From the NCBI RefSeq assembly GCF_028657195.3, contig NZ_JANCPR020000009.1, forward strand, positions 124,001 through 188,000: a stretch of DNA of 64,000 bases, given 5' to 3'. The position numbers and the translations under genes were made by a program. This DNA comes from Streptomyces iconiensis (GTDB taxonomy: Bacteria; Actinomycetota; Actinomycetes; Streptomycetales; Streptomycetaceae). The number at the start of each line of letters is the position of its first letter. Position 1 is the stretch's first letter. Of the stretch, positions 1 to 64,000 are shown piece by piece. Below the pieces are notes generated by a model. That model saw only the letters and a program-made list of their open reading frames with translations. It was not told the DNA's origin and made no database searches.

Positions 1-1
1 C

Positions 2-589
2 GACGGCCTCCGGGTGCCGCCCCGCCTCGCCCCCGTACAGGTCGTCGTTCTCGCGGTGAAGGGCGAGGAGCCCGTGCTCGCGAAGGTCCATGAGACCGCC
101 GCGGGCTTGCGCGCGGCGGGACTGCGCGTGCAGGTGGACGACAGGACGGACACCGCCTTCGGCCGCCGCGCGGTCGACTGGGAACTCAAGGGCGTGCCCG
201 TGCGGATCGAGATCGGCCCCCGCGATCTGGAGGACGGGGGAACCGCGACGATGGTCCGGCGCGTTCCGGGAAGCAGGGAACAGGTGCGGACCGACGTGCT
301 CGCCGGCCTGCTGCCCGGACTGCTGGAGGAGGACCAGGCGCTCCTGCTGCGGCAGTCCAGGGAGCGGCGTGAGGGGAACACGACGGACGTGCGTACGATC
401 GGGGAAGCCACGGAAGCAGCGGTGGCCGGAGGGTGGGCCCGTATCCCGTGGTCCGCTCTGGGACCGGAGGGCGAGGACAAACTCGCCGAGCGGTCCGTAA
501 CGGTGCGCTGTCTGGTCGCCGAGGACGGATCGGTTCCGGAGACGGACGACGCACCTGGGAACGTGGCCGTTGTGGCGCGTGCCTACTGA
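2..589 (+). CDS. proS: Prolyl-tRNA synthetase, C-terminal part (5' end outside window)
   Basis: This is the 3' end of a gene whose open frame already runs at the window edge. About 195 residues are visible. They cover the anticodon-binding domain (PPRLAPVQVVVLAVKG, then VDDRTDTAFGRR and IEIGPRDLEDGG) and the C-terminal domain ending in Tyr (VAVVARAY). The enzyme charges tRNA-Pro with proline in the cytoplasm. The order of motifs and the C-terminal Tyr resemble the archaeal/eukaryotic-like type 3 ProRS rather than the usual bacterial type; this is from family knowledge. The catalytic domain lies outside the window, so activity cannot be judged. The gene ends about 275 nt before a SprT-like gene. 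Confidence 0.9.
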   Translation, partial: DGLRVPPRLAPVQVVVLAVKGEEPVLAKVHETAAGLRAAGLRVQVDDRTDTAFGRRAVDWELKGVPVRIEIGPRDLEDGGTATMVRRVPGSREQVRTDVLAGLLPGLLEEDQALLLRQSRERREGNTTDVRTIGEATEAAVAGGWARIPWSALGPEGEDKLAERSVTVRCLVAEDGSVPETDDAPGNVAVVARAY

Positions 590-863
590 GCTGCTCCCAT
601 GAGGAGTCGCGAGGGAAGCGGACACAGCAGAGGCACACGCCAAGTGGCGTGCCCGCGCTGAGTTGCGCGGTGTCTGTACGCCGTACTACAGCAGCGGGCC
701 GACCCGGTGATACGTCCCGGCTTGGGCCTGGTGCGAGGCTTCTCCTCAGATCGGCGCACCCGCCCTCGTCCAGACCCATCAGCGTTAACTGACTGGTACG
801 TGCAAATTATTTGGGATGCCCCGGAATCGGAACACCGGGGCACTCCTGCTCGTTGGGAACGAC

Positions 864-1490
864 GTGAGCACGACACCACCAGTTCTCGCCGCCGAACTGG
901 CAGCCGCCTGGGCCGACATTCAACGGCACCACTCCGAGCTGCCGGACCTGGCCGCGCCCGAATCGCTGATCGGAGAGTCGTCGTCCGCATGCGGCGCCGG
1001 CCTCTCCTTCGAAAGGCTGCTCCATGAGGCAGTCCACGGCATCGCCGCAGCACGCGGTGTCCGGGACACCTCCCGAGCCGGCCGCTATCACAACCGTCGC
1101 TTCCTGGCGATCGCCGAGGAGCTGGGTCTGGATCACCCGGAGGAGCCGCATCCCAGCAGTGGCTTCTCCCTCGTGGTCCTCACCCCCGAGACCAGACGGC
1201 GCTATCGCCCCACCATCGAGCGCCTTCAGCGCGCGCTGAAGGCGTACAGCGTCGCGACCGAGACCGATACAGGCCGCAGTTTCCGTGGGCCTGCCGCGCG
1301 GCACGGCTCCTCCGGGGGCGGCGTCCGCGTCAAGGCGGTCTGCGACTGCGGGCGGAACGTCCGGGTCGTCCCGTCGGTGCTGGCCCAGGCCCCCATCATG
1401 TGCGGGGCCTGCGGAAAGCAGTTCCGTATCCCGGTGGAGTCGCAGGCCGGGCCCGCCTCGGTGCCCGAGCCGGTGGCGGTGGTCGGCTGA
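864..1490 (+). CDS. SprT-like zinc metalloprotease with C-terminal zinc ribbon
   Basis: A 208-residue protein if started at the GTG at 864; an in-frame ATG at 816 would add 16 residues, and neither start has a strong ribosome binding site. The metal site is visible as HEAVH (residues 54-58), the HExxH pattern of zinc peptidases, followed by RYHNRRF, whose His76 fits the third ligand of SprT-like domains. A four-cysteine ribbon follows near residues 157-187 (CDC, then CGAC). SprT/Spartan proteins cut proteins crosslinked to DNA; that role is inferred from the family. Similar small proteins with a DTSRxGRYHN motif are, from memory, common on actinobacterial phages and integrative elements. The gene stands alone between proS and rpsP on the same strand. 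Confidence 0.6.
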
Positions 1491-1734
1491 CGCACAGGCG
1501 CGGCACGGGACGCGGGCCCCGACGGGGCACGCGTCCTGGGGTCCGGCCGAGCCAGGAGCGGGGGCGGGTTTCAGCCGAACCTCCTGGGTGTGGCATCATG
1601 GTCGGCTGTACTCGACAGCCGCACAGGACCCCTCTCTCCTCCGGCTGACGCGTCCATTCGGACACACCGGCACCACAACCCCACGTGGAAGTCCGTCGTG
1701 TCCACCCACGTCAAGACCAGGAGACACCACTCCA

Positions 1735-2187
1735 GTGGCAGTCAAGATCAAGCTGAAGCGTCTGGGCAAGATCCGCGCGCCTCACTACCGCATCATCGTC
1801 GCCGACTCCCGTACCCGCCGTGACGGCCGGGCCATCGAAGAGGTCGGCCTGTACCACCCGGTGCAGAACCCCTCGCGCATCGAGGTCAACTCGGAGCGTG
1901 TGCAGTACTGGCTCAGCGTCGGTGCGCAGCCGACCGAGCCCGTCGCGGCCATCCTCAAGGTCACCGGCGACTGGCAGCAGTTCAAGGGCCTGCCGGCCCC
2001 GGAGCCGATGAAGGTCGCCGAGCCGAAGACCGACAAGAAGGTCCTCTTCGAGGCTGCGGCCAAGGAGTCGGGCAGCGAGCCCAAGGGCGAGGCCATCACT
2101 CCCAAGGCGAAGAAGGCCGACAAGAAGGCGGACGAGGCCGACAAGGCTGATTCGTCGGCGTCCGCCACCGAGTCGACCGAGGCCTGA
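1735..2187 (+). CDS. rpsP: 30S ribosomal protein S16
   Basis: Ribosomal protein S16 of the small subunit body, 150 residues. The first 80 residues match the family closely ([31 protein letters not shown]). The GTG start is preceded by AGGAGA at 1719-1724. The C-terminal part from about residue 105 is an Ala/Lys/Asp/Glu-rich tail ([16 protein letters not shown]), longer than in E. coli but usual in actinobacteria. It is the first gene of the rpsP-khpA-rimM-trmD-rplS cluster. The upstream 240 nt hold a small stem-loop (1604-1609 with 1615-1620) but no promoter that could be named with certainty. Confidence 0.97.
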
Positions 2188-2189
2188 GG

Positions 2190-2429
2190 ATGCTCGAGGA
2201 GGCCCTCGAGCACCTGGTGAAGGGCATTGTCGACCACCCCGACGAGGTGCAGATCGCCTCGCGCAATCTGCGCCGTGGAAGCGTGCTGGAGGTCCGGGTA
2301 CACCCCGAGGACCTCGGCAAGGTGATCGGCCGTAACGGCCGCACCGCGCGCGCTCTCCGCACCGTCGTGGGTGCACTCGGCGGACGAGGGGTTCGCGTCG
2401 ATCTCGTCGACGTGGACCAGGTCCGCTGA
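2190..2429 (+). CDS. khpA: KH-domain RNA-binding protein KhpA
   Basis: A 79-residue protein made of a single KH domain. The GxxG RNA-binding loop is seen as [13 protein letters not shown] in the middle of the protein. It begins with ATG two bases after the rpsP stop, so translation is probably coupled. KhpA proteins bind RNA in the cytoplasm, often with the partner KhpB (Jag); the genes of this cluster link it to ribosome assembly. Length and position between rpsP and rimM are typical for Gram-positive bacteria. Confidence 0.92.
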
Positions 2430-2526
2430 ACCGCAGCATGCAGCACCGGCACGGGCCGGGGACGGCGACACAGCCGCCCCCGGCCCGTTGTCACGGGCAG
2501 GCACAGACCGAGCACGGAGAAGCACA

Positions 2527-3081
2527 GTGCAGCTAGTCGTCGCGCGCATCGGCCGCGCCCATGGGATCAAGGGCGAGGTCACGGTGGAGGTCAGGACGGA
2601 CGAGCCCGAACTGCGGCTCGGACCTGGCGCCGTCCTCGCCACGGAGCCCGCCTCGGTGGGCCCCCTCACCATCCAGCACGGCCGCGTGCACAGCGGAAGG
2701 CTGTTGCTGCACTTCGAGGGCGTGAGCGACCGTACGGGCGCCGAGGCGCTGCGCAATACACTCCTCATCGCCGAGGTGGACCCGGAGGACCGCCCCGAGG
2801 ACCCCGAGGAGTTCTACGACCACCAGCTCGCCGACCTCGATGTGGTCACGCGGGACGGCACGTTCGTGGGACGTATCGAGAGCGTCGCGCACCTGCCGTC
2901 GCAGGACCTGCTCATCGTGCGCCGCGAGGACGGCGGCGAGGTACTGGTGCCGTTCGTGAACGAGATCGTTCCCGAGATCGACCTGGAGGAGCAGCGAGCC
3001 GTCATCGACCCGCCGCCCGGGCTGCTCGGCGAGGCGGGCGGCGCCGAAGAGGCGGGTCCCCCGGAGGACAGCGAGACATGA
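2527..3081 (+). CDS. rimM: Ribosome maturation factor RimM
   Basis: A 184-residue factor that helps 30S head maturation and binds S19. The N-terminal RimM domain begins at the GTG ([18 protein letters not shown]), and the C-terminal PRC-barrel domain contains the typical [18 protein letters not shown] segment near residue 140. The longer upstream frame to 2371 overlaps khpA and is not needed. The tail after about residue 165 is Gly/Glu/Pro-rich. The stop overlaps the trmD start by four bases (ATGA), so the two genes are translationally coupled. Confidence 0.95.
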
Positions 3082-3905
3082 GGCTCGATGTCGTCACGAT
3101 CTTCCCCGAGTACCTGGAGCCCCTGAACGTCTCCCTGGTCGGCAAGGCACGCGCGCGCGGCGTGCTCGACGTACGGGTGCACGATCTGCGCTCCTGGACC
3201 CACGACAGGCACCACACCGTCGACGACACCCCCTACGGCGGCGGCCCCGGCATGGTGATGAAGCCCGAGCCGTGGGGCGAGGCACTGGACGAGATCCTGG
3301 GCGGGGCCGACGGGGCTGCCGAGAGCGGGGAACAGCCCGTGATCGTCGTCCCCACCCCGAGCGGAAAGCCCTTCACCCAGGAACTCGCCGTCGAACTCGC
3401 GGCGCGGCCCTGGCTGGTGTTCACGCCGGCGCGCTACGAGGGCATCGACCGCCGCGTCATCGAGGAGTACGCGGGCCGTGTCGAGGTGCGCGAAGTCTCC
3501 ATCGGCGACTATGTGCTGGCCGGGGGAGAAGCGCCCGTGCTGGTCATGGTCGAGGCCATCGCCCGGCTGCTGCCAGGCGTGCTCGGCAACGCCGAGTCAC
3601 ACCGTGACGACTCCTTCGCCCCGGGAGCCATGGCGGACCTCCTGGAGGGCCCCGTCTACACCAAGCCCCCCGAGTGGCGTGGTCGCGGCATCCCCGAGGT
3701 GCTGCTCAGCGGCCATCACGGCAAGATCGCCCGCTGGCGCAGGGACGAGGCGTTCGCGCGCACGGCGGCCAACCGACCCGATCTCCTGGAGCGCTGCGAC
3801 CCCGCGGCGCTCGACAAGTACGACCGCGCGACCCTGCAAGCCCTGGGCTGGTGGCAGGGAACGGACGGCCGATTTTGGCCGAGCGGGCAGACCGTGGAAG
3901 AATAG
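3078..3905 (+). CDS. trmD: tRNA (guanine-N1)-methyltransferase
   Basis: A 275-residue SPOUT-class methyltransferase that makes m1G37 in tRNA using S-adenosylmethionine, preventing frameshifts. Visible motifs are VTIFPEYL at the N-terminus, [10 protein letters not shown] (residues 52-61), [12 protein letters not shown] near residue 120, and [11 protein letters not shown], the knot that binds the cofactor. The protein is about 20-30 residues longer than the E. coli enzyme because of the C-terminal end with [13 protein letters not shown], a feature of actinobacterial TrmD. It overlaps rimM by four bases. Confidence 0.96.
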
Positions 3906-3997
3906 GCCGCTGCCTCACGTCCGGCGCGCGACCCTGCCACAGGGGGACCAACGCCCGCACGGAGTGGCGGCTCCCCATTCAGCATCACGATCATTCC

Positions 3998-4019
3998 GCT
4001 GATGACCTGTGGCATCAGC
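3998..4019 (+). other. Stem-loop in rplS leader
   Basis: A perfect 7-bp inverted repeat (GCTGATG at 3998-4004, CATCAGC at 4013-4019) with an 8-nt loop lies 17 nt before the rplS start, just ahead of the purine-rich GAGGAAAG ribosome binding region. It could affect translation of L19; this is inference only. Confidence 0.4.
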
Positions 4020-4036
4020 GAGGAAAGCAGACGGAC

Positions 4037-4387
4037 ATGTCTCATCTTCTCGACAGCGTCGACGCCGCTTCGCTGCGCACCGACGTACCGGCCTTCCGCC
4101 CCGGTGACACGGTCAACGTCCATGTGCGCGTCATCGAGGGCAACCGCTCGCGTGTGCAGCAGTTCAAGGGTGTGTGCATCCGCCGCCAGGGCGCCGGCGT
4201 CCGCGAGACCTTCACGGTCCGCAAGGTCAGCTTCAGCGTCGGCGTCGAGCGCACCTTCCCGGTGCACACCCCGATCGTCGAGAAGATCGAGGTCGTGTCC
4301 CGCGGTGACGTCCGCCGCGCCAAGCTGTACTACCTCCGTGACCTGCGCGGCAAGGCCGCCAAGATCAAGGAGAAGCGCGACAACTGA
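4037..4387 (+). CDS. rplS: 50S ribosomal protein L19
   Basis: Ribosomal protein L19, 116 residues, located at the 30S-50S interface. It shows the family sequence from [14 protein letters not shown] through [35 protein letters not shown] and [15 protein letters not shown]. The ATG at 4037 is supported by the GAGGAAAG purine stretch upstream. It is 131 nt downstream of trmD, so it may have its own leader. It is the last gene of the ribosome cluster and is followed after 44 nt by the signal peptidase array. Confidence 0.97.
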
Positions 4388-4431
4388 TCTCGCGTCCTCG
4401 GTGTCCTCACGGCCGGTTAGGCTTCGGCTCG

Positions 4432-5154
4432 ATGGACACCGACGCACAGTTGAACGAACCGGAGCGCGACCGTTCTTCCGGCCCCGAAGGGGGCAAGAAG
4501 AACTGGTCGCGCTCCGTTCGTTTCGGGGCCTGGGTGCTGGTACCGCTGGGGGTCCTCTTGCTGACCAGCGCCTTCGTGATGCAGCCTTTCCTGATCCCGA
4601 GTTCCTCGATGGAGCCGACGCTGCGGGTCGGTGACCGGGTGCTGGTGAACAAGCTGGCCTACCGGTTCGGCAACCATCCGGAGCGTGGGGACGTTGTGGT
4701 GTTTGACGGTACGGACTCCTTCGCGGGAGAGGCGGGCTCCGAGGGGAGCCCGGTGACCACTCTGCTGCGTAAGGCCGGAGCTTCGGTCGGCCTGGTCCGG
4801 CCCGCCGAGACCGACTACGTGAAGCGTGTGATCGGTGTCGGCGGGGACCTGGTGAGCTGCTGCGACAAGCGGGGGAGGATCGAGGTGAACGGTGAGCCGG
4901 TGGACGAGCGCTACCTCCACCCCGGAGACGCACCCTCGGTCGTCCCCTTCGAGACAAGGGTGCCGGAGGGGCGGCTGTGGGTGATGGGCGACCACCGCTC
5001 CCGGTCCAGCGACTCCCGTGACCATCTCGGTGAGCCCGGCGGCGGCACGGTGCCCGTTGAGCGCGTGATCGGGCGGGCCGAGTGGATCGGCTGGCCCGTC
5101 GGCCGCCTGGGTTCGGTGCGCGGAGGCGCGACCGCCGGCGGCGGTCATGGCTGA
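4432..5154 (+). CDS. sipW: Type I signal peptidase, first of four (SipW-like)
   Basis: A 240-residue membrane-bound Ser/Lys protease that removes signal peptides from secreted proteins on the outer face of the membrane. One N-terminal membrane segment (about residues 33-52) leads into IPSSSMEPTL with nucleophile Ser59. The general base is Lys131 in YVKRVIGVGG, and the box VMGDHRSRSSDSRDH follows. No C-terminal hydrophobic anchor is seen, unlike the third and fourth copies. S. lividans is known to carry four tandem genes named sipW, X, Y and Z; the symbol follows gene order. It overlaps the next gene by 8 bases. Confidence 0.9.
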   Translation: MDTDAQLNEPERDRSSGPEGGKKNWSRSVRFGAWVLVPLGVLLLTSAFVMQPFLIPSSSMEPTLRVGDRVLVNKLAYRFGNHPERGDVVVFDGTDSFAGEAGSEGSPVTTLLRKAGASVGLVRPAETDYVKRVIGVGGDLVSCCDKRGRIEVNGEPVDERYLHPGDAPSVVPFETRVPEGRLWVMGDHRSRSSDSRDHLGEPGGGTVPVERVIGRAEWIGWPVGRLGSVRGGATAGGGHG

Positions 5155-6754
5155 TCGTCACGGCCCGTACCACGGCGGGGACGGAACCCCCGAGCCGCCG
5201 CGCCCCCGCCCCCGCAGCAGGTACGCGTACGGCGTTCCCAACGAGGCGGACGACTACTACGACGACGAAAACGGCGTCCAGGACCCTCCGGGAGACCCGA
5301 ACGGGCACCACGTCCGGAACGGCCGCCCCGGTCCGTACGGCCCGGGCCTACGGCCCGGACAGGGGCCGCCGGTACCCGGACCGGCGCCCGGACCAGGACC
5401 AGCACCTGGACCGGCGCCAGGGCCGGGACCCGGCGGCCACGGGTACGGTGGTGAGGCGCCGCCCGCGGGCCGGATGCCCCCGGGCCCTCCCCCCGCCAAC
5501 GGACATGCACCGTCGGGCGATTCGGCGTACTACGGGCGCTACGAATACACCGAGCCCTTCGACTACTCCGGCCTCCCCCCGAACGCCGCCCAACCGGGAC
5601 CGCACACGGCCCCGCATCCGGGTCAGTGGCCGGATGCCACGCGCGAGACCATGGCGCTGCGCGGCCCTTTCGACGGACCACGGGTGCAGGAGCCCCCTCC
5701 TTCCTTTCCGGAGGAGAGCGGGCCCCTCCCGGACGACGACGAGAGTGACGAGGCCCGGCGCGCGCTGCGCCGCCCAGGGCAGGGGAGGGCCGACCGCAGA
5801 CGCGCGGCCAAGCGCATCAAGCGCCGCAGGCGGCTTTCGGCGACCAAGGAGATACCGATCCTCATCGGGGTCGCGCTGTTGATCGCTCTCGTGCTGAAGA
5901 CGTTCCTGGTCCAGGCGTTCGTCATTCCCTCGGGGTCGATGGAGCAGACGATCAAGATCGGTGACCGTGTGCTCGTCGACAAGCTCACTCCCTGGTTCGG
6001 CTCGAAACCGGAGCGTGGGGACGTGGTCGTTTTCCGGGATCCGGGGGGCTGGCTCGAACATGAGAAGGCCAAGAAGAAGGACGATCCGATCGGGATCAAA
6101 CAGGGCAAGGAGTTCCTGACCTTCATCGGGCTTCTTCCCTCGGACGACGAACAGGACTTGATCAAACGCGTCGTCGGTGTCGGCGGTGACACGGTGCGCT
6201 GTTGCGACAAGCAGGACCGCATCACGGTGAACGGCACCCCTCTGGACGAGCCGTATCTCCATCCGGGCAACAAGCCCTCGTCGATCAAGTTCAAAGTGAC
6301 GGTGCCCGTGGGACGCGTCTTCGTGATGGGCGACCACCGGTCCAACTCAGCAGATTCCCGGTACCACTTGAAGGAACCGGACAAGGGGATGATTCCGGAG
6401 GATTTGGTCCTGGGGAAAGCGGTTGTCATCGCCTGGCCGTTCGACCACTGGCGACGGCTTGAGGAACCGGAGACATATGCTTCGGTACCTGACGCGCGTG
6501 GCGCAACGGCCGCGTCGTCCGCGGCCGGTGACAATCGAGTCGTGCAACTCCCGTTCTCTGCGGAACTCCCGCTCGTTATGGGAGTGGTGGGCCTGTACCG
6601 GCTCTCGGACAGGCGGCAGAGCGGTGTGAGGAGTGGATGTGGGGGACTTGGCGGTCGGCGCACGGTCTGGTTCCGGCGATCCGGAAGACAAGAGGCCCGG
6701 AGAACGGGGCAGGACGGGCGACGGAGAACCACCGGCCGTGGAGAGAGACAGTGA
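5147..6754 (+). CDS. sipX: Type I signal peptidase, second of four (SipX-like), with long N-terminal extension
   Basis: A 535-residue signal peptidase, far longer than the roughly 320 residues usual for SipX. Residues 1-230 are a disordered Pro/Gly/Tyr-rich region with PGPAPGPG-type repeats near residue 80. A basic stretch (KRIKRRRRLS) then leads into the membrane segment, and the catalytic Ser264 lies in IPSGSMEQTI. Lys340 is in LIKRVVGVGG, followed by VMGDHRSNSADSRYH. The end is odd: a short hydrophobic stretch (LPLVMGVVGLYRL) precedes about 50 Arg-rich residues that overlap the start of the next gene by 116 nt. The start overlaps the previous gene by 8 bases. Activity is expected because all catalytic residues are present. 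Confidence 0.88.
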   Translation: MADRHGPYHGGDGTPEPPRPRPRSRYAYGVPNEADDYYDDENGVQDPPGDPNGHHVRNGRPGPYGPGLRPGQGPPVPGPAPGPGPAPGPAPGPGPGGHGYGGEAPPAGRMPPGPPPANGHAPSGDSAYYGRYEYTEPFDYSGLPPNAAQPGPHTAPHPGQWPDATRETMALRGPFDGPRVQEPPPSFPEESGPLPDDDESDEARRALRRPGQGRADRRRAAKRIKRRRRLSATKEIPILIGVALLIALVLKTFLVQAFVIPSGSMEQTIKIGDRVLVDKLTPWFGSKPERGDVVVFRDPGGWLEHEKAKKKDDPIGIKQGKEFLTFIGLLPSDDEQDLIKRVVGVGGDTVRCCDKQDRITVNGTPLDEPYLHPGNKPSSIKFKVTVPVGRVFVMGDHRSNSADSRYHLKEPDKGMIPEDLVLGKAVVIAWPFDHWRRLEEPETYASVPDARGATAASSAAGDNRVVQLPFSAELPLVMGVVGLYRLSDRRQSGVRSGCGGLGGRRTVWFRRSGRQEARRTGQDGRRRTTGRGERQ

Positions 6755-7613
6755 CAGCGTGACCCCCGAAGGCAACGGTTCGGGCCCTGGAGGCCCGCGG
6801 GACGGACAGGAAGGGCCGGGAGACATCCCCCAAGGACGTTCAGGAAACAGCAAGAAGCAGCGTGCGTTCTGGAAAGAACTGCCGATGCTCATCGGTATCG
6901 CGCTCGTTCTCGCGCTGGTCATCAAGACCTTCCTGGTGCAGGCGTTCTCCATCCCCTCCGACTCGATGCAGGACACGCTCCAGCGCGGAGACCGCGTGCT
7001 GGTGGACAAGCTCACGCCGTGGTTCGGTTCGACCCCGGACCGGGGCGAGGTCATCGTGTTCCACGACCCGGGCGGCTGGCTGCCCGAGGCGACGGTCGAG
7101 GAGAACTTCGTTCAGAAGGGCCTCAGTTTCATCGGGCTGATGCCGTCGGCCAACGAGAAGGACCTCATCAAGCGGGTCATCGCGGTCGGCGGCGACACGG
7201 TGGAGTGCAAGGAGGGCGGCAAGGTCCGGGTCAACGGCTCGACGCTGAACGAGAACTCCTACCTCTTCCCCGGCAACACCCCTTGTGACGACAAGCCGTT
7301 CGGGCCCGTCAAGGTGCCCAAGGGCAAGCTGTGGGTGATGGGCGACCACCGCCAGGACTCCCTCGACTCCCGTTACCACCAGAACCAGCCCGGCGGGGGC
7401 TTCGTACCGGAGAACCAGGTCGTCGGCCGCGCGATCGTCAAGGCGTGGCCCATCAACCGCTGGGACACGCTCCCCATTCCCGACACCTACGACCAGCGGT
7501 CGCTCCAGGCGGCAGCGGTCACCGCACCGGCAGCGCTGGGCGTCGCGGGAGCGCTGCCGCTCGTGCTGTGGCGGCGCAGGCGACTGATCAACAAGGCGCC
7601 GCCCAAGGGCTGA
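6639..7613 (+). CDS. sipY: Type I signal peptidase, third of four (SipY-like)
   Basis: A 324-residue signal peptidase. The GTG at 6639 is chosen because GAGGAG at 6628-6633 sits five bases before it and because VGDLAVGARSG is, from memory, the usual SipY N-terminus; later GTG codons at 6738 and 6759 are alternatives that would avoid most of the overlap with the previous gene. The membrane segment LIGIALVLALVIKTFLV precedes Ser109 in IPSDSMQDTL; Lys178 is in LIKRVIAVGGD; VMGDHRQDSLDSRYH is intact. A C-terminal hydrophobic anchor (APAALGVAGALPLVLW) is followed by positive residues, so both ends should face the cytoplasm. Confidence 0.92.
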   Translation: MGDLAVGARSGSGDPEDKRPGERGRTGDGEPPAVERDSDSVTPEGNGSGPGGPRDGQEGPGDIPQGRSGNSKKQRAFWKELPMLIGIALVLALVIKTFLVQAFSIPSDSMQDTLQRGDRVLVDKLTPWFGSTPDRGEVIVFHDPGGWLPEATVEENFVQKGLSFIGLMPSANEKDLIKRVIAVGGDTVECKEGGKVRVNGSTLNENSYLFPGNTPCDDKPFGPVKVPKGKLWVMGDHRQDSLDSRYHQNQPGGGFVPENQVVGRAIVKAWPINRWDTLPIPDTYDQRSLQAAAVTAPAALGVAGALPLVLWRRRRLINKAPPKG

Positions 7614-7681
7614 CGCCCTGACGTACCCCCGGGTAGGGTGCGCGCAGATCTTCGAGGCTGCGGCGGACCGGGAGTGCGGAA

Positions 7682-8419
7682 GTGGGCGAGGCACGACGTA
7701 CCGACGAGGGCCGCGGCCGTCTGGGCAACATATTGTCCGGGCTCGCCGTGGCCCTCGGCTGTGTGCTGTTCCTGGGGGGCTTCGGCTGGGGCGCCGTCCT
7801 CTACCAGCCGTACACCGTGCCCACCGACTCGATGCACCCCACCGTCAAATCCGGGGACCGTGTGCTGGCCGAGCGCGTGGACGGCGGCTCCGTGCGGCGC
7901 GGCGACGTCGTGGTCTTCCAGGACTCGGTGTGGGGCCAGGTGCCCATGGTCAAACGGGTGGTCGGAGTCGGCGGGGACAAGGTCGCCTGCTGCGACAGCG
8001 CCGGGAAGCTCACGGTCAACGGGAAGCCCGTCGACGAGCCCTACCTGCGCTCGCACGGCGACGACTCCCAGAGCGGTTTCGAACGTACGGATGTCCCCCG
8101 GGGCAAGCTCTTCCTGCTCGGTGACAACAGGCTGGAGTCGCTGGACTCCCGGACCCACCTGGAGGACGCGGGACGGGGAGCCGTACCGCGCGGTGCCGTG
8201 AAGGCCCGTGTCGACGCCGTTGCCTGGCCCATGGGGGACCTCGGGATGCTGCCTGAGGCGGCGGGATTCGCCGCCATGCCCGGGGGCACCTCACCTTCGG
8301 GACCACTGCCTCTGCTGGTCACCGCGATCGTGGCGGGTGCGGCTCTGGTGCTCGGAGGGGCCGCGTACGGGCCGATCGCGCGGCGGATGTCATCTTCGGC
8401 ACGTGGCGGCCCGGGGTGA
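7682..8419 (+). CDS. sipZ: Type I signal peptidase, fourth of four (SipZ-like)
   Basis: A 245-residue signal peptidase, the most compact and most divergent of the four. The GTG start follows a GGGAG purine run. The N-terminal membrane segment (residues 17-35) leads to VPTDSMHPTV with Ser50 as nucleophile; Lys91 lies in MVKRVVGVGGD; the last box reads LLGDNRLESLDSRTH, with LGDN in place of the MGDH of its paralogues. A second hydrophobic segment near the C-terminus (LLVTAIVAGAALVLGGAAY) is a membrane anchor. The distinct boxes suggest its own substrate set; this is inference. Confidence 0.9.
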   Translation: MGEARRTDEGRGRLGNILSGLAVALGCVLFLGGFGWGAVLYQPYTVPTDSMHPTVKSGDRVLAERVDGGSVRRGDVVVFQDSVWGQVPMVKRVVGVGGDKVACCDSAGKLTVNGKPVDEPYLRSHGDDSQSGFERTDVPRGKLFLLGDNRLESLDSRTHLEDAGRGAVPRGAVKARVDAVAWPMGDLGMLPEAAGFAAMPGGTSPSGPLPLLVTAIVAGAALVLGGAAYGPIARRMSSSARGGPG

Positions 8420-8458
8420 CGCACAATGGGGGGACGCACGGCTGAAGGGGAACATGCC

Positions 8459-8782
8459 ATGAGCGCCGAGGACCTCGAAAAGTACGAGACCGAGATGGAG
8501 CTGAAGCTCTACAGGGAGTACAGGGATGTCGTCGGACTGTTCAAGTACGTGATCGAGACCGACCGGCGCTTCTATCTCACGAACGACTACGAGATGCAGG
8601 TGCACTCCGTCCAGGGAGAGGTCTTCTTCGAGGTGTCGATGGCGGATGCGTGGGTGTGGGACATGTACAGACCAGCCCGCTTCGTGAAGCAGGTACGGGT
8701 CCTCACCTTCAAGGACGTGAACATCGAAGAGCTGAACAAGAGCGAACTCGATCTGCCCGAGGACTCCGGCTTCAAGGGCTGA
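8459..8782 (+). CDS. DUF2469 family protein
   Basis: A 107-residue acidic cytoplasmic protein beginning [20 protein letters not shown]. The family (DUF2469) is conserved in actinobacteria next to signal peptidase and yraN genes, and its function is unknown. The aromatic-rich core ([30 protein letters not shown]) is intact. The upstream frame to 8426 is not needed, since the ATG at 8459 gives the standard N-terminus. It is read in the same direction as the sip genes, 40 nt after the last one. Confidence 0.93.
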
Positions 8783-8820
8783 CCCCCGTTCCCTCTCCGC
8801 CCGTACGCTTCGGGCGGTCC

Positions 8821-8865
8821 CTTCGCCACCTCTGACGTGCGATGTCACTCGCAGGGGTGGCGAAG
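8821..8865. terminator. Inverted repeat after the DUF2469 gene
   Basis: CTTCGCCACC at 8821-8830 is the perfect reverse complement of 8856-8865, with a 25-nt loop that itself holds a TGAC/GTCA mini-stem. It lies 38 nt after the DUF2469 stop. No T-run follows. It may be a terminator or a processing site. Confidence 0.45.
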
Positions 8866-8957
8866 TTATGCACAGACGCCGGGTCGTCCACAGAAAACGA
8901 CCAAGATCCCTCAGCCGCTTCCGCCCCCGTCACAGTCGGTGTCCGGAGGTGGTGGCG

Positions 8958-9548
8958 ATGAGCGCCAGGAACGTACGGAACGCGGCGGGAAGCCGGAGCG
9001 GGCCCGGGAAGGCGAAGAGGCGGCGGAGCGCGACGGCAAGCGCGGGGAGGGACCGAGACGGGGCCCGCGAGGGCAGTGGGACCGCGAACGTGAACGGCGG
9101 CGGGGCCAGGAAGGCGGAGGGCAACGGAAGCCGGGCCGCTGAGCGGGATGGGCACCGGCGCACGGTGAGCGCGGGAAGTGCTCGCGGCGCGCTCGGCCGG
9201 TACGGCGAGGACCTCGCGGAGCGGAGGCTGCGGGAGGCCGGCATGGTGGTGCTGGAGCGCAACTGGAGGTGCTCCGAGGGTGAGATCGACCTGATCGCGC
9301 GGGACAGGGAAGCGCTGGTCATCTGCGAGGTCAAGACCCGCAGGGCCATCCCCTTCCAGCACCCCATGGAGGCGCTCTCCCCCGCCAAGACCGCCCGGTT
9401 GCGGCGCCTCGCGGCGCGCTGGCTGAGCGAGTGCTGGGTACCCCGCAACGGCCGCCTGCCGCACGGCGGCGTCCGCATCGACCTGGTCGGCGTCGTGCTG
9501 CCGGGAAGGGGTGCGCCGGTGGTGCACCACGTGCGGGGGGTGGGCTGA
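8958..9548 (+). CDS. yraN: YraN family protein (UPF0102) with basic N-terminal extension
   Basis: A putative endonuclease-fold protein of unknown cellular role. The conserved domain begins near residue 73 ([16 protein letters not shown]) and contains the nuclease-like signature GEIDLIARD then VICEVKTRR. Homologues normally start at this point. Here the ATG at 8958 has an excellent ribosome binding site (GGAGG at 8945-8949, eight bases away), which adds about 70 Arg/Gly/Ser/Ala-rich residues. The GTG at 9165 would give the usual short form but has no clear binding site. Codon use in the extension is like that of the genes around it. The stop overlaps the next start by one base (TGATG). Confidence 0.88.
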
Positions 9549-11164
9549 TGGCATTCGCCCGTACCTGCGCCGTGGCGCTTGTGGGAGTCGAAGGCGTGCT
9601 GGTCGAGGTCCAGGCCGATCTGGAGCCCGGCGTCGCCGCCTTCACCCTCGTAGGACTGCCCGACAAGAGCCTGACCGAGAGTCGCGACCGGGTCCGCGCC
9701 GCCATCGTCAACTCTGGCGTGGCCTGGCCGCAGAAGAAGCTCACCGTCGGCCTCAGCCCCGCCGCGGTACCGAAAGGGGGCAGCGGTTTCGATGTGGCCG
9801 TAGCCTGCGCCGTTCTCGCGGCGGCAGAGCGCATCGACCCCCGGGGCATCGCCGGGCTGATGATGGTCGGCGAGCTGGGCCTGGACGGCCGCGTACTGCC
9901 TGTGCGGGGTGTTCTGCCGGCGGTGCTGGCGGCGGCCGAGGCGGGATACCGGCAGGTGGTGGTGCCCGAACAGACGGTCGCCGAGGCGTCCTTGGTGCCC
10001 GATGTGTCCGTTGTCGGGGTACGCAGCCTGCGGCAGCTCATCGCCGTGCTCGGTGACGAGCCCGTTCCCGAGGAGCCGGGCCAGCTGGACGAGGGCCTGC
10101 CGGACGTCTCGCTGGCCGCGCTCGCCGGACTGCCGGCCGCCGCTCCCGGGCTGACCGGCGTCCTGGGGGAGGAGCGCCCCGTCGACCTCGCCGACGTGGT
10201 GGGCCAGGGACGTGCCCGCCGGGCGCTGGAGATCGCGGCTGCCGGGCGGCACCACATCTACTTCAAGGGCCCACCGGGTGCGGGCAAGACGATGCTGGCC
10301 GAACGCCTTCCCGGCCTGCTGCCGCCGCTCACCCGCAGAGAGTCACTCGAAGTGACGGCCGTGCACTCCGTGGCGGGCGCGCTGCCACCGGGGCAACCTC
10401 TCGTCAGCAGGCCGCCTTACTGCGCTCCCCACCACTCGGCCACCATGGCCGCCCTGGTCGGTGGCGGCTCGGGGTTCCCCAGGCCCGGTGCGGTGTCGCT
10501 GGCTCACAACGGGGTGCTGTTCCTGGACGAGGCCGCCGAATGCGGGCCTCGAGTCCTCGACGCCATGCGGCAGCCGCTGGAGTCCGGGTACGTCATCGTG
10601 GCGCGGGCCGCGGGGATGATGCGGATGCCGGCGCGCTTTCTGCTGGCCCTCGCGGCGAACCCCTGCCCGTGCGGCCGGCACGGGATCCCCGGCGGGGAGT
10701 GCGAGTGCCGCCCCGCCTCCGTCAGGCGCTACCGCGCACGCCTGTCCGGCCCTCTCCTCGACCGCGTCGATCTGCGCATCTCCGTCGAACCGCTGGCGCG
10801 TTCCGAGCTGGGAGCCGGCACCGGCGGGGCCGAGCCCACGGCCATTGTGGCCGCCAGGGTGCTGGAGGCCCGGGAGCGGGCAGCGGCGCGCTATGAGGGA
10901 ACGCCGTGGAAGACGAACAGCGAGGTGCCGGGGCACGAGCTGCGCACCCGTCACCCCGTGGTGCCCGGCGCGCTGGGGGAGGCCGAAGGGGACCTGGAAC
11001 GCGGCATGCTCACCGCGCGGGGCCTGGACCGCGTGCTGCGCGTGGCGTGGACGGTGGCCGATCTGGCACGGCACGAGAGGCCCACCCGCGCGGACGTCAA
11101 CTTCGCGCTCGAACTGCGCACGGGAATCCGGCGCGGCGCCCTTCTCCAGGGAGGCTCCGCATGA
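9548..11164 (+). CDS. comM: YifB/ComM-like Mg chelatase-type AAA+ ATPase
   Basis: A 538-residue protein of the YifB/ComM family. An N-terminal ChlI-type domain (about residues 1-165, with VGLPDKSLTESRDRVR) is followed by a AAA+ module with Walker A GPPGAGKTML (residues 241-250) and FLDEAAE as Walker B, then the CPCG-containing zinc-like segment and a C-terminal lid. ComM in other bacteria is a hexameric helicase that aids branch migration in DNA uptake. It sits between yraN and dprA with coupled overlaps on both sides, which fits a DNA-processing operon. Whether streptomycetes use it for transformation is unknown. Confidence 0.93.
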   Translation: MAFARTCAVALVGVEGVLVEVQADLEPGVAAFTLVGLPDKSLTESRDRVRAAIVNSGVAWPQKKLTVGLSPAAVPKGGSGFDVAVACAVLAAAERIDPRGIAGLMMVGELGLDGRVLPVRGVLPAVLAAAEAGYRQVVVPEQTVAEASLVPDVSVVGVRSLRQLIAVLGDEPVPEEPGQLDEGLPDVSLAALAGLPAAAPGLTGVLGEERPVDLADVVGQGRARRALEIAAAGRHHIYFKGPPGAGKTMLAERLPGLLPPLTRRESLEVTAVHSVAGALPPGQPLVSRPPYCAPHHSATMAALVGGGSGFPRPGAVSLAHNGVLFLDEAAECGPRVLDAMRQPLESGYVIVARAAGMMRMPARFLLALAANPCPCGRHGIPGGECECRPASVRRYRARLSGPLLDRVDLRISVEPLARSELGAGTGGAEPTAIVAARVLEARERAAARYEGTPWKTNSEVPGHELRTRHPVVPGALGEAEGDLERGMLTARGLDRVLRVAWTVADLARHERPTRADVNFALELRTGIRRGALLQGGSA

Positions 11165-12456
11165 CGGGGAGGGCCGGCAGGCGGGGCGGGGGAAGCGAGC
11201 CGGCGGCTGGCGGGGGAGGGCCCGTTTCGGGCGAGCGTGCTTCCGAGGAACGCGTCCCGATCGAGCGCAGCGAGGAGGAGCGCACTGCGGGTAAGCGAAC
11301 GGCGGGGGATCGGACCGGGGGTGAGCGCACCGCGGGTGACCGTGTCGCGAGGGCCGCGCTGACCCGGATCGCGGAACCCGGCGACGAACTCGTGGGGAGC
11401 TGGCTCGCGGCCTACGGCGCCGAGGAGGTGGTCGCCGCACTCAGCGGCGACGGCCCGCCACTGGACGGCGCGAGTGAGCGCCGCTGGGCCGGACTGCGGC
11501 TACGGGCCGAAGGCGCGCGGGGCGAGAAGGACCTGGCCGCCATCGCCTCGCTCGGAGGCCGCTTCATCTGCCCCGGAGAGACGGAGTGGCCGCACCAGCT
11601 CGACGACCTGGGAGTGGCCAGACCCTTCGGACTATGGGTGCGGGGCACACCCTCGCTGCGCTTCTGGGCGCTGCGTTCCGTCGCGGTGGTCGGCTCGCGG
11701 GCCTGTACGGAGTACGGCGCTCACTGTGCCTCGGTGCTGGCGTCCGGGCTGGCCGAGCGCGGCTGGAGCGTGGTCTCGGGGGCCGCCTATGGCATCGACG
11801 GCGCGGCGCACCGTGGCGCGATGGCGGTGCGGGGGCCGACCATCGGTGTGCTGGCCTGTGGGGTCGACATGACGTATCCGGCGGGGCACGGGGAGCTGAT
11901 CCGGCTCCTCGCCGAACGCGGCTTGCTGGTCGCCGAGTTGCCGCCGGGCGACCATCCGACGAGGAGCAGGTTCGTGCTCCGCAACCGCGTGATCGCGGCG
12001 CTCTCACGGGGCACGGTCGTCATCGAGGCGGCGCTGCGCAGCGGTGCGCTGGTCACGGCGCGGCGTGCGCTGCTGCTGGGCCGTCACCTCATGGGTGTGC
12101 CGGGGCCCGTCACCTCCGGGCTTTCGGCGGGGGTGCACGAACTGCTGCGCGGAGAAGGGACGGTGATCACCGATGCGGCTGAGGTGATCGAACTGGTCGG
12201 CCTGATGGGCGAGCTGGCGCCCGAACGCCGGGGCCCCGCGGTGCCGCGCGACACGTTGAACCCCACCGCGGCGCGCGTGCTGGACGCGATGCCCGGACAC
12301 GGAACCACCGAGCCCGCGCGGCTCGCGCGCGCCGCCGGAGTACCCGCGGGACTCACCCTCGCGCGGCTCCATGAGCTGCGGGCTCTCGGATTTGTCGAAC
12401 GAAGCGGCGATCACTGGTACTTGGTCCGGACACGGAATGGGCACTCCATCGGGTGA
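11161..12456 (+). CDS. dprA: DNA-processing protein DprA
   Basis: A 431-residue DprA/Smf protein, which in other bacteria protects incoming single-stranded DNA and loads RecA. The Rossmann-like core has GSRACTEYG and SGAAYGIDGAAHRGA, then PAGHGELI and RNRVIAALS, and the C-terminal winged-helix segment (GLTLARLHELRALGFVER) is present. The start ATG overlaps the comM stop (ATGA). The first 65 residues are a low-complexity region with four imperfect ERTAGDR-like repeats (nucleotides about 11260-11345), not needed for the fold. The 296 nt downstream separate it from whiG. Confidence 0.94.
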   Translation: MTGRAGRRGGGSEPAAGGGGPVSGERASEERVPIERSEEERTAGKRTAGDRTGGERTAGDRVARAALTRIAEPGDELVGSWLAAYGAEEVVAALSGDGPPLDGASERRWAGLRLRAEGARGEKDLAAIASLGGRFICPGETEWPHQLDDLGVARPFGLWVRGTPSLRFWALRSVAVVGSRACTEYGAHCASVLASGLAERGWSVVSGAAYGIDGAAHRGAMAVRGPTIGVLACGVDMTYPAGHGELIRLLAERGLLVAELPPGDHPTRSRFVLRNRVIAALSRGTVVIEAALRSGALVTARRALLLGRHLMGVPGPVTSGLSAGVHELLRGEGTVITDAAEVIELVGLMGELAPERRGPAVPRDTLNPTAARVLDAMPGHGTTEPARLARAAGVPAGLTLARLHELRALGFVERSGDHWYLVRTRNGHSIG

Positions 12457-12752
12457 TGAGGCGGTCCTTGACCTGGGGCTATCGGGTGAAAGGCTGAGCC
12501 GCGTGCGCCCGCGCGACCCCGCGCCGCCCCACGAGGCGCCGGACTCCCGCCCTGCGCGTGGCCACCCGCACCGCGCAGGAAGGCGGCCCCAGCGGACCGG
12601 ACGAAAGGAGTACCTCCGCGTACGCGCGAACCGACACCTTGTCGCACACAGCGACGCCTCGGTCACGTTACGCTCACACCATCTCTCAATGAGACGCACG
12701 ACTCCGCACACCAACAGACCACCACCATCCAGCAGAACGGCTCAAGGGACGC

Positions 12753-13607
12753 ATGCCTCAGCACATCTCCGGGCCCGACCGCACCGCTACCGCGGCCACC
12801 GCCGCGGCACCGACCGTCGTCGACGACGACGTGCCCAGGGCCGTGCCCGGCACGCTGGATGAGCTCTGGCGTTCGTACAAGGCCACGGGTGACAGCAGGC
12901 TTCGGGAGCAACTGATCCTGCACTACTCGCCGCTGGTCAAATATGTCGCGGGCCGGGTGAGCGTGGGCCTGCCCGCCAACGTTGAGCAGGCCGACTTCGT
13001 CTCCTCCGGGGTCTTCGGACTCATCGACGCGATCGAGAAGTTCGACCCCGAGCGCTCGATCAAGTTCGAGACCTACGCCATCACCCGTATCCGGGGCGCG
13101 ATGATCGACGAACTCCGGGCCCTGGACTGGATCCCGCGCTCCGTACGCCAGAAGGCGCGCGCCGTGGAACGCGCCTACGCCACGTTGGAGGCCAAGCTCC
13201 GCCGCAGCCCCTCCGAGGCGGAGGTCGCCTCGGAGATGGACATCCCCGTCGAGGAACTGCACGGCGTTTTCAGCCAGTTGTCGCTCGCCAACGTGGTCGC
13301 ACTCGAAGAGCTGCTGCACGTCGGCGGCGACGGTGGCGACCGGCTCAGCCTGATGGACACGCTGGAGGACACGGCTGCCGACAACCCGGTGGAGGTCGCC
13401 GAGGACCGCGAACTGCGCCGGTTGCTGGCACGCGCCATCAACACGCTTCCCGACAGGGAGAAGACCGTCGTCACCCTCTACTACTACGAGGGCCTGACAC
13501 TCGCCGAGATCGGACAGGTGCTGGGCGTCACCGAGAGCCGGGTCAGCCAGATCCACACCAAGTCCGTCCTCCAACTGCGGGCCAAGCTCGCCGACGCCGG
13601 CCACTGA
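12753..13607 (+). CDS. whiG: Sigma factor WhiG (FliA/sporulation class)
   Basis: A 284-residue sigma-70 family factor that commits aerial hyphae to sporulation in Streptomyces. Region 2 is seen as [35 protein letters not shown] and [17 protein letters not shown]; region 4 as [23 protein letters not shown] with [16 protein letters not shown]. The N-terminal 30 residues are Ala/Thr-rich. The ATG at 12753 matches the expected start. In this strain whiG follows dprA directly, whereas from memory other genes lie between them in S. coelicolor. Nothing could be recognised in the 296-nt leader beyond its lower GC near 12640-12750. Confidence 0.96.
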
Positions 13608-15366
13608 GCCGCCACGCTCTCTTCCGCCGGGTCATCGCGGGGCCGCTCCCGGACCTTTGCGGGGCCTGCCCGTGTGAGGTTCGACCGTACGTCCGTAAGC
13701 TAGAAGCGTGCCCAGGATTCGAGCGGCCTCCGTGGCCGAGCACCGGACCATGCAGCGCGCTGCCCTGCTCGACGCGGCAAGGTCGCTGCTGTCGGAAGGC
13801 GGTACGGAGGCCCTGACCTTCCCCGCCCTCGCGCAGCACACGGGCCTTGCGCGCTCCTCCGTCTACGAGTACTTCCGCTCGCGAGCCGCGGTCGTCGAGG
13901 AGCTGTGTGCCGTCGACTTCCCCGTCTGGGCGGCCGAGGTCGAGTCCGCCATGGCGGACGCCGGGACGCCCGAGGGCAAGGTCGAAGCGTATGTGCGCAG
14001 GCAGCTTGCCCTGGTCGGCGACCGGCGGCACCGCGCCGTCGTCGCGATCTCCGCCGGCGAGCTGGACGCCGGAGCAAGGGAGCGTATCCGCGCAGCGCAC
14101 GGCGGCCTGATCGCGATGGTCGTCGAAGCGCTCTCCGATCTGGGGCACGAGCAGCCCCGGCTCGCCGCGATGCTGCTGCAGGGCGTCGTGGACGCGAGCG
14201 TCCGCCGTATCGAACTGGGCGCGGCGGAGGATCCCTCGCAGATCGCGGAAGCGGCCGTGTCCATGGCCCTCCATGGAGTCCGGGGCGGCTGATCGCCCTG
14301 CCCCATCCCCCCGGCACCGCGCCGGCCCTCCTGTGTGCCGGGGACCGCAGGGTGAACGCCGACAGTCCGGGGTCATGGCGTTGCGGGTGTTCAGGCGCCC
14401 GTGTGTCCATAGGGCAACCGGGATCAGGGCCAGGGCCACGAGGGTGCTCCAGTCCCACGAGGTGAGGCTGGGACCCGGGCTGTCCGGAGCGCTGAGCCTC
14501 GCGGTTGGCCGAGGCGGGGTGCCGGGGCTTCCCTCCCCGCCGGGTCTCTTCCCGCCGGGCTCGTCTTCGCTGGGTCCGTCCTCGCCGGGTCCGTCTCCGC
14601 TGGGCAGCGGGATCCCGAACACCGGGAGCAGGCGGGTGTGACCGTCGCCGAGCAGACCGGGCGGCAGCAGGGAGAGCGGGTCAAGGTAGCGGTCGCGGCG
14701 CAGCAGCCCCCAGTGGAGGCAGCTCTCGGGACAGTGCGGGCCGCGGTCGAGTGTGCCGATCCGCTCGCCCGCCCGGACGCGGTCGCCCACGTGGGCGGTC
14801 GGCCGTACGGGCTCGTAGGTCGTGCGCAGCGGCGGCTTTCCCGTACCGGCCAGCTCGATGGACACCACCCCTCTTCCCGCGACCTTCCCGGCGAAGGACA
14901 CCCGTCCTGGAGCCGCGGCCCGCACCGGCTGTCCCGGCCTTGCCGCGAGATCCACACCCCGGTGGCCGGCGGCCCAGGGTGAGGGTGGCGGGTCCCAGGG
15001 GCGTGCCACGGCCGGGCGGCGTGCGCCCTGTGCGCCCGCGACGGGCCAGGCCCGGGCGCCGCCGCGGTCACGGCCCGAAGTGGCGGAGTCCCCCGGTGGG
15101 ACCCCGCCGGCTCCCGCACCCGGGGGCGTGGGACGGAAACCGGATGCGGGAGCGCTTGTGGGGGAGACGGTGGCGGCCGGCGGCGTTGTTCCGCGCGCGA
15201 GCGGCCATTCCGGCGCTGGCGCCGGTACGTGGAGGAGTGCCGGTGCGACGGCGAGCGCCGCCCCGTACGCCAGTGCCGCCTCGGAGCACATGAGCGCCAT
15301 GGCACACGCGAGTGCCCTCCATGACGGCCCCGTGGCCTGCCGTTTCCCGCCGGTGTTCCGGTTCAT
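13543..15366 (-). CDS. M23 family metallopeptidase (frame runs on without a stop into antisense of tetR and whiG)
   Basis: The supported part is roughly 14360-15366. It has an N-terminal membrane or signal segment (residues 15-40), a linker, and an M23 (lysostaphin-type) domain with [30 protein letters not shown] and [13 protein letters not shown], then a C-terminal hydrophobic stretch ([12 protein letters not shown]). Such proteins cut or bind peptidoglycan outside the cell. The HxGxD metal motif is intact. The frame has no stop until 13543, so formally it adds about 270 Arg-rich residues antisense to tetR and to the end of whiG. That tail crosses a terminator-like hairpin and is unlikely to be real; the natural stop may be lost by a frameshift or a sequence error. 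Confidence 0.7.
13708..14292 (+). CDS. TetR family transcriptional regulator
   Basis: A 194-residue TetR-type repressor. The N-terminal DNA-binding domain (residues 12-62: [40 protein letters not shown]) is complete, with YEYFRS in place of the common YHHFPS recognition segment. The C-terminal ligand domain is Ala-rich and unassigned. It starts with GTG and lies 100 nt after whiG on the same strand; the M23 peptidase gene converges on it. The ligand and targets are unknown. A stem-loop follows its stop at 14309-14343. Confidence 0.92.
   Translation: MPRIRAASVAEHRTMQRAALLDAARSLLSEGGTEALTFPALAQHTGLARSSVYEYFRSRAAVVEELCAVDFPVWAAEVESAMADAGTPEGKVEAYVRRQLALVGDRRHRAVVAISAGELDAGARERIRAAHGGLIAMVVEALSDLGHEQPRLAAMLLQGVVDASVRRIELGAAEDPSQIAEAAVSMALHGVRGG
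14309..14343. terminator. Stem-loop between convergent tetR and M23 genes
   Basis: CCCCGGCAC (14309-14317) pairs perfectly with GTGCCGGGG (14335-14343) over a 17-nt loop, 16 nt after the tetR stop. It is placed to stop transcripts from both directions. No T-run is present. Confidence 0.5.
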
Positions 15367-15730
15367 GGCACGACGGTGACGCACATTCCAGGCCGATAGG
15401 GATCATGCTCTTGTTCTGTGGGTAACTGCTGAGTTGTGGATAAAGCCGTCACCCGTGAGAGGGGACGACCAGGACTGGGGCCCGGTCCCGCGTGGTGCGC
15501 TCCGCACCCGCCGGGCGCGGGTGCCTTTCCGGGTCCCGTACACTTCTGTTGCGGCCCGGGTGACCGGGTCGACTTCGCACGTCCCGCCACCCTCACCCGG
15601 TGGCCGCGCATCTCGGTCCCAGGAACGGTCCGCCAGTCGGCGTTCCAGGGCGGCGCGTCAGGGACGTCAGGCAAGCGGAGGCCGATCCGGCCTTCGCTGA
15701 TGACAACCGAGTAACTCAAGGAGAACGGCT
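15367..15730. other. Intergenic region upstream of rpsB
   Basis: This 364-nt region separates the divergent M23 gene and rpsB. It probably holds the promoters of both. TACACT at 15539-15544 could be a -10 element, leaving a leader of about 180 nt before rpsB; AAGGAG at 15718-15723 is the rpsB ribosome binding site. No coding frame in it looks real. Confidence 0.4.
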
Positions 15731-16711
15731 ATGGCCGTCGTCACGATGCGGGAGCTGCTGGAAAGCGGCGTCCACTTCGGGCACCAGACCCGCCGCTGGA
15801 ACCCGAAGATGAAGCGCTTCATCTTCACCGAGCGCAACGGCATTTACATCATCGACCTGCTCCAGTCGCTGTCGTACATCGACCGCGCCTACGAGTTCGT
15901 CAAGGAGACCGTCGCGCACGGCGGCTCCATCATGTTCGTCGGCACCAAGAAGCAGGCCCAGGAGGCCATTGCCGAGCAGGCCACTCGCGTGGGCATGCCC
16001 TACGTGAACCAGCGCTGGCTCGGCGGCATGCTGACCAACTTCTCGACCGTCTACAAGCGGCTCCAGCGCCTCAAGGAGCTTGAGCAGATCGACTTCGACG
16101 ATGTGGCCGCCTCCGGCCTCACCAAGAAGGAGCTGCTCGTCCTCTCCCGCGAGAAGGCCAAGCTGGAGAAGACCCTCGGCGGTATCCGCGAGATGCAGAA
16201 GGTGCCCAGCGCCGTCTGGATCGTGGACACCAAGAAGGAGCACATCGCCGTCGGTGAGGCGCGCAAGCTCAACATCCCGGTGGTCGCGATCCTCGACACC
16301 AACTGCGACCCCGACGAGGTCGACTACAAGATCCCGGGTAACGACGACGCGATCCGCTCCGTCACCCTCCTCACCCGTGTGATCGCCGACGCCGTCGCCG
16401 AGGGCCTCATCGCCCGTTCGTCGGGTGGTTCCGGCGAGGGCAAGGGCGAGAAGGCCGCCGGTGAGCCGCTCGCCGAGTGGGAGCGCGAGCTCCTGGAGGG
16501 CGAGAAGGTCGAAGGCGCCAAGGCTGAGAAGCCGGCCGACGCCGAGAAGCCCGCCGAGACCGAGGAGTCCGCCGAGGCTGAGAAGCCCGCCGAGACCCCC
16601 GAGGTCAAGGACGAGGCCGTGGCCGAGGTCCCCGCGCCCGAGGCCGAGAAGCCCGCCGAGGCCGTCGAGGCCACGGTGTCCGCCGAAGAGCCGGCCTCCG
16701 AGCAGGGCTGA
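15731..16711 (+). CDS. rpsB: 30S ribosomal protein S2
   Basis: Ribosomal protein S2, 326 residues. The conserved fold covers residues 1-235 ([57 protein letters not shown]). From residue 240 on there is an acidic-basic tail of imperfect repeats built on AEKPAE (six or more copies), longer than in most bacteria but of a kind seen in actinobacteria. It is followed 45 nt later by a strong hairpin and then tsf, the usual gene order. Confidence 0.97.
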
Positions 16712-16756
16712 CCCACCGGCCGCGTGGAGCACGTGGACCACGCTGGTTTCGCGGTA

Positions 16757-16787
16757 GTACGGCGGGGGCTGGGAGCCCCCGCCGTAC
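16757..16787 (+). terminator. Perfect 14-bp hairpin between rpsB and tsf
   Basis: GTACGGCGGGGGCT (16757-16770) is followed by a GGG loop and its exact complement at 16774-16787. It is 45 nt after the rpsB stop and 75 nt before tsf. There is no T-run. It is likely an attenuator or RNA-processing site that sets the ratio of S2 to EF-Ts. Confidence 0.75.
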
Positions 16788-16862
16788 AGCCGTGACGTGG
16801 TGTCCCGCTCCGCCGCAGGCCGTTCCATCCTCATCGACTTTCCGAGAAGAGATTCACAGACC

Positions 16863-17699
16863 ATGGCGAACTACTCCGCCGCCGACGTCAAGAAGCTCCG
16901 GGAGCTCACCGGCGCCGGCATGATGGACTGCAAGAAGGCGCTGGACGAGGCCGAGGGCAACGTCGACAAGGCAGTAGAGATCCTGCGCGTCAAGGGCCAG
17001 AAGGGCGTCGCCAAGCGCGAGAGCCGTACGGCCGAGAACGGCGCCGTCATCGCCCGTATCGCCGACGACAGCTCGGCGGGCGTCATCGTCGAGCTCAAGT
17101 GCGAGACGGACTTCGTCGCCAAGAGCCCGCAGTTCCTGGCTGTCATCGAGGCCATCGCCACGCACATCGAGGCGACCTCTCCGGCCGACATCGAGGCGCT
17201 GCTCGCCTCGGAGATCGAGTCCGGCAAGACCGTCCAGGCGTACGTCGACGAGGCGAACGCCAGCCTCGGCGAGAAGATCGTGCTGGACCGCTTCGCGCAG
17301 TTCTCCGGCGCCTACGTCGGCTCCTACCTGCACCGCACCAGCCCGGACCTGCCCCCGCAGGTCGGCGTGCTGGTCGAGCTGGACAAGGCCGACGCTGACA
17401 TCGCCAAGGACGTCGCGCAGCACATCGCCGCTTTCGCGCCGCAGTTCCTCACCCGCGACGAGATCCCGGAGGAGACGGTCGCCAACGAGCGCCGTATCGC
17501 CGAGGAGACCGCGAAGGAGGAGGGCAAGCCCGAGGCCGCCCTGCCGAAGATCGTCGAGGGTCGCGTCAACGGCTTCTTCAAGGAGAACACTCTTCTTGAC
17601 CAGCCCTTCGCCAAGGACAACAAGAAGACCGTCCAGAAGGTTCTGGACGAGGCCGGTGTCACGCTGAAGCGCTTCGCGCGTTTCCGCGTCGGTGCCTGA
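16863..17699 (+). CDS. tsf: Translation elongation factor Ts
   Basis: EF-Ts, 278 residues, the guanine nucleotide exchange factor for EF-Tu. It has the N-terminal UBA-like module ([20 protein letters not shown]), the [10 protein letters not shown] motif that touches EF-Tu, and a C-terminal core ending in [12 protein letters not shown]. The ATG at 16863 gives the standard N-terminus; the in-frame extension to 16797 is not needed. It belongs to the rpsB-tsf transcription unit. Confidence 0.97.
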
Positions 17700-17744
17700 A
17701 GGCCACACCCTGACGTAACCCGAAGGCCGGTTTCCGACGCCCGG

Positions 17745-17801
17745 ACGGGGAGCAGACCCCGTAAGGCGCACGGAACCGGCACGGGCCCGATAAGGTCGGG
17801 C
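17745..17801 (+). terminator. Two short stem-loops after tsf
   Basis: ACGGGG/CCCCGT (17745-17750 with 17757-17762) and GCCCGA/TCGGGC (17785-17790 with 17796-17801) form two 6-bp hairpins downstream of the tsf stop. They are weak candidates for the end of the rpsB-tsf transcript. Confidence 0.4.
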
Positions 17802-17895
17802 ACAGGGCAGTTGTGACGAGGAGGCCATTGCCGCACAGGGAACCGCGAGGATCCGACGGCAGTGGCCTCTTTCGTATGCGCACGAGGAGATCTCC

Positions 17896-18648
17896 ATGAG
17901 CAATGACACCGACAAAGACAGCGATCATCACCGGCGCTTTCTGCTGAAGCTCTCCGGCGAGGCATTCGCCGGGGGAGGTGGACTCGGTGTCGATCCCGAC
18001 GTGGTGCACAAGGTGGCGCGGGAGATCGCCTCGGTCGTCCGTGACGGTGCCGAGATCGCCATCGTCATCGGCGGCGGAAACTTCTTCCGCGGGGCCGAGT
18101 TGCAGCAGCGCGGTATGGACAGGGCACGCTCCGACTACATGGGCATGCTCGGAACGGTCATGAACTGCCTTGCGCTCCAGGACTTCCTGGAGAAGGAAGG
18201 CATCGACTCACGCGTCCAGACCGCCATCACCATGGGGCAGGTGGCCGAGCCCTATATCCCGCTGCGGGCTGTGCGCCACTTGGAAAAGGGCCGCGTCGTC
18301 ATTTTCGGCGCCGGAATGGGCATGCCGTACTTCTCTACCGACACCACGGCGGCACAGCGCGCGTTGGAGATCAACGCGGAGCTGATGCTGATGGGCAAGA
18401 ACGGCGTGGACGGCGTCTACGACTCCGACCCGGCACACAACCCCGAGGCCGTGAAGTTCGACGCGCTGGAGTACAGCGAGGTCATCACGCGCGACCTCAA
18501 GGTCGCCGACATGACCGCGATCACGCTGTGCCGCGACAACAAGCTGCCGCTTCTCGTCTTCGAGCTGCTGGCCGAAGGCAACATCGCGCGCGCGGTCAAG
18601 GGTGAGAAGATCGGCACGCTGGTGAGCAACCAGGGCACCCGGGACTGA
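17896..18648 (+). CDS. pyrH: UMP kinase
   Basis: A 250-residue bacterial-type UMP kinase of the amino acid kinase fold that converts UMP to UDP with ATP. Visible sites are [12 protein letters not shown] at the N-terminus, [10 protein letters not shown], and [13 protein letters not shown] near residue 175. The N-terminal 14 residues (polar, Asp-rich) are typical of the Streptomyces protein. It is about 200 nt downstream of tsf and 265 nt upstream of frr, in the conserved order. Confidence 0.97.
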
Positions 18649-18650
18649 CG

Positions 18651-18662
18651 GGTCCATGGACC
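18651..18662. repeat. 12-bp palindrome just after pyrH
   Basis: GGTCCATGGACC is a perfect palindrome starting two bases after the pyrH stop. The rest of the 265-nt pyrH-frr gap holds a few 6-bp GC stems and no supported gene. Confidence 0.35.
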
Positions 18663-18913
18663 GGAGCCCGGGCCGGTCCCGGCCGTGGCGTCCGTACGGC
18701 GTCTGTACGGCCGGGGCGGAGCCGGGAAGCCGGCGTCGCCGGCAACACCGTGGCGTGTGAACGGCACGGTACGGGGATGGACAACAGCCTGCCGGTCGGA
18801 CACCGTGCAGGAATCAGGGCACTGCGGGTACCGGGGCGGTCCGCCGGGCGGCTGTCCGGCCCCGCCGCCCCGGATGAAGCAGTCAGGCTCATTCATCGAA
18901 CCAGGAGCACGTG

Positions 18914-19471
18914 GTGATCGAAGAGACCCTCCTCGAAGCCGAGGAAAAGATGGAGAAGGCGGTCGTCGTCGCCAAGGAGGACTTCGCCGCGATTCGCACC
19001 GGACGTGCGCACCCGGCGATGTTCAACAAGATCGTGGCGGAGTACTACGGCACGATGACGCCCATCAACCAGCTCGCGTCGTTCTCGGTGCCGGAGCCAC
19101 GGATGGCCGTGGTGACTCCGTTCGACAAGAGCTCGCTGCGCAACGTCGAACAGGCCATCCGTGACTCGGACCTGGGCGTGAACCCGTCCAACGACGGCAA
19201 CATCATCCGGGTGTCGTTCCCCGAACTGACCGAGGAGCGCCGCCGGGAGTACATCAAGGTGGCCAAGACCAAGGGCGAGGACGCCAAGATCTCCATCCGC
19301 AGCATTCGCCGTAAGGCGAAGGAGACCCTGGACAAGGCCATCAAGGACGGCGACGTCGGCGAGGACGAGGGCCGCCGTGGCGAGAAGGAGCTGGACGACA
19401 CCACGTCGAAGTACGTGGCGCAGGTGGACGAGCTGCTCAGGCACAAGGAGTCCGAGCTCCTCGAAGTCTGA
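18914..19471 (+). CDS. frr: Ribosome recycling factor
   Basis: A 185-residue factor that splits post-termination ribosomes together with EF-G. The sequence follows the family throughout ([44 protein letters not shown]). Two adjacent GTG codons are possible starts; the one at 18914 is chosen because AGGAG at 18903-18907 is six bases away and it gives the usual [12 protein letters not shown]-terminus. It is followed 39 nt later by cdsA. Confidence 0.97.
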
Positions 19472-19510
19472 GGTTCACCGTCCGAGGTCCAAGGTCGAAG
19501 GCTGCTATCT

Positions 19511-20665
19511 GTGAACGACTCATCCTGGGGAGTACCGCAACCGGGCGCGGGATACTGGAGCCCGCCCGGCGCTTCCGGCCAGGGTCAAGTGGTGCCCGGG
19601 GCAGTGCCCCGGGCGGGCGACGGTGAGCTGTCCGCTTACGACGTGACCGCCCCAGCGCACGACGTGGGCGGAGATGCGTCGCAGACTCGGCGTATGCCCA
19701 CTGTGTCCGACCCAGGTGACGCGGGTGGCGACCACGAAGGTCGCCTCCCCGACGGCCGTGGCCCCCAGGGCCAGGCCCGGCGTGAGCAGGAACCTGCGCA
19801 CGCCCCTTCACCCGCCCCTGCCCCCGCGCCCTCGGCGGGGAAGGGCAAGAAGCGCGCCGGCCGTGACCTGCGCGCGGCCATAGGGGTGGGCCTCGGTCTG
19901 GGTGTGGTCGTCGTGGCCTCCCTCTTCCTCTACAAGCCCGTCTTCGTCGGCGTCATCGTCGTCGCGGTCGTGGTCGGCCTGTGGGAGCTGACCTCCAGGC
20001 TGAACGAGCGCAAGGGCATCCGTGCGCCGCTGGTCCCCCTGGCCGTGGGCGGCGCGGCCATGGTCGTGGCCGGCTATGTGCGCGGGGCCGAGGGCGCGTG
20101 GGTGGCCATGGCCCTCACGGCTCTGGCGGTGCTGGTGTGGCGGATGACCGATTCGCCCGCTGAGTATCTACGGGATGTGACGGCCGGGATCTTCGCGGCC
20201 TTCTACGTTCCTTTCCTCGCCACGTTCGTGGCGCTCATGCTCGCCGCCGACGACGGTCCCTGGCGGGTACTGACGTTTGTGATCCTGGCGGTCGTCAGCG
20301 ACACCGGTGCCTATGCGGTGGGCTGGCGCTTCGGCAAGCACAAGCTCGCCCCCCGGATCAGCCCCGGCAAGACCCGTGAGGGCCTGATCGGGGCCGTGGC
20401 CTTCGCGATGGGCGCCGGGGCGCTGTGCTCGCAGTTCCTGATCGACGGCGGGGTCTGGTGGCAGGGCCTGCTGCTCGGCCTGGCCGTGGCGACCAGCGCC
20501 ACCCTGGGCGACCTGGGCGAGTCGATGATGAAGCGGGACCTGGGCATCAAGGACATGGGCACTCTGCTGCCGGGCCACGGCGGCATCATGGACCGCCTCG
20601 ACTCACTGCTGCCCACGGCTCCGGTCGTCTGGCTGCTGCTGGTGGTCTTCGTCGGCGCCGGCTGA
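19511..20665 (+). CDS. cdsA: Phosphatidate cytidylyltransferase
   Basis: CDP-diacylglycerol synthase, 384 residues, an integral membrane enzyme that turns phosphatidic acid and CTP into CDP-diacylglycerol for phospholipid synthesis. About eight membrane segments begin near residue 120. The family signature is present near the C-terminus (GESMMKRDLGIKDMG, then LPGHGGIMDRLDS). The first 115 residues are a soluble Pro/Gly/Ala-rich extension ending in KGKKRAGRDLRAAIG, probably cytoplasmic. GTG start, 39 nt after frr. Confidence 0.95.
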   Translation: MNDSSWGVPQPGAGYWSPPGASGQGQVVPGAVPRAGDGELSAYDVTAPAHDVGGDASQTRRMPTVSDPGDAGGDHEGRLPDGRGPQGQARREQEPAHAPSPAPAPAPSAGKGKKRAGRDLRAAIGVGLGLGVVVVASLFLYKPVFVGVIVVAVVVGLWELTSRLNERKGIRAPLVPLAVGGAAMVVAGYVRGAEGAWVAMALTALAVLVWRMTDSPAEYLRDVTAGIFAAFYVPFLATFVALMLAADDGPWRVLTFVILAVVSDTGAYAVGWRFGKHKLAPRISPGKTREGLIGAVAFAMGAGALCSQFLIDGGVWWQGLLLGLAVATSATLGDLGESMMKRDLGIKDMGTLLPGHGGIMDRLDSLLPTAPVVWLLLVVFVGAG

Positions 20666-20827
20666 CCGCGTTCCCCCGGGGACCCTGTACGACCGGCCGC
20701 TCACAGGCGGTGCGTCCTGGGTGGGTACCGCGGGGATCTGCGCCGGTTCGGCGGCGATCCGCGGCAGGCCGGGGCCTGTCGTCGGCCGGTCCGGGGGTGC
20801 CCGCCGGTCTGCGACACTGGTGAGGTT

Positions 20828-21934
20828 ATGCCTGGACCCGGAGAACTCACTTTCGTCGCGCCGCGCGGAGCCAAGAAGCCGCCGCGGCACCTGGCCGATC
20901 TCAGCCCCGAGGAGCGGCGGGAGGCCGTCGCCGCCATCGGCGAGAAGCCGTTCCGCGCCAAGCAGCTCTCGCAGCACTACTTCTCGCGGCTGTCGCACAG
21001 CCCCGAGCAGTGGACGGACATTCCCGCGTCAGCGCGGGAGAAGCTGGCCTCGGAGCTGCTGCCGGACCTGATGAGTGTCGTGCGGCACATCAGCTGCGAC
21101 GAGGACACGACCCGCAAGACGCTGTGGCGGCTGCACGACGGGACGCTCGTCGAGTCCGTGCTGATGCGCTATCCGGAGCGGGTGACCATGTGCATCAGCT
21201 CGCAGGCGGGCTGCGGCATGAACTGCCCGTTCTGCGCGACCGGGCAGGCCGGACTCGACCGCAACCTGTCGACGGCCGAGATCGTCCACCAGATCGTCGA
21301 CGGAATCCGCGCGCTGCGCGACGGCGAGGTGCCCGGAGGTCCCGCGCGGCTGTCGAACATCGTCTTCATGGGGATGGGCGAGCCGCTCGCCAACTACAAG
21401 CGCGTCGTCGGCGCCATCAGGCGGCTGACCGACCCCGAGCCGGACGGGCTCGGACTGTCGCAGCGCGGCATCACGGTCTCCACGGTCGGCCTCGTGCCGG
21501 CGATGCGGCGGTTCACCGAGGAAGGCTTCAAGTGCCGCCTGGCCGTCTCGCTGCACGCGCCCGACGACGAGCTGCGTGACACCCTCGTGCCGGTCAACAC
21601 CCGGTGGAAGGTGCGCGAGGTGCTGGACGCGGCGTGGGAGTACGCCGAGCGGTCCGGCCGCCGTGTCTCCATCGAGTACGCGCTGATCAAGGACATCAAC
21701 GACCAGGCATGGCGGGCCGATCTGCTCGGCCGTCTCCTCAAGGGCAAGCGGGTGCACGTCAACCTCATCCCGCTCAACCCCACACCCGGCTCCAAGTGGA
21801 CCGCCTCCCGTCCTGAGGACGAGGCGGAGTTCGTGCGCACGCTGGAGTCGCACGGTGTACCCGTGACCGTACGGGACACCCGGGGCCAGGAGATCGACGG
21901 CGCCTGCGGTCAACTCGCGGCCACGGAGCGCTGA
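20828..21934 (+). CDS. rlmN: 23S rRNA (adenine-C2)-methyltransferase RlmN
   Basis: A 368-residue radical SAM methyltransferase that makes m2A2503 in 23S rRNA and m2A37 in tRNA. The iron-sulphur cluster motif CxxxCxxC is at Cys129, Cys133 and Cys136 ([11 protein letters not shown]); GMGEPLANY and [10 protein letters not shown] follow; a conserved Cys lies near the C-terminus in IDGACGQL. Length is normal for the family. It follows cdsA by 162 nt and is closed by a hairpin. Confidence 0.96.
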
Positions 21935-21952
21935 GCGGGTCCGGCGCCGGTT

Positions 21953-21976
21953 GCCAGGCCCGGTACAGGGCCTGGC
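21953..21976 (+). terminator. Hairpin after rlmN
   Basis: GCCAGGCC (21953-21960) and GGCCTGGC (21969-21976) are perfect complements around an 8-nt loop, 18 nt after the rlmN stop. Confidence 0.6.
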
Positions 21977-21990
21977 TGGTACTGTTCGAA

Positions 21991-22011
21991 CAGGCCGCCG
22001 TGCGCGGCCTG
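21991..22011 (+). terminator. Second hairpin before the TPP riboswitch
   Basis: CAGGCCGC (21991-21998) pairs perfectly with GCGGCCTG (22004-22011) across a 5-nt loop, just ahead of the riboswitch. It may be a second terminator or the folded 5' end of the riboswitch transcript. Confidence 0.45.
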
Positions 22012-22023
22012 ACAACCGAACAG

Positions 22024-22124
22024 CCGACAGGGGAGCGCTTCAGAGCGCTGAGAGTGCGGCCGTGCACACGTACGGTGCCGCAGACCCTCGAACCTCGCCC
22101 GGGTCATGCCGGGTAGGAAGTCGA
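22024..22124 (+). promoter_or_regulatory. TPP riboswitch (THI element)
   Basis: The conserved TPP aptamer parts are all visible: GGGGAGC near 22030, CTGAGA at 22048-22053, ACCCTCGAACCT near 22085, and CGGGTCATGCCGGGTAGGAA near 22100-22119. CGAC at 22025-22028 can pair with GTCG at 22120-22123 as the closing stem. The AGGAAG at 22115-22120 is also the likely ribosome binding site for the next gene, so thiamine pyrophosphate probably blocks translation directly. This supports a thiamine role for the ABC transporter downstream. Confidence 0.92.
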
Positions 22125-22131
22125 TGCACAC

Positions 22132-23208
22132 ATGAACAAGCACGCGCAGCGCGCCGCTGCCGCCACCACGGCCGTCCTGGCCCTCGCACTGGTCGCCACC
22201 GCCTGCGGCGGCTCCGGAGGCGACGGGGACCCCAAGACGGTCACGCTCGTCACCCACGACTCCTTCGCCGCCTCCAAGCCGGTGCTGAAGGACTTCACCG
22301 AACGCACCGGCTACAAGGTGAAGGTGCTGCGCGGCGGCGACGCCGGCGCGACCGTCAACCAGGCCGTCCTCAACAAGGGCAACCCGCAGGGAGACGTCCT
22401 CTTCGGCGTCGACAACACGCTGCTCTCGCGCCCCTTGGAAGAGGGCGTCTTCGCGCCCTACGAGGCGAAGGGGCTCTCGGCGGTGCCCAAGGGTCTTCAG
22501 GCCGACCCGGACAAGCACAGGGTCACACCTGTCGACACGGGCGATGTCTGCGTGAACTATGACCGCAAGTGGTTCGCCGACAAGAAGCTCGCCCCGCCGC
22601 GCTCGCTGGCGGACCTCGTCAAGCCCCGGTACAAGAACCTTCTGGTCACGCAGAACGCCGCCAACTCCTCGCCGGGCCTCAGCTTCCTCCTGGCCACCGT
22701 CGGTACCTACGGCGAGAAGGGCTGGCAGGGCTACTGGAAGAAGCTCAGGGCCAACGGCGTCGAGGTCGTGGACAGTTGGGAGCAGGCGTACAACGATCGC
22801 TTCAGCGGCTCCCGCGGCGGCAAGGGCAAGGGCGACCGGCCCCTCGTCGTCTCGTACGCCTCCAGCCCCCCGGTGGAGGTCATGGGCGCCAAGCCGGAGC
22901 CGGAGCAGGCGCCCACAGGGATCGCCAAGGAGACCTGCTTCCGGCAGACCGAGTACGCGGGGCTCCTCGACGGCGCGAAGAACACCAAGGGCGGCAAGGC
23001 ACTGCTGGACTTCCTGCTCAGCAAGAAGTTCCAGGAGGACCTGCCCCTCCAGATGTTCGTGAATCCCGCGCGCGAGGACGCCGAGTTGCCGAAGCTGTTC
23101 ACCAAGTACGGCGAGACCATCGACGACCCGGCCACCGTGGCGCCCCAGAAGATCGCCAAGAACCGTGAGCAGTGGATCAAGACGTGGACCTCGCTCACCG
23201 TGAAGTAG
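22132..23208 (+). CDS. thiB: Thiamine ABC transporter substrate-binding lipoprotein
   Basis: A 358-residue extracellular binding protein. A signal peptide ends in the lipobox VATAC (lipidated Cys25), then the mature domain begins KTVTLVTHDSFAAS. The fold is that of ThiB/TbpA proteins, which bind thiamine or its phosphates: GYKVKVLRGGDAGATVNQAVL, GVDNTLLSRPLEEG and a VDTGDVCVNYDRKWF segment. The TPP riboswitch directly upstream and the permease and ATPase directly downstream make a complete thiamine import operon. Iron or other substrates would be expected without the riboswitch but are less likely here. Confidence 0.92.
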   Translation: MNKHAQRAAAATTAVLALALVATACGGSGGDGDPKTVTLVTHDSFAASKPVLKDFTERTGYKVKVLRGGDAGATVNQAVLNKGNPQGDVLFGVDNTLLSRPLEEGVFAPYEAKGLSAVPKGLQADPDKHRVTPVDTGDVCVNYDRKWFADKKLAPPRSLADLVKPRYKNLLVTQNAANSSPGLSFLLATVGTYGEKGWQGYWKKLRANGVEVVDSWEQAYNDRFSGSRGGKGKGDRPLVVSYASSPPVEVMGAKPEPEQAPTGIAKETCFRQTEYAGLLDGAKNTKGGKALLDFLLSKKFQEDLPLQMFVNPAREDAELPKLFTKYGETIDDPATVAPQKIAKNREQWIKTWTSLTVK

Positions 23209-24869
23209 CCCCCCGGAAGCGGTCGGTTCACCGCGGCACATGGGGGCGGCTCGGCCTGATGGCCGTTCCCGCGGCTTTCTTCGTCCTGTTCTTCGGCTAC
23301 CCGGTCGCGGCCATCGTCGGCCGCGGGCTGCGCCAGGGCGGGCACTGGAACCTGGACATCGTCGGGCGGGTGCTGAGCGATCCCGACATCCTCCAGGTGC
23401 TGTGGTTCACCGTGTGGCAGGCCGCCGCTTCCACCGCGCTGACACTCGCGCTGGCACTGCCGGGTGCCTACGTCTTCGCCCGGCTCCGGTTCCCCGGCAA
23501 AGGGCTGCTCCGCGCGGTCGTCACCGTGCCGTTCGTGCTGCCGACGGTGGTCGCGGGCTCCGCCTTTCTGGCGCTCGGGGGGCGCGGAGGAGCGCTCGAC
23601 GAGTGGTTCGGTCTCCGCCTGGACACCAGTGTGTGGGCCGTCCTACTGGCGCACGTTTTCTTCAACTACGCGGTCGTCGTACGAACGGTGGGCGGTTTCT
23701 GGGCCCAGCTCGACCCGCGCCAGGAGGAGGCGGCGCGCGTACTGGGTGCCGGACGCCTGGCCGCGTGGCGGCGCGTCACCCTGCCCGCACTGGCACCGTC
23801 GCTCGGCGCCGCCGCACTGATCGTCTTCCTGTTCACCTTCACCAGCTTCGGCGTCATCCAGGTGCTCGGCGGGCCACGGTTCGCGACTCTGGAGGTGGAG
23901 ATCTACCGGCAGACCGCCACCTTGCTGGAGCTGCCCACGGCAGCCGTGCTCACCCTCACCCAGTTCGCCGCCGTGGCCGCGCTGCTCGCCGTGCACGCCT
24001 GGTCCGTACGCAAGCGCGAGTCGGCGCTCAGCCTCGTTCCGGCCGAACGCACCGCGCGGCGCCCGGAGGGACCCGCGCAGTGGGCGGTCCTGTGGTCCGT
24101 GCTCGCCGTGATCGCGCTGCTGATCGTGCTGCCCCTGGCTGTGCTGGTCGAGCGGGCCTTCAACGGTCCCGACGGCTACGGCCTCGCGTTCTTCCGGGCA
24201 CTGGGCTCGCAGTCGGAGAGCGGTACGTTCGTCGTCGCGCCCGCTGCCGCCATCGGCAACTCCCTCGCCTACGCGGCGGCGGCGACGCTCATCGCTCTCG
24301 TGGTGGGCGGGCTGGCCGCCGCTGCGCTGACGAGGCGCGCCGGCAGACTCGTGCGCGGGTTCGACGCCCTGTTGATGCTGCCCCTCGGTACCTCGGCCGT
24401 CACGGTCGGCTTCGGATTCCTGATCGCACTGGACGAGCCCCCACTGGATCTGCGTTCCTCATGGTTCCTCGTTCCGCTCGCACAGGCACTGGTAGGCGTG
24501 CCCTTCGTCATCCGCACCCTGCTACCCGTGCTGCGCTCGGTCGACGTACGGCTGCGCGAGGCCGCAGCGGTGCTCGGCGCCTCCCCGCTGCGCGCCTGGC
24601 GAGAGGTGGAACTTCCGCTGGTGGGGCGGGCCTTGCTGGTCTCGGCCGGGTTCGCCTTCGCCGTCTCACTCGGGGAGTTCGGCGCGACCGTGTTCATCGC
24701 GCGGCCCGACGCGCCCACCCTTCCCGTCGCGGTCGCCCGGATGCTCGGCCGCGCCGGGGAGATGAACTACGGGCAGGCGATGGCACTGAGCACCATCCTG
24801 ATGCTCGTCTGCGCGGGCGTGCTGCTCGCGCTGGAGCGCGTACGTACCCACAGCCCGGGAGAGTTCTGA
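23172..24869 (+). CDS. thiP: Thiamine ABC transporter permease (fused two-domain)
   Basis: A 565-residue membrane protein with two homologous permease halves, each about six membrane segments, as in ThiP and related iron permeases. Each half has the EAA-type loop that meets the ATPase: QEEAARVLGAGRLAAWRRVTLP in the first, LREAAAVLGASPLRAWREVELP in the second. The start is uncertain: the GTG at 23172 overlaps thiB by 37 bases, and GTG at 23184 is an alternative. The stop overlaps the next ATG by one base. Confidence 0.9.
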   Translation: MDQDVDLAHREVAPRKRSVHRGTWGRLGLMAVPAAFFVLFFGYPVAAIVGRGLRQGGHWNLDIVGRVLSDPDILQVLWFTVWQAAASTALTLALALPGAYVFARLRFPGKGLLRAVVTVPFVLPTVVAGSAFLALGGRGGALDEWFGLRLDTSVWAVLLAHVFFNYAVVVRTVGGFWAQLDPRQEEAARVLGAGRLAAWRRVTLPALAPSLGAAALIVFLFTFTSFGVIQVLGGPRFATLEVEIYRQTATLLELPTAAVLTLTQFAAVAALLAVHAWSVRKRESALSLVPAERTARRPEGPAQWAVLWSVLAVIALLIVLPLAVLVERAFNGPDGYGLAFFRALGSQSESGTFVVAPAAAIGNSLAYAAAATLIALVVGGLAAAALTRRAGRLVRGFDALLMLPLGTSAVTVGFGFLIALDEPPLDLRSSWFLVPLAQALVGVPFVIRTLLPVLRSVDVRLREAAAVLGASPLRAWREVELPLVGRALLVSAGFAFAVSLGEFGATVFIARPDAPTLPVAVARMLGRAGEMNYGQAMALSTILMLVCAGVLLALERVRTHSPGEF

Positions 24870-25927
24870 TGCTGCGATTGGAAGGCGTGACCGTACGCTT
24901 CGGCGAACGGGCCGCGCTGGACGCCGTCGGCCTGGAAGTGCGCGCACACGAAACGGTGTGTGTGCTCGGCCCCAGCGGCAGCGGCAAGTCCACCCTGCTG
25001 CGCGTCGTCGCGGGGCTCCAACGGGCCGATACGGGCCGGGTGCTGCTGTCAGGGCAGGACCAGGCGGGGGTGCCGGCGCACAAGAGGGGCGTCGGCCTGA
25101 TGTTCCAGGACCACCAGCTCTTCCCCCAGCGTGACGTCGGCGCGAACGTCGCCTTCGGGCTGCGGATGCACCGTACGGGCAAGGAGGAGACCGGGCGTCA
25201 GGTCGCCGAACTCCTGGACATGGTCGGCCTTCCCGATGCGCGCCGTCGCGCCGTCGCCTCCCTCTCCGGGGGCGAGCAGCAGCGCGTGGCACTCGCGCGC
25301 GCCCTGGCTCCGCGCCCCAAGCTGCTGATGCTCGACGAGCCGCTGGGCCAGCTCGACCGGGGACTGCGGGAGCGGCTGGTGGTCGAACTGCGCGGGCTCT
25401 TCCAGCGGCTGGGCACCACGGTGCTGGCCGTCACGCACGACCACGGGGAGGCGTTCGCGCTGGCCGACCGCGTCGTCGTCATGGAGAACGGCAGGATCGC
25501 TCAGACGGGCACCCCGCTGGAGGTGTGGCAGCGGCCTGCCTCCGAGTTCGTCGCACGCTTCCTCGGCTTCGACAACGTCGTCAGCGCGACCGTACGCGGC
25601 GGTACGGCCGACACGCCCTGGGGCGCGATGCCCGTTCCCGACGGCACGCCACCGGGTCCCGCACGGCTCCTCGTACGCCCCAACGGGGTGCTGCTGCGGC
25701 GGCCCGAGGACGGGGTGCGCTGCGTGGTCGAGGCGCGCACCTTCCGTGGCGGCGACGGGTCAACGGTCACGGTGCTGCTGCGCCCTGAGGACGGGCCGCA
25801 GTTGGAGGCGGCGTGCACTCTGCGCGACGCTCCCGAGGAGGGCGCGAAGGTGGGCGTCGCCTTCGACGCGCGCGAGGTCGTGGTGCTTGAGGGGCACGAG
25901 CACGGCGGCTCACAGCAGTCCGCGTGA
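24869..25927 (+). CDS. thiQ: Thiamine ABC transporter ATP-binding protein
   Basis: A 352-residue ABC ATPase. Walker A GPSGSGKST is at residues 34-42, the signature LSGGE at 132-136, Walker B LLMLDEP at 152-158, and the switch His is in VTHDHGE. A C-terminal regulatory region of about 110 residues follows (VVSATVRGGTADTPWG onward), as in TOBE-bearing importers. It is translationally coupled to the permease (TGATG). The gene converges on the minus-strand NB-ARC gene with an 18-base overlap at the 3' ends. Confidence 0.92.
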   Translation: MLRLEGVTVRFGERAALDAVGLEVRAHETVCVLGPSGSGKSTLLRVVAGLQRADTGRVLLSGQDQAGVPAHKRGVGLMFQDHQLFPQRDVGANVAFGLRMHRTGKEETGRQVAELLDMVGLPDARRRAVASLSGGEQQRVALARALAPRPKLLMLDEPLGQLDRGLRERLVVELRGLFQRLGTTVLAVTHDHGEAFALADRVVVMENGRIAQTGTPLEVWQRPASEFVARFLGFDNVVSATVRGGTADTPWGAMPVPDGTPPGPARLLVRPNGVLLRRPEDGVRCVVEARTFRGGDGSTVTVLLRPEDGPQLEAACTLRDAPEEGAKVGVAFDAREVVVLEGHEHGGSQQSA

Positions 25928-26929
25928 CCACATGAGCACCCGCTCCAGCAGCCGCGTCTCCTCGCCCAGGCGGGCCAGCCACTCGGCGCCGTAGTCCTGC
26001 ACGGTGCGGGGCATCCTGAGCAGCTCGGGCCGCCCGTTCACATGTTCCAACAGGCCCTGTCCGACCAGCCCGTTCACGGCCGAGGCGACGGTGGCGCGTG
26101 ACAACTGCGCGTCCTGGCACACCTTTTCGGCCGCGGTACGGGTGAAAGTGCCTCCGAAGGCACTCAACCGGGCCCACAGCAGCCGCTCCTGCGCGATGCA
26201 CTGCTCGTGGCTCCATCCATGGCAGTGCCGGAGGGTGCGGTGCCTGCAGGGCACATCGGGGCCGAGGCCGGCGAGATCGAGCGAGCCGCCCGTCTCCGAC
26301 AGCTGCACCAGCAGCTCCCGCGGGCTCAGGTCGGGCAGCCGGCCGGCGGCGAGGCCCAGCGCGAGCGGCAGGCAGTCAAGGCGCAGACAGATGCGCCCGG
26401 CCGTCACCCTGTCCTCCTCGTCGTCCGCCAGGGGCACGCCCAACTGGTGTGCGCGCAGCGCCAGTAGTCGTACGGCGTCGCCGAGCCGCATCGGCGCCAG
26501 CGGCAGCACCTGCTCGCCCGCCGTGCCGAGCCTGCGCCGCGCGGTGACCAGGACGCGCAGCCCGGGGAAGCTCGCCAGTAGCTGGCCCACCGCTGCGGCG
26601 GCGGGTGCGAGGAGGTGGTCGCAGTTGTCGACGACCAGTAGCTGCTCCTGGTCGGCCGCCGTGCGGCCGATGGCCTGGAACACCTGCTCGGTACCGCTCA
26701 GGACCGCTATGTCCACGGCCATCACCGTGGTGCCGGTCCGGGCCACGCGCTCGGCGGCCTCGGCCACCAGCGCGCTCTTGCCGACGCCGCCCAGCCCGAC
26801 CACCGTCACGAGTCGGGACCGCTGGAACACCACCGCCAGTTGCGCGGATTCCCGGCTCCGGCCGATCAATTCGGGGCACTTATGGTGAGCGCACCCCTCC
26901 TCGCGGTCGAAGATGCCCGCCATGACCAT
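25910..26929 (-). CDS. Stand-alone NB-ARC ATPase, truncated paralogue of the LuxR regulator upstream
   Basis: A 339-residue STAND-type ATPase. Walker A GLGGVGKSA is at residues 45-53, a Walker B-like LLVVDNCDHLL follows near residue 97, then the RxR-type segment VLVTARRRLG and a winged-helix part (GWSHEQCIAQERLLWARLSAF). The next gene upstream contains the same blocks, but here the protein ends at YGAEWLARLGEE, so it lacks the TPR-like region and LuxR DNA-binding domain. The start is set by GGAGG at 26934-26938. Two ATGs, at 26929 and 26923, are both possible. It may act through its larger neighbour; this is inference. Confidence 0.8.
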   Translation of the reverse strand: MVMAGIFDREEGCAHHKCPELIGRSRESAQLAVVFQRSRLVTVVGLGGVGKSALVAEAAERVARTGTTVMAVDIAVLSGTEQVFQAIGRTAADQEQLLVVDNCDHLLAPAAAAVGQLLASFPGLRVLVTARRRLGTAGEQVLPLAPMRLGDAVRLLALRAHQLGVPLADDEEDRVTAGRICLRLDCLPLALGLAAGRLPDLSPRELLVQLSETGGSLDLAGLGPDVPCRHRTLRHCHGWSHEQCIAQERLLWARLSAFGGTFTRTAAEKVCQDAQLSRATVASAVNGLVGQGLLEHVNGRPELLRMPRTVQDYGAEWLARLGEETRLLERVLMWSRGLL

Positions 26930-27047
26930 TACGCCTCCGCACCCAGATGTGTGTTCGTGTGCACCAGAGTGCTCGCGCGCGCGGTGGCCGGTCATCGGTC
27001 ACCGCACACCTAGGTATACGGAAAACGCGCATCCTGTAGGAGCGCGT

Positions 27048-29558
27048 TTAGGTACGGCGCGCGTCCGGCTCCGTCCGGGGAGATGCCGGGCCCGTGGCCT
27101 CCTTGCCGAGCAGGGCCGTGATCTGGGCCCGGGAGGAGAAGCCGAGCTTGGCGAGGATGTGCTCGATGTGCGCGTCGGCCGTCCTCTTGGAGACCACGAG
27201 CCGTTCGGCGATCTCGCGGTTGGAGAGCCCTTCGGCCACCAGCTCCGCGACCTCACGCTCGCGCCGGGTGAGCGCCCCCGTGCCCTCGCCGTGCTCGGCC
27301 GCAGCGCTTCCTTTGCTGCTGTCACCGGGCTGCCGGGGCAGGGTGGACAGGCTGTCGGCGTCGCCCACGGCGAACAGAACGGCCTGCTCCAGCGAGAGTT
27401 GACCTCCCTGGCGAAAGGCGCGGTCGTAGCGCTCCTGGCCGAGCGCGCCGCACACGTCGGAGGAGACGGCCTCGCTGAGGAACTGGAGCGAGGTGATGCC
27501 GCCGTACGAGGAGTCGCCGCTGATCCGCCACTGCTCGGTTGTGGCGCCCAGAAGCACCGCCGCGCGGCGGTGGCGGCCCTGGGCCGAGGCGACCCAGGCG
27601 AGCAGGCTGAGACAGTAGGCGACGCCGATGACGTCTCCGAGGTCTCCTTTGAGGCGGACGGCACGCAGCGCGGCTGCCGCACACTCCTCGCGTTCGCCGC
27701 GCAGGATGTGCGCGAAACCCTTCACCAAGTAGAGGTAGCCCTGGTTCCAGCGCTCCTCGCTTGAGGTGCCGAGCAGCCGCAGCCCTTCTTCGCAGGCGGT
27801 CACCGCCTCGTCGGGGCGCCCGGCGAGCGCGTAGGCGAACCCTTTCGCGTAGCACGCCATCAGGAACGTGAGCTGGTCCCCTGTGGAACGCATGATGGCC
27901 ACCGCGTCGTCGGTCATCGCGAGTGCCCGTTCGTGCTCGCCCCTGTAGTTGAGCGCCGAGCCCTCGAAGCCGACCGCCCAGGCGGTCAGCAGCGGGTCGC
28001 CGAGGCGCCGGGCGATGGCGTGCGCTTCCCGTAGCGGTTCCAGAGAGGTCTCGTGCGAGCCCGCCATGATGCAGAACAGGCCGTACCAGGTCAGGGTCTT
28101 GGCGCGGTCCGTCGCCGAACCGGGGGAGGAGGGCGAGGGCGCGGCGATCGCTTTGTCCATCCAGTAGCGCGCCTCAGCGAGAAGGCCGCCGCACGCCCAG
28201 TAGGTCCACATGGAGGCGGTGAGAGCCAGTGGGGGCGAGGTGTGCTGGTAGGGGTCGGCGGGCAGCGCGGTTCCGGGCCCGCCGTCGTGCGTGCCGCGGG
28301 AGACGGGGGCGGGCAGCGCGCGGGAGGCCGCCTCCTCCAGCGCGTACTCCACGGCGGCGCGGAGGTTGTCGCGGTCGGCGGCCAGCGCGCGGAAGAGGGG
28401 CAACTGCTCGTCCGTGGCGAAGTGTTCCTCGAAGTGGCGCAGCCGGTTGTGGCAGTGCTCGATCAGCCGCCGCCTGCACGCCGCCGTCCCACCGATCGAC
28501 TTCAGCCACTCGGCGCCGTACTCGCGGATGGTGTCCAGCAGCCGGTACCGGGCACCGCCCTCCTCGTTCTCGACACGGAGCACAACCGATTTGTCGACAA
28601 GCCCGATCAGGAGTCGCACCACCTCACCCGCGGGGAGCCGGTCGTCCGTGCAGACCCTTTCGGCCGCCGCCAGGTCGAACGTCCCGGAGAAGACCGACAG
28701 CCGTGCCCACAGCAGCCGTTCGGAGGCCGTGCACAGTTCGTGGCTCCAGCCGATCGTGGTGCGCAGGGTCTGATGCCGGCTCAGCGTGGTCAGACGCCCG
28801 CCGGCGAGCAGCGCGAACGTGTCGCCCAGACGCTGCACCAGCTCCTCCAGAGGCAGCGCCCGCAGCCGTACGGTGGCCAGCTCGATCGCGAGGGGGATCC
28901 CGTCCAGGCGGCGGCAGAGCGTGAGTGCGGGCCCGCGGTTGGCGGGAGTGAGGGTGAACCCGGGGACAACGGCGGCGGCCCGGTCGGCGAACAGCGCCAG
29001 CGCGTCACCGCCCGCCGTGGCGCCCTCCTGGCCCCCGGCTGCGTCCTCCTCGGGTGGCAGGGGCAGCGGCGGTACGGACAGGACGTGCTCGCCCGGCACA
29101 TCGAGCGGCTGTCTGCTGGTGGCCATCAGGGTCAGCCCGGGGGCTTCGGGCAGCAGCAGATCGGCGAGGAGCGCGCACGCGTCCAGTACGTGCTCACAGG
29201 TGTCCAGGATCAGCAGAAGCTCGCGCCGGGCGAGGTACTCGACGACCGCGTCGATCTGGGGGCGGGTGTTCTGCTCGGGCAGCTCCAGCGCCGAGGCGAG
29301 GGTGTGGGGCAGCAGTTCGGGGTCCTTCAGCCCGGACAGCTCCACCAGGCGCACGCCGTCCGCGAACCCCTCACCCGCCGTACGTGCGGAGTGGAGCGCC
29401 AGGCGGGTCTTGCCGACACCCCCGGGGCCTGTGAGGGTCACCAGCCGGGACTGCTCCAGTGTGCGGAGCACGTCGGCGAGTTCGGATTCCCGCCCGACGA
29501 AACTGGTGACCTCTCCGGGAAGTTGTCCGCTCGGCCGTCCGCTGAACCCGAATGCCAT
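27048..29558 (-). CDS. Large NB-ARC/LuxR family transcriptional regulator
   Basis: An 836-residue regulator. Residues 1-330 form an NB-ARC ATPase with Walker A GPGGVGKT (44-51), LLLILDTCEHVLD and a winged-helix part GWSHELCTASERLLWARLSVF. The middle 400 residues are TPR-like helices. Residues 763-817 are a LuxR-type helix-turn-helix (LTRREREVAELVAEGLSN, SKRTADAHIEHILAKLG). Such proteins resemble AfsR/LAL activators of secondary metabolism. The ATG at 29558 follows AGGAGG by five bases; the frame to 29594 is not needed. It lies 129 nt downstream of an ABC permease gene on the same strand and may be co-transcribed. Confidence 0.92.
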   Translation of the reverse strand: MAFGFSGRPSGQLPGEVTSFVGRESELADVLRTLEQSRLVTLTGPGGVGKTRLALHSARTAGEGFADGVRLVELSGLKDPELLPHTLASALELPEQNTRPQIDAVVEYLARRELLLILDTCEHVLDACALLADLLLPEAPGLTLMATSRQPLDVPGEHVLSVPPLPLPPEEDAAGGQEGATAGGDALALFADRAAAVVPGFTLTPANRGPALTLCRRLDGIPLAIELATVRLRALPLEELVQRLGDTFALLAGGRLTTLSRHQTLRTTIGWSHELCTASERLLWARLSVFSGTFDLAAAERVCTDDRLPAGEVVRLLIGLVDKSVVLRVENEEGGARYRLLDTIREYGAEWLKSIGGTAACRRRLIEHCHNRLRHFEEHFATDEQLPLFRALAADRDNLRAAVEYALEEAASRALPAPVSRGTHDGGPGTALPADPYQHTSPPLALTASMWTYWACGGLLAEARYWMDKAIAAPSPSSPGSATDRAKTLTWYGLFCIMAGSHETSLEPLREAHAIARRLGDPLLTAWAVGFEGSALNYRGEHERALAMTDDAVAIMRSTGDQLTFLMACYAKGFAYALAGRPDEAVTACEEGLRLLGTSSEERWNQGYLYLVKGFAHILRGEREECAAAALRAVRLKGDLGDVIGVAYCLSLLAWVASAQGRHRRAAVLLGATTEQWRISGDSSYGGITSLQFLSEAVSSDVCGALGQERYDRAFRQGGQLSLEQAVLFAVGDADSLSTLPRQPGDSSKGSAAAEHGEGTGALTRREREVAELVAEGLSNREIAERLVVSKRTADAHIEHILAKLGFSSRAQITALLGKEATGPASPRTEPDARRT

Positions 29559-29687
29559 GCCGTCCTCCTGGCCCGACCCACGGTGTTCTGTCACAGCGTA
29601 CGCGTTTCGATACAGATGGTGAGCTGCCTTCGGTGGGTGACGGAAGTGCTCTGGCGTTCGGAGCGGCGCGTGGTGTATGGGGACGTC

Positions 29688-30851
29688 TCAGAGCAGTGGC
29701 AGCGCTGCCAGCTGCCCCGTCACGACCACGGGCGGAACGAGCACGGCGGACAGCGCGGCGGCGCGTACGAAGGCCGTGATCCGCCGCAGCCGGTGGGGGG
29801 CTCCCAGCCGGACCAGGATCTCCTGGGCCGGCTCCCGCGTGCGGCGCGCGCGGGCGAGAGCCGCCAGTGCGGCGCCGGCCACACCGCACACCACGAGGGC
29901 AACCGCCGTGGCCACCAGTGGTCCGGGCAGCGGCGCGGCGTCCCCGGTGCTCCGTACTCGCGTGAACGCCAGTAGTGCGGCCCCCACCGCGCACAGGGCG
30001 CCCAACGGCCGCCCCACACAGTGCGCTTCACGCTGGATCCCCCGCCCCGACAGCAACCTGACCGGCCCCGGGCGCCCCCCGGCCAGCAGCCGGCCGCACA
30101 GATGCGCGAGGCCGGGTCCTGCGAGCACCATGCCTGCCGCGGCCATCAGCCAGCCCACCGGCAGCGGCGAGGCGACGAGCGCGTCGGCCCGTACGGTGTC
30201 CTGGCCCCCATGGGGCAGTGCGCGCGCTCCGTACGAGGCGACCGCGAGCCCGCACATGACCAGCGCACCGCCCCACGCCGGCACGGACCGGGGGGCGTGC
30301 CTCTCCGGCCTGGGCTCCCCGTGTGTGTGGTTCCGCGCCTCCTCCCGCGATGCCCGGGCGGTGGCGACGGCGGCGGCGCAAGCGGCCACCAGGGGCACGG
30401 TGCTCAGCAGGGTGAAGGTCGCGGGGAGGGGCAAGGGCCGCCCCGGCAGAGGGAGTTCGGCCTGCACGCCGGGCAGTGCCAGCACGCCGGCGTCGTCCAG
30501 CCCGGCGAAGGTCAGGAACACCAGCGCGCTGCCGAGCAGGCACGGCATACCGGCCGCGAAAGCCGCGAGCCACCGCAGCCGTACGGGGCCCACACCGGCC
30601 GAGACCAGCCCCTGACGAGCCTCGTGCGGCACCGTACGCGCGAGCGCCGCCGCGACCTGGGCCGCGACGGCGAGCGGAACGAGGCACCACAGGAGCCGCA
30701 CCGTGGAATCGACGGGCCGTGCGGGCCGGTCGAGGGCGTGCGCGAGCGTCGCGAGAAGCAGCAGCCCGATGCCCGCCGAGGCGCACAGCAGCAGGAGGCG
30801 GAGCAGGAGCGTGAGCGGCCGAGCCGTGAAGGTCAAGCGGAGAGCGAGCAC
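29688..30851 (-). CDS. ABC transporter permease-like membrane protein
   Basis: A 387-residue membrane protein with roughly eight hydrophobic segments, for example LLLRLLLLCASAGIGLLLLA at the N-terminus and ATAVALVVCGVAGAALAAL near the end. The GTG at 30851 is chosen because it overlaps the ATPase gene stop by 19 bases and begins just before the first membrane segment; the longer frame to 31346 is antisense-like, Arg-rich and overlaps the ATPase gene fully. It resembles the FtsX/MacB class loosely. Substrate unknown. Confidence 0.75.
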   Translation of the reverse strand: MLALRLTFTARPLTLLLRLLLLCASAGIGLLLLATLAHALDRPARPVDSTVRLLWCLVPLAVAAQVAAALARTVPHEARQGLVSAGVGPVRLRWLAAFAAGMPCLLGSALVFLTFAGLDDAGVLALPGVQAELPLPGRPLPLPATFTLLSTVPLVAACAAAVATARASREEARNHTHGEPRPERHAPRSVPAWGGALVMCGLAVASYGARALPHGGQDTVRADALVASPLPVGWLMAAAGMVLAGPGLAHLCGRLLAGGRPGPVRLLSGRGIQREAHCVGRPLGALCAVGAALLAFTRVRSTGDAAPLPGPLVATAVALVVCGVAGAALAALARARRTREPAQEILVRLGAPHRLRRITAFVRAAALSAVLVPPVVVTGQLAALPLL

Positions 30852-31615
30852 GCTGCCGTGCCTTCCGGGTCCGGCGGTACGGTCGCTGCTCCGGTCCCGG
30901 CGGGAGAGCGTACGCACCGTCCGTCGGCGAGGGGCATGGTGCGGTCGGCGAGCACGGCGCCCGTCACGTCCTCTGTCCGCGCGGCCTGGGTCAGGGCGAG
31001 GTCGTGGGTGGCGAGTACGACCGTGATGCCGTGCGAGCGGGCCGCTGCGGCGAGCGTACGCAGGACCTGTGCGCGGTCGGACTGGTGCAGAGGGGCCGTC
31101 GGCTCGTCGGCGAAGAGTACGGCGGGGGAGTGGACCAACGCGCGGGCCACGGCGACGCGCTGGCGCTGTGCCTGACGCAGCGCCACGGGACGCTTTCCGG
31201 CGCAGCCGCCGACGTCGAGCCGCTCCAGCCACTCCTGGGCGCTCCTGCGGGCGCTCCTGTGGCTCGTGCCGTGCAGGAGCAGGGGGAGCGCGACGTTCTC
31301 CCAGACGGTCAGTTCGGGGACGAGGCGCGGGCTGCTGTCGATCCACCCGAAGCGGCTCAGGCGCAGCCGTTCGCGGGCCGCTTCGCTGAGGGTGTGCACG
31401 GGAGAGCTGTTGAACCAGACCTCACCTTGTTCCGGCAGCGTCTGCCCGGACAGGCAGCGCAGCAGTGTGGTCTTCCCGCTGCCCCGTGCTCCTGTGACGG
31501 CGACGATCTCGCCGACCCGGATGCCGAGCGAGATGCCCTGAAGAGCGGGCGATCCGTCATAGGCGTAATGCAGTCCTCGTGCCCAGAGCACGTCGTTGTC
31601 CGGCGGGGCAGCCAT
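30833..31615 (-). CDS. ABC ATPase with degenerate catalytic motifs
   Basis: A 260-residue ABC-type ATPase paired with the permease downstream. Walker A GARGSGKTT (residues 42-50), Walker B AVLFADEP (165-172) and the switch-region VLATHD are intact. The LSGGQ signature is replaced by LRQAQ (146-150), the Q-loop position reads WID instead of FQ, and the D-loop reads APLH instead of the usual SALD or GNLD. The family needs the signature to complete the ATP site across the dimer, so hydrolysis may be poor or the protein may serve as a sensor. Start ATG at 31615. Confidence 0.85.
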   Translation of the reverse strand: MAAPPDNDVLWARGLHYAYDGSPALQGISLGIRVGEIVAVTGARGSGKTTLLRCLSGQTLPEQGEVWFNSSPVHTLSEAARERLRLSRFGWIDSSPRLVPELTVWENVALPLLLHGTSHRSARRSAQEWLERLDVGGCAGKRPVALRQAQRQRVAVARALVHSPAVLFADEPTAPLHQSDRAQVLRTLAAAARSHGITVVLATHDLALTQAARTEDVTGAVLADRTMPLADGRCVRSPAGTGAATVPPDPEGTAACSLSA

Positions 31616-31668
31616 GGGGCACCTCCACTCACCTCTGCGCCGCTCAATCCCTCTGAAGAGTGAAACGA

Positions 31669-31709
31669 GAGGCGGGGGTATCGGTCACTGGAACCGATAC
31701 CCCCGCCTC
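31669..31709 (-). terminator. Perfect 17-bp terminator hairpin after the aminotransferase gene
   Basis: GAGGCGGGGGTATCGGT (31669-31685) is exactly complementary to 31693-31709 with a 7-nt loop. It lies 87 nt past the stop of the minus-strand aminotransferase gene, and on that strand it is followed by TCTCGTTTCAC. It isolates this gene from the ABC operon. Confidence 0.85.
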
Positions 31710-31796
31710 GATCGTCCTGGGGACGGGCCGGGAGTGGCTTACGGTGCCGCGGTCACTGCAGGCGCGCAGTTCGCGGCCTGTGGACGCGCGGTGTGG

Positions 31797-33203
31797 CTAC
31801 AGCTTGGTCCACGCTTCGGTGAGGACGGAACGCAGGATCTGCTCGGCCTCGTCGAAGACCTCCTGGCCGGAGATCAGCGGCGGTGCGAGCTGGATGACCG
31901 GGTCGCCCCTGTCGTCCGCGCGGCAGTAGAGGCCCGCCTCGAAGAGCGCCTTGGAGAGGAACCCGTAGAGCACGCGCTCGGACTCCTCGTCGGTGAAGGT
32001 CTCCTTGGTGGCCTTGTCCTTGACCAGCTCGATCCCGTAGAAGAAGCCGTTTCCCCGCACGTCTCCCACGATCGGCAGGTCGTGCAGCTTCTTCAGGGTG
32101 GCGAAGAACGCCGCCTCATGGTCGAGCACGTGCTGGTTGAGCCCCTCGCGCTCGAAGATGTCGAGGTTGGCGAGCGCCACGGCAGCGGAGACCGGGTGGC
32201 CTCCGAAGGTGTAGCCGTGCAGGAAGGTGTTGTCGGCGTTCCAGAACGGTTCCGCGAGCCGGTCGGAGATGATCGCCGCGCCTATGGGTGAGTACCCGGA
32301 CGTCATGCCCTTGGCGCAGGTGATGATGTCGGGCACGTAGTCGAACTTGTCGCAGGCGAACATCGTGCCGAGCCGTCCGAAGGCGCAGATGACCTCGTCG
32401 GAGACCAGGAGTACGCCGTACCGGTCGCAGATCTCGCGGACGCGCTGGAAGTACCCCGGGGGCGGCGGGAAGCAGCCGCCGGCGTTCTGCACGGGTTCGA
32501 GGAAGACGGCGGCGATCGTCTCGGGGCCCTCGAACAGGATCTCCTGTTCGATCTGGTCGGCGGCCCAGCGGCCGAACGCCTCCGGGTCGTCGCCGTACAG
32601 GGGGGCGCGGTAGATGTTGGTGTTCGGCACCTTGTGCGCTCCGGGGACCAGCGGCTCGAACGGCGCCTTGAGCGCGGGCAGTCCGGTGATGGACAGGGCT
32701 CCCTGCGGGGTGCCGTGGTAGGCGACGGCCCGTGAGATGACCTTGTACTTGCCGGGGTTGCCCGTGAGCTTGTGGTACTGCTTGGCGAGCTTCCACGCGG
32801 TCTCGACGGCTTCGCCGCCGCCCGTGGTGAAGAAGACCTTGTTCAGGTCGCCCGGCGCGTGCTGTGCCAGCCGCTCGGCCAGTTCGACGGCCTTGGGGTG
32901 CGCGTAGGACCAGATGGGGAAGAACGCGAGCTCCTGGGCCTGCTTGCTGGCGGCCTCGGCCAGTTCCACGCGGCCGTGGCCGGCCTGCACGACGAACAGT
33001 CCGGACAGGCCGTCGAGATAGCGCTTGCCCTCGGTGTCGTAGATGTGGGTGCCCTCGCCGCGGGCGATGATCGGGACGGGCTCCTTCTCGTACGACGACA
33101 TGCGGGTGAAGTGCATCCACAAGTGGTCGTGAGCAGTACGGGAGAGATCCTGGCTGCCTTGGCTGGCGTGACTGTCCTTGCTCACTGTTATCGCGTTCCC
33201 CAT
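31797..33203 (-). CDS. Class III aminotransferase, probably putrescine/diamine-pyruvate type
   Basis: A 468-residue pyridoxal-phosphate enzyme. The internal aldimine Lys is K298 in IITCAKGMTSGY; FFTTGGGEAVE, VAYHGTPQGALS, VFLEPVQNAGG and LVSDEVICAFGR are the cofactor-binding blocks. Related enzymes move the amino group of putrescine or similar amines to pyruvate. The start ATG at 33203 (MGNAITVSKD) overlaps the lrp gene end by 16 bases, so the regulator and enzyme are one operon. The aldehyde dehydrogenase read in the opposite direction could oxidise its product, 4-aminobutanal. Exact substrate is inferred from context. Confidence 0.88.
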   Translation of the reverse strand: MGNAITVSKDSHASQGSQDLSRTAHDHLWMHFTRMSSYEKEPVPIIARGEGTHIYDTEGKRYLDGLSGLFVVQAGHGRVELAEAASKQAQELAFFPIWSYAHPKAVELAERLAQHAPGDLNKVFFTTGGGEAVETAWKLAKQYHKLTGNPGKYKVISRAVAYHGTPQGALSITGLPALKAPFEPLVPGAHKVPNTNIYRAPLYGDDPEAFGRWAADQIEQEILFEGPETIAAVFLEPVQNAGGCFPPPPGYFQRVREICDRYGVLLVSDEVICAFGRLGTMFACDKFDYVPDIITCAKGMTSGYSPIGAAIISDRLAEPFWNADNTFLHGYTFGGHPVSAAVALANLDIFEREGLNQHVLDHEAAFFATLKKLHDLPIVGDVRGNGFFYGIELVKDKATKETFTDEESERVLYGFLSKALFEAGLYCRADDRGDPVIQLAPPLISGQEVFDEAEQILRSVLTEAWTKL

Positions 33204-33676
33204 GTGTAGGTCTGCTTGCGCAGTTTGAGGTAGACGAAGCTCTCGGTGGAGCGCACGCCGGGGAGGGACCGGATGCGCTTGTTGATCAGTTCGAGAAGGT
33301 GCTCGTCGTCCTGGCACACGATCTCGACGAGAAGGTCGAACGAGCCCGCCGCGATGACGACGTAGTCCACCTCGTCGATCTCGGCGAGCGCGTCGGCCAC
33401 CGGTTCGACGTCTCCGTCCACCGTGACACCGAGCATCGCCTGCCGCATGAAGCCGACGGTGAGCGGATCTGTCACGGCCACGATCTGCATGACGCCCTGG
33501 TCCTGGAGCTTCTGTACGCGCTGCCGTACGGCCGCCTCCGACAGGCCGACGGCCTTGCCGATCGCGGCGTACGGGCGCCTTCCGTCCTCCTGGAGCTGTT
33601 CGATGATCGCCAGGGACACGGCGTCCAGGGACGCGGAGCCGTTTGTCTTCTTCGAGTCGCGAGCCACGTATGTCAC
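33188..33676 (-). CDS. Lrp/AsnC family transcriptional regulator
   Basis: A 162-residue Lrp-type regulator. The N-terminal winged helix spans residues 17-65 (DAVSLAIIEQLQEDGRRPYAA, LSEAAVRQRVQKLQDQGV), and the C-terminal RAM domain carries the ligand fold (DYVVIAAGSFDLLVEIVCQDD, LPGVRSTESFVYLKL). Starts at GTG 33676; GTG 33667 is an alternative, and the longer frame beyond is not real. It overlaps the aminotransferase and is divergent from an aldehyde dehydrogenase, so it likely senses an amine or amino acid and controls both. Confidence 0.93.
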   Translation of the reverse strand: MTYVARDSKKTNGSASLDAVSLAIIEQLQEDGRRPYAAIGKAVGLSEAAVRQRVQKLQDQGVMQIVAVTDPLTVGFMRQAMLGVTVDGDVEPVADALAEIDEVDYVVIAAGSFDLLVEIVCQDDEHLLELINKRIRSLPGVRSTESFVYLKLRKQTYTWGTR

Positions 33677-33847
33677 TGTGCATGAGACATCCGCTGTTCC
33701 GCAACCCGTGAGCGATGTAATCCGCAGCCAAACAAGTGTCTTTAAACTGATTCCGTTGTTCTTGGGGGTCAGGTGTATCGAATGCGTTGCGCGGCCGGAT
33801 AGGGTGGCGGTCTCACCCATTGGACAACGGAGCAGGAGGGGTGCGAA
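33677..33847. promoter_or_regulatory. Divergent control region between lrp and aldehyde dehydrogenase
   Basis: This 171-nt gap must hold promoters for both directions. The segment 33717-33765 (around AACAAGTGTCTTTAAACTGA) is much richer in A and T than the surroundings, as expected for an Lrp-type operator. No exact -35/-10 pair could be fixed. Confidence 0.45.
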
Positions 33848-35296
33848 GTGACCACCGAGCTGCGTCGGCTGCGCAACTACATCGACGGGGAGTTCAGGGA
33901 CGCCGCTGACGGCCGGACCACAGAGGTGGTCAACCCGGCGACGGGCGAGGCGTACGCGACCGCACCGCTGTCCGGCAGCGCGGACGTCGACGCCGCCATG
34001 GCCGCGGCCGAGGCGGCCTTCCCCGTCTGGCGCGACGCCACCCCCGGCACCCGTCAGAAGGCCATCCTCAAGATCGCGGACGTGCTGGAGGCGCGGGCTG
34101 ACGATCTGCTCGCCGCCGAGTGCGAGAACTGCGGCAAGCCCCTGGAGCTGACCCGGCAGGAAGAGCTGCCGATGATGCTCGACCAGATCCGCTTCTTCGC
34201 CGGCGCGGCGCGCATGCTGGACGGCAAGTCGGCCGGTGAGTACATGGAGGGCCTCACCTCCTTCGTACGGCGCGAGCCCATCGGTGTGTGCGCGCAGGTC
34301 GCGCCGTGGAACTACCCCGCCATGATGGCGGTCTGGAAGTTCGCGCCCGCGCTGGCGGCCGGCAACACAGTGGTGATCAAGCCCTCCGACACCACCCCCG
34401 CCTCCGCGGTCCTGATCGCCGAGATCATCGGTGGCGTCTTCGAGGAGATGGGCCTCCCCAAGGGCATCTTCAATGTCGTCTGCGGTGACCGCGACACCGG
34501 GCGCCTCATGGTCGAGCACAAGACGCCCGCCATGGCCTCGATCACCGGCTCGGTGCGCGCGGGCATGGAGGTCGCGGGCGGCGCCGCCAAGGACCTCAAG
34601 CGGGTCCATCTGGAGCTGGGCGGCAAGGCGCCCTGCGTGGTCTTCGACGACGCGGACATCGCCGGCGCCGTCGAGGGCATCAGGGACGGCGGGTTCTTCA
34701 ACGCCGGACAGGACTGTACGGCGGCGACACGCGTACTCGTCCAGGAGGGCGTCTACGAGGAGTTCGTGACCGCGCTCGCCAAGGCGGCGGCCGAGGTCAA
34801 GACCGGCGACCTGAACGACCCCGACTGCTTCTACGGGGCACTCAACAACCCCACCCACCTGGAGAAGGTCGCGGGCTTCATCGACCGCCTCCCCGCGCAC
34901 GCCAAGGTGGAGGCGGGTGGTGAACGGGTCGGCGAGAAGGGCTACTTCTACGCACCGACCGTCGTCTCCGGACTGAAGCAGGACGACGAGATCATCCAGA
35001 ACGAGGTCTTCGGCCCCGTCATCACCGTCCAGAAGTTCACCGACGAGGCGCAGGCCGTGGGATGGGCGAACGACGTCGAGTACGCACTCGCCTCCTCGGT
35101 GTGGACCACCGACCACGGCACGGCGATGCGGCTGTCCAAGTCGCTGGACTTCGGCTGCGTATGGATCAACACCCACATCCCGCTCGTCGCCGAGATGCCG
35201 CACGGTGGCTTCAAGAAGTCCGGTTACGGCAAGGACCTGTCGATGTACGGGCTGGAGGACTACACGCGCGTCAAGCACGTGATGACCGCACTGTGA
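33848..35296 (+). CDS. Gamma-aminobutyraldehyde dehydrogenase
   Basis: A 482-residue NAD-dependent aldehyde dehydrogenase. Catalytic Cys290 lies in FNAGQDCTAATR, the general base Glu256 in HLELGGKAP, and the cofactor region in VAPWNYPAMM and ITGSVRAG. The closest known family is the 4-aminobutanal dehydrogenase (PatD/YdcW) group, which makes GABA from the product of putrescine transamination or oxidation. GTG start with AGGAGG at 33834-33839. It is divergent from lrp and the diamine aminotransferase, which supports the role. Closed by a 17-bp hairpin. Confidence 0.9.
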   Translation: MTTELRRLRNYIDGEFRDAADGRTTEVVNPATGEAYATAPLSGSADVDAAMAAAEAAFPVWRDATPGTRQKAILKIADVLEARADDLLAAECENCGKPLELTRQEELPMMLDQIRFFAGAARMLDGKSAGEYMEGLTSFVRREPIGVCAQVAPWNYPAMMAVWKFAPALAAGNTVVIKPSDTTPASAVLIAEIIGGVFEEMGLPKGIFNVVCGDRDTGRLMVEHKTPAMASITGSVRAGMEVAGGAAKDLKRVHLELGGKAPCVVFDDADIAGAVEGIRDGGFFNAGQDCTAATRVLVQEGVYEEFVTALAKAAAEVKTGDLNDPDCFYGALNNPTHLEKVAGFIDRLPAHAKVEAGGERVGEKGYFYAPTVVSGLKQDDEIIQNEVFGPVITVQKFTDEAQAVGWANDVEYALASSVWTTDHGTAMRLSKSLDFGCVWINTHIPLVAEMPHGGFKKSGYGKDLSMYGLEDYTRVKHVMTAL

Positions 35297-35373
35297 CAGC
35301 CGCGGTGCCGCGCGTACGGAGCGCATGCAGCGCACGGGGCGCGTGAGGTGGCGCGCACGAGCGTGTGAAGGTG

Positions 35374-35412
35374 GAGGGGCCCGTACTCACCGCGTGTGAG
35401 TACGGGCCCCTC
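35374..35412. terminator. Perfect 17-bp bidirectional terminator hairpin
   Basis: GAGGGGCCCGTACTCAC (35374-35390) is exactly complementary to 35396-35412 with a 5-nt loop. It stands between the ends of the plus-strand dehydrogenase gene and the minus-strand zinc-ribbon gene, and can serve both. Confidence 0.85.
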
Positions 35413-35523
35413 GGCGCGCGCTTCCGGTTGTTTCGGGCCCCGGTGCTTCAGCCTCTGATCCTGCGGCCTCTGACCCTTCGGCTGTGGCTCTCCGGCCTCG
35501 GGTCGGCTCAGGAATTCCCGCGC

Positions 35524-35895
35524 TCAGGACTGGTACGGGTTCTGCGGCTGCTGCCCGCCCGCGAAGGGGTTCCCGCTCTGCGGGCCCTGCTGCTGCGGTA
35601 TGCCCTGTTGGGGCATGCCCTGCTGCGGTGCGGGGGCGCCGGGCGCGGTGCCCTGGGCCAGCATCTGTTCGGCGTTCTCCTTGGTCAGCTGGCTCTCAGC
35701 GCCGCAGAACGTGCACTGCATCGAGTACTTCGCAGGTGCGACGGGGAAGAGCGGGATGAAGAAGAGCGTGAACTTGGTGACGCGCTTACGCAGACCGTGC
35801 GCGGACGGGTTACCACAGAAACCGCAGAGCAGATTCAGCATCGCGAGCTGGATCAGCTTGCTGCTGGTGCCGAAGATGATCACGGCGGGCTCCAT
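35524..35895 (-). CDS. Zinc-ribbon domain protein with Gln/Gly/Pro-rich tail
   Basis: A 123-residue protein. Two cysteine pairs (Cys24-Cys27 in LCGFCGNP and Cys61-Cys64 in MQCTFCG) form a likely zinc ribbon around a hydrophobic stretch (FTLFFIPLFPVAP) that could be a short membrane-associated or buried segment. The tail from residue 84 is built on PQQGMPQQG-like repeats. The family is conserved in streptomycetes with no known function. It faces the aldehyde dehydrogenase across a shared terminator. Confidence 0.82.
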   Translation of the reverse strand: MEPAVIIFGTSSKLIQLAMLNLLCGFCGNPSAHGLRKRVTKFTLFFIPLFPVAPAKYSMQCTFCGAESQLTKENAEQMLAQGTAPGAPAPQQGMPQQGIPQQQGPQSGNPFAGGQQPQNPYQS

Positions 35896-36179
35896 TCACG
35901 AGTGTGTATGTGTTGCCTCGAAGCCAACCACCGTGCCGGTGTGCCGCGTAACCGGAAACGTGTAACAGACCTGCCCCAACGGCCCTCCGTGTGCGGGCGG
36001 TTGCCGCGTGGGACCCGTGAGCCTCGCGCGGTGCCGTGGAGGGTGACGCCGTGGGTGGATGTCGTGCTGTGACGCCGTGGGGCGACGTGGTGCGGTGATG
36101 CCTGGCCTGACGTCATGCCGTGACGGCGACGGGCTCCCGGCTGTGGTGTGACCGTCCGGGTGCCCGCCGCCGGGGCGGG

Positions 36180-36953
36180 CTACGCCGGAGGGTTCCGCCG
36201 CCGCGCCCGCTCCAGAACACCGACCAGGCGGGCGATGTGGTTCGTCGTGATCGAGTCGGTGCCCATCGAGGCGAGCCTGCGCATGGTGCGCGGACGGTCG
36301 GCGGTCCAGGCCGACACCAGGCGCCCGTCCGCGTGCGCACGCTCGACCAGCGCCGGAGTGAGCAGCCCGAAGCGGTAGTTGAGCCAGTGCGGGCGCAGGT
36401 CGTCCAGCAGGGTGGCGCGTACGGGCGCCGCGCGGTGCCAGGTGAGGGCCAGCTCGGCGCCTGGCTCCGCGGCGCGTACACGGCGCAGCGAGTCGGGGCC
36501 GCCGCAGTAGTAGACCCGCGCCGACGCGTCCGCCTCCCGTACGGCGCTGACTGCCGCTGCTGCCGCCGCGGGATCCGGCAGGTCGATCATCGTGCGGACC
36601 TCATGGGTGACCGCCAGTGCCTCGGCGAGCGTGGGGACGCCGTCCGTCAGGGAGTTGAGCCCCTTGTAGGTGAGTGCCGACAACGGGGTCTCGTGCCCCC
36701 ACAGCCGCTCCAGCGTTCTGTCGTGGAGCACTACAGGCACCCGGTCGCGCGTCAGCCTCACGTCCAGTTCGACGGCGTCGGCACCCGCCGCGACGGCGGC
36801 ACGGAAGGAGGCAAGGGTGTTCTCGCGCACTACAGAGGGAGCACCTCGGTGTGCGACCGTCGCCGGCACTGCCGTCGGGGCAGCTGTGGCTGCCGTGGTC
36901 GCCTGAACTGCGGTTGGGCCGGGAGCTGTCCCCTTCCGTACCGCCGCGCTCAT
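36180..36953 (-). CDS. Glycerophosphodiester phosphodiesterase family protein
   Basis: A 257-residue TIM-barrel enzyme of the GDPD family, which splits glycerophosphodiesters into glycerol 3-phosphate and an alcohol. VAHRGAPSVVRENTLASF gives the first catalytic His and Arg, and ELDVRLTRD with PVVLHD gives the metal ligands and second His. No signal peptide is visible, so it should be cytoplasmic. The first 35 residues are Ala/Thr-rich. The ATG at 36953 overlaps the stop of the adenosine deaminase-like gene (ATGA), so the two are coupled. Confidence 0.9.
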   Translation of the reverse strand: MSAAVRKGTAPGPTAVQATTAATAAPTAVPATVAHRGAPSVVRENTLASFRAAVAAGADAVELDVRLTRDRVPVVLHDRTLERLWGHETPLSALTYKGLNSLTDGVPTLAEALAVTHEVRTMIDLPDPAAAAAAVSAVREADASARVYYCGGPDSLRRVRAAEPGAELALTWHRAAPVRATLLDDLRPHWLNYRFGLLTPALVERAHADGRLVSAWTADRPRTMRRLASMGTDSITTNHIARLVGVLERARRRNPPA

Positions 36954-37987
36954 CCTTCCCGCTGCCAAGCCGCCAAGTGGCTGTCGATCTCTTCGGACAG
37001 GCGCGCTTTGCCGGCGTCGTCCATGTAGGAGGCACGTACGGCATTGCGTGCGAGTGCGGCGATGCCGGGCGCGTCCAGGCCCAGGAGCCTGGCGGCGATG
37101 GCGTATTCGGTGTTGAGGTCGGTGCCGAACATCGGGGGGTCGTCACTGTTGATGGTGACCAGGACGCCCGCCTTGACCATTTCCCCGATCGGGTGGCTTT
37201 CCAGCGACTCCACGGCGCGGGTGGCGATGTTCGAGGTCGGGCAGACCTCCAGCGGAATGTTCCGCTCCGCGAGATGCTCCAGGAGCCGTGGGTCCTGGGC
37301 CGCACTGGTCCCATGGCCGATGCGCTCGGCGCGCAGGGACGTGAGCGCGTCCCACACGGTGCCGGGCCCCGTGGTCTCGCCCGCGTGCGGGACGCTGTGC
37401 AGCCCCGTGGCGATGGCCCGGTCGAAGTACGGCTTGAACTGCGGGCGCGGGACGCCGATCTCGGGGCCGCCCAGGCCGAAGGACACGAGTCCCTCGGGCG
37501 CCATCTCGGTGGCGATCCGGGTGGTCTCCTCGGCCGCAGCCAGACCGGCCTCGCCGGGGATGTCGAACGTCCAGCGCAGTACGACGCCCAGTTCGCGCTC
37601 GGCGGAGACCCGCGCGTCCTCGATGGCCTCCAGGAACGCGCCATCCGGGATGCCCCTCTTCGTGGAGCTGTACGGCGTGACGGTCAGCTCGGCGTAGCGG
37701 ATCGACTGGTGCGCCATGTCCCGCGCGATCTCGTACGTGAGCAACCGCACGTCTTCCGCGTTCCGGATCAGATCGACGACCGAGAGGTAGATCTGTACGA
37801 AGTGCGCGAAGTCGGTGAACGTGAAGTACCGCGCGAGTTCCTCGGGGTCGCTGGGAACCCCCGCGGCGGGGTGCCGTGCGGCGAGTTCGGCGACGATGCG
37901 AGGCGAGGCGGAGCCGACGTGGTGCACATGCAGCTCGGCCTTGGGCAGCCCTGCAATGAAGGCCGTGAGATCGGGCGAATCGGACAA
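36950..37987 (-). CDS. Adenosine deaminase family protein
   Basis: A 345-residue metal-dependent deaminase. The zinc ligands are His20 and His22 in KAELHVHHVG, the His of VPHAGETTGP, and the Asp pair of NSDDPP. The Glu of HAGE and the His of IGHGTSA complete the site. Family members remove the amino group from adenosine or related purines. The longest frame starts at 38032, but the TTG at 37987 has an ideal GGAGG six bases before it and gives the compact N-terminus LSDSPDLTAFIAG. It is coupled to the phosphodiesterase gene downstream. Confidence 0.88.
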   Translation of the reverse strand: MSDSPDLTAFIAGLPKAELHVHHVGSASPRIVAELAARHPAAGVPSDPEELARYFTFTDFAHFVQIYLSVVDLIRNAEDVRLLTYEIARDMAHQSIRYAELTVTPYSSTKRGIPDGAFLEAIEDARVSAERELGVVLRWTFDIPGEAGLAAAEETTRIATEMAPEGLVSFGLGGPEIGVPRPQFKPYFDRAIATGLHSVPHAGETTGPGTVWDALTSLRAERIGHGTSAAQDPRLLEHLAERNIPLEVCPTSNIATRAVESLESHPIGEMVKAGVLVTINSDDPPMFGTDLNTEYAIAARLLGLDAPGIAALARNAVRASYMDDAGKARLSEEIDSHLAAWQREG

Positions 37988-38105
37988 GAGGTGCCTCCGG
38001 CTCCTTGGGGACCGGATCATCGTAGGCCGCACGGCCGGAGGTGGTGTCAGGGGCGGCGAATAGCATGGTGGGGCGAGTCAATGGGAGGGGACGAGAGGGG
38101 ACAGG

Positions 38106-38747
38106 ATGGACGACGGGGCCGGACATCCCCCGCCCTCCGGGACACCGGGGCGTGCGGGTGACCAGCAGGGGAATCCGTGGGCCGCACCACAGGCCGACGG
38201 CGCCGGCGGAGCGGGTACCGAGGGGCCACCGCCGATCCCGCCCGCACCCGAGGGGCCGCGGCAGACCTACGGGCAGCAGGGGGGATACGGATACGGACAG
38301 GCGCCCGGTGCGGCGCCGGGTGCCTACGGAGCCCAGGCGGGATACGCGGCGTACGGCGGTGGTGCCTACGGGCCGTACGGGTACGGCTGGCAGGGCCCGC
38401 CCCTGCCCGCCGGGCTGTCGATCGCGGCGATGGTGCTGGGCATTGTCAGCGTGGTGCTGGTCGCCACCTGTTGGGGGAGCTTCCTCAGCGTCATCACCTC
38501 GATCGTCGCGCTCTGCCTCGCCGTCAGCGCGCGGCGCAAGGTGGCCAGGGGCGAGCTGGGCGGTCGAGGCCAGGCGACGGCGGGGTTCGTCCTCGGGATC
38601 GTGGGACTCGTGGGCTCGGTGGTCATCAGCACGTTGCTGGTGCTGGGGCTGACCGTGTGGTCGGACTCTGGAGGGCGTGACTCCGGGGGAGTCAGGGACT
38701 CCTACGACGCGAACGGTGCTGTGGCCGCGCTGCGCCTCGACGCGTAG
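38106..38747 (+). CDS. DUF4190 domain membrane protein
   Basis: A 213-residue protein. The first 100 residues are Gly/Pro/Tyr/Ala-rich with many GYGYG and AYG units; then two membrane segments (LSIAAMVLGIVSVVLVATCW and AGFVLGIVGLVGSVVISTLLVL) surround a short basic loop, as in DUF4190 proteins. The role is unknown; such proteins are common in actinobacterial membranes. It is divergent from the deaminase gene. Confidence 0.85.
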   Translation: MDDGAGHPPPSGTPGRAGDQQGNPWAAPQADGAGGAGTEGPPPIPPAPEGPRQTYGQQGGYGYGQAPGAAPGAYGAQAGYAAYGGGAYGPYGYGWQGPPLPAGLSIAAMVLGIVSVVLVATCWGSFLSVITSIVALCLAVSARRKVARGELGGRGQATAGFVLGIVGLVGSVVISTLLVLGLTVWSDSGGRDSGGVRDSYDANGAVAALRLDA

Positions 38748-39135
38748 GCGCGCGGACTGCCGCTGCGCGGGGACGGCGGGTGCCTGCGCACGGCGGGCGC
38801 GCGTAGGCCCGTGCCTGCGCACGGTGGGTGCCGCGCACGGTGGGTGCCGCGCACGGTAGGTGTGCGGGTGGGCGGTCGTGCGGTTGGGCGGTTGGGCGGC
38901 GCGAACGGGCAGGTGCGTGCCGGCAGGGGCAGGTGTGTGCGGATGGGTAGGCGTACGGAGGGGTGGAGTATAGATTCCGTGGCGTAACCAAATGGCAACG
39001 ACGGAATCCCTTGTTGGCTGCCCGGCCCCCTGTCAGGATCGGCTGCCAGCAGCGGGAAATGCCACGGTGCGTTGTCACAGTGCGCGCCCGTGGCATCCCC
39101 GTGGCACGGAGTACGCCGCAGAGGCAGGAGTCCCG
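38748..39135. other. Intergenic region with tandem repeats before the second aldehyde dehydrogenase
   Basis: A 388-nt stretch without a supported gene. It holds three tandem 16-bp copies based on GCGCACGGTGGGTGCC at 38817-38864, then a G-rich run. The sequence around 38960-39000 is AT-richer and may carry the promoter of the next gene. Confidence 0.5.
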
Positions 39136-40659
39136 ATGGTTCAGCGCTTCGACGTGTCAGCCCGGTTCGCCGCGGGTGCCCAGTACGTTGCCGGAAGACT
39201 CGGACCCGGCAGCTCGGGGAGTTCGCACTCGGTGGTGGACCCCGCGACCGGGGAAGGTGTGCACACCTATGAACTCGCGGGCGCGGCCGATGTGGACGCC
39301 GCCGTCGGCGCCGCACGGCGGGCCTTTCCCGAGTGGGCGGGCGCGACACCGGGCGAGCGGTCGGACGCCATGCACCGCTGGGCGGCGCGTCTCACGGAGC
39401 TGACCGGGGAATTCGTCTACGCGGAGTCGCTCCAGTGCGGGAAACCGCTCAAGTTGTCCGCGGAGTTCGACGTTCCGGGCTCGTTCGACAACGTCGCCTT
39501 CTTCGCCGGCGCCGCCCGCCAGCTCACCGGGGTCGCGGCGGCCGAGTACAGCGGGGAACACACCTCGTACGTACGGCGCGAGCCGCTTGGCGTCATCGGC
39601 TCCATCGCCCCCTGGAACTACCCGCTCCAGATGGCGGCCTGGAAGATCCTTCCGGCCGTCGCCGCAGGCAACACCATCGTGTTGAAGCCCTCCGAACTCA
39701 CCCCGCTCACCTCGTTGATGTTCGCCGAGGCCGCGCGGGAGGCGGGCATCCCGGACGGAGTGATCAACATTGTCACCGGCGCGGGTGCCGAGGCGGGCGA
39801 GGCGCTGGTGGGGCATCCCGATGTCGCCATGACCTCGTTCACCGGTTCGACGGCCGTGGGCAGGCGCGTTGCGGAGATCGCCTCGGCCAGTCCTACGGCC
39901 GCCAAGCGCCTCCACCTCGAACTGGGAGGCAAGGCGCCCTTCGTGGTCTTCGACGACGCCGACGTGGAGGCCGCCGCGCACGGTGCCGTCGCGGGCGCGC
40001 TGATCAACACCGGCCAGGACTGTACGGCCGCGACCCGCGCGTATGTACAGCGCCCCCTTTACGAGGAGTTCGTCGGCGCGGTGGCCGACCTGATGAGCGG
40101 CGTACGCGTCGGCGACCCGTTCGCGCAGGACACCGACTTGGGCCCGCTCATCTCCCATGCGCAGCGCGACCGCGTCGCGGGTTTCGTGGACCGCGCACGC
40201 GGCTACGCCACCGTCGTCACCGGCGGTGAGGCGCCCGGCGGCGATCTGGCCAGGGGCGCGTACTACCGACCCACGCTCGTCCGGGATGCGCCGCAGGACA
40301 GCGAGATCGTCCAGCGGGAGGTCTTCGGACCCGTACTCGCCGTGCTGCCGTTCGACAGTGACGACGAGGGCATCGCGCTCGCCAATGACACCCCGTACGG
40401 ACTCGCGGCCTCCGCGTGGAGCCGCGACGTGTTCAGGACGGGGCGCTGCGCACGTGAGATCCAGGCCGGGTGCGTGTGGATCAACGACCACATCCCGATC
40501 ATCAGCGAGATGCCGCACGGCGGATACAAGGCATCCGGATACGGCAAGGACATGTCCGCCTACTCCTTCGAGGAGTACACCCAGATCAAGCACGTGATGT
40601 CCGAGAACACCGGGGTCGCCAGGAAGGACTGGCACCGCACCGTCTTCGGCGACCGCTGA
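39136..40659 (+). CDS. NAD-dependent aldehyde dehydrogenase (aminobutanal/betaine type)
   Basis: A 507-residue aldehyde dehydrogenase. Catalytic Cys296 is in NTGQDCTAATR, Glu262 in HLELGGKAP, and the cofactor blocks are IAPWNYPLQM and SFTGSTAVG. It is most like the aminoaldehyde/betaine aldehyde group and is similar in layout to the dehydrogenase at 33848. The ATG follows AGGAG (39126-39130) by five bases; the frame to 38992 is not needed. It is 121 nt upstream of potD on the same strand, so it may oxidise aldehydes from imported polyamines. Confidence 0.9.
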   Translation: MVQRFDVSARFAAGAQYVAGRLGPGSSGSSHSVVDPATGEGVHTYELAGAADVDAAVGAARRAFPEWAGATPGERSDAMHRWAARLTELTGEFVYAESLQCGKPLKLSAEFDVPGSFDNVAFFAGAARQLTGVAAAEYSGEHTSYVRREPLGVIGSIAPWNYPLQMAAWKILPAVAAGNTIVLKPSELTPLTSLMFAEAAREAGIPDGVINIVTGAGAEAGEALVGHPDVAMTSFTGSTAVGRRVAEIASASPTAAKRLHLELGGKAPFVVFDDADVEAAAHGAVAGALINTGQDCTAATRAYVQRPLYEEFVGAVADLMSGVRVGDPFAQDTDLGPLISHAQRDRVAGFVDRARGYATVVTGGEAPGGDLARGAYYRPTLVRDAPQDSEIVQREVFGPVLAVLPFDSDDEGIALANDTPYGLAASAWSRDVFRTGRCAREIQAGCVWINDHIPIISEMPHGGYKASGYGKDMSAYSFEEYTQIKHVMSENTGVARKDWHRTVFGDR

Positions 40660-40780
40660 GCTTTCCCGGGACCGGTTCGTCCACGTGCCGGCCGGTCCTC
40701 CGCTCCCACCAGCGCTTTCCCCTCCAGCCCTTCCTCTCCGTAAGCCCTTCCCTGTCCCCATCCCCAGGAAGGCGGTCCTC

Positions 40781-42022
40781 ATGGACCCGTACGAAGGCAT
40801 GCCTGAGCCCGTCGCCAGGGCCTGGGAACGCGGCCTGACCAGCGGTCGCGCCGCGATGTCGCGGCGCAGACTGCTGCGCGCCGCCTCTCTCGCAGCGGGC
40901 GGCACGGCCCTCGCCGCCTGTGGGATTCCCCCCGCAGCCGGCAGCAAGGGCGGCAACGGGCCCGACGACACCCCGGACCACTCCCGCAAGGAGAAGGTCC
41001 TCAACTTCGCCAACTGGCCGCTCTACATCGACGTCGACGAGAAGGACAAGAAGAGGCGCCCGACCCTCGACCGGTTCGAGCGCGAGAGCGGTATCAGGGT
41101 CAAATACGTCGAGGACGTCAACGACAACAACGAGTTCTACGGAAAGATCAAACCGCAGCTCGCCGCAGGCCAGGACACCGGACGGGACCTGGTCTGCCTC
41201 TCCGACTGGATGGCCGGACGCATGATCCGGCAGGGCTGGGCGCAGCGCCTCGACCCCGCGAGGCTGCCGCACGCTGTGACCAACCTGGAGGACCGCTTCC
41301 GCACCGCGGCGCAGGACCCCGGGCGGCAGTTCAGCTATCCGTGGGCCGGCACGGCCTGCATCGTCGCGTACAACAAGAAGGCCACGAAGGGTAAGAGGGT
41401 CACCAGCGTCAGCCAGCTGCTGGAGGACGAGTCCCTCAAGGGCCGGATCTCGATGCTGACGGAGATGACCGACACCATTGGTCTGACGATGCTCGACATG
41501 GGCGTCAATTCCGAGAGGTTCACGGACGACGACTTCGACGCGGCCATCGCTCGTATACAGAAAGCCGTCGACCGCAAACAGATCCGCCGTTTCACCGGCA
41601 ACGACTACATGGACGAATTGAATTCGGGCGACATCGCCGCCTGTCTGGCCTGGGCGGGGGATGTGGTGCAGCTCAAACTCGACAACCCCGACGTGGAGTT
41701 CGCCGTTCCCGAACGCGGTTACCTCTTCGGTACGGACGACCTGCTCGTGCCCGCCAAGGCCCGTCATCAGAGCAACGCCGAGGCACTGATCGACTTCTAC
41801 TACCAGCCCAAGGAAGCAGCGGAACTTGCCGCCTGGGTCAATTACATCTGCCCCGTCTCCGGCGCACAGGCCGAGATGGAGAAGATCGACAAGGAACTCG
41901 CTGCCGACCCGCTTGTCTTTCCCGACGCGAGCATGATCGCGAAGGGTAAGAACTTCCGGCCGATGAGTGCCAAGGAAGAAGCGAAGTACGAGGAGAAGTT
42001 CTCCAAGCTCATCGGGGCCTAG
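40781..42022 (+). CDS. potD: Spermidine/putrescine ABC transporter substrate-binding lipoprotein (Tat-type)
   Basis: A 413-residue binding protein. The N-terminus has a twin-arginine signal (SRRRLLRAASLAAGG, residues 27-41) ending in the lipobox LAAC with Cys47, so it is probably folded before export and then lipidated. The mature part begins LNFANWPLYIDVD, the classical PotD/PotF opening, with later blocks SDWMAGRMIRQGWAQ and PWAGTACIVAYNKK. It binds polyamines outside the cell for the PotABC importer encoded downstream. A 417-nt repeat-filled spacer separates it from potA. Confidence 0.93.
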   Translation: MDPYEGMPEPVARAWERGLTSGRAAMSRRRLLRAASLAAGGTALAACGIPPAAGSKGGNGPDDTPDHSRKEKVLNFANWPLYIDVDEKDKKRRPTLDRFERESGIRVKYVEDVNDNNEFYGKIKPQLAAGQDTGRDLVCLSDWMAGRMIRQGWAQRLDPARLPHAVTNLEDRFRTAAQDPGRQFSYPWAGTACIVAYNKKATKGKRVTSVSQLLEDESLKGRISMLTEMTDTIGLTMLDMGVNSERFTDDDFDAAIARIQKAVDRKQIRRFTGNDYMDELNSGDIAACLAWAGDVVQLKLDNPDVEFAVPERGYLFGTDDLLVPAKARHQSNAEALIDFYYQPKEAAELAAWVNYICPVSGAQAEMEKIDKELAADPLVFPDASMIAKGKNFRPMSAKEEAKYEEKFSKLIGA

Positions 42023-42439
42023 ACCCGCCCGTCGGGGCGGGACCCGTGAGTTGGGTGCTCGTCGGCGCTCGGCGTTCGACGTTCGGTGCCGGGGCTCTTT
42101 TCGGCGCTGGACGTTCGGTGCTGGGGCAGCTGGCCTTGTGCTTGGCCTTCTGTGTTTGGCACTTGGCGATCGGCTGCTGGCGTTCGGCGTTCGGCGATTG
42201 ACGCTGTGGGCCCGGCGCTTGGCGCTTGGCGTTGTGCATGTGGCACGCCGCGTGTGGCGCCCAACTTGTGGCGTTCAGTGTGCGGCGTTCACTGTGTGGC
42301 GCTCGTGCTCGGCGTCCGGCACCGTCGGCCGTCGGAGCGCTTCTCCACCGGGGTGTCGCCCCCTCCGTTTCGCTGGGGCCACTCGGCCGTCGGGACGCCC
42401 TTCCCGCGGTTCCAGCCCCCTCACTCCCGAGGACCGGCC
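42023..42439. repeat. Degenerate G/T-rich repeat spacer between potD and potA
   Basis: This 417-nt spacer is made of short degenerate units related to GGCGTTCGG and CTTGGCG. One clear pair is a 17-bp unit (GACGTTCGGTGCYGGGG) at 42078-42094 and 42110-42126. It is strand-asymmetric, rich in G and T. No coding frame is convincing, although an in-frame extension of potA crosses it. Confidence 0.6.
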
Positions 42440-43831
42440 ATGACCATCACTCTTTCCGGTGTCAGTAAGACTTTCGGCGACTTCACCGCCGTCCATCCGC
42501 TCGATCTCACCATCCCCGAGGGCTCGTTCTTCGCGCTCTTGGGGGCTTCAGGCTGCGGCAAGACCACCACCCTGCGCATGATCGCGGGGCTGGAGGAGCC
42601 CACGTCCGGCAGCATTCTGCTCGGCGAGGAGGACATCACCCGCCTCCCGCCGCACGAGAGGCCCGTCAACACGGTCTTCCAGAATTACGCGCTCTTTCCC
42701 CATCTGGACGTCAAGGAGAACGTCGCCTTCGGACTTCGACGCCGCGGAGTGAAGTCCGTCAGCAAGCAGGTCGCGGAGATCCTCGATCTCGTTCAGCTCG
42801 GCGAACTCTCCCGCCGCAAACCGCTTCAGCTCTCCGGCGGCCAGCAGCAGCGCGTGGCGCTCGCCCGCGCGCTGATCAACCGCCCGCGCGTGCTGCTCCT
42901 GGACGAACCGCTGGGTGCGCTCGACCTCAAGCTGCGGCGTCAGATGCAGCTCGAACTCAAGCGTATTCAGGTGGAGGTGGGCATCACCTTCGTGCATGTC
43001 ACCCACGACCAGGAAGAGGCCATGACCATGGCCGACCGCGTTGCGGTGATGTACGGAGGCAAAGTGGAGCAACTCGGTCCGCCTGCCGAGCTGTACGAGC
43101 ATCCGCGCTCCACCTTCGTCGCCAACTTCCTCGGCACCTCCAACCTCTTCGAGGCGGAGATCGTCTTTCGCGAGGCGGGCAGGAGAGAAGGAGCCTCCGG
43201 CGCGGGGGCAGGCAATGGCGAGGGGACGGGTAGCGGCCGGGCGAAGGGCAGCGGCGAGGGGACGGTCGTCGCCGGGGCGAAGGGCACCGGCAAGGGGAAG
43301 GGCGTCGGCGAGGCGAAGGGCATCGCCGAAGGGAAGGACGTAGGCGAGGGCGAAGCCGAGGCGTCGGCAGCGGCAGCGGGGCGCGCTTCCGGCGAGGTCT
43401 CCCATGCGGGGCAAGATTCCAGCAGTGGGGCGTCGGTCGGTGGGGAGTTGCAGGTCAAGGTGCCGGGAGGTGACGATCTGCTGCGGCTGCCTCTCGACCG
43501 TTGCGCCGCAGGGGAAACCGAGGCAGGCGGAAAGGTGTTGATCGGGGTGCGCCCCGAGAAGATCACCCTCGCGCACACGGACGACGCGGGTTCCGTACCC
43601 GAGGGCCGGAACCGCCTCACGGGGCGCATCACGGACGCGAGTTACCTCGGCGTCTCCCTCCAGTACGTCGTCGAGACCTCCGCCTGCCCCGAACTCACCG
43701 TGTACGAGCAGAACATCGAACGGGACACCCGCCTCGTCCCCGGTGAACAGGTCGTACTGCACTGGCGGCCCGCACACACCTTCGCTCTCGACGCGGCGCA
43801 GGATGTCGCTGCGGGGGAGGAGGCGCTATGA
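42440..43831 (+). CDS. potA: Spermidine/putrescine ABC transporter ATPase with low-complexity insert
   Basis: A 463-residue ABC ATPase. Walker [10 protein letters not shown] (residues 35-43), LSGGQ (131-135), Walker B VLLLDEP (151-157) and [14 protein letters not shown] are all canonical. The C-terminal TOBE region ([12 protein letters not shown] onward) is present, but about 85 residues between 251 and 335 are a Gly/Glu/Lys/Ala-rich repeat (units like KGxGEG) that normal PotA lacks, which explains its extra length. The ATG at 42440 matches the family start ([13 protein letters not shown]). The stop overlaps potB by four bases. Confidence 0.93.
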
Positions 43832-44784
43832 CCGCCGTGGCACCCGTCACCCCCTCGGCGCCGCCGCCCCCACCCTCGAACACCCTGCCGGGGGACGGGG
43901 AGGGGGTGCGCGGCAGGCGTGCGCGCCGTCGGCTGACCCCGTACTGGCTGCTGCTGCCCGCCGGGCTCTGGCTCGCCGTCTTCTTCGTCGCGCCACTCGT
44001 CTATCAGGCGTCCACCTCGGTCCAGAGCGGATCGCTGGAGGAAGGCTTCCGTGTCACCTGGCAGTTCTCCCACTACACGGACGCGCTGAGTACGTACGGG
44101 GAACACTTCCTGCGCTCGTTCGCCTACGCGGCATCCGCCACGGTGCTGTGCCTGGTGATCGGCTACCCGCTCGCCTACATGATCGCCTTCAGGGCCGGAC
44201 GCTGGCGCAACCTGCTGCTCGTCATGGTCATCGCACCCTTCTTCACCAGCTTTCTCATCCGCACCCTCGCCTGGAAGACGATCCTGTCCGACGGTGGACC
44301 CGTTGTCGGCGCGCTCAGCGCCCTGCACGTCCTCGACGTGACGAGCTGGCTCGGCCTCACCGGAAGCGAACGGGTGCTGGCCACGCCCCTCGCCGTCGTC
44401 TGCGGACTGACGTACAACTTCCTGCCGTTCATGATCCTGCCGCTCTACAGCTCGCTCGAACGGATCGACACCGCGCTGCACGAGGCGGCACGCGACCTGT
44501 ACGCGAAGCCTGTGACGACCTTCCGCAAGGTGACCTTTCCGCTCTCGTTGCCGGGAGTCGTGGCCGGCACGCTGCTCACCTTCATCCCCGCCTCCGGCGA
44601 CTACATCAACGCGCAACTACTGGGTTCGCCCAACGAGCAGATGGTCGGCAACGCGATCCAGAAGCAGTTCCTCAACGTCCTCGACTATCCGACGGCGGCG
44701 GCCATGTCCTTCCTTCTGATGGCGCTCATTCTGATCATGGTCAGCGTGTACATGCGCAAGGCAGGAACGGAGGAACTCGTCTGA
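43828..44784 (+). CDS. potB: Spermidine/putrescine ABC transporter permease, subunit B
   Basis: A 318-residue permease with six membrane segments, from [19 protein letters not shown] near residue 40 to the segment ending [10 protein letters not shown]. The EAA loop that docks to PotA is [20 protein letters not shown]. The first 38 residues are Pro-rich and then basic. The start overlaps the potA stop and the stop overlaps the potC start by one base, so the three are coupled. Confidence 0.94.
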
Positions 44785-45716
44785 TGTCCACCGCCCCCGC
44801 CTCCCGCGCGTCCTCCGCATCCCCCGCTGCCTCGGGAACCACTGCCACGGGCGCACCCGCCGCTTCTCACCCGTCCGGCCACGCCCCCGCACCAGCTCCC
44901 GCCTTCGTGCGCGCTGCCTTCGGGCCGGTGCGCTGGTTGCGCCGGCACGCCGTCGTGCTCGCGGGCTGCGCCGCGCTGGCGTATCTGCTGCTGCCGAACC
45001 TCGTCGTGCTGCTCTTCTCGTTCAACAAGCCGGCGGGGCGCTTCAACTACGCCTGGCGTGACTTCTCCACAGACGCCTGGACCGATCCCTGCGGGGTCGC
45101 CGACATGTGCGGTTCACTGGGCCTCAGCCTGCGGATAGCGATTCTGGCCACGCTCATCGCGACGGCCTTCGGGACCTTCGCCGCGTTCGCGCTCGCCCGC
45201 TACCGCTTCCGGGGCAAGAGCACCACCAACGCGTTGATCTTCTTGCCGATGGCGATGCCCGAGGTCGTGATGGCCGCTTCGCTCGGCACACTCTTCCTCA
45301 ATATGCGCGTTGACTTCGGCTTTCTGACGATCCTGATCGCCCATGTCATGTTCTGCCTGAGCTTTGTCGTGGTCGCGGTCAAGGCGCGCGTGATGAGCAT
45401 GGACCCGCGGTTGGAGGAGGCCGCACGTGATCTCTACGCCGGGCCGTTCCAGACCTTCTGGCGTGTCACCCTGCCGCTGGCCGCACCCGGCATCGCTGCG
45501 GGCGCCATGCTCAGTTTCGCCCTGTCGTTCGACGACTTCATCATCACGCAGTTCAACGCGGGTCCCTCGACCGTGACCTTCCCCATGTTCGTCTGGGGCG
45601 CCGCACAGCGCGGCGTCCCCGTACAGGTGAACGTGATCGGATCAGCGATGTTCGTCATCGCCGTCGCGATCGTGCTGGGCGGCCAGATCGCGGCCAACCG
45701 CCGCAAGAAGGGGTAG
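44784..45716 (+). CDS. potC: Spermidine/putrescine ABC transporter permease, subunit C
   Basis: A 310-residue permease with six membrane segments and the EAA loop [20 protein letters not shown]. The first 45 residues are Ala/Ser/Pro-rich and soluble, longer than usual. The DDFIITQF segment and the C-terminal GGQIAANRRKKG are typical of PotC. ATG at 44784 overlaps the potB stop. It pairs with PotB in the membrane. Confidence 0.94.
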   Translation: MSTAPASRASSASPAASGTTATGAPAASHPSGHAPAPAPAFVRAAFGPVRWLRRHAVVLAGCAALAYLLLPNLVVLLFSFNKPAGRFNYAWRDFSTDAWTDPCGVADMCGSLGLSLRIAILATLIATAFGTFAAFALARYRFRGKSTTNALIFLPMAMPEVVMAASLGTLFLNMRVDFGFLTILIAHVMFCLSFVVVAVKARVMSMDPRLEEAARDLYAGPFQTFWRVTLPLAAPGIAAGAMLSFALSFDDFIITQFNAGPSTVTFPMFVWGAAQRGVPVQVNVIGSAMFVIAVAIVLGGQIAANRRKKG

Positions 45717-46101
45717 GCGGCTGTCGCCTTGCCGCCTCGTCGCCCCGCCGCCCTGGCTGCCGGGCCTGTCTTCCGCCGCTTCGGCGCCCAGCCGTCGGGT
45801 CGCGCGTCCCCTCCTGGGGGCGGTGCCCCGGTCTCCGCTGGAACACCAAGTTGTCGGACGCCACCGGCACCGTAACCCTCGAAATGCCAACGGCGCCGAC
45901 CAGTGGGCGCCGGGCGGAAAAGAGCAGGTCGGACGGCACCATGTCGGACGGCACCACATCAGGCGGCACCCAGCCCGTCGGCACTGCGCCGACGGCACAA
46001 CTCAGGCGGTTCTACGTCCGTCGGCCATACGTCGGTTGGCACCGGGAATCCCCAGACGGCACCAGGAACCAGATGGCACCAGGAACAAGGAGTCGATACC
46101 C
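45717..46101. repeat. GACGGCACCA-type repeat spacer before the amine oxidase gene
   Basis: This 385-nt spacer holds repeated GGCACCA motifs. GTCGGACGGCACCA occurs at 45928-45941 and 45943-45956; a 17-bp tandem pair (CAGAYGGCACCAGGAAC) is at 46053-46069 and 46070-46086, directly before the ribosome binding site of the next gene. No gene is supported here. Confidence 0.6.
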
Positions 46102-47559
46102 GTGAGCGAGACAGCCGACGTCAACGTCAACGCCAACGTCAACGGCGACGACAGCAGGACTGCCCTGCGCGCACTCGCCGATGCTCAGCCCCTCCCCTTC
46201 TGGCTGGACGACCCCGGCAACCGTCCCGAGCCCCACGCCGCACTCATCGGTGACGAACGCTGTGACCTGCTCGTCGTGGGTGGCGGCTACAGCGGCCTGT
46301 GGACGGCGCTGCTCGCCAAGGAACGCGACCCCGGGCGCGATGTCGTGCTCGTGGAGGGCGAGGAGGTCGGCTGGGCCGCCTCCGGCCGCAACGGTGGCTT
46401 CTGCGCCGCCTCCCTCACCCACGGCTTCGGCAACGGTTTCGCCCGTTGGCCCTCCGAGATCACGGCACTGGAGCAACTCGGGCTGCGCAACCTCGACGCC
46501 ATCGAAGCGGCCGTCGAACGCTACGCAATCGACTGCGACTTCGAGCGCACCGGCGAGATCGCCATCGCCACCAAACCCCACCAGGTCGCCGAACTGGAAG
46601 AGGCCGCTGAACAGGCCCGCGTCCTCGGCCTCGACGACGGGCTGACCTACCTCGACCGTGATGCGGTACGCGCTGAGGCCGACTCGCCCACCTTCCTCGC
46701 AGGGCTCTGGGAGCGCACGGGTGTTGCCATGGTCAACCCCGCACGTCTTGCCTGGGGCCTCAAGCGTGCCTGCGAGAACGCGGGCGTACGCATCTACGAA
46801 CACACCCCAGCGACCCGCATCGGAGCACGCGGCGCCGAGGTCGCCGCCGGCACCCCCTACGGGCGGGTCCGTGCACGGCACATCGCCCTTGGTACCAACG
46901 CCTTCCCCTCTCTGCTACGCCGCGTACGCCCGTACGTCGTCCCCGTCTACGACTACGCGCTGATGACGGAACCGCTCACCGACGAGCAGCTCGCCGCGCT
47001 CGGCTGGCGCAACCGTCAGGGCCTCAGCGACACCGCCAACCATTTCCACTACTTCCGCCTGAGCGCCGACAACCGCATCCTGTGGGGCGGCTACGACGTG
47101 CTCTACCACTACGGCAGCCGGATCTCCCGCGACTACCACCAGCGCCCCGAAACGTTCCGCAAGCTCGCCCTCCACTTCTTCCGCTGCTTCCCGCAACTCG
47201 CAGGAATCCGCTTCACCCACCGCTGGGGCGGGGTCATCGACACCTGCTCCCGCTTCTCGGCCTTCTTCGGCACGGCCATGGACGGACGTGTCAGCTACGC
47301 CGCCGGCTACACCGGGCTCGGCGTGGGCGCCACGCGCTTCGGCGCCGAGGTGATGCTCGACCTGTTGGCAGGCGACAGGACCGAGCGCACGGCACTGGAG
47401 ATGGTGCGCAAGAAGCCGTTGCCCTTCCCGCCCGAACCTGTTCGCTGGGCCGGCATCGGCCTCACCCAACGGGCCCTCGCCCGCTCCGACGCCAGAGGCG
47501 GCGAACGTAATCTGTGGCTACGGGCCATGGACCGCATGGGCATGGGCTTCGACAGCTGA
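46102..47559 (+). CDS. FAD-dependent amine oxidase (PuuB/DadA-like)
   Basis: A 485-residue flavoprotein. The dinucleotide-binding motif is LLVVGGGYSGLWTAL (GGGYSG at 60-65), followed by GWAASGRNGGFCA, typical of the DAO/PuuB fold, and YTGLGVGATRFGAE near residue 400, which closes the FAD site. PuuB-like enzymes oxidise gamma-glutamyl-putrescine or related amines to aldehydes. The GTG at 46102 has AAGGAG nine bases before it; the upstream frame is repeat DNA. The N-terminus has a small Val-Asn repeat (VNVNANVNG). Placement after potABC points to polyamine breakdown; the exact substrate is inferred. Confidence 0.88.
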   Translation: MSETADVNVNANVNGDDSRTALRALADAQPLPFWLDDPGNRPEPHAALIGDERCDLLVVGGGYSGLWTALLAKERDPGRDVVLVEGEEVGWAASGRNGGFCAASLTHGFGNGFARWPSEITALEQLGLRNLDAIEAAVERYAIDCDFERTGEIAIATKPHQVAELEEAAEQARVLGLDDGLTYLDRDAVRAEADSPTFLAGLWERTGVAMVNPARLAWGLKRACENAGVRIYEHTPATRIGARGAEVAAGTPYGRVRARHIALGTNAFPSLLRRVRPYVVPVYDYALMTEPLTDEQLAALGWRNRQGLSDTANHFHYFRLSADNRILWGGYDVLYHYGSRISRDYHQRPETFRKLALHFFRCFPQLAGIRFTHRWGGVIDTCSRFSAFFGTAMDGRVSYAAGYTGLGVGATRFGAEVMLDLLAGDRTERTALEMVRKKPLPFPPEPVRWAGIGLTQRALARSDARGGERNLWLRAMDRMGMGFDS

Positions 47560-47640
47560 TCTGGGCGGATCCGGAGTTGGTTGACCGGGACCCGAGGCCG
47601 GGACCCGGGACTGGGACCCGATACTGGGACCCAGACCGGC

Positions 47641-47658
47641 CTCGCTCCCGGGAGCGAG
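47641..47658. terminator. 18-bp perfect palindrome after the amine oxidase gene
   Basis: CTCGCTCCCGGGAGCGAG is fully self-complementary and lies 81 nt past the oxidase stop. It can fold as a 7-bp stem with a CCGG loop, or act as a protein-binding site. Upstream, 47587-47632 holds repeats of CTGGGACCC-like units. Confidence 0.5.
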
Positions 47659-47844
47659 CCCGACCTCGACCTCGACCGACGGTCTGGCCCCGTGACCTGG
47701 ATGCCCCGGGAAGGACCGCCAACCGCTCGGGGCGGGAGGTGGGGAACCACCGGAGAAAAACTTCGCCGAACCCGTGTAAGGAAAGGCCACTGAGCCGCTC
47801 TCCCCCTGTGACCGCGTACACGAATCATGAGGGAAGGCAGAGAC

Positions 47845-48471
47845 ATGAGCGGCACAGCGGGGGCCAGGAGCGCCGTCGAGTGGTTGGCAGCCGCATCCCC
47901 GGACCCGGAGTCATGCCGAGGTGAGTGGGAACGCAATCCGCTGGGCGTCACCCTGCTGCCCGCAGGGCGCCTGTGGGATGTATTGATCGTCAGTGCTGAA
48001 CTGGGGCATCCGGCGCTGGACGTGCTCACACGCTGCCTCGACCAACCCGGGCCCGTACTGGCCGACTTCGGCGACTCTCGTATCGGCTTCTTCGTCCCAC
48101 CGGGTACGGCCACCCGCTGGCTCGGCACCGGCGTACGGTGCGCGGGCCACGGCACCTGGGTCGTCGTGCCCTACCCCGGCCGGATCACCGGAGGCACGCG
48201 CTGGATCGTGCCCCCGGACGGCCGCGGAACCCTCAACGACCCCCTCGTCGTCGAACTCGCCCTGCACGAAGCCGCCGCTCAGATCGCTGGTCACAGCGAG
48301 GTTGGTGGGGTTGGTGGGGTTGGTGGGGACGGCGAAGCTGGCCGGCACGGCGTGCCGGGCAGGGACGTACGTGAATACGGGTACGGGTACGGGAGTGAGG
48401 GTGGGGGCGGAGACAGGGGTACGGGCAGGGACACGGGTCGGGACACGGGCCGGGGCGCTGGATGGGACTAG
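47845..48471 (+). CDS. Hypothetical protein, possible primase/polymerase-like domain
   Basis: A 208-residue protein without a firm family match. Residues 15-150 are globular (GEWERNPLGVTLLPAGRLWDV, GPVLADFGDSRIGFFVPPG, WVVVPYPGRITGG) and recall, from memory, proteins annotated as bifunctional primase/polymerase N-terminal-like in Streptomyces; catalytic Asp residues cannot be confirmed. The C-terminal 50 residues are repeats: VGG three times from a 9-bp tandem (48301-48327), then YGYGYG and DTGRDTGR units. ATG at 47845 is favoured by the upstream GAGGGAAGG. Confidence 0.6.
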   Translation: MSGTAGARSAVEWLAAASPDPESCRGEWERNPLGVTLLPAGRLWDVLIVSAELGHPALDVLTRCLDQPGPVLADFGDSRIGFFVPPGTATRWLGTGVRCAGHGTWVVVPYPGRITGGTRWIVPPDGRGTLNDPLVVELALHEAAAQIAGHSEVGGVGGVGGDGEAGRHGVPGRDVREYGYGYGSEGGGGDRGTGRDTGRDTGRGAGWD

Positions 48472-48496
48472 GCAGGGGGTTGGCGAGACGAGGGGG

Positions 48497-49378
48497 TCAG
48501 CGCCGGATGAGACCACGACTGGTCGCGACGGCCACGGCCGCCGTGCGTGAGTCCACCTCCAACTTCGCGTAGATATGCACCAGATGAGACTTCACCGTGG
48601 CCTGGCTGAGGTGTAGCTGACGGCTGATCTCCAGATTGGTCAGCCCGTCGGCCACCAGGCCCAACACCTCCGTCTCACGGCTGCTGAGGGACAACGCTGG
48701 CGCCCGCATACGGTCCATCAGGCGGTCGGCGACGGCTGGGGCAAGCGCTGAACGGCCGGCCGCCGCCGCCCGCACCGCCGCCGCCAGTTCCTCGGGAGGC
48801 GCGTCCTTGAGCAGGTAACCGGTCGCTCCCGCCTCGATGGCGGGCACGGTGTCAGCGTCGGAACCGTAGGTCGTCACCACCAGCACCCTGGGCGGATCAG
48901 CAAGCGCGGTGATGGCGGCGGTTGCCTGCGAACCGTTCATGCCTGAGCCGAACTGCAAATCCATCAGCACCACATCCACCCCGCCCTGCGCGGCCAGGTC
49001 CACTGCCTGCTCCGCCGTGGGTGCCTCCGCGACGATACGGAAATCCCGCTCGCCCTCCAGCACCGCCCGCAAACCCGCCCGCACCACCGGGTGATCGTCC
49101 GCGATCAACAGGCGAACAGGCTCCTCTCCAGGGCTGGTTGAGAGAGAACTGTCGGCCGACGGCATGACATCGGCGGATGGCGTGCGAGGGGACGAGGAAG
49201 CACAAGGGGAGTCGGCAGGGTCGGCAGGGGATGCGCCATCGGCAGGGATGGGGGCACTGCCAGGAGGCGGTCCACCGGCGTCCGCGAGCGTCGGCCCTGT
49301 CTCTTTCTCCGTGGCGGGTTCTCTCCTTGTCTCCGGCTCTGTCTCTTGGGTGAAGGCATGGGGATCGGGAGTGGTCAT
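48497..49378 (-). CDS. LuxR-type two-component response regulator
   Basis: A 293-residue NarL-family response regulator. The receiver domain begins near residue 87 (VRLLIADDHPVVRAGLR; acidic pocket Asp94-Asp95, phosphorylated Asp140 in VVLMDLQFG), and the LuxR HTH spans about residues 230-285 (LSSRETEVLGLVADGLTN, SQATVKSHLVHIYAKL). The first 85 residues are an unusual Pro/Ser/Glu-rich extension; its start ATG overlaps the kinase stop (ATGA), which supports it. Partner of the kinase encoded upstream; likely target is the divergent ABC operon. Confidence 0.93.
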   Translation of the reverse strand: MTTPDPHAFTQETEPETRREPATEKETGPTLADAGGPPPGSAPIPADGASPADPADSPCASSSPRTPSADVMPSADSSLSTSPGEEPVRLLIADDHPVVRAGLRAVLEGERDFRIVAEAPTAEQAVDLAAQGGVDVVLMDLQFGSGMNGSQATAAITALADPPRVLVVTTYGSDADTVPAIEAGATGYLLKDAPPEELAAAVRAAAAGRSALAPAVADRLMDRMRAPALSLSSRETEVLGLVADGLTNLEISRQLHLSQATVKSHLVHIYAKLEVDSRTAAVAVATSRGLIRR

Positions 49379-50832
49379 GGTCGGTATCCCAGGCTTGCGG
49401 GGAACTTCAACGCGTCCGCGTAGGAGACAGGGAGTTGGAGAGCGATGGCCGTGCCGTGGCCCGGTGTCGACTCCACGCTGAGACTGCCGCCCAGCGCGCG
49501 GGCCCGGGCTCTCATCGCCGCCAGGCCGAAACCGCCTTCTCCCGGCTCCGGCGGCGGCAGCGTAGCCGGATCGAAGCCGGCACCGTTGTCCACGACATCG
49601 AGAGCCAGGTCCCTGTCCATATAGCTGAGCGTGACCTCGATGGAACTCGCCTCGGCGTGCGCGACGGCGTTGGCGAGCGCCGACTGTGCGACACGCAGCA
49701 CCGCGACCTCGTAGGGAGTCGGCAGCGGTGACGGGGTCCCGGACAGATGAAAGTGCACCGGAACGCCGTGTCGCACGGTCGTCGTGTCACTCAACTGCTC
49801 CAGCGCGACATGAAGCGAGGCGTCCACTCCTTCCAGATCGGGGGGCACGAGCGCATGCACGAAGCGGCGGGCCTCCGCGAGATTGTCCTGAGCGGCCTTG
49901 CGCGCCTGGGCGACATAGCGGGCCGCCGTGACCGTGTCTGCGTCACCTTCTGCCGCGGAGAGCGATTCCGATGTACGGGTCGGGGGAGCGGGGGACGAAG
50001 CGGCGCCGGCAGCGGGAGTCCCCTTGGAGGGAGCGGTGGTCGCGGGAGTTGTCGTGGAGGAAGAAGAGGTGGGTGGAGTGCCTTTCGGTTCCGCCGTGCT
50101 CGTGTTCGCCCCTGGCCCCGAGGGCTTCGGGCCCTGGCTCTCGCCTTGTCCTCCAGCCGTGCCGAGCGACCGTTCGGCCGCGCTCAGGAGAAGTTGGATG
50201 CTGGAGAGCCCTTGCGCGAGGGTGTCGTGGATCTCTCGGGCCAGCCGCTCCCGTTCAGCCATCATGCCTGCCTCTCTTCCGACGGATTCCAGGTTCGCCC
50301 GCGCGGTTGTGAGCTGTTGGATCAGCCGTCGGCGCTCTTCGCTCTCCCGGTACAGCGCCTGATAGCCGAAGACCGTCGCCACCGCGAAGGCAGCACCCAG
50401 CACGGGGCCGAGGAAGACGGCCACGCTGAAGGAGTCCTGATGGGCCGTGTATCCCGTCGCCCCCGCGAGCGCTGTGACGACGACGGATATAAGCCCCGCG
50501 CGAGGCGGCAGCAGGTGCAGCATCAGGAAGTAGAGGGGGAAGGCCAGCCAGAGGCCGTCTGGCGTCTGCGCCAGCAGCACCAGCCACGCGGCGCCGACCG
50601 TCAGTAGCCATACGGCCGCTGCGGGCAGCCGGCGCCCGATCGAGGGGATCAGGGGACCAGCTGCATACACGGCGCCGAGCGCCACGGCGCTCGCGACGAT
50701 GGCAGCCGGATGAGGTGCACCGTCGACCAGCGCGCGGCCTACGGCCAGAGCCAGAAGCCCGGCCATCAGCAGGTGCAGGCCCCACTTGAGGACACGCAGG
50801 ACAGGGACGAGTGAGAGGTGGTTCACGATCAC
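49375..50832 (-). CDS. Membrane sensor histidine kinase (NarL/DesK class) with insertion
   Basis: A 485-residue sensor kinase. Four or five membrane segments cover residues 10-160. The phosphoacceptor is His202 in LAREIHDTLAQGLSS (HisKA_3 type). Instead of a short helix, residues about 222-300 form a Ser/Thr/Pro-rich insertion before the second dimerisation helix (RKAAQDNLAEARRFVHALVPP). The ATPase domain is intact (LANAVAHAEA, VVDNGAGFD, GFGLAAMRARARALGG). It is coupled to the response regulator and divergent from an ABC exporter. Confidence 0.93.
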   Translation of the reverse strand: MIVNHLSLVPVLRVLKWGLHLLMAGLLALAVGRALVDGAPHPAAIVASAVALGAVYAAGPLIPSIGRRLPAAAVWLLTVGAAWLVLLAQTPDGLWLAFPLYFLMLHLLPPRAGLISVVVTALAGATGYTAHQDSFSVAVFLGPVLGAAFAVATVFGYQALYRESEERRRLIQQLTTARANLESVGREAGMMAERERLAREIHDTLAQGLSSIQLLLSAAERSLGTAGGQGESQGPKPSGPGANTSTAEPKGTPPTSSSSTTTPATTAPSKGTPAAGAASSPAPPTRTSESLSAAEGDADTVTAARYVAQARKAAQDNLAEARRFVHALVPPDLEGVDASLHVALEQLSDTTTVRHGVPVHFHLSGTPSPLPTPYEVAVLRVAQSALANAVAHAEASSIEVTLSYMDRDLALDVVDNGAGFDPATLPPPEPGEGGFGLAAMRARARALGGSLSVESTPGHGTAIALQLPVSYADALKFPASLGYRP

Positions 50833-51056
50833 TCCAGCCTAGGCCGAGGCCGCCTGACCGGCATCAATCAAAAGTTTGAAGAGTGACCCCACCCTTCGGC
50901 GCCGCAGAAGCGATCCCCCGCTCGATGCGGCAGGCGGGGCTCTGAGCGGAGTCTGGACAGCGATCGGTTCGGCGGCCTGAGGCCCGTCCGCACCGGCGAT
51001 AGAAGGCCGTGCGTACGCCGGCATTCGCCACAAAGGGAAGGCTCTGGTCACACACC

Positions 51057-52190
51057 ATGTTCGTCGCCTGGAGAGACCTGCGGTTCGCTAAGGGGCGCTT
51101 CGTCCTGATGGGGACGGTGATCGTGCTGATCACCGTCCTGGTGGGACTGCTGTCCGGACTGACCGCCGGACTGGGCCAGCAGAACATATCGGCCATCACC
51201 GGTCTCCGGGCTGACAAGATCGCGTTCGGCGCTCCGGCGGACGGTCAGGAGCGCTCGTTCTCGGATTCGTCCGTCAGCGAGCGGCAGTGGCGCCAGTGGG
51301 CTCGGACTCCAGGCGTGAAGCAGGCCGAACCGCTCGGCATCACGACGACCCGGGCCGAGTCAGGTAAGCGCAGCGCCGCTATATCCGCTTTCGGGATCCG
51401 GTCCGGTTCCGGCCTGGGGCCGGAGGACACACGTGTGGCCGCCGGCAGCGTGGTCCTCTCCCAGACTGCTGCGGAGGAGCTGGGGGACGCTAAGTCCGGC
51501 AGCCGTGTCACCATCGCCGGTCGGCACCTGTCCGTCGCTGCCGTGGCGGGCGACGCCTTCTACAGCCACACTCCCGTCATCTGGACCAGCCTCGCCGACT
51601 GGCAGCAGCTCGGCGGGGGCGGCGGCGCCGGTCAGGGCCCTTCCACCGGCGATGGGGAGCGGGCGGGCGGCGATCGCGCCACCGTGATCGCTCTCAGTAC
51701 CGGCTCCGGAAGCGCTGGGACAGCGGAGGTGTCAGGTACCGACACCGAGCTGGGCACCGAAACCGTCTCCCGGGACGACGCTCTCTCCGCGATCGGTTCG
51801 TACACCTCCGAGAACGGCTCGCTGCAGCTGATGCGTGGCTTCCTGTTCGTCATCTCGGCGCTGGTCATAGGGGCGTTCTTCACTGTCTGGACCATCCAGC
51901 GCAGCGCCGATGTCGCGGTGCTCAAGGCACTGGGCGCCTCCACCCCCTACCTGCTGCGGGACGCACTCGGCCAGGCCGTCGTGCTGCTCACGCTCGGCAC
52001 GGCGACAGGCACCGGTATCGCGTCCGGTGTCGGGGCGTTGGTCTCGGGCACGGTGCCGTTCGTACTGGACGCCGGGACGGTGCTTCTCCCCGCTGCCGTG
52101 CTGATCGTCCTCGGGGCCGCGGGAGCAGCACTGGCCATTCGCCGCATCACCGCAGTCGACCCTCTGACAGCTCTCGGGAGCGCACGATGA
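51057..52190 (+). CDS. ABC transporter permease, FtsX/MacB type
   Basis: A 377-residue membrane protein. An N-terminal membrane segment (FVLMGTVIVLITVLVGLLSG, residues 15-34) is followed by a large extracytoplasmic domain and three C-terminal segments (from LMRGFLFVISALVIGAFFTVW), the FtsX/MacB layout of exporters or mechanical transducers. The coupling-helix segment DVAVLKALGASTPYLLRDALGQ is present. The ATG at 51057 (MFVAWRDLRFAKG) is the likely start; the frame to 51009 adds 16 residues. It overlaps its ATPase gene and is divergent from the histidine kinase gene. Confidence 0.9.
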   Translation: MFVAWRDLRFAKGRFVLMGTVIVLITVLVGLLSGLTAGLGQQNISAITGLRADKIAFGAPADGQERSFSDSSVSERQWRQWARTPGVKQAEPLGITTTRAESGKRSAAISAFGIRSGSGLGPEDTRVAAGSVVLSQTAAEELGDAKSGSRVTIAGRHLSVAAVAGDAFYSHTPVIWTSLADWQQLGGGGGAGQGPSTGDGERAGGDRATVIALSTGSGSAGTAEVSGTDTELGTETVSRDDALSAIGSYTSENGSLQLMRGFLFVISALVIGAFFTVWTIQRSADVAVLKALGASTPYLLRDALGQAVVLLTLGTATGTGIASGVGALVSGTVPFVLDAGTVLLPAAVLIVLGAAGAALAIRRITAVDPLTALGSAR

Positions 52191-52921
52191 ACCTTCCCAC
52201 CGTGGTCTCCACCACGACCACGCCCTCTTCCAAGCCGCTCCAGCTCTCGGACGTCACCCTCACCTATCCGGACGGAGACACCCGGCTCACCGCGCTCGAC
52301 AGCGTCAGTCTGGAGGTGCCCAAGGGCACCGTCACCGCTCTCGTCGGCCCCTCGGGTTCCGGCAAGTCGAGCCTGTTGGCAGTCGCGGCGACCTTGATCA
52401 GCCCCGAACGCGGGACGGTCGTCATCGACGGCAGGGACACCACGGGGCTGAGCCGCCGCGAGCTGACCGAGGTGCGCCGGCACAAGGTCGGCATGGTCTT
52501 CCAGCAGCCCAACTTGCTCCCCTCGCTGACCGCCTTGGAACAGCTTCAGGTCATGGCGCACCTCGACGGACGGAGTGCGAAGGCGGCCAAGGGGCGGGCG
52601 GAAGAGCTTCTCGATGCGGTGGGGCTGTCGGAACAGGCGCGGCGCCGCCCTCACCAGTTGTCGGGAGGCCAGCGTCAACGCATCAACATAGCCAGGGCAT
52701 TGATGAACGAACCCACTGTGCTCCTGGTCGACGAGCCGACCAGTGCGCTCGATCACGAGCGGGGCGCGGCGGTGGTTGCCCTGTTGACGGAGCTGACGCA
52801 CAAGCGAGCCACGGCGACGCTGCTGGTCACCCACGACCGGGCGCAGTTGACCGCCGTCGACCAGATAGCGGAGGTGTATGACGGGAGGCTACGGCGGCCG
52901 ACGACAGCAACAGCACGCTGA
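52187..52921 (+). CDS. ABC transporter ATP-binding protein (MacB/LolD type)
   Basis: A 244-residue ATPase. Walker A GPSGSGKSS is at residues 54-62, VFQQPNLLPSLTALEQ is the Q-loop, LSGGQRQR the signature, LLVDEPTSALD the Walker B with D-loop, and LLVTHD the switch. All are canonical for the class that works with FtsX/MacB permeases. It is coupled to the permease by ATGA. Its 3' end overlaps the convergent PAP2 gene by 95 nt. Confidence 0.93.
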   Translation: MNLPTVVSTTTTPSSKPLQLSDVTLTYPDGDTRLTALDSVSLEVPKGTVTALVGPSGSGKSSLLAVAATLISPERGTVVIDGRDTTGLSRRELTEVRRHKVGMVFQQPNLLPSLTALEQLQVMAHLDGRSAKAAKGRAEELLDAVGLSEQARRRPHQLSGGQRQRINIARALMNEPTVLLVDEPTSALDHERGAAVVALLTELTHKRATATLLVTHDRAQLTAVDQIAEVYDGRLRRPTTATAR

Positions 52922-53582
52922 GGCACCAACTCGCCAGCACGTCCAGCGGCCAGTGGTAACCGCGCCACACCAGGCCCAACCCGTTGCCCACCGTGAGCAG
53001 GGCCACGGCAGACCAAAGGAACAGTGCGGCGTTGCGGGACAGATGCCGGGTGACCAGCAGGGCGGCGGCACCGAAGGCGACCGTGACCGTGGCCGCGTGG
53101 CCCGAGGGGTAGAAGCCTGTGCCGCCGAAAGGGCCGGGCCGACCCACCCACGCCTTCAGAACCGAGACGGCCGCTGCCATGGCGCCCATGGTGACGGCAC
53201 AGCAGAGAGCAGGCCACCAGGTGCGTGCGCCGATGCGGACGAACGCCAAGGCCATGGCGGCGGCGAGCAGGGGGAGCGCGACCTCCATGTTGCCGAGATC
53301 CGCGAGGAGTTCGGCGAGGCGCGTCGGTGGGGCGGCCCTGTGCAGGGTGTCACCGAGTCGTTCGTCGGCGTCGCGAAGCGGCCCGTCCGCGAGCACCTGC
53401 CAGGTACTCAGGGCGAGTACGGCGCAGCACAGAAAACAGACCAGCAGTACGGGAACACGTGAGAGAGGGGGAGGGGCAGCGTCGTCGGCCGAACGCGAGG
53501 TCGGCCGCCCAGGAACCGGGGGGACAGTTCCGGGGCGGCCGAATCGACCGGCCTTCCGCGGGCCCCGGGGGGTATGGGACAA
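52827..53582 (-). CDS. PAP2 superfamily phosphatase
   Basis: A 251-residue membrane protein with about five membrane segments. The PAP2 signature is complete: KAWVGRPGP, then YPSGHAATVTVAFG, then RGYHWPLDVLASW, giving the Lys/Arg, Ser-Gly-His and Arg-His catalytic residues. Such enzymes remove phosphate from phosphatidic acid, undecaprenyl pyrophosphate or related lipids. The first 40 residues are soluble and basic. Its last 95 nt overlap the ABC ATPase gene on the other strand, an unusually long convergent overlap. Confidence 0.9.
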   Translation of the reverse strand: MSHTPRGPRKAGRFGRPGTVPPVPGRPTSRSADDAAPPPLSRVPVLLVCFLCCAVLALSTWQVLADGPLRDADERLGDTLHRAAPPTRLAELLADLGNMEVALPLLAAAMALAFVRIGARTWWPALCCAVTMGAMAAAVSVLKAWVGRPGPFGGTGFYPSGHAATVTVAFGAAALLVTRHLSRNAALFLWSAVALLTVGNGLGLVWRGYHWPLDVLASWCLSVLLLSSAAVASRHTPPLSGRRRSTAPGRG

Positions 53583-53801
53583 GCGGTCATCCGATCGGTG
53601 AGGAGCGTGCGCGAGGGCACGACCGGGCCTGTCTTGGGGAGAGACTGGCTCGGGCCGGGACTCCGAAGGTGGCCCTCCGTGCTTCCCAGCAACTGGAGAA
53701 ACCGTACGGCAGGAGGGCGGAACCGGACAGGTGGATCACGTTCCGGACATTGGCCCCGCACACATTCTTCACGGGGACCTTTCCCATGCCGGTGTCCGTG
53801 C

Positions 53802-53826
53802 GCACGGGGCGCGCTCCGCCCCGTGC
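53802..53826 (-). terminator. Terminator hairpin after gabT
   Basis: GCACGGGGCG (53802-53811) pairs perfectly with CGCCCCGTGC (53817-53826) over a 5-nt loop, 38 nt past the gabT stop. The rest of the 282-nt gap to the PAP2 gene holds nothing recognised. Confidence 0.65.
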
Positions 53827-53864
53827 GGGACAGGGCACGCCCGGCGTGCGTTTCACCAGCGCTG

Positions 53865-55226
53865 TCACAGACCGGAGAGGGCGTCCTCCAGGACGTCGAG
53901 GCCCTCGTTGAGGAGTTCCTCGCCGATCACCAGCGGGGGCAGGAAACGTACGACGTTGCTGTAGGTGCCGGTGGTCAGGACGAGGAGTCCCTTCTGGTGG
54001 CACGCCTTGGCGAGCGCGGCGGTGGCCTCCGGGTTGGGCTCCTTGCCGCCGCCCGGCTTGACCAGTTCGATCGCGAGCATCGCGCCCCGGCCGCGCACGT
54101 CCCCGATGATGTCCGACTGGGCCGCCATCTTCTCCAGACGCGGCTTCATGACCTCTTCGATGCGACGGGCCTTGGCGGGCAGATCCAGCTCGCGCATGGT
54201 CTCGATGGCGCCGAGCGCGGCGGCGCAGGCCACAGGGTTGCCCCCGTAGGTGCCGCCCAGGCCGCCGGAGTGCGCGGCGTCCATGATGTCGGCGCGGCCG
54301 GTGACGGCGGCGAGCGGCAGGCCGCCCGCGATGCCCTTCGCCGTAGTGATCAGGTCCGGCACGATGCCCTCGTCCTCGCAGGCGAACCACTGGCCCGTGC
54401 GGCAGAAGCCGGACTGGATCTCGTCGGCGACGAAAACGATGCCGTTCTCGCGGGCGAACTCCTGGATGCGGGGCAGGAAGCCGCGTGCCGGGACGATGAA
54501 ACCGCCCTCACCCAGGACCGGTTCGATGACGATGGCGGCGACGTTGTCGGGGCCGATCTGCTTGGTGATCTGGTCGATGGCCTGGGCCGCGGCCTCTTCG
54601 GCGCAGTTGTCGGGGCCGGTCAGCCAGCGGTAGGGGTAGGCCACCGGGACGCGGTACACCTCGGGCGCGAACGGGCCGAAGCTGTGCTTGTACGGCATGT
54701 TCTTGGAGGTGAGGGCCATCGTCAGGTTCGTACGTCCGTGGTAGCCGTGGTCGAAGACGACGACGGCCTGGCGGCCGGTGTGCGCACGCGCGACCTTGAC
54801 GGCGTTCTCCACCGCCTCAGCCCCGGAGTTGAACAGTGCGCTCTTCTTGGCGTGGTCGCCCGGGGTGACCTTGGCCAGTTCTTCGCAGACCTCTACGTAG
54901 GGCTCGTAGGGAGTGACCATCACACAGGTGTGCGTGAAGTCGTTGAGCTGCTGTGTCGCGCGGCGGACCACGGCCTCGGCGCTGTTGCCCACGGAGGTCA
55001 CGGCGATGCCGGAGCCGAAGTCGATGAACGAGTTCCCGTCCACGTCCTCCAGCACCCCGCCGCCGGCGCGGCGTGCGAAGACCGGCATCACGGTGCCGAT
55101 GCCGCTCGCGACGGTCGCCTGCTTGCGGGCCATCAGCTCCTGCGACTTGGGCCCGGGGATGGCGGTGACGACGCGCCGCTCCTGGGGGAGGGTGGGGCCT
55201 CCGGAGAGTTCAGTCATTGCGGTCAT
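53865..55226 (-). CDS. gabT: 4-aminobutyrate transaminase
   Basis: A 453-residue class III aminotransferase that moves the amino group of GABA to 2-oxoglutarate, giving succinic semialdehyde and glutamate. The cofactor Lys is K297 in ITTAKGIAGGLP; FNSGAEAVENAVK, FDHGYHGRTNLTM, IEPVLGEGG and VADEIQSGFCRTG are all typical of GabT. ATG at 55226 has GAGGAG six bases upstream. It is divergent from the P-loop ATPase gene. The aldehyde dehydrogenase at 60346 could oxidise its product. Confidence 0.94.
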   Translation of the reverse strand: MTAMTELSGGPTLPQERRVVTAIPGPKSQELMARKQATVASGIGTVMPVFARRAGGGVLEDVDGNSFIDFGSGIAVTSVGNSAEAVVRRATQQLNDFTHTCVMVTPYEPYVEVCEELAKVTPGDHAKKSALFNSGAEAVENAVKVARAHTGRQAVVVFDHGYHGRTNLTMALTSKNMPYKHSFGPFAPEVYRVPVAYPYRWLTGPDNCAEEAAAQAIDQITKQIGPDNVAAIVIEPVLGEGGFIVPARGFLPRIQEFARENGIVFVADEIQSGFCRTGQWFACEDEGIVPDLITTAKGIAGGLPLAAVTGRADIMDAAHSGGLGGTYGGNPVACAAALGAIETMRELDLPAKARRIEEVMKPRLEKMAAQSDIIGDVRGRGAMLAIELVKPGGGKEPNPEATAALAKACHQKGLLVLTTGTYSNVVRFLPPLVIGEELLNEGLDVLEDALSGL

Positions 55227-55577
55227 AGCGCACTCCTCGGGAGAAAGGGGGGTCTGCTCGCCCTTCGCAGGCTAGGGGCAGCCGTGGGCACCACACATGC
55301 ACCGCTCCGGAGAAGTGTGGCGAGCGTGTTGGCCGTCACGGACATAGGCGCGAACGACGCGGGTGCGAGCGGCCATGGCTTCCGGGCTCTGCCGCCGCCT
55401 GCAGGGCTGGATCCTCAACAGCCGTCGGTGGACGAGCCGGTGCGGCGTGTGGCACCCCGCGCGGACCTGGGTGCGCGGCCGTGGTCCAACTGTCATGGTC
55501 GGCCGCTAGATTGGGGACAGGAGAGTGTCGGCACAGGCCGGCCGACGCGTCGGGGCATCAGGGAGCAGAGGCAGCAC
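55227..55577. other. Divergent intergenic region between gabT and the P-loop ATPase
   Basis: A 351-nt gap with no supported gene. A long open frame crosses it and the antisense of gabT but shows no protein features. TAGATT at 55507-55512 is the only -10-like hexamer noticed before the ATPase gene. Confidence 0.4.
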
Positions 55578-58145
55578 ATGGACATGGGGCTTCCCCACAG
55601 GAAGCAGGGTACGGGCGGCGCGTACGACCCTCATGGCACGGGCCGGGGCTCCGTGCCGGGGCCCCGTGAGGACGCGGCCCCCTCAGGCTCGCCGCACCCC
55701 TCTGACCCCACACCCCCGCCGCACCAGCCTCCGCCCGGCCCGCCCGCCCCGGACGCCCGGCCCACTCCGGCGGCCCCATCGGTCCCCCCCAACACGGCGA
55801 TCCCCTCAAACCCAGCGATCCCTCCGACCATAGCGACCCCGCCCGCACCGGCAACCCCGCCGAGCTGGATGGCCCAGCCGGACCGGGACACACCCGGCCA
55901 GGACCCGGCACCCCGCACACACCCCGCAACCCCTCCCGTCACACCTCCCCCCGCCGCACCGACGCCCGTGACACCCCTGCCCGCCGCCACGCCCCCGCCA
56001 CCTGTGCCTCCACCAGCGATGCCGCCGTCCCATGGCCACCCCGCACCCGGCGTGGAGGCGGTGCCTCCGCCCATGCCTTCCGGAGCTCCCGAGTCCGGGC
56101 CGCCTCTGGCCGACTGGTTGCGGCTGCCGCGCCCGGAGGCCCTGCCCGGGGTGTGGCGTTGCGCGCACGAACCCCGTTCGCCAGAGGACCCCGAACGCAT
56201 TCCCGCACGCCAGCTCATCAGCGGTGCGGTCGTTTCCTTCCTCATCGGCTGGCTGCTGTGGTCCCTGCTGTGGAACGGATACCTGGGCAGCTTCTGGCTC
56301 TGGCCGCTCTTCGCCATGACCCCCGACGCGGTCGGCACGGGAGCCCGCACCTTCATTTCGTACGGGTACTACACGCTGGTCGGAGTGGTGCTGATCGTGC
56401 TCTTCGGGCGGATCGGCCGCTGGGACGAGTTGGGCCGCCGGATCCTTGGGCGCCTGCGCGGCGGCAAGCGCAAGAGGGGCAGCGGCGAAGCGGATGTGAG
56501 CGCCCCGCACCGCCCAGCGAAGCCCGTGCCGCAGCCTCCGCCGCACCTCGACCCTGTGGAGTGGCCCGAACTGCGCAGCGGTGGCGCGGCCGAGGCGGCC
56601 GACAGGCTTGCCGCCGAGCTGCGCTCCGGCCGGATGACCGACGTCGACCACGCCCGTATCGAACGGGCCTGGAAGTCCGTGCGGACGCGCCCGCAGCGAC
56701 TGGCCTCGTTCATCGAGAGCGTGCGCGCCAAGGGGGCCGCAGCCTGCGGACACCCCTCGGGCGCCCGCGACCTGCCGCTTCGCGCGGCCCGGCACGATCT
56801 CTCCCTGCGCCAGGTCCGTATCGGCACGGCGGCCGACGCCGAGCGCAATCCTCATGAGTACCGCGGCGCCGGGATCGCGCTCGACCCCTCCCTGCTGGGC
56901 ACGTCGGCGCTCGCCGTGGGACCGCCGGGTACGGGGAAGAGCAGCAGGCTCGCGCGCCCCGTTGTCGAGTCGCTGTGCCTTCAGGCGCTCGCGGGCCAGG
57001 CGTCGGTGCTCGCGGTCAGCCCTTCCGGGGCACGGTTCGTGCCCGATGAGTCCTTCGATGTCGTGATCCGGCTCGGCCATCCCGACTCCACCCACGACCT
57101 CGACCTGTACGGCGGCACCAGCGACCCCGACGAGGCGGCCGGGATGCTGGCCGAGGCCCTTGTCGGAGACCTCGCAGCGAACCTGCCCGGGGGCGACAGC
57201 CGCCGTGCCGCGACCTGCCTGGCGCAGCTCATCGGCCCGTTCGCGGCCGTGCATGGCTGCTTCCCCGCCGTTCCGGAGCTGAGGGAGCTGCTGGACGGCA
57301 CTCCGGCAGCGTTCGACCAGCTGAGGGAGAAGCTCCAGGAGGCGGGCCAGGGGGCGCAGCTGCGCGAACTGGACGCCTACGAACGCCAGTCGGGCCGCAC
57401 CGGCGACATAGCGGCGCTGCTCGGCGACCGGCTCGCGTTGCTGGACCGCCCCGCCTTCGCCGACTTCTTCCAGCCCGAGGGCGGCCCGGCACGCGCGGGG
57501 GCCCGTCGGGCGTTCTCACCCCGTGCGATGGAGCATCCGGTGCGGGTGCGTATCGACCTGCCCGAGAGAGCGCACGCTGAGGCGTCCCGGATCCTCGCGC
57601 GCCTCATACTCGCGCAGTTCACGGAGTGCGCCGCCGGCCGTGGTGATCAGTCGCTGTTCGCCTGTCTGGTCCTGGACGACGCCGCACAGACGATCACGCC
57701 CCAGGCGCTACGGGGCCTCCAGCGGCTGCGCTCGGCGCACGCCGGGGTGCTGCTCACGCTGCGTGCTCTGGACGATGTGCCCGAGCCGCTCAGAGGGCCG
57801 CTGCTGGGCGCCGTCGGCTGTCGCATGGTGTGTGCGGGTGTCACGCCCTGGGACGCGGAACGGTTCGCTGAGGTGTGGGGGACAGAGTGGGTGCAGACGC
57901 GTACGGTCACCAACCGGCAGCTCGTCTCGGACGAGCCCGTCACCCGCATCCTGCACGCCGTACGGCGCCTGGCCACCGGGAAATACGTCACGGCCGAATC
58001 GGTCACTGTCCGTAGCGAGCAGCGGGAGCGCTGGTCGGCCTCCGACCTGGCCAACGAGCTGCAGCCCGAACACGCGGTGCTCTCTCTGACCACCGTGCGA
58101 GGGGAGCGCACACCCCCGATCCTGACGAAGCTGGGGACAGACTAG
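55578..58145 (+). CDS. Membrane-anchored P-loop ATPase, VirD4/TraG-like layout
   Basis: An 855-residue protein. Residues 1-185 are a Pro-rich disordered region (PxTPP and APATPP units). Two membrane segments follow at about 210-245 and 255-277, then a cytoplasmic ATPase with Walker A GPPGTGKSS (448-456) and a Walker B-like LFACLVLDDAAQ near residue 692, plus LLTLRALDDVPEPLRG. This topology is like VirD4/TraG coupling ATPases, but no relaxase or secretion genes are nearby. From memory, a similar ATP/GTP-binding protein sits next to gabT in other streptomycetes. Function unknown. ATG at 55578 follows a purine-rich AGGGAGCAGAGG. Confidence 0.85.
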   Translation: MDMGLPHRKQGTGGAYDPHGTGRGSVPGPREDAAPSGSPHPSDPTPPPHQPPPGPPAPDARPTPAAPSVPPNTAIPSNPAIPPTIATPPAPATPPSWMAQPDRDTPGQDPAPRTHPATPPVTPPPAAPTPVTPLPAATPPPPVPPPAMPPSHGHPAPGVEAVPPPMPSGAPESGPPLADWLRLPRPEALPGVWRCAHEPRSPEDPERIPARQLISGAVVSFLIGWLLWSLLWNGYLGSFWLWPLFAMTPDAVGTGARTFISYGYYTLVGVVLIVLFGRIGRWDELGRRILGRLRGGKRKRGSGEADVSAPHRPAKPVPQPPPHLDPVEWPELRSGGAAEAADRLAAELRSGRMTDVDHARIERAWKSVRTRPQRLASFIESVRAKGAAACGHPSGARDLPLRAARHDLSLRQVRIGTAADAERNPHEYRGAGIALDPSLLGTSALAVGPPGTGKSSRLARPVVESLCLQALAGQASVLAVSPSGARFVPDESFDVVIRLGHPDSTHDLDLYGGTSDPDEAAGMLAEALVGDLAANLPGGDSRRAATCLAQLIGPFAAVHGCFPAVPELRELLDGTPAAFDQLREKLQEAGQGAQLRELDAYERQSGRTGDIAALLGDRLALLDRPAFADFFQPEGGPARAGARRAFSPRAMEHPVRVRIDLPERAHAEASRILARLILAQFTECAAGRGDQSLFACLVLDDAAQTITPQALRGLQRLRSAHAGVLLTLRALDDVPEPLRGPLLGAVGCRMVCAGVTPWDAERFAEVWGTEWVQTRTVTNRQLVSDEPVTRILHAVRRLATGKYVTAESVTVRSEQRERWSASDLANELQPEHAVLSLTTVRGERTPPILTKLGTD

Positions 58146-58190
58146 GAGAATGACCGATTTCGGGTGGACGCCTGTACGGTGAGGTGCGTT

Positions 58191-60101
58191 ATGCCACCGA
58201 CTCTTGCCGCGCTTGTTCAGCACTCCGCACTCCGGCTCTCTGTGCTCGCGGGGCACGACCGGTTGGACGCGCCCGTCCGCTGGGCGCACTCCAGCGAGCT
58301 GGCGGACCCCACGCCGTACATGGACGGTGGTGAGCTGATCCTCTTCACCGCGCTCAAGCTGGACGCGCAGGACCCCGAGGCCATGCGCGCCTACGTGGAC
58401 AAGCTGGTGGAGAAGGACGTCGTCGGGCTCGGTTTCGCGGCCGGGGTCAACTACGACGGGGTCCCCGAAGCGCTGGTGGAGGCGTGCAAGAGCGCCCGGC
58501 TGCCCCTTCTGGAGGTGCCACGGCGCACCCCCTTCATCGCGATCAGCAAGGCGGTCTCCGCCGCCATCGCCGCGGAGCAGTACCGCGCGGTGACGGCCGG
58601 GTTCGACGCGCAGCGCGAGATGACCCGCGCCGCGCTCTCCCGCGAGGGCCCCGCCGCGCTGCTCGCGCGGCTGGCCTCCCAGGTGGACGGCTGGGCGGCG
58701 CTGTACGACGTCTCCGGTGCCGTCGTCGCCACGGCGCCGACCTGGGCGGTACGCAGGGCCTCGCGCTTCATCGGCGACGCCGAGAGGCTGCGGGACAGAC
58801 AGGCGCCGGCCAGTGCCGTCGTGAGCGAGTCGGACAGTGGCGACGACCGCGTCGAGCTGCAGTCGATCGGGAGCGGCAGACGCGCCAAGGCGATCCTCGC
58901 TGTCGGCACGGCAGCGCCCCTGGGCACGGCCGAGCGGTACGCCGTGCATTCGGCCATCGCGCTGCTGACCCTCACCATGGAGCGTTCGCGCGCGCTTCAG
59001 GAGGCCGAACAGCGGCTGGGCGCAGCCGTGTTGAAGATGCTGCTCGTCGGAGAGGGCGACCACGCACGCGCGGTGGCCGGTCAGCTCTACGGCGGGCTGC
59101 TGGACGCGCCGATGCGGGTGATCGCCGCGGAACCGGCGTCGGGCACGGTCGCCCGGCTCGCCCAGGCAGGCGCCGCCGGCACCGCGGGGCCCGGAGTCGC
59201 ACACCTGAGCCCCACCCTGGGCACGACTGGCATGCCCGGGAGCGGAGCGGGAGCGGGCGCCGGGAGCGGCACCCGGGGCGCGAGCAGAGGCAAGGGCAGG
59301 AGCGGAGCCGGAAGCAGGAACGGAACGCGGGCATCCGCCGCCAAGGGCACCGGTTCAGCCGGGGCACAGGGCAGTACTGAGCCCACAGTGGAAGCCAGCG
59401 ACATGAGCACGGCCGGGATCGTGGTCGGCTCGGGCAGCGGCCCGCAGGCCGACCCCGCCGATGCCGCGGCGCTCGGCCAGATCGTATGGCCACTCGAAGA
59501 GCTGTCCGACGCTGTGGAGACGGCCGCGGCCCGCAACGGCGAGGCGGTGCTCGTGGTGCCCGACGGCGCGCGGCTCATCGTGCTCGCTTCGGACGGCGGT
59601 GCGGCGGTGGCGGCGTGCGCGGAGTTCGCCGCGACGGCGACGGCGGCGCAGCCGGGACAGCGGGGCACCGGAGCGGCGGACGAAGGGCTCGCCATCGGCA
59701 TCTCGGCGCCCGCGGGGCTCCCCGCGGCTGCGATCGCCTACAAGCAGGCCGACCAGGCGCTGTCCGTCGCCAGGCGACGCGGGGTGCCGCTCGTGGAGCA
59801 CGAGGACGTGGCGGCGGGTTCCGTGCTCCCGCTGCTGGCGGACGACGCCGTACGTGCTTTCGCCGACGGACTGCTGCGGGCTCTGCATGAGCACGATGCG
59901 AACGGGCGTGGCGACCTCGTGGCCTCGTTGCGTGCCTGGCTGTCCCGGCACGGCCAGTGGGACGCCGCCGCGGCCGAACTGGGCGTGCACCGGCACACGT
60001 TGCGGTACCGCATGCGCCGGGTCGAGGAGATTCTGGGCCGTTCCCTGGACGACCCCGATGTCCGTATGGAGCTGTGGCTGGCGCTCAAGGCCACGAGCTG
60101 A
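58191..60101 (+). CDS. PucR family transcriptional regulator
   Basis: A 636-residue regulator. The N-terminal PucR ligand domain (residues 1-120: LRLSVLAGHDRLDAPVRWAHSS-type start, DGGELILFTALKL) is followed by a GGDEF-like middle region and a C-terminal PucR helix-turn-helix (WLSRHGQWDAAAAELGVHRHTL, RYRMRRVEEILGRSLDD). Residues about 347-405 are a Gly/Ser/Ala/Arg-rich low-complexity insertion. ATG at 58191 gives the standard N-terminus. Members control purine, amine or GABA use; its place before an aldehyde dehydrogenase and near gabT suggests control of GABA catabolism. Confidence 0.92.
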   Translation: MPPTLAALVQHSALRLSVLAGHDRLDAPVRWAHSSELADPTPYMDGGELILFTALKLDAQDPEAMRAYVDKLVEKDVVGLGFAAGVNYDGVPEALVEACKSARLPLLEVPRRTPFIAISKAVSAAIAAEQYRAVTAGFDAQREMTRAALSREGPAALLARLASQVDGWAALYDVSGAVVATAPTWAVRRASRFIGDAERLRDRQAPASAVVSESDSGDDRVELQSIGSGRRAKAILAVGTAAPLGTAERYAVHSAIALLTLTMERSRALQEAEQRLGAAVLKMLLVGEGDHARAVAGQLYGGLLDAPMRVIAAEPASGTVARLAQAGAAGTAGPGVAHLSPTLGTTGMPGSGAGAGAGSGTRGASRGKGRSGAGSRNGTRASAAKGTGSAGAQGSTEPTVEASDMSTAGIVVGSGSGPQADPADAAALGQIVWPLEELSDAVETAAARNGEAVLVVPDGARLIVLASDGGAAVAACAEFAATATAAQPGQRGTGAADEGLAIGISAPAGLPAAAIAYKQADQALSVARRRGVPLVEHEDVAAGSVLPLLADDAVRAFADGLLRALHEHDANGRGDLVASLRAWLSRHGQWDAAAAELGVHRHTLRYRMRRVEEILGRSLDDPDVRMELWLALKATS

Positions 60102-60345
60102 GGCACGACGGCCTCCAACCGGTCCCAGGGCCAAGGCGGACCGACTGAGCGTGGACACCCGGAAGAGCCAGCGCCTGCGCGCTACGCAGGGGGACACAGC
60201 AAGCTCTGCGCAAAGGGACAATCCGTAGCGCAGCCTTCGGTGACTGCTACGTCGCGGACAAGAAGCGCGCGGGTCGCAACGCCCTACGGTGGACGCAGAC
60301 TCTCGAACCGAGTGAACCTCCCCGCTTCCGGAAGGGCGATCCGCG

Positions 60346-61800
60346 TTGACGACAGCGACTTCCCCTCACGCATTCTGGCTCGCCGGCCGTCAGGCCACGG
60401 GCGACACCACGCTCGATGTCACCTCGCCCTGGGACGGCAGGCACGTCGGCAGCGTCAGCATTCCCACGGCCGAGCAGGTCGAGGAGGCCGTGGCAGCCGC
60501 TGCGGCGGTCACCGACGCGTTCTCGGCGGCGCCCGCGCATGTACGGGCCGCGGCGCTCGACCATGTGGTCACCCGCCTCGGTGAGCGTACGGAGGAGATC
60601 GCCGAGCTGATCTCGGCCGAGAACGGCAAGCCCATGAAGTGGGCGCGTGGCGAGGTCGGCCGCTGTGTCTCGGTCTTCCGCTGGGCGGCCGAGGAGGCCC
60701 GCAGGTTCAACGGCGGTGAGGCGCAGCGCCTGGACTCGGACGCGGGCGGCACGGGCCGTCTCGCCTACACCCGCCGCTTCCCCTATGGCCCGGTGCTCGG
60801 GATCGCGCCGTTCAACTTCCCGCTCAACCTGTGCGCGCACAAGGTCGCTCCGGCCATCGCCGTCGGCACTCCGATCATTCTGAAGCCGGCGCCCGCGACG
60901 CCGCTGTCGGCGCTGCTGCTGGGTGAGCTGCTGGCGGAGACGGACCTTCCGGCCGGTTCCTGGTCGGTGCTCCCGGTCCCCAACGACCAGATGCCGTCGC
61001 TGGTCCAGGACAAGCGGCTGCCGATCATCTCCTTCACCGGTTCGGCGCCGGTCGGCTGGTCGATCCTGGACTCCGTCCCGCGCAAGCGGGTCACCCTGGA
61101 GCTGGGCGGCAACGGTGCGGCCGTCGTGCTGGCCGACTACTCCTCCGAGGCGGACCTCGACTGGGCGGCCCAGCGCATCGCCACCTTCTCCAACTACCAG
61201 GCGGGGCAGTCCTGCATCTCGGTGCAGCGCGTCGTCGCTGACGCGTCCGTCTACGACCGGCTGGTGCCCAAGATCGTCGCCGCCGTCGAGTCGTTGGCGA
61301 CGGGTGACCCGTCCGACGAGGCCACCGACGTCGGTCCGCTGGTGAGCGAGGACGCGGCACGCCGCGTCGAGTCCTGGGTGGAGGAGGCTGTCTCACGCGG
61401 CGCGAAGCTGCTCACGGGCGGCAAGCGCGAGGGCGCGACGTACGCGCCGACCGTGCTGGAGGCCGTGCCGGCCGATACCCAGATCGGCTGCGAAGAGGTC
61501 TTCGGCCCCGTCATGTCGTTGGTGAAGGTGGAGGGGGAGGAGGCCGCGTTCGCCGCGGTCAACGACTCCAAGTACGGCCTCCAGGCGGGGCTGTTCACGC
61601 ACGACGTGCAGACGGCGTTCCGCGCGCACCGTTCGCTGGAGGTGGGCGGCGTCGTGGTCGGCGACGTTCCCTCCTACCGTGCCGACCAGATGCCCTACGG
61701 CGGCATCAAGGACTCCGGCGTGGGCCGCGAGGGCGTGCGGTTCGCGATGGAGGACTACACGTACGAGCGCGTCATGGTCCTCACGGGACTGGCCCTCTGA
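60346..61800 (+). CDS. Aldehyde dehydrogenase, candidate succinic semialdehyde dehydrogenase
   Basis: A 484-residue NAD(P)-dependent aldehyde dehydrogenase. Catalytic Cys290 lies in NYQAGQSCISVQR, Glu252 in VTLELGGNGA, and the cofactor blocks are IAPFNFPLNL and SFTGSAPVGW. It belongs to a branch distinct from the two other dehydrogenases in the window (AGQSC rather than GQDCTAA). The start is TTG at 60346 with GGAAGGG upstream. Being downstream of gabT-linked genes and a PucR regulator it may oxidise succinic semialdehyde, but lactaldehyde or other aldehydes cannot be excluded. Confidence 0.88.
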   Translation: MTTATSPHAFWLAGRQATGDTTLDVTSPWDGRHVGSVSIPTAEQVEEAVAAAAAVTDAFSAAPAHVRAAALDHVVTRLGERTEEIAELISAENGKPMKWARGEVGRCVSVFRWAAEEARRFNGGEAQRLDSDAGGTGRLAYTRRFPYGPVLGIAPFNFPLNLCAHKVAPAIAVGTPIILKPAPATPLSALLLGELLAETDLPAGSWSVLPVPNDQMPSLVQDKRLPIISFTGSAPVGWSILDSVPRKRVTLELGGNGAAVVLADYSSEADLDWAAQRIATFSNYQAGQSCISVQRVVADASVYDRLVPKIVAAVESLATGDPSDEATDVGPLVSEDAARRVESWVEEAVSRGAKLLTGGKREGATYAPTVLEAVPADTQIGCEEVFGPVMSLVKVEGEEAAFAAVNDSKYGLQAGLFTHDVQTAFRAHRSLEVGGVVVGDVPSYRADQMPYGGIKDSGVGREGVRFAMEDYTYERVMVLTGLAL

Positions 61801-61804
61801 TCTC

Positions 61805-61826
61805 TTCCGGTCGCGGAGGACCGGAG
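61805..61826 (+). terminator. Stem-loop after the aldehyde dehydrogenase gene
   Basis: TCCGGTC (61806-61812) pairs with GACCGGA (61819-61825) over a 6-nt loop, 5 nt after the stop codon. A G-T wobble can extend it at either end. Confidence 0.5.
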
Positions 61827-62202
61827 TTGTGATGTTTTCCGGTCCCGGGGGCGAGAGTTCTGGTCTCTTCCGGTCGCAGAGGACGGGACCTCTGTCCTCC
61901 TCCGGTCCCGGTGGACGGTGCCGCTGGCCTCTTCCGGCGATCCGGGGAACGAGTTCCGGCGGTCCAGGGGGGATCAGGGGGACGGAAATGTGAGGCCCTG
62001 TAGTACCGCGTCACGCCCATAGCGGCGCACAACACGCAAGTAGTACCGCACCACTAGTACCGCACCACACGCAGCACCCACTGCCGGGCGTCCTCATGGG
62101 CGTCCGGCAGTGCCGCGTTCCGTGTGGGCGTGCGGGCTTGCGGGTGTGTGCGGGACAGAAACGGGTTCACCGCTGTACCTACTGCTAAGTACTGTGACGG
62201 CC
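61827..62202. repeat. Repeat-rich spacer with TAGTACCGCACCAC tandem repeat
   Basis: A spacer of about 375 nt without a gene. TCTCTTCCGGTCGC-type units recur about every 60 nt between 61801 and 61950. A perfect tandem pair of the 14-mer TAGTACCGCACCAC is at 62041-62054 and 62055-62068, with a variant (TAGTACCGCGTCAC) at 62001-62014. The tandem ends 134 nt before the small tetR gene and could be its operator. Confidence 0.6.
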
Positions 62203-62601
62203 ATGAGCAGCAGTGGCGGAGACACGGCCGAGAGGCTGGTAGAGGCCACGCGTGAACCCCTGTGGGAGCGCGGTCGCGTGGGCACCAGCTCGCGCGCCAT
62301 TCCGCAGCGCACCCAGGCGGGGCAGGGCAGCATGTACCACCACTTCGGTGGCAAGCCCGCACTCGCGCGGGCAGCCGTGCGCCGCAGTGCCGAGCGCGTG
62401 CGGGCCCGCGCCTCCGGTGACCCCGGAGCCTTCCAGCAGGCGGCGGAGGGCCTGTTGGGCCTCCTTGGCGCGGCGCCCGTGCGGGGCGCCACCGGCGGCC
62501 CACCGGGCCCCGGCGCGGCGGCGGGCACAGCCGTCCCTGTCGCCGTGGGCACGCCCGCCTCAGCGGCAACTGCCGCCGCCGCACACGGCGTTCCCGGATG
62601 A
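62203..62601 (+). CDS. Truncated TetR family regulator
   Basis: A 132-residue protein with a TetR-type DNA-binding domain (residues 8-58: ERLVEATREPLWERGRVGTSS, QAGQGSMYHHFGGKPALARA) but almost no ligand domain. After residue 80 it becomes a Gly/Pro/Ala-rich tail, whereas normal TetR proteins have about 190 residues with a helical C-terminal domain. The first helix is also odd (REPLWERG where DLFAERG-like is usual). ATG at 62203 has no strong ribosome binding site. It overlaps the hydrolase gene by four bases, so the pair is an operon. It may be decaying. Confidence 0.72.
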   Translation: MSSSGGDTAERLVEATREPLWERGRVGTSSRAIPQRTQAGQGSMYHHFGGKPALARAAVRRSAERVRARASGDPGAFQQAAEGLLGLLGAAPVRGATGGPPGPGAAAGTAVPVAVGTPASAATAAAAHGVPG

Positions 62602-63521
62602 GCCCCGCCTCTGGAGCCGACCGTGCCGTCCGCACGGTCGAGGGCGACATACCGGGGCAGGCGCTGGGTGTGTGTGATGCCCACGACCACCTGTTCCTCC
62701 GGACGCCGCAACTGCCTGGGCAGGAGCTGGCCGACGAGAGAGCGGCCGAACGCGACCTGAGCGGGTTCGCCGCGCACGGGGGAGGGGCACTCGTGCAGTG
62801 GACGCCCTACGGGATGGGGCGCCGCTCGGGCGCGCTGGTCGAACTGGCCCGCCGCACGGGCGTACGGCTGGTCGCGGCGACGGGGCTGCACCAGGCAGCG
62901 CACTACGCCACGGAGCCGCCCGGTGACCTCGCCGGGCTCTTCGTGGAGGAACTGATGGAGGGCGTACGGGGCGCCGTCTGTGGCGAGGCGCCACGTGCGG
63001 GACTCATCAAGGTCGCGGGTGACTTCCACGGTCTGGGCCCGTACGCGCGGCGCACCATGCGCGCCGCCGCCGAGGCGCACCATGCGACCGGTGCCCCCGT
63101 AGCCGTCCATCTGGAGCTGGGAACGGGAGCGTCCGATGTCCTCACGTTGCTGTGCGAGGAGCTGGAAGTGCCGCCCAGTAGCGTGCTGCTCGGGCACCTC
63201 GGCAGGTTCCCCGACGCGCGGGCGCACCAGGAGGCGGCCCGTTCCGGTGCCTGGCTGGTCTTCGACGGTCCCTCGCGTACGCATCACGCCACCGACTGGC
63301 GCCTGTCGGACAGCCTCGCGGAACTGGCCGCGGCCGGGTACGCCGGCCAGCTGCTCATCGGAGGCGACACCACGACCGCCGCTGCCCGCGCCGAGGCGGG
63401 CGCCGCCTTCGTGGCACGCGTCCTGCGGCCCCGTATCGCCCGCGAGCTGGGGGAGGAGCTGGCACGGGCCCTCTTCCTGGACAACCCGGCACGCGCCTTC
63501 GCCGCCCACTGGAAGAAATGA
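62598..63521 (+). CDS. Phosphotriesterase-family metal-dependent hydrolase
   Basis: A 307-residue TIM-barrel hydrolase related to phosphotriesterases and lactonases. Metal ligands fit the family: His29 and His31 in DAHDHLF, Lys138 in LIKVAGDFH (the residue that is carboxylated), His171 in VHLELG, His200 in LLGHLGRF and Asp257 in IGGDTTT. No signal peptide is visible. The natural substrate is unknown; lactones or phosphoesters are possible. It is coupled to the truncated tetR gene, which may control it. Confidence 0.88.
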   Translation: MSPASGADRAVRTVEGDIPGQALGVCDAHDHLFLRTPQLPGQELADERAAERDLSGFAAHGGGALVQWTPYGMGRRSGALVELARRTGVRLVAATGLHQAAHYATEPPGDLAGLFVEELMEGVRGAVCGEAPRAGLIKVAGDFHGLGPYARRTMRAAAEAHHATGAPVAVHLELGTGASDVLTLLCEELEVPPSSVLLGHLGRFPDARAHQEAARSGAWLVFDGPSRTHHATDWRLSDSLAELAAAGYAGQLLIGGDTTTAAARAEAGAAFVARVLRPRIARELGEELARALFLDNPARAFAAHWKK

Positions 63522-63856
63522 GCACCGCACCCATGCCGCCCACTCACAGTCCACGTACACCAGTAGCCGCGCGCTCGACACGTACGGAGACGACGCACCA
63601 GTAGTCGCCCGCACAACGCGCGCGAGGCGCCATGGTCCACACACCACGTGCGCACAGGCGCGCACACCCGGAAGTACGCGCCGGAAGCGCACCCATGAAG
63701 ACACCCGTGAAGCACGCCCCAGAAGTACGCACCTGAGGCACAACCCCAGAAGTACGCGTCATCAACAGACGCACACGCAGCACAAGAAGCGGCTCACCGA
63801 CAGCCACCGACAGCCAACGACAAGCAATGTCAAGCTACGACAAGCGAGGACCACGA
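63522..63856. other. Intergenic region with direct repeats before the metallophosphoesterase
   Basis: A 335-nt stretch without a supported gene, rich in A and C on this strand. CCCCAGAAGTACGC occurs at 63717-63730 and 63744-63757, with a near copy at about 63667-63679. CCGACAGCCA is repeated around 63797-63815. Confidence 0.5.
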
Positions 63857-64000
63857 ATGTTCGCCTTCGCGCACCTCAGCGACATACATCTCGGTCAGGA
63901 CCGGGGAGACGGCGGTGCCCGCGCCCGTGAGCGCGCCGAGCGCGTGCTCGCCCATCTCGCCGGGCTACCGGGCGAGCTGGACGCGGTGGTGCTGACCGGT
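63857..64000 (+). CDS. Metallophosphoesterase, N-terminal part (3' end outside window)
   Basis: The first 48 residues of a calcineurin-like phosphoesterase. The opening MFAFAHLSDIHLGQD supplies the first metal ligands (Asp and His in DIH), and ELDAVVLTG leads into the second (expected DLT or GD motif just outside the window). The ATG follows GAGGA at 63845-63849. It could be a cyclic nucleotide phosphodiesterase (CpdA-like); the rest of the gene is needed to tell. Confidence 0.8.
   Translation, partial: MFAFAHLSDIHLGQDRGDGGARARERAERVLAHLAGLPGELDAVVLTG

Follow-up and report, generated by a model that had tools for sequence, protein, structure and literature searches.

A VirD4-like membrane ATPase at a conserved GABA locus of Streptomyces and its probable partnership with a distant gene cluster required for normal sporulation

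A described system with a role in sporulation is that encoded by the cmdABCDEF cluster of Streptomyces coelicolor. Deletion of cmdB or of the whole cluster was reported to impair chromosome segregation and sporulation, deletion of cmdA made no apparent difference to sporulation, and transfer of an SLP2-derived plasmid was unchanged in a mutant of the cluster (PMC2782261). The text of PMC2782261 contains none of the terms VirD4, coupling and SCO5677. The last of these is the gene for what has been termed an ATP/GTP-binding membrane protein, insertions in which increase actinorhodin production, as do mutations in cmdBCDEF and tgdA; all of these genes were given a role in aerial hyphae (PMC6585502). 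Mutants with raised actinorhodin were numerous in that screen (404 insertions), and SCO5677 is absent from the complementation plasmids tabulated in the paper. No further work on SCO5677 was found in the literature searched.

Here, we followed up an earlier note on a 64,000-nucleotide stretch of the Streptomyces iconiensis genome (contig NZ_JANCPR020000009.1, positions 124,001 to 188,000; hereafter the window), which singled out a gene for a putative membrane ATPase. By gene order alone, this gene is the equivalent of S. coelicolor SCO5677, lying between the equivalents of SCO5676 (GabT) and SCO5679 (dehydrogenase); SCO5678 would then be the PucR-type regulator. The earlier note had suggested that the system might be undescribed, which does not hold given the transposon phenotypes already published for SCO5677 (PMC6585502, seen in part).

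The ATPase and its conserved locus

The reading frame on the forward strand starts with an ATG at 55578, comprises 855 codons, ends at 58145 and has a G+C content of 85% at third codon positions. A chance frame was excluded because a single scan of genome contigs returned 47 related loci, every one from Streptomycetaceae by title. The features of the gene and its neighbours are as follows, the neighbour gene names being our reading of the translations.

53865..55226, - strand: GabT-like aminotransferase, conserved neighbour, SCO5676 equivalent (translation; neighbour probes; PMC8998196, seen in part)
55578..58145, + strand: VirD4-like membrane ATPase, 855 aa, SCO5677 equivalent by gene order
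55578..56102, + strand: Pro-rich N-terminal region, residues 1-175, 35% Pro
56205..56273, + strand: first membrane helix, residues 210-232 (helix in the model; hydropathy)
56337..56414, + strand: second membrane helix, residues 254-279, with a basic segment after it (model; hydropathy)
56565..56744, + strand: conserved helical linker preceding the motor domain, residues 330-389 (model helices; invariant W, D, D and R columns in alignment A3)
56919..56942, + strand: Walker A, GPPGTGKS (sequence)
57126..57443, + strand: six-helix stretch between the Walker motifs, residues 517-622, located where coupling proteins have their all-alpha domain and possibly equivalent to it (model)
57666..57683, + strand: Walker B, LVLDDA (sequence)
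58164..60101, + strand: PucR/CdaR-type regulator directly downstream, conserved neighbour (start possibly the ATG at 58191)
60346..61800, + strand: aldehyde dehydrogenase, conserved neighbour, SCO5679 equivalent (translation; neighbour probes; PMC8998196, seen in part)

The protein was said in the earlier note to combine a proline-rich region, two membrane helices and a P-loop domain, and its composition, hydropathy and Walker motifs agree with this. Proline falls from 35% in the first 175 residues to 7.5% elsewhere, and hydropathy peaks at residues ~208-236 and ~256-285, which together with the predicted model places two membrane helices ahead of the motor domain. Residues 280-320 contain 11 Lys/Arg against 4 Asp/Glu; Walker A begins at residue 448 and Walker B at residue 697.

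The surroundings of the gene are strongly conserved. Probes made from the neighbouring genes in the window detected GabT upstream in 39 of 40 loci with sequence on that side, the PucR-type regulator downstream in 46/47, and the aldehyde dehydrogenase in 42/47. Of the five loci without the dehydrogenase, four lie on contigs that stop short, while L031 has none of the three neighbours. DNA of the ATPase gene was present in 21/21 Streptomyces genomes and in 55 of 61 genomes (16 of 17 genera) drawn across Streptomycetaceae, the latter being a lower bound, as DNA matching is weakened by divergence. These and all further genome counts rest on DNA or family-profile matches, and the chromosomes surveyed are those of Streptomycetaceae. 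The conservation in streptomycetes that the earlier note had surmised is thus borne out, and its remark that no secretion genes are near holds for the two families searched: profile matches to VirB4-type ATPases (AAA_10) or to TraG-D_C were absent from the window's contig, the only ones in this genome lying on other contigs.

Direct searches did not place the protein in any curated family. It matched no profile in Pfam or NCBIfam, including FtsK_SpoIIIE (PF01580) and the HerA domain DUF87 (PF01935) at E-values up to 10, and nothing significant in PADLOC (weak mads_8 match, E 0.029). Among 39 aligned relatives, the best Pfam E-value was 0.0013 (AAA_22). Sequence searches of the PDB with the protein and two profiles yielded nothing significant; the A3 profile gave three matches, with DotL on top (E 0.25). 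An AlphaFold model of a 680-residue core was of fair quality (pLDDT 74.3, pTM 0.69), and its top Foldseek match was TrwB, the coupling protein of R388 (E 6.9e-10). TrwB likewise ranked first in VIA comparisons (Z 27.1, 367 residues, 3.4 A), followed by the C-domain of DndH (Z 24.1, 330 residues, 3.6 A), DotL (Z 22.9, 325 residues, 3.3 A), VirB4 (Z 22.6, 329 residues, 4.1 A), HerA (Z 20.0, 306 residues, 4.4 A) and FtsK (Z 15.9, 219 residues, 3.1 A). The HerA/DndH and FtsK readings were rated below that of a coupling protein.

A further connection came from a plasmid of Saccharothrix, which encodes a relative with 39% identity across 74% of the query. This relative passes the Pfam profiles TraG-D_C (31.8, cut-off 22) and TrwB_AAD_bind (24.2, cut-off 20.5), and a relative from a Nocardiopsis plasmid passes the latter. 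In both plasmids, the ATPase gene lies directly 3' of a gene for an M48 metalloprotease (L048:10663-13370, L049:13898-16512), and the probes used found no Cmd-like genes beside these relatives outside Streptomyces. Predicted fold and bridging relative together support assignment of the window protein as a VirD4/TraG-like membrane ATPase, in agreement with the resemblance to conjugation coupling proteins pointed out earlier. In the profile check proposed at the time, the window protein matched neither the coupling nor the FtsK/HerA families directly; its Saccharothrix and Nocardiopsis relatives pass coupling-protein profiles. The protein is called VirD4-like here and not filed in the curated coupling-protein families because it lacks a direct profile match.

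Displaced copies and their gene partners

Among 72,556 plasmid records searched with tblastn, nine contained a match to the ATPase: L055, a replicon of 2.8 Mb in which the genes are ordered as on the chromosome, a 47-residue fragment, two plasmids from other genera, and five Streptomyces plasmids (L050-L054). Together with the non-syntenic copies L031 and L104/L117, the latter five make up seven displaced copies in Streptomyces. The five plasmid copies did not match the coupling-protein profiles. A scan of viral contigs returned 207 pattern stretches and no relative of the ATPase.

CmdD-like or VirB4-like genes lie beside six of the seven displaced copies. A gene 47-51% identical to P0004, the CmdD of the S. 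iconiensis genome (see below), was found within ~4 kb of five of them, the distance to the ATPase being 65-315 bases in L050-L053 and ~4 kb in L031; none was found near L054 or L104 in the stretches read. VirB4-like genes occur within ~4.3 kb in five of the seven (L031, L050, L052, L053, L054), and the L051 plasmid has a weaker VirB4-like gene ~40 kb from its ATPase. Three VirB4-like proteins were scanned with AAA_10, from L050, L053 and L054, and only the last passes. These VirB4-like genes are not close to CmdB, which as a probe gave no match there at E 1e-3. In Streptomyces sp. NBS 14/10 (L031:6088-13122), a dead ATPase, two small genes, a VirB4-like gene and a CmdD-like gene form a compact run on one strand. 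In the plasmid of strain NBC_01525, genes for a Tad-type pilus lie a few kb upstream of the ATPase copy (L051:7732-16890).

The converse association is looser. CmdD-like genes were found on 26 plasmids, 22 of which lack the ATPase. Four of the latter were read: L082 and L114 contain VirB4-like genes, and no VirB4 or coupling gene was detected in L080 and L083 by the probes used. A 712-aa protein encoded upstream of the CmdD-like module in a plasmid of S. olivoreticuli gave no match to the ATPase profile at E 0.01. The chance of the 26 CmdD-like and the five ATPase plasmids sharing four was calculated at 0.014 for a pool of 103 and 7e-6 for a pool of 700; these pools are assumed, the plasmids are not all independent, and adjacency was not counted.

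A tree of 63 ATPases placed the displaced copies at three positions among the chromosomal ones. L031, L050, L051, L052 and L104 group together (100/95), next to the group of the window (99/90), with L051 on a long branch; L053 joins the S. spinoverrucosus group (95/88), and L054 falls beside Streptantibioticus (100/100). Judged from this nesting of sequences, the host gene would have been captured at least three times. The tree omits the broken or truncated L043, L044, L046 and L092 and the window's duplicate L084, and was thinned by ten rows (L003, L004, L006, L007, L022, L024, L027, L028, L030, L037); alignment A1 omits the broken L043, L044 and L046 and was thinned by the intact L003, L004, L006, L007, L030 and L037. 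The mobile CmdD-like copies also cluster together in their tree.

The Walker A signature GK[ST] was present in 70 of 75 readable ATPase copies (77 examined, 18 of them taken regardless of synteny), the window included. It was absent only from L031, L050, L051, L052 and L104, which are five of the seven displaced copies. Pairing with CmdD can therefore do without ATPase activity. The dead copies seem to be maintained, given a dN/dS among them of 0.27, compared with 0.13 and 0.22 for two chromosomal pairs, and the displaced copies without Walker A may be host-derived mimics. In the chromosomal copy L105, the first Walker B Asp is replaced. One genome (L117 / G016:C28) combines a syntenic ATPase in which the first Walker B Asp is replaced with a displaced copy lacking Walker A.

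The chromosomal cmd cluster and the decay of CmdA

Each of the 21 Streptomyces genomes contained one frame of the CmdB kind (AAA_10 profile positions 14-290), and three of them had a second AAA_10 match. CmdB of S. iconiensis (P0002, 476 aa) passes both AAA_10 and P-loop_TraG, and is accompanied by P0003, the polytopic P0004, P0005, and P0006 in the place of CmdA. P0003 passes SCO6880_fam and so corresponds to CmdC. P0004 scored far below the cut-off of SCO6881_fam; we name it CmdD because of its position and the resemblances given in PMC2782261. Its predicted model (pLDDT 59, pTM 0.34) is too poor for a fold search, so that likening CmdD to VirB6 is an analogy. In L067, the cluster has a transglycosylase gene ~1 kb away, a homologue of the one in a plasmid cmd-like operon, and none was found in the 16 kb read around the S. 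iconiensis cluster. In the nine genomes with both genes on one contig, the ATPase and CmdB are at least 1.5 Mb apart.

The plasmid pMDJK44.2 has genes, in order, for a transglycosylase, a P0005-like, a P0004-like, a CmdC-like and a CmdB-like protein, a small gene, and a coupling protein with TraM recognition. CmdA occupies the last slot, that of the coupling protein. Over 280 columns starting just past Walker A, the CmdA profile aligned with the coupling protein of pMDJK44.2 (probability 99.6, E 2e-24), and in all 11 aligned CmdA sequences Walker A is absent and the protein ends early; L068 and L072, with split or short CmdA frames, were omitted from this alignment. CmdA of S. iconiensis (L064:3652-5229, - strand) ends already at Walker B. 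TraG-D_C matches beside CmdB covered only the first 48-50 of 126 positions in 7/21 genomes. From its sequence, CmdA looks like a decayed coupling protein that has lost its Walker A motif and been cut short at the C end. It was also considered as a second copy of the ATPase family, which was rejected, as the two profiles do not align. The ATPase profile itself aligned with the pMDJK44.2 coupling protein over only 24-25 columns around the P-loop (probability 25 and 34).

Nine of the 21 Streptomyces genomes, S. iconiensis included, gave a full-length match to TraG-D_C; none was found in the other twelve, all of which have CmdB and the ATPase. S. iconiensis also contains a second cmd-like cluster (L120, G000:C92), comprising a transglycosylase, P0004-like, CmdC-like and CmdB-like genes and a coupling protein in the order of pMDJK44.2; this coupling protein is full-length and the cluster's own. 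SCO6880-family proteins occurred in 61/61 genomes of the family, counting CmdC and its paralogs together. One of these genomes (G037) has ten SCO6880_fam matches, corresponding to many cmd-like clusters or fragments. With both loci so widespread in the family, their co-occurrence does not discriminate between explanations.

A candidate motor for a proposed split secretion-like machine

We give an even chance to the window protein serving in sporulation as the VirD4-type ATPase of a type IV secretion-like machine that has been domesticated and split, and consider that it probably works with the distant cluster. The protein would be a divergent coupling ATPase of the VirD4/TraG type, anchored by two membrane helices and with a cytoplasmic motor domain, and would act as the coupling motor of a machine whose genes are split across the chromosome. 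The remaining parts would be the VirB4-like CmdB, the SCO6880-family CmdC, the polytopic CmdD and others, along with the transglycosylase TgdA. With Cmd's own coupling protein CmdA decayed, the SCO5677-type ATPase would drive the complex, an assignment proposed because it is the simplest cover for the fold, the decayed CmdA, the common mutant phenotype and the plasmid pairing. Such a machine would move or position DNA or protein at the membrane as aerial hyphae divide into spores. We infer the physical partnership with Cmd, the ATP-driven translocation and the substrate alike; a role as a DNA or protein pump is plausible, and DNA would be favoured only because cmd mutants mis-segregate their chromosomes in the literature. 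The sporulation role suggested in the earlier note is in keeping with the published SCO5677 phenotypes, which fit a role in aerial development (PMC6585502, seen in part).

Several observations count against this proposal. Neither the window protein nor any of the five plasmid copies in Streptomyces matches a curated profile, the ATPase and a recognised coupling protein align at the P-loop only, 22 plasmids have CmdD-like genes without the ATPase, and the folds of DndH, DotL and VirB4 score highly as well. To these are added the loss of Walker A from five displaced copies, the replaced Walker B Asp of L105, the family-wide spread of both loci, and the chance that SCO5677 insertions act through the regulator downstream. 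A rather unlikely alternative is that the ATPase has nothing to do with Cmd and acts by itself or with unknown partners, the common phenotype reflecting a general disturbance of the envelope, as suggested in PMC6585502 (seen in part). The distance to cmdB, the many mutants that raise actinorhodin in that screen, and the relatives outside Streptomyces, which adjoin a metalloprotease gene and showed no Cmd-like gene with the probes used, would all suit this alternative. It leaves aside the partners of six of the seven displaced copies, however, and the decay of CmdA, which leaves the cmd cluster without an intact coupling protein.

Less likely still is a membrane ATPase for the use of GABA or polyamines or its regulation, with the published phenotype resulting from loss of the adjoining PucR-type regulator. 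The conserved order of GabT, ATPase, PucR and dehydrogenase speaks for this, as does the regulator, which begins 18 or 45 bases past the ATPase stop codon; the effects of SCO5677 insertions could be polar on it. On the other hand, the predicted fold is VirD4-like, and the displaced copies accompany CmdD-like and VirB4-like genes instead of GABA genes. We consider it very unlikely that the protein is a host factor for the spread or exclusion of plasmids in the mycelium, with secondary effects on development: displaced copies do reside on Streptomyces plasmids with VirB4-like genes, but transfer of the SLP2-derived plasmid was unchanged in the cmd cluster mutant, and conservation of the gene on chromosomes extends far beyond any plasmid. 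That the protein is a HerA/DndH-like defence ATPase, hinted at by the Z scores of DndH and HerA and the weak mads_8 match, is the most improbable reading in view of the two membrane helices, the higher score of TrwB, the bridging relative that passes coupling-protein profiles, and the conserved chromosomal neighbours, among which no nuclease was seen.

If the ATPase is indeed the motor of a split Cmd machine, the resemblance among mutants in SCO5677, cmd and tgdA would be accounted for, the cmd complex would gain the coupling motor that it lacks, and CmdA would have to be seen as a coupling protein in decay. Whether sporulating Streptomyces use a conjugation-derived channel in handling their chromosomes would also become testable. 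To judge from the plasmid copies, the host machine may be a target of mobile elements. In a bolder and doubtful version, the Cmd channel and the motor from the GABA locus move DNA in sporulation, and plasmids have repeatedly captured the motor, in one lineage with its Walker A disabled, and placed it alongside a CmdD homolog and a VirB4-like ATPase, the dead copy hijacking or blocking the host machine for plasmid spread.

Compared with known systems, the window protein is like the VirD4/TraG/TrwB coupling proteins (PF12696, PF10412, PF02534) in its predicted motor fold, its two N-terminal membrane helices, and its Walker A and B motifs with a helical stretch between them. It differs from them in lacking a direct profile match and known adjoining relaxase or transfer genes, in its additional helical linker before the motor and 175-residue Pro-rich head, and in the fixed place of its gene in a metabolic locus. 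The DNA motors FtsK/SpoIIIE and HerA share a related RecA-like motor fold, but the window protein lacks their profiles and scores lower against them than against TrwB. For SCO5677 itself, the text of PMC6585502 consulted offers neither a mechanism nor kinship to coupling proteins. With CmdABCDEF (PMC2782261), the ATPase has in common the class of mutant phenotype (PMC6585502, seen in part) and the CmdD-like genes that adjoin its displaced copies, whereas its gene lies outside the cmd cluster, CmdB is VirB4-like, and CmdA belongs to another branch of coupling proteins. What is new here is the link between the SCO5677-type ATPase and Cmd, a chromosomal cluster that contains a VirB4-type gene.
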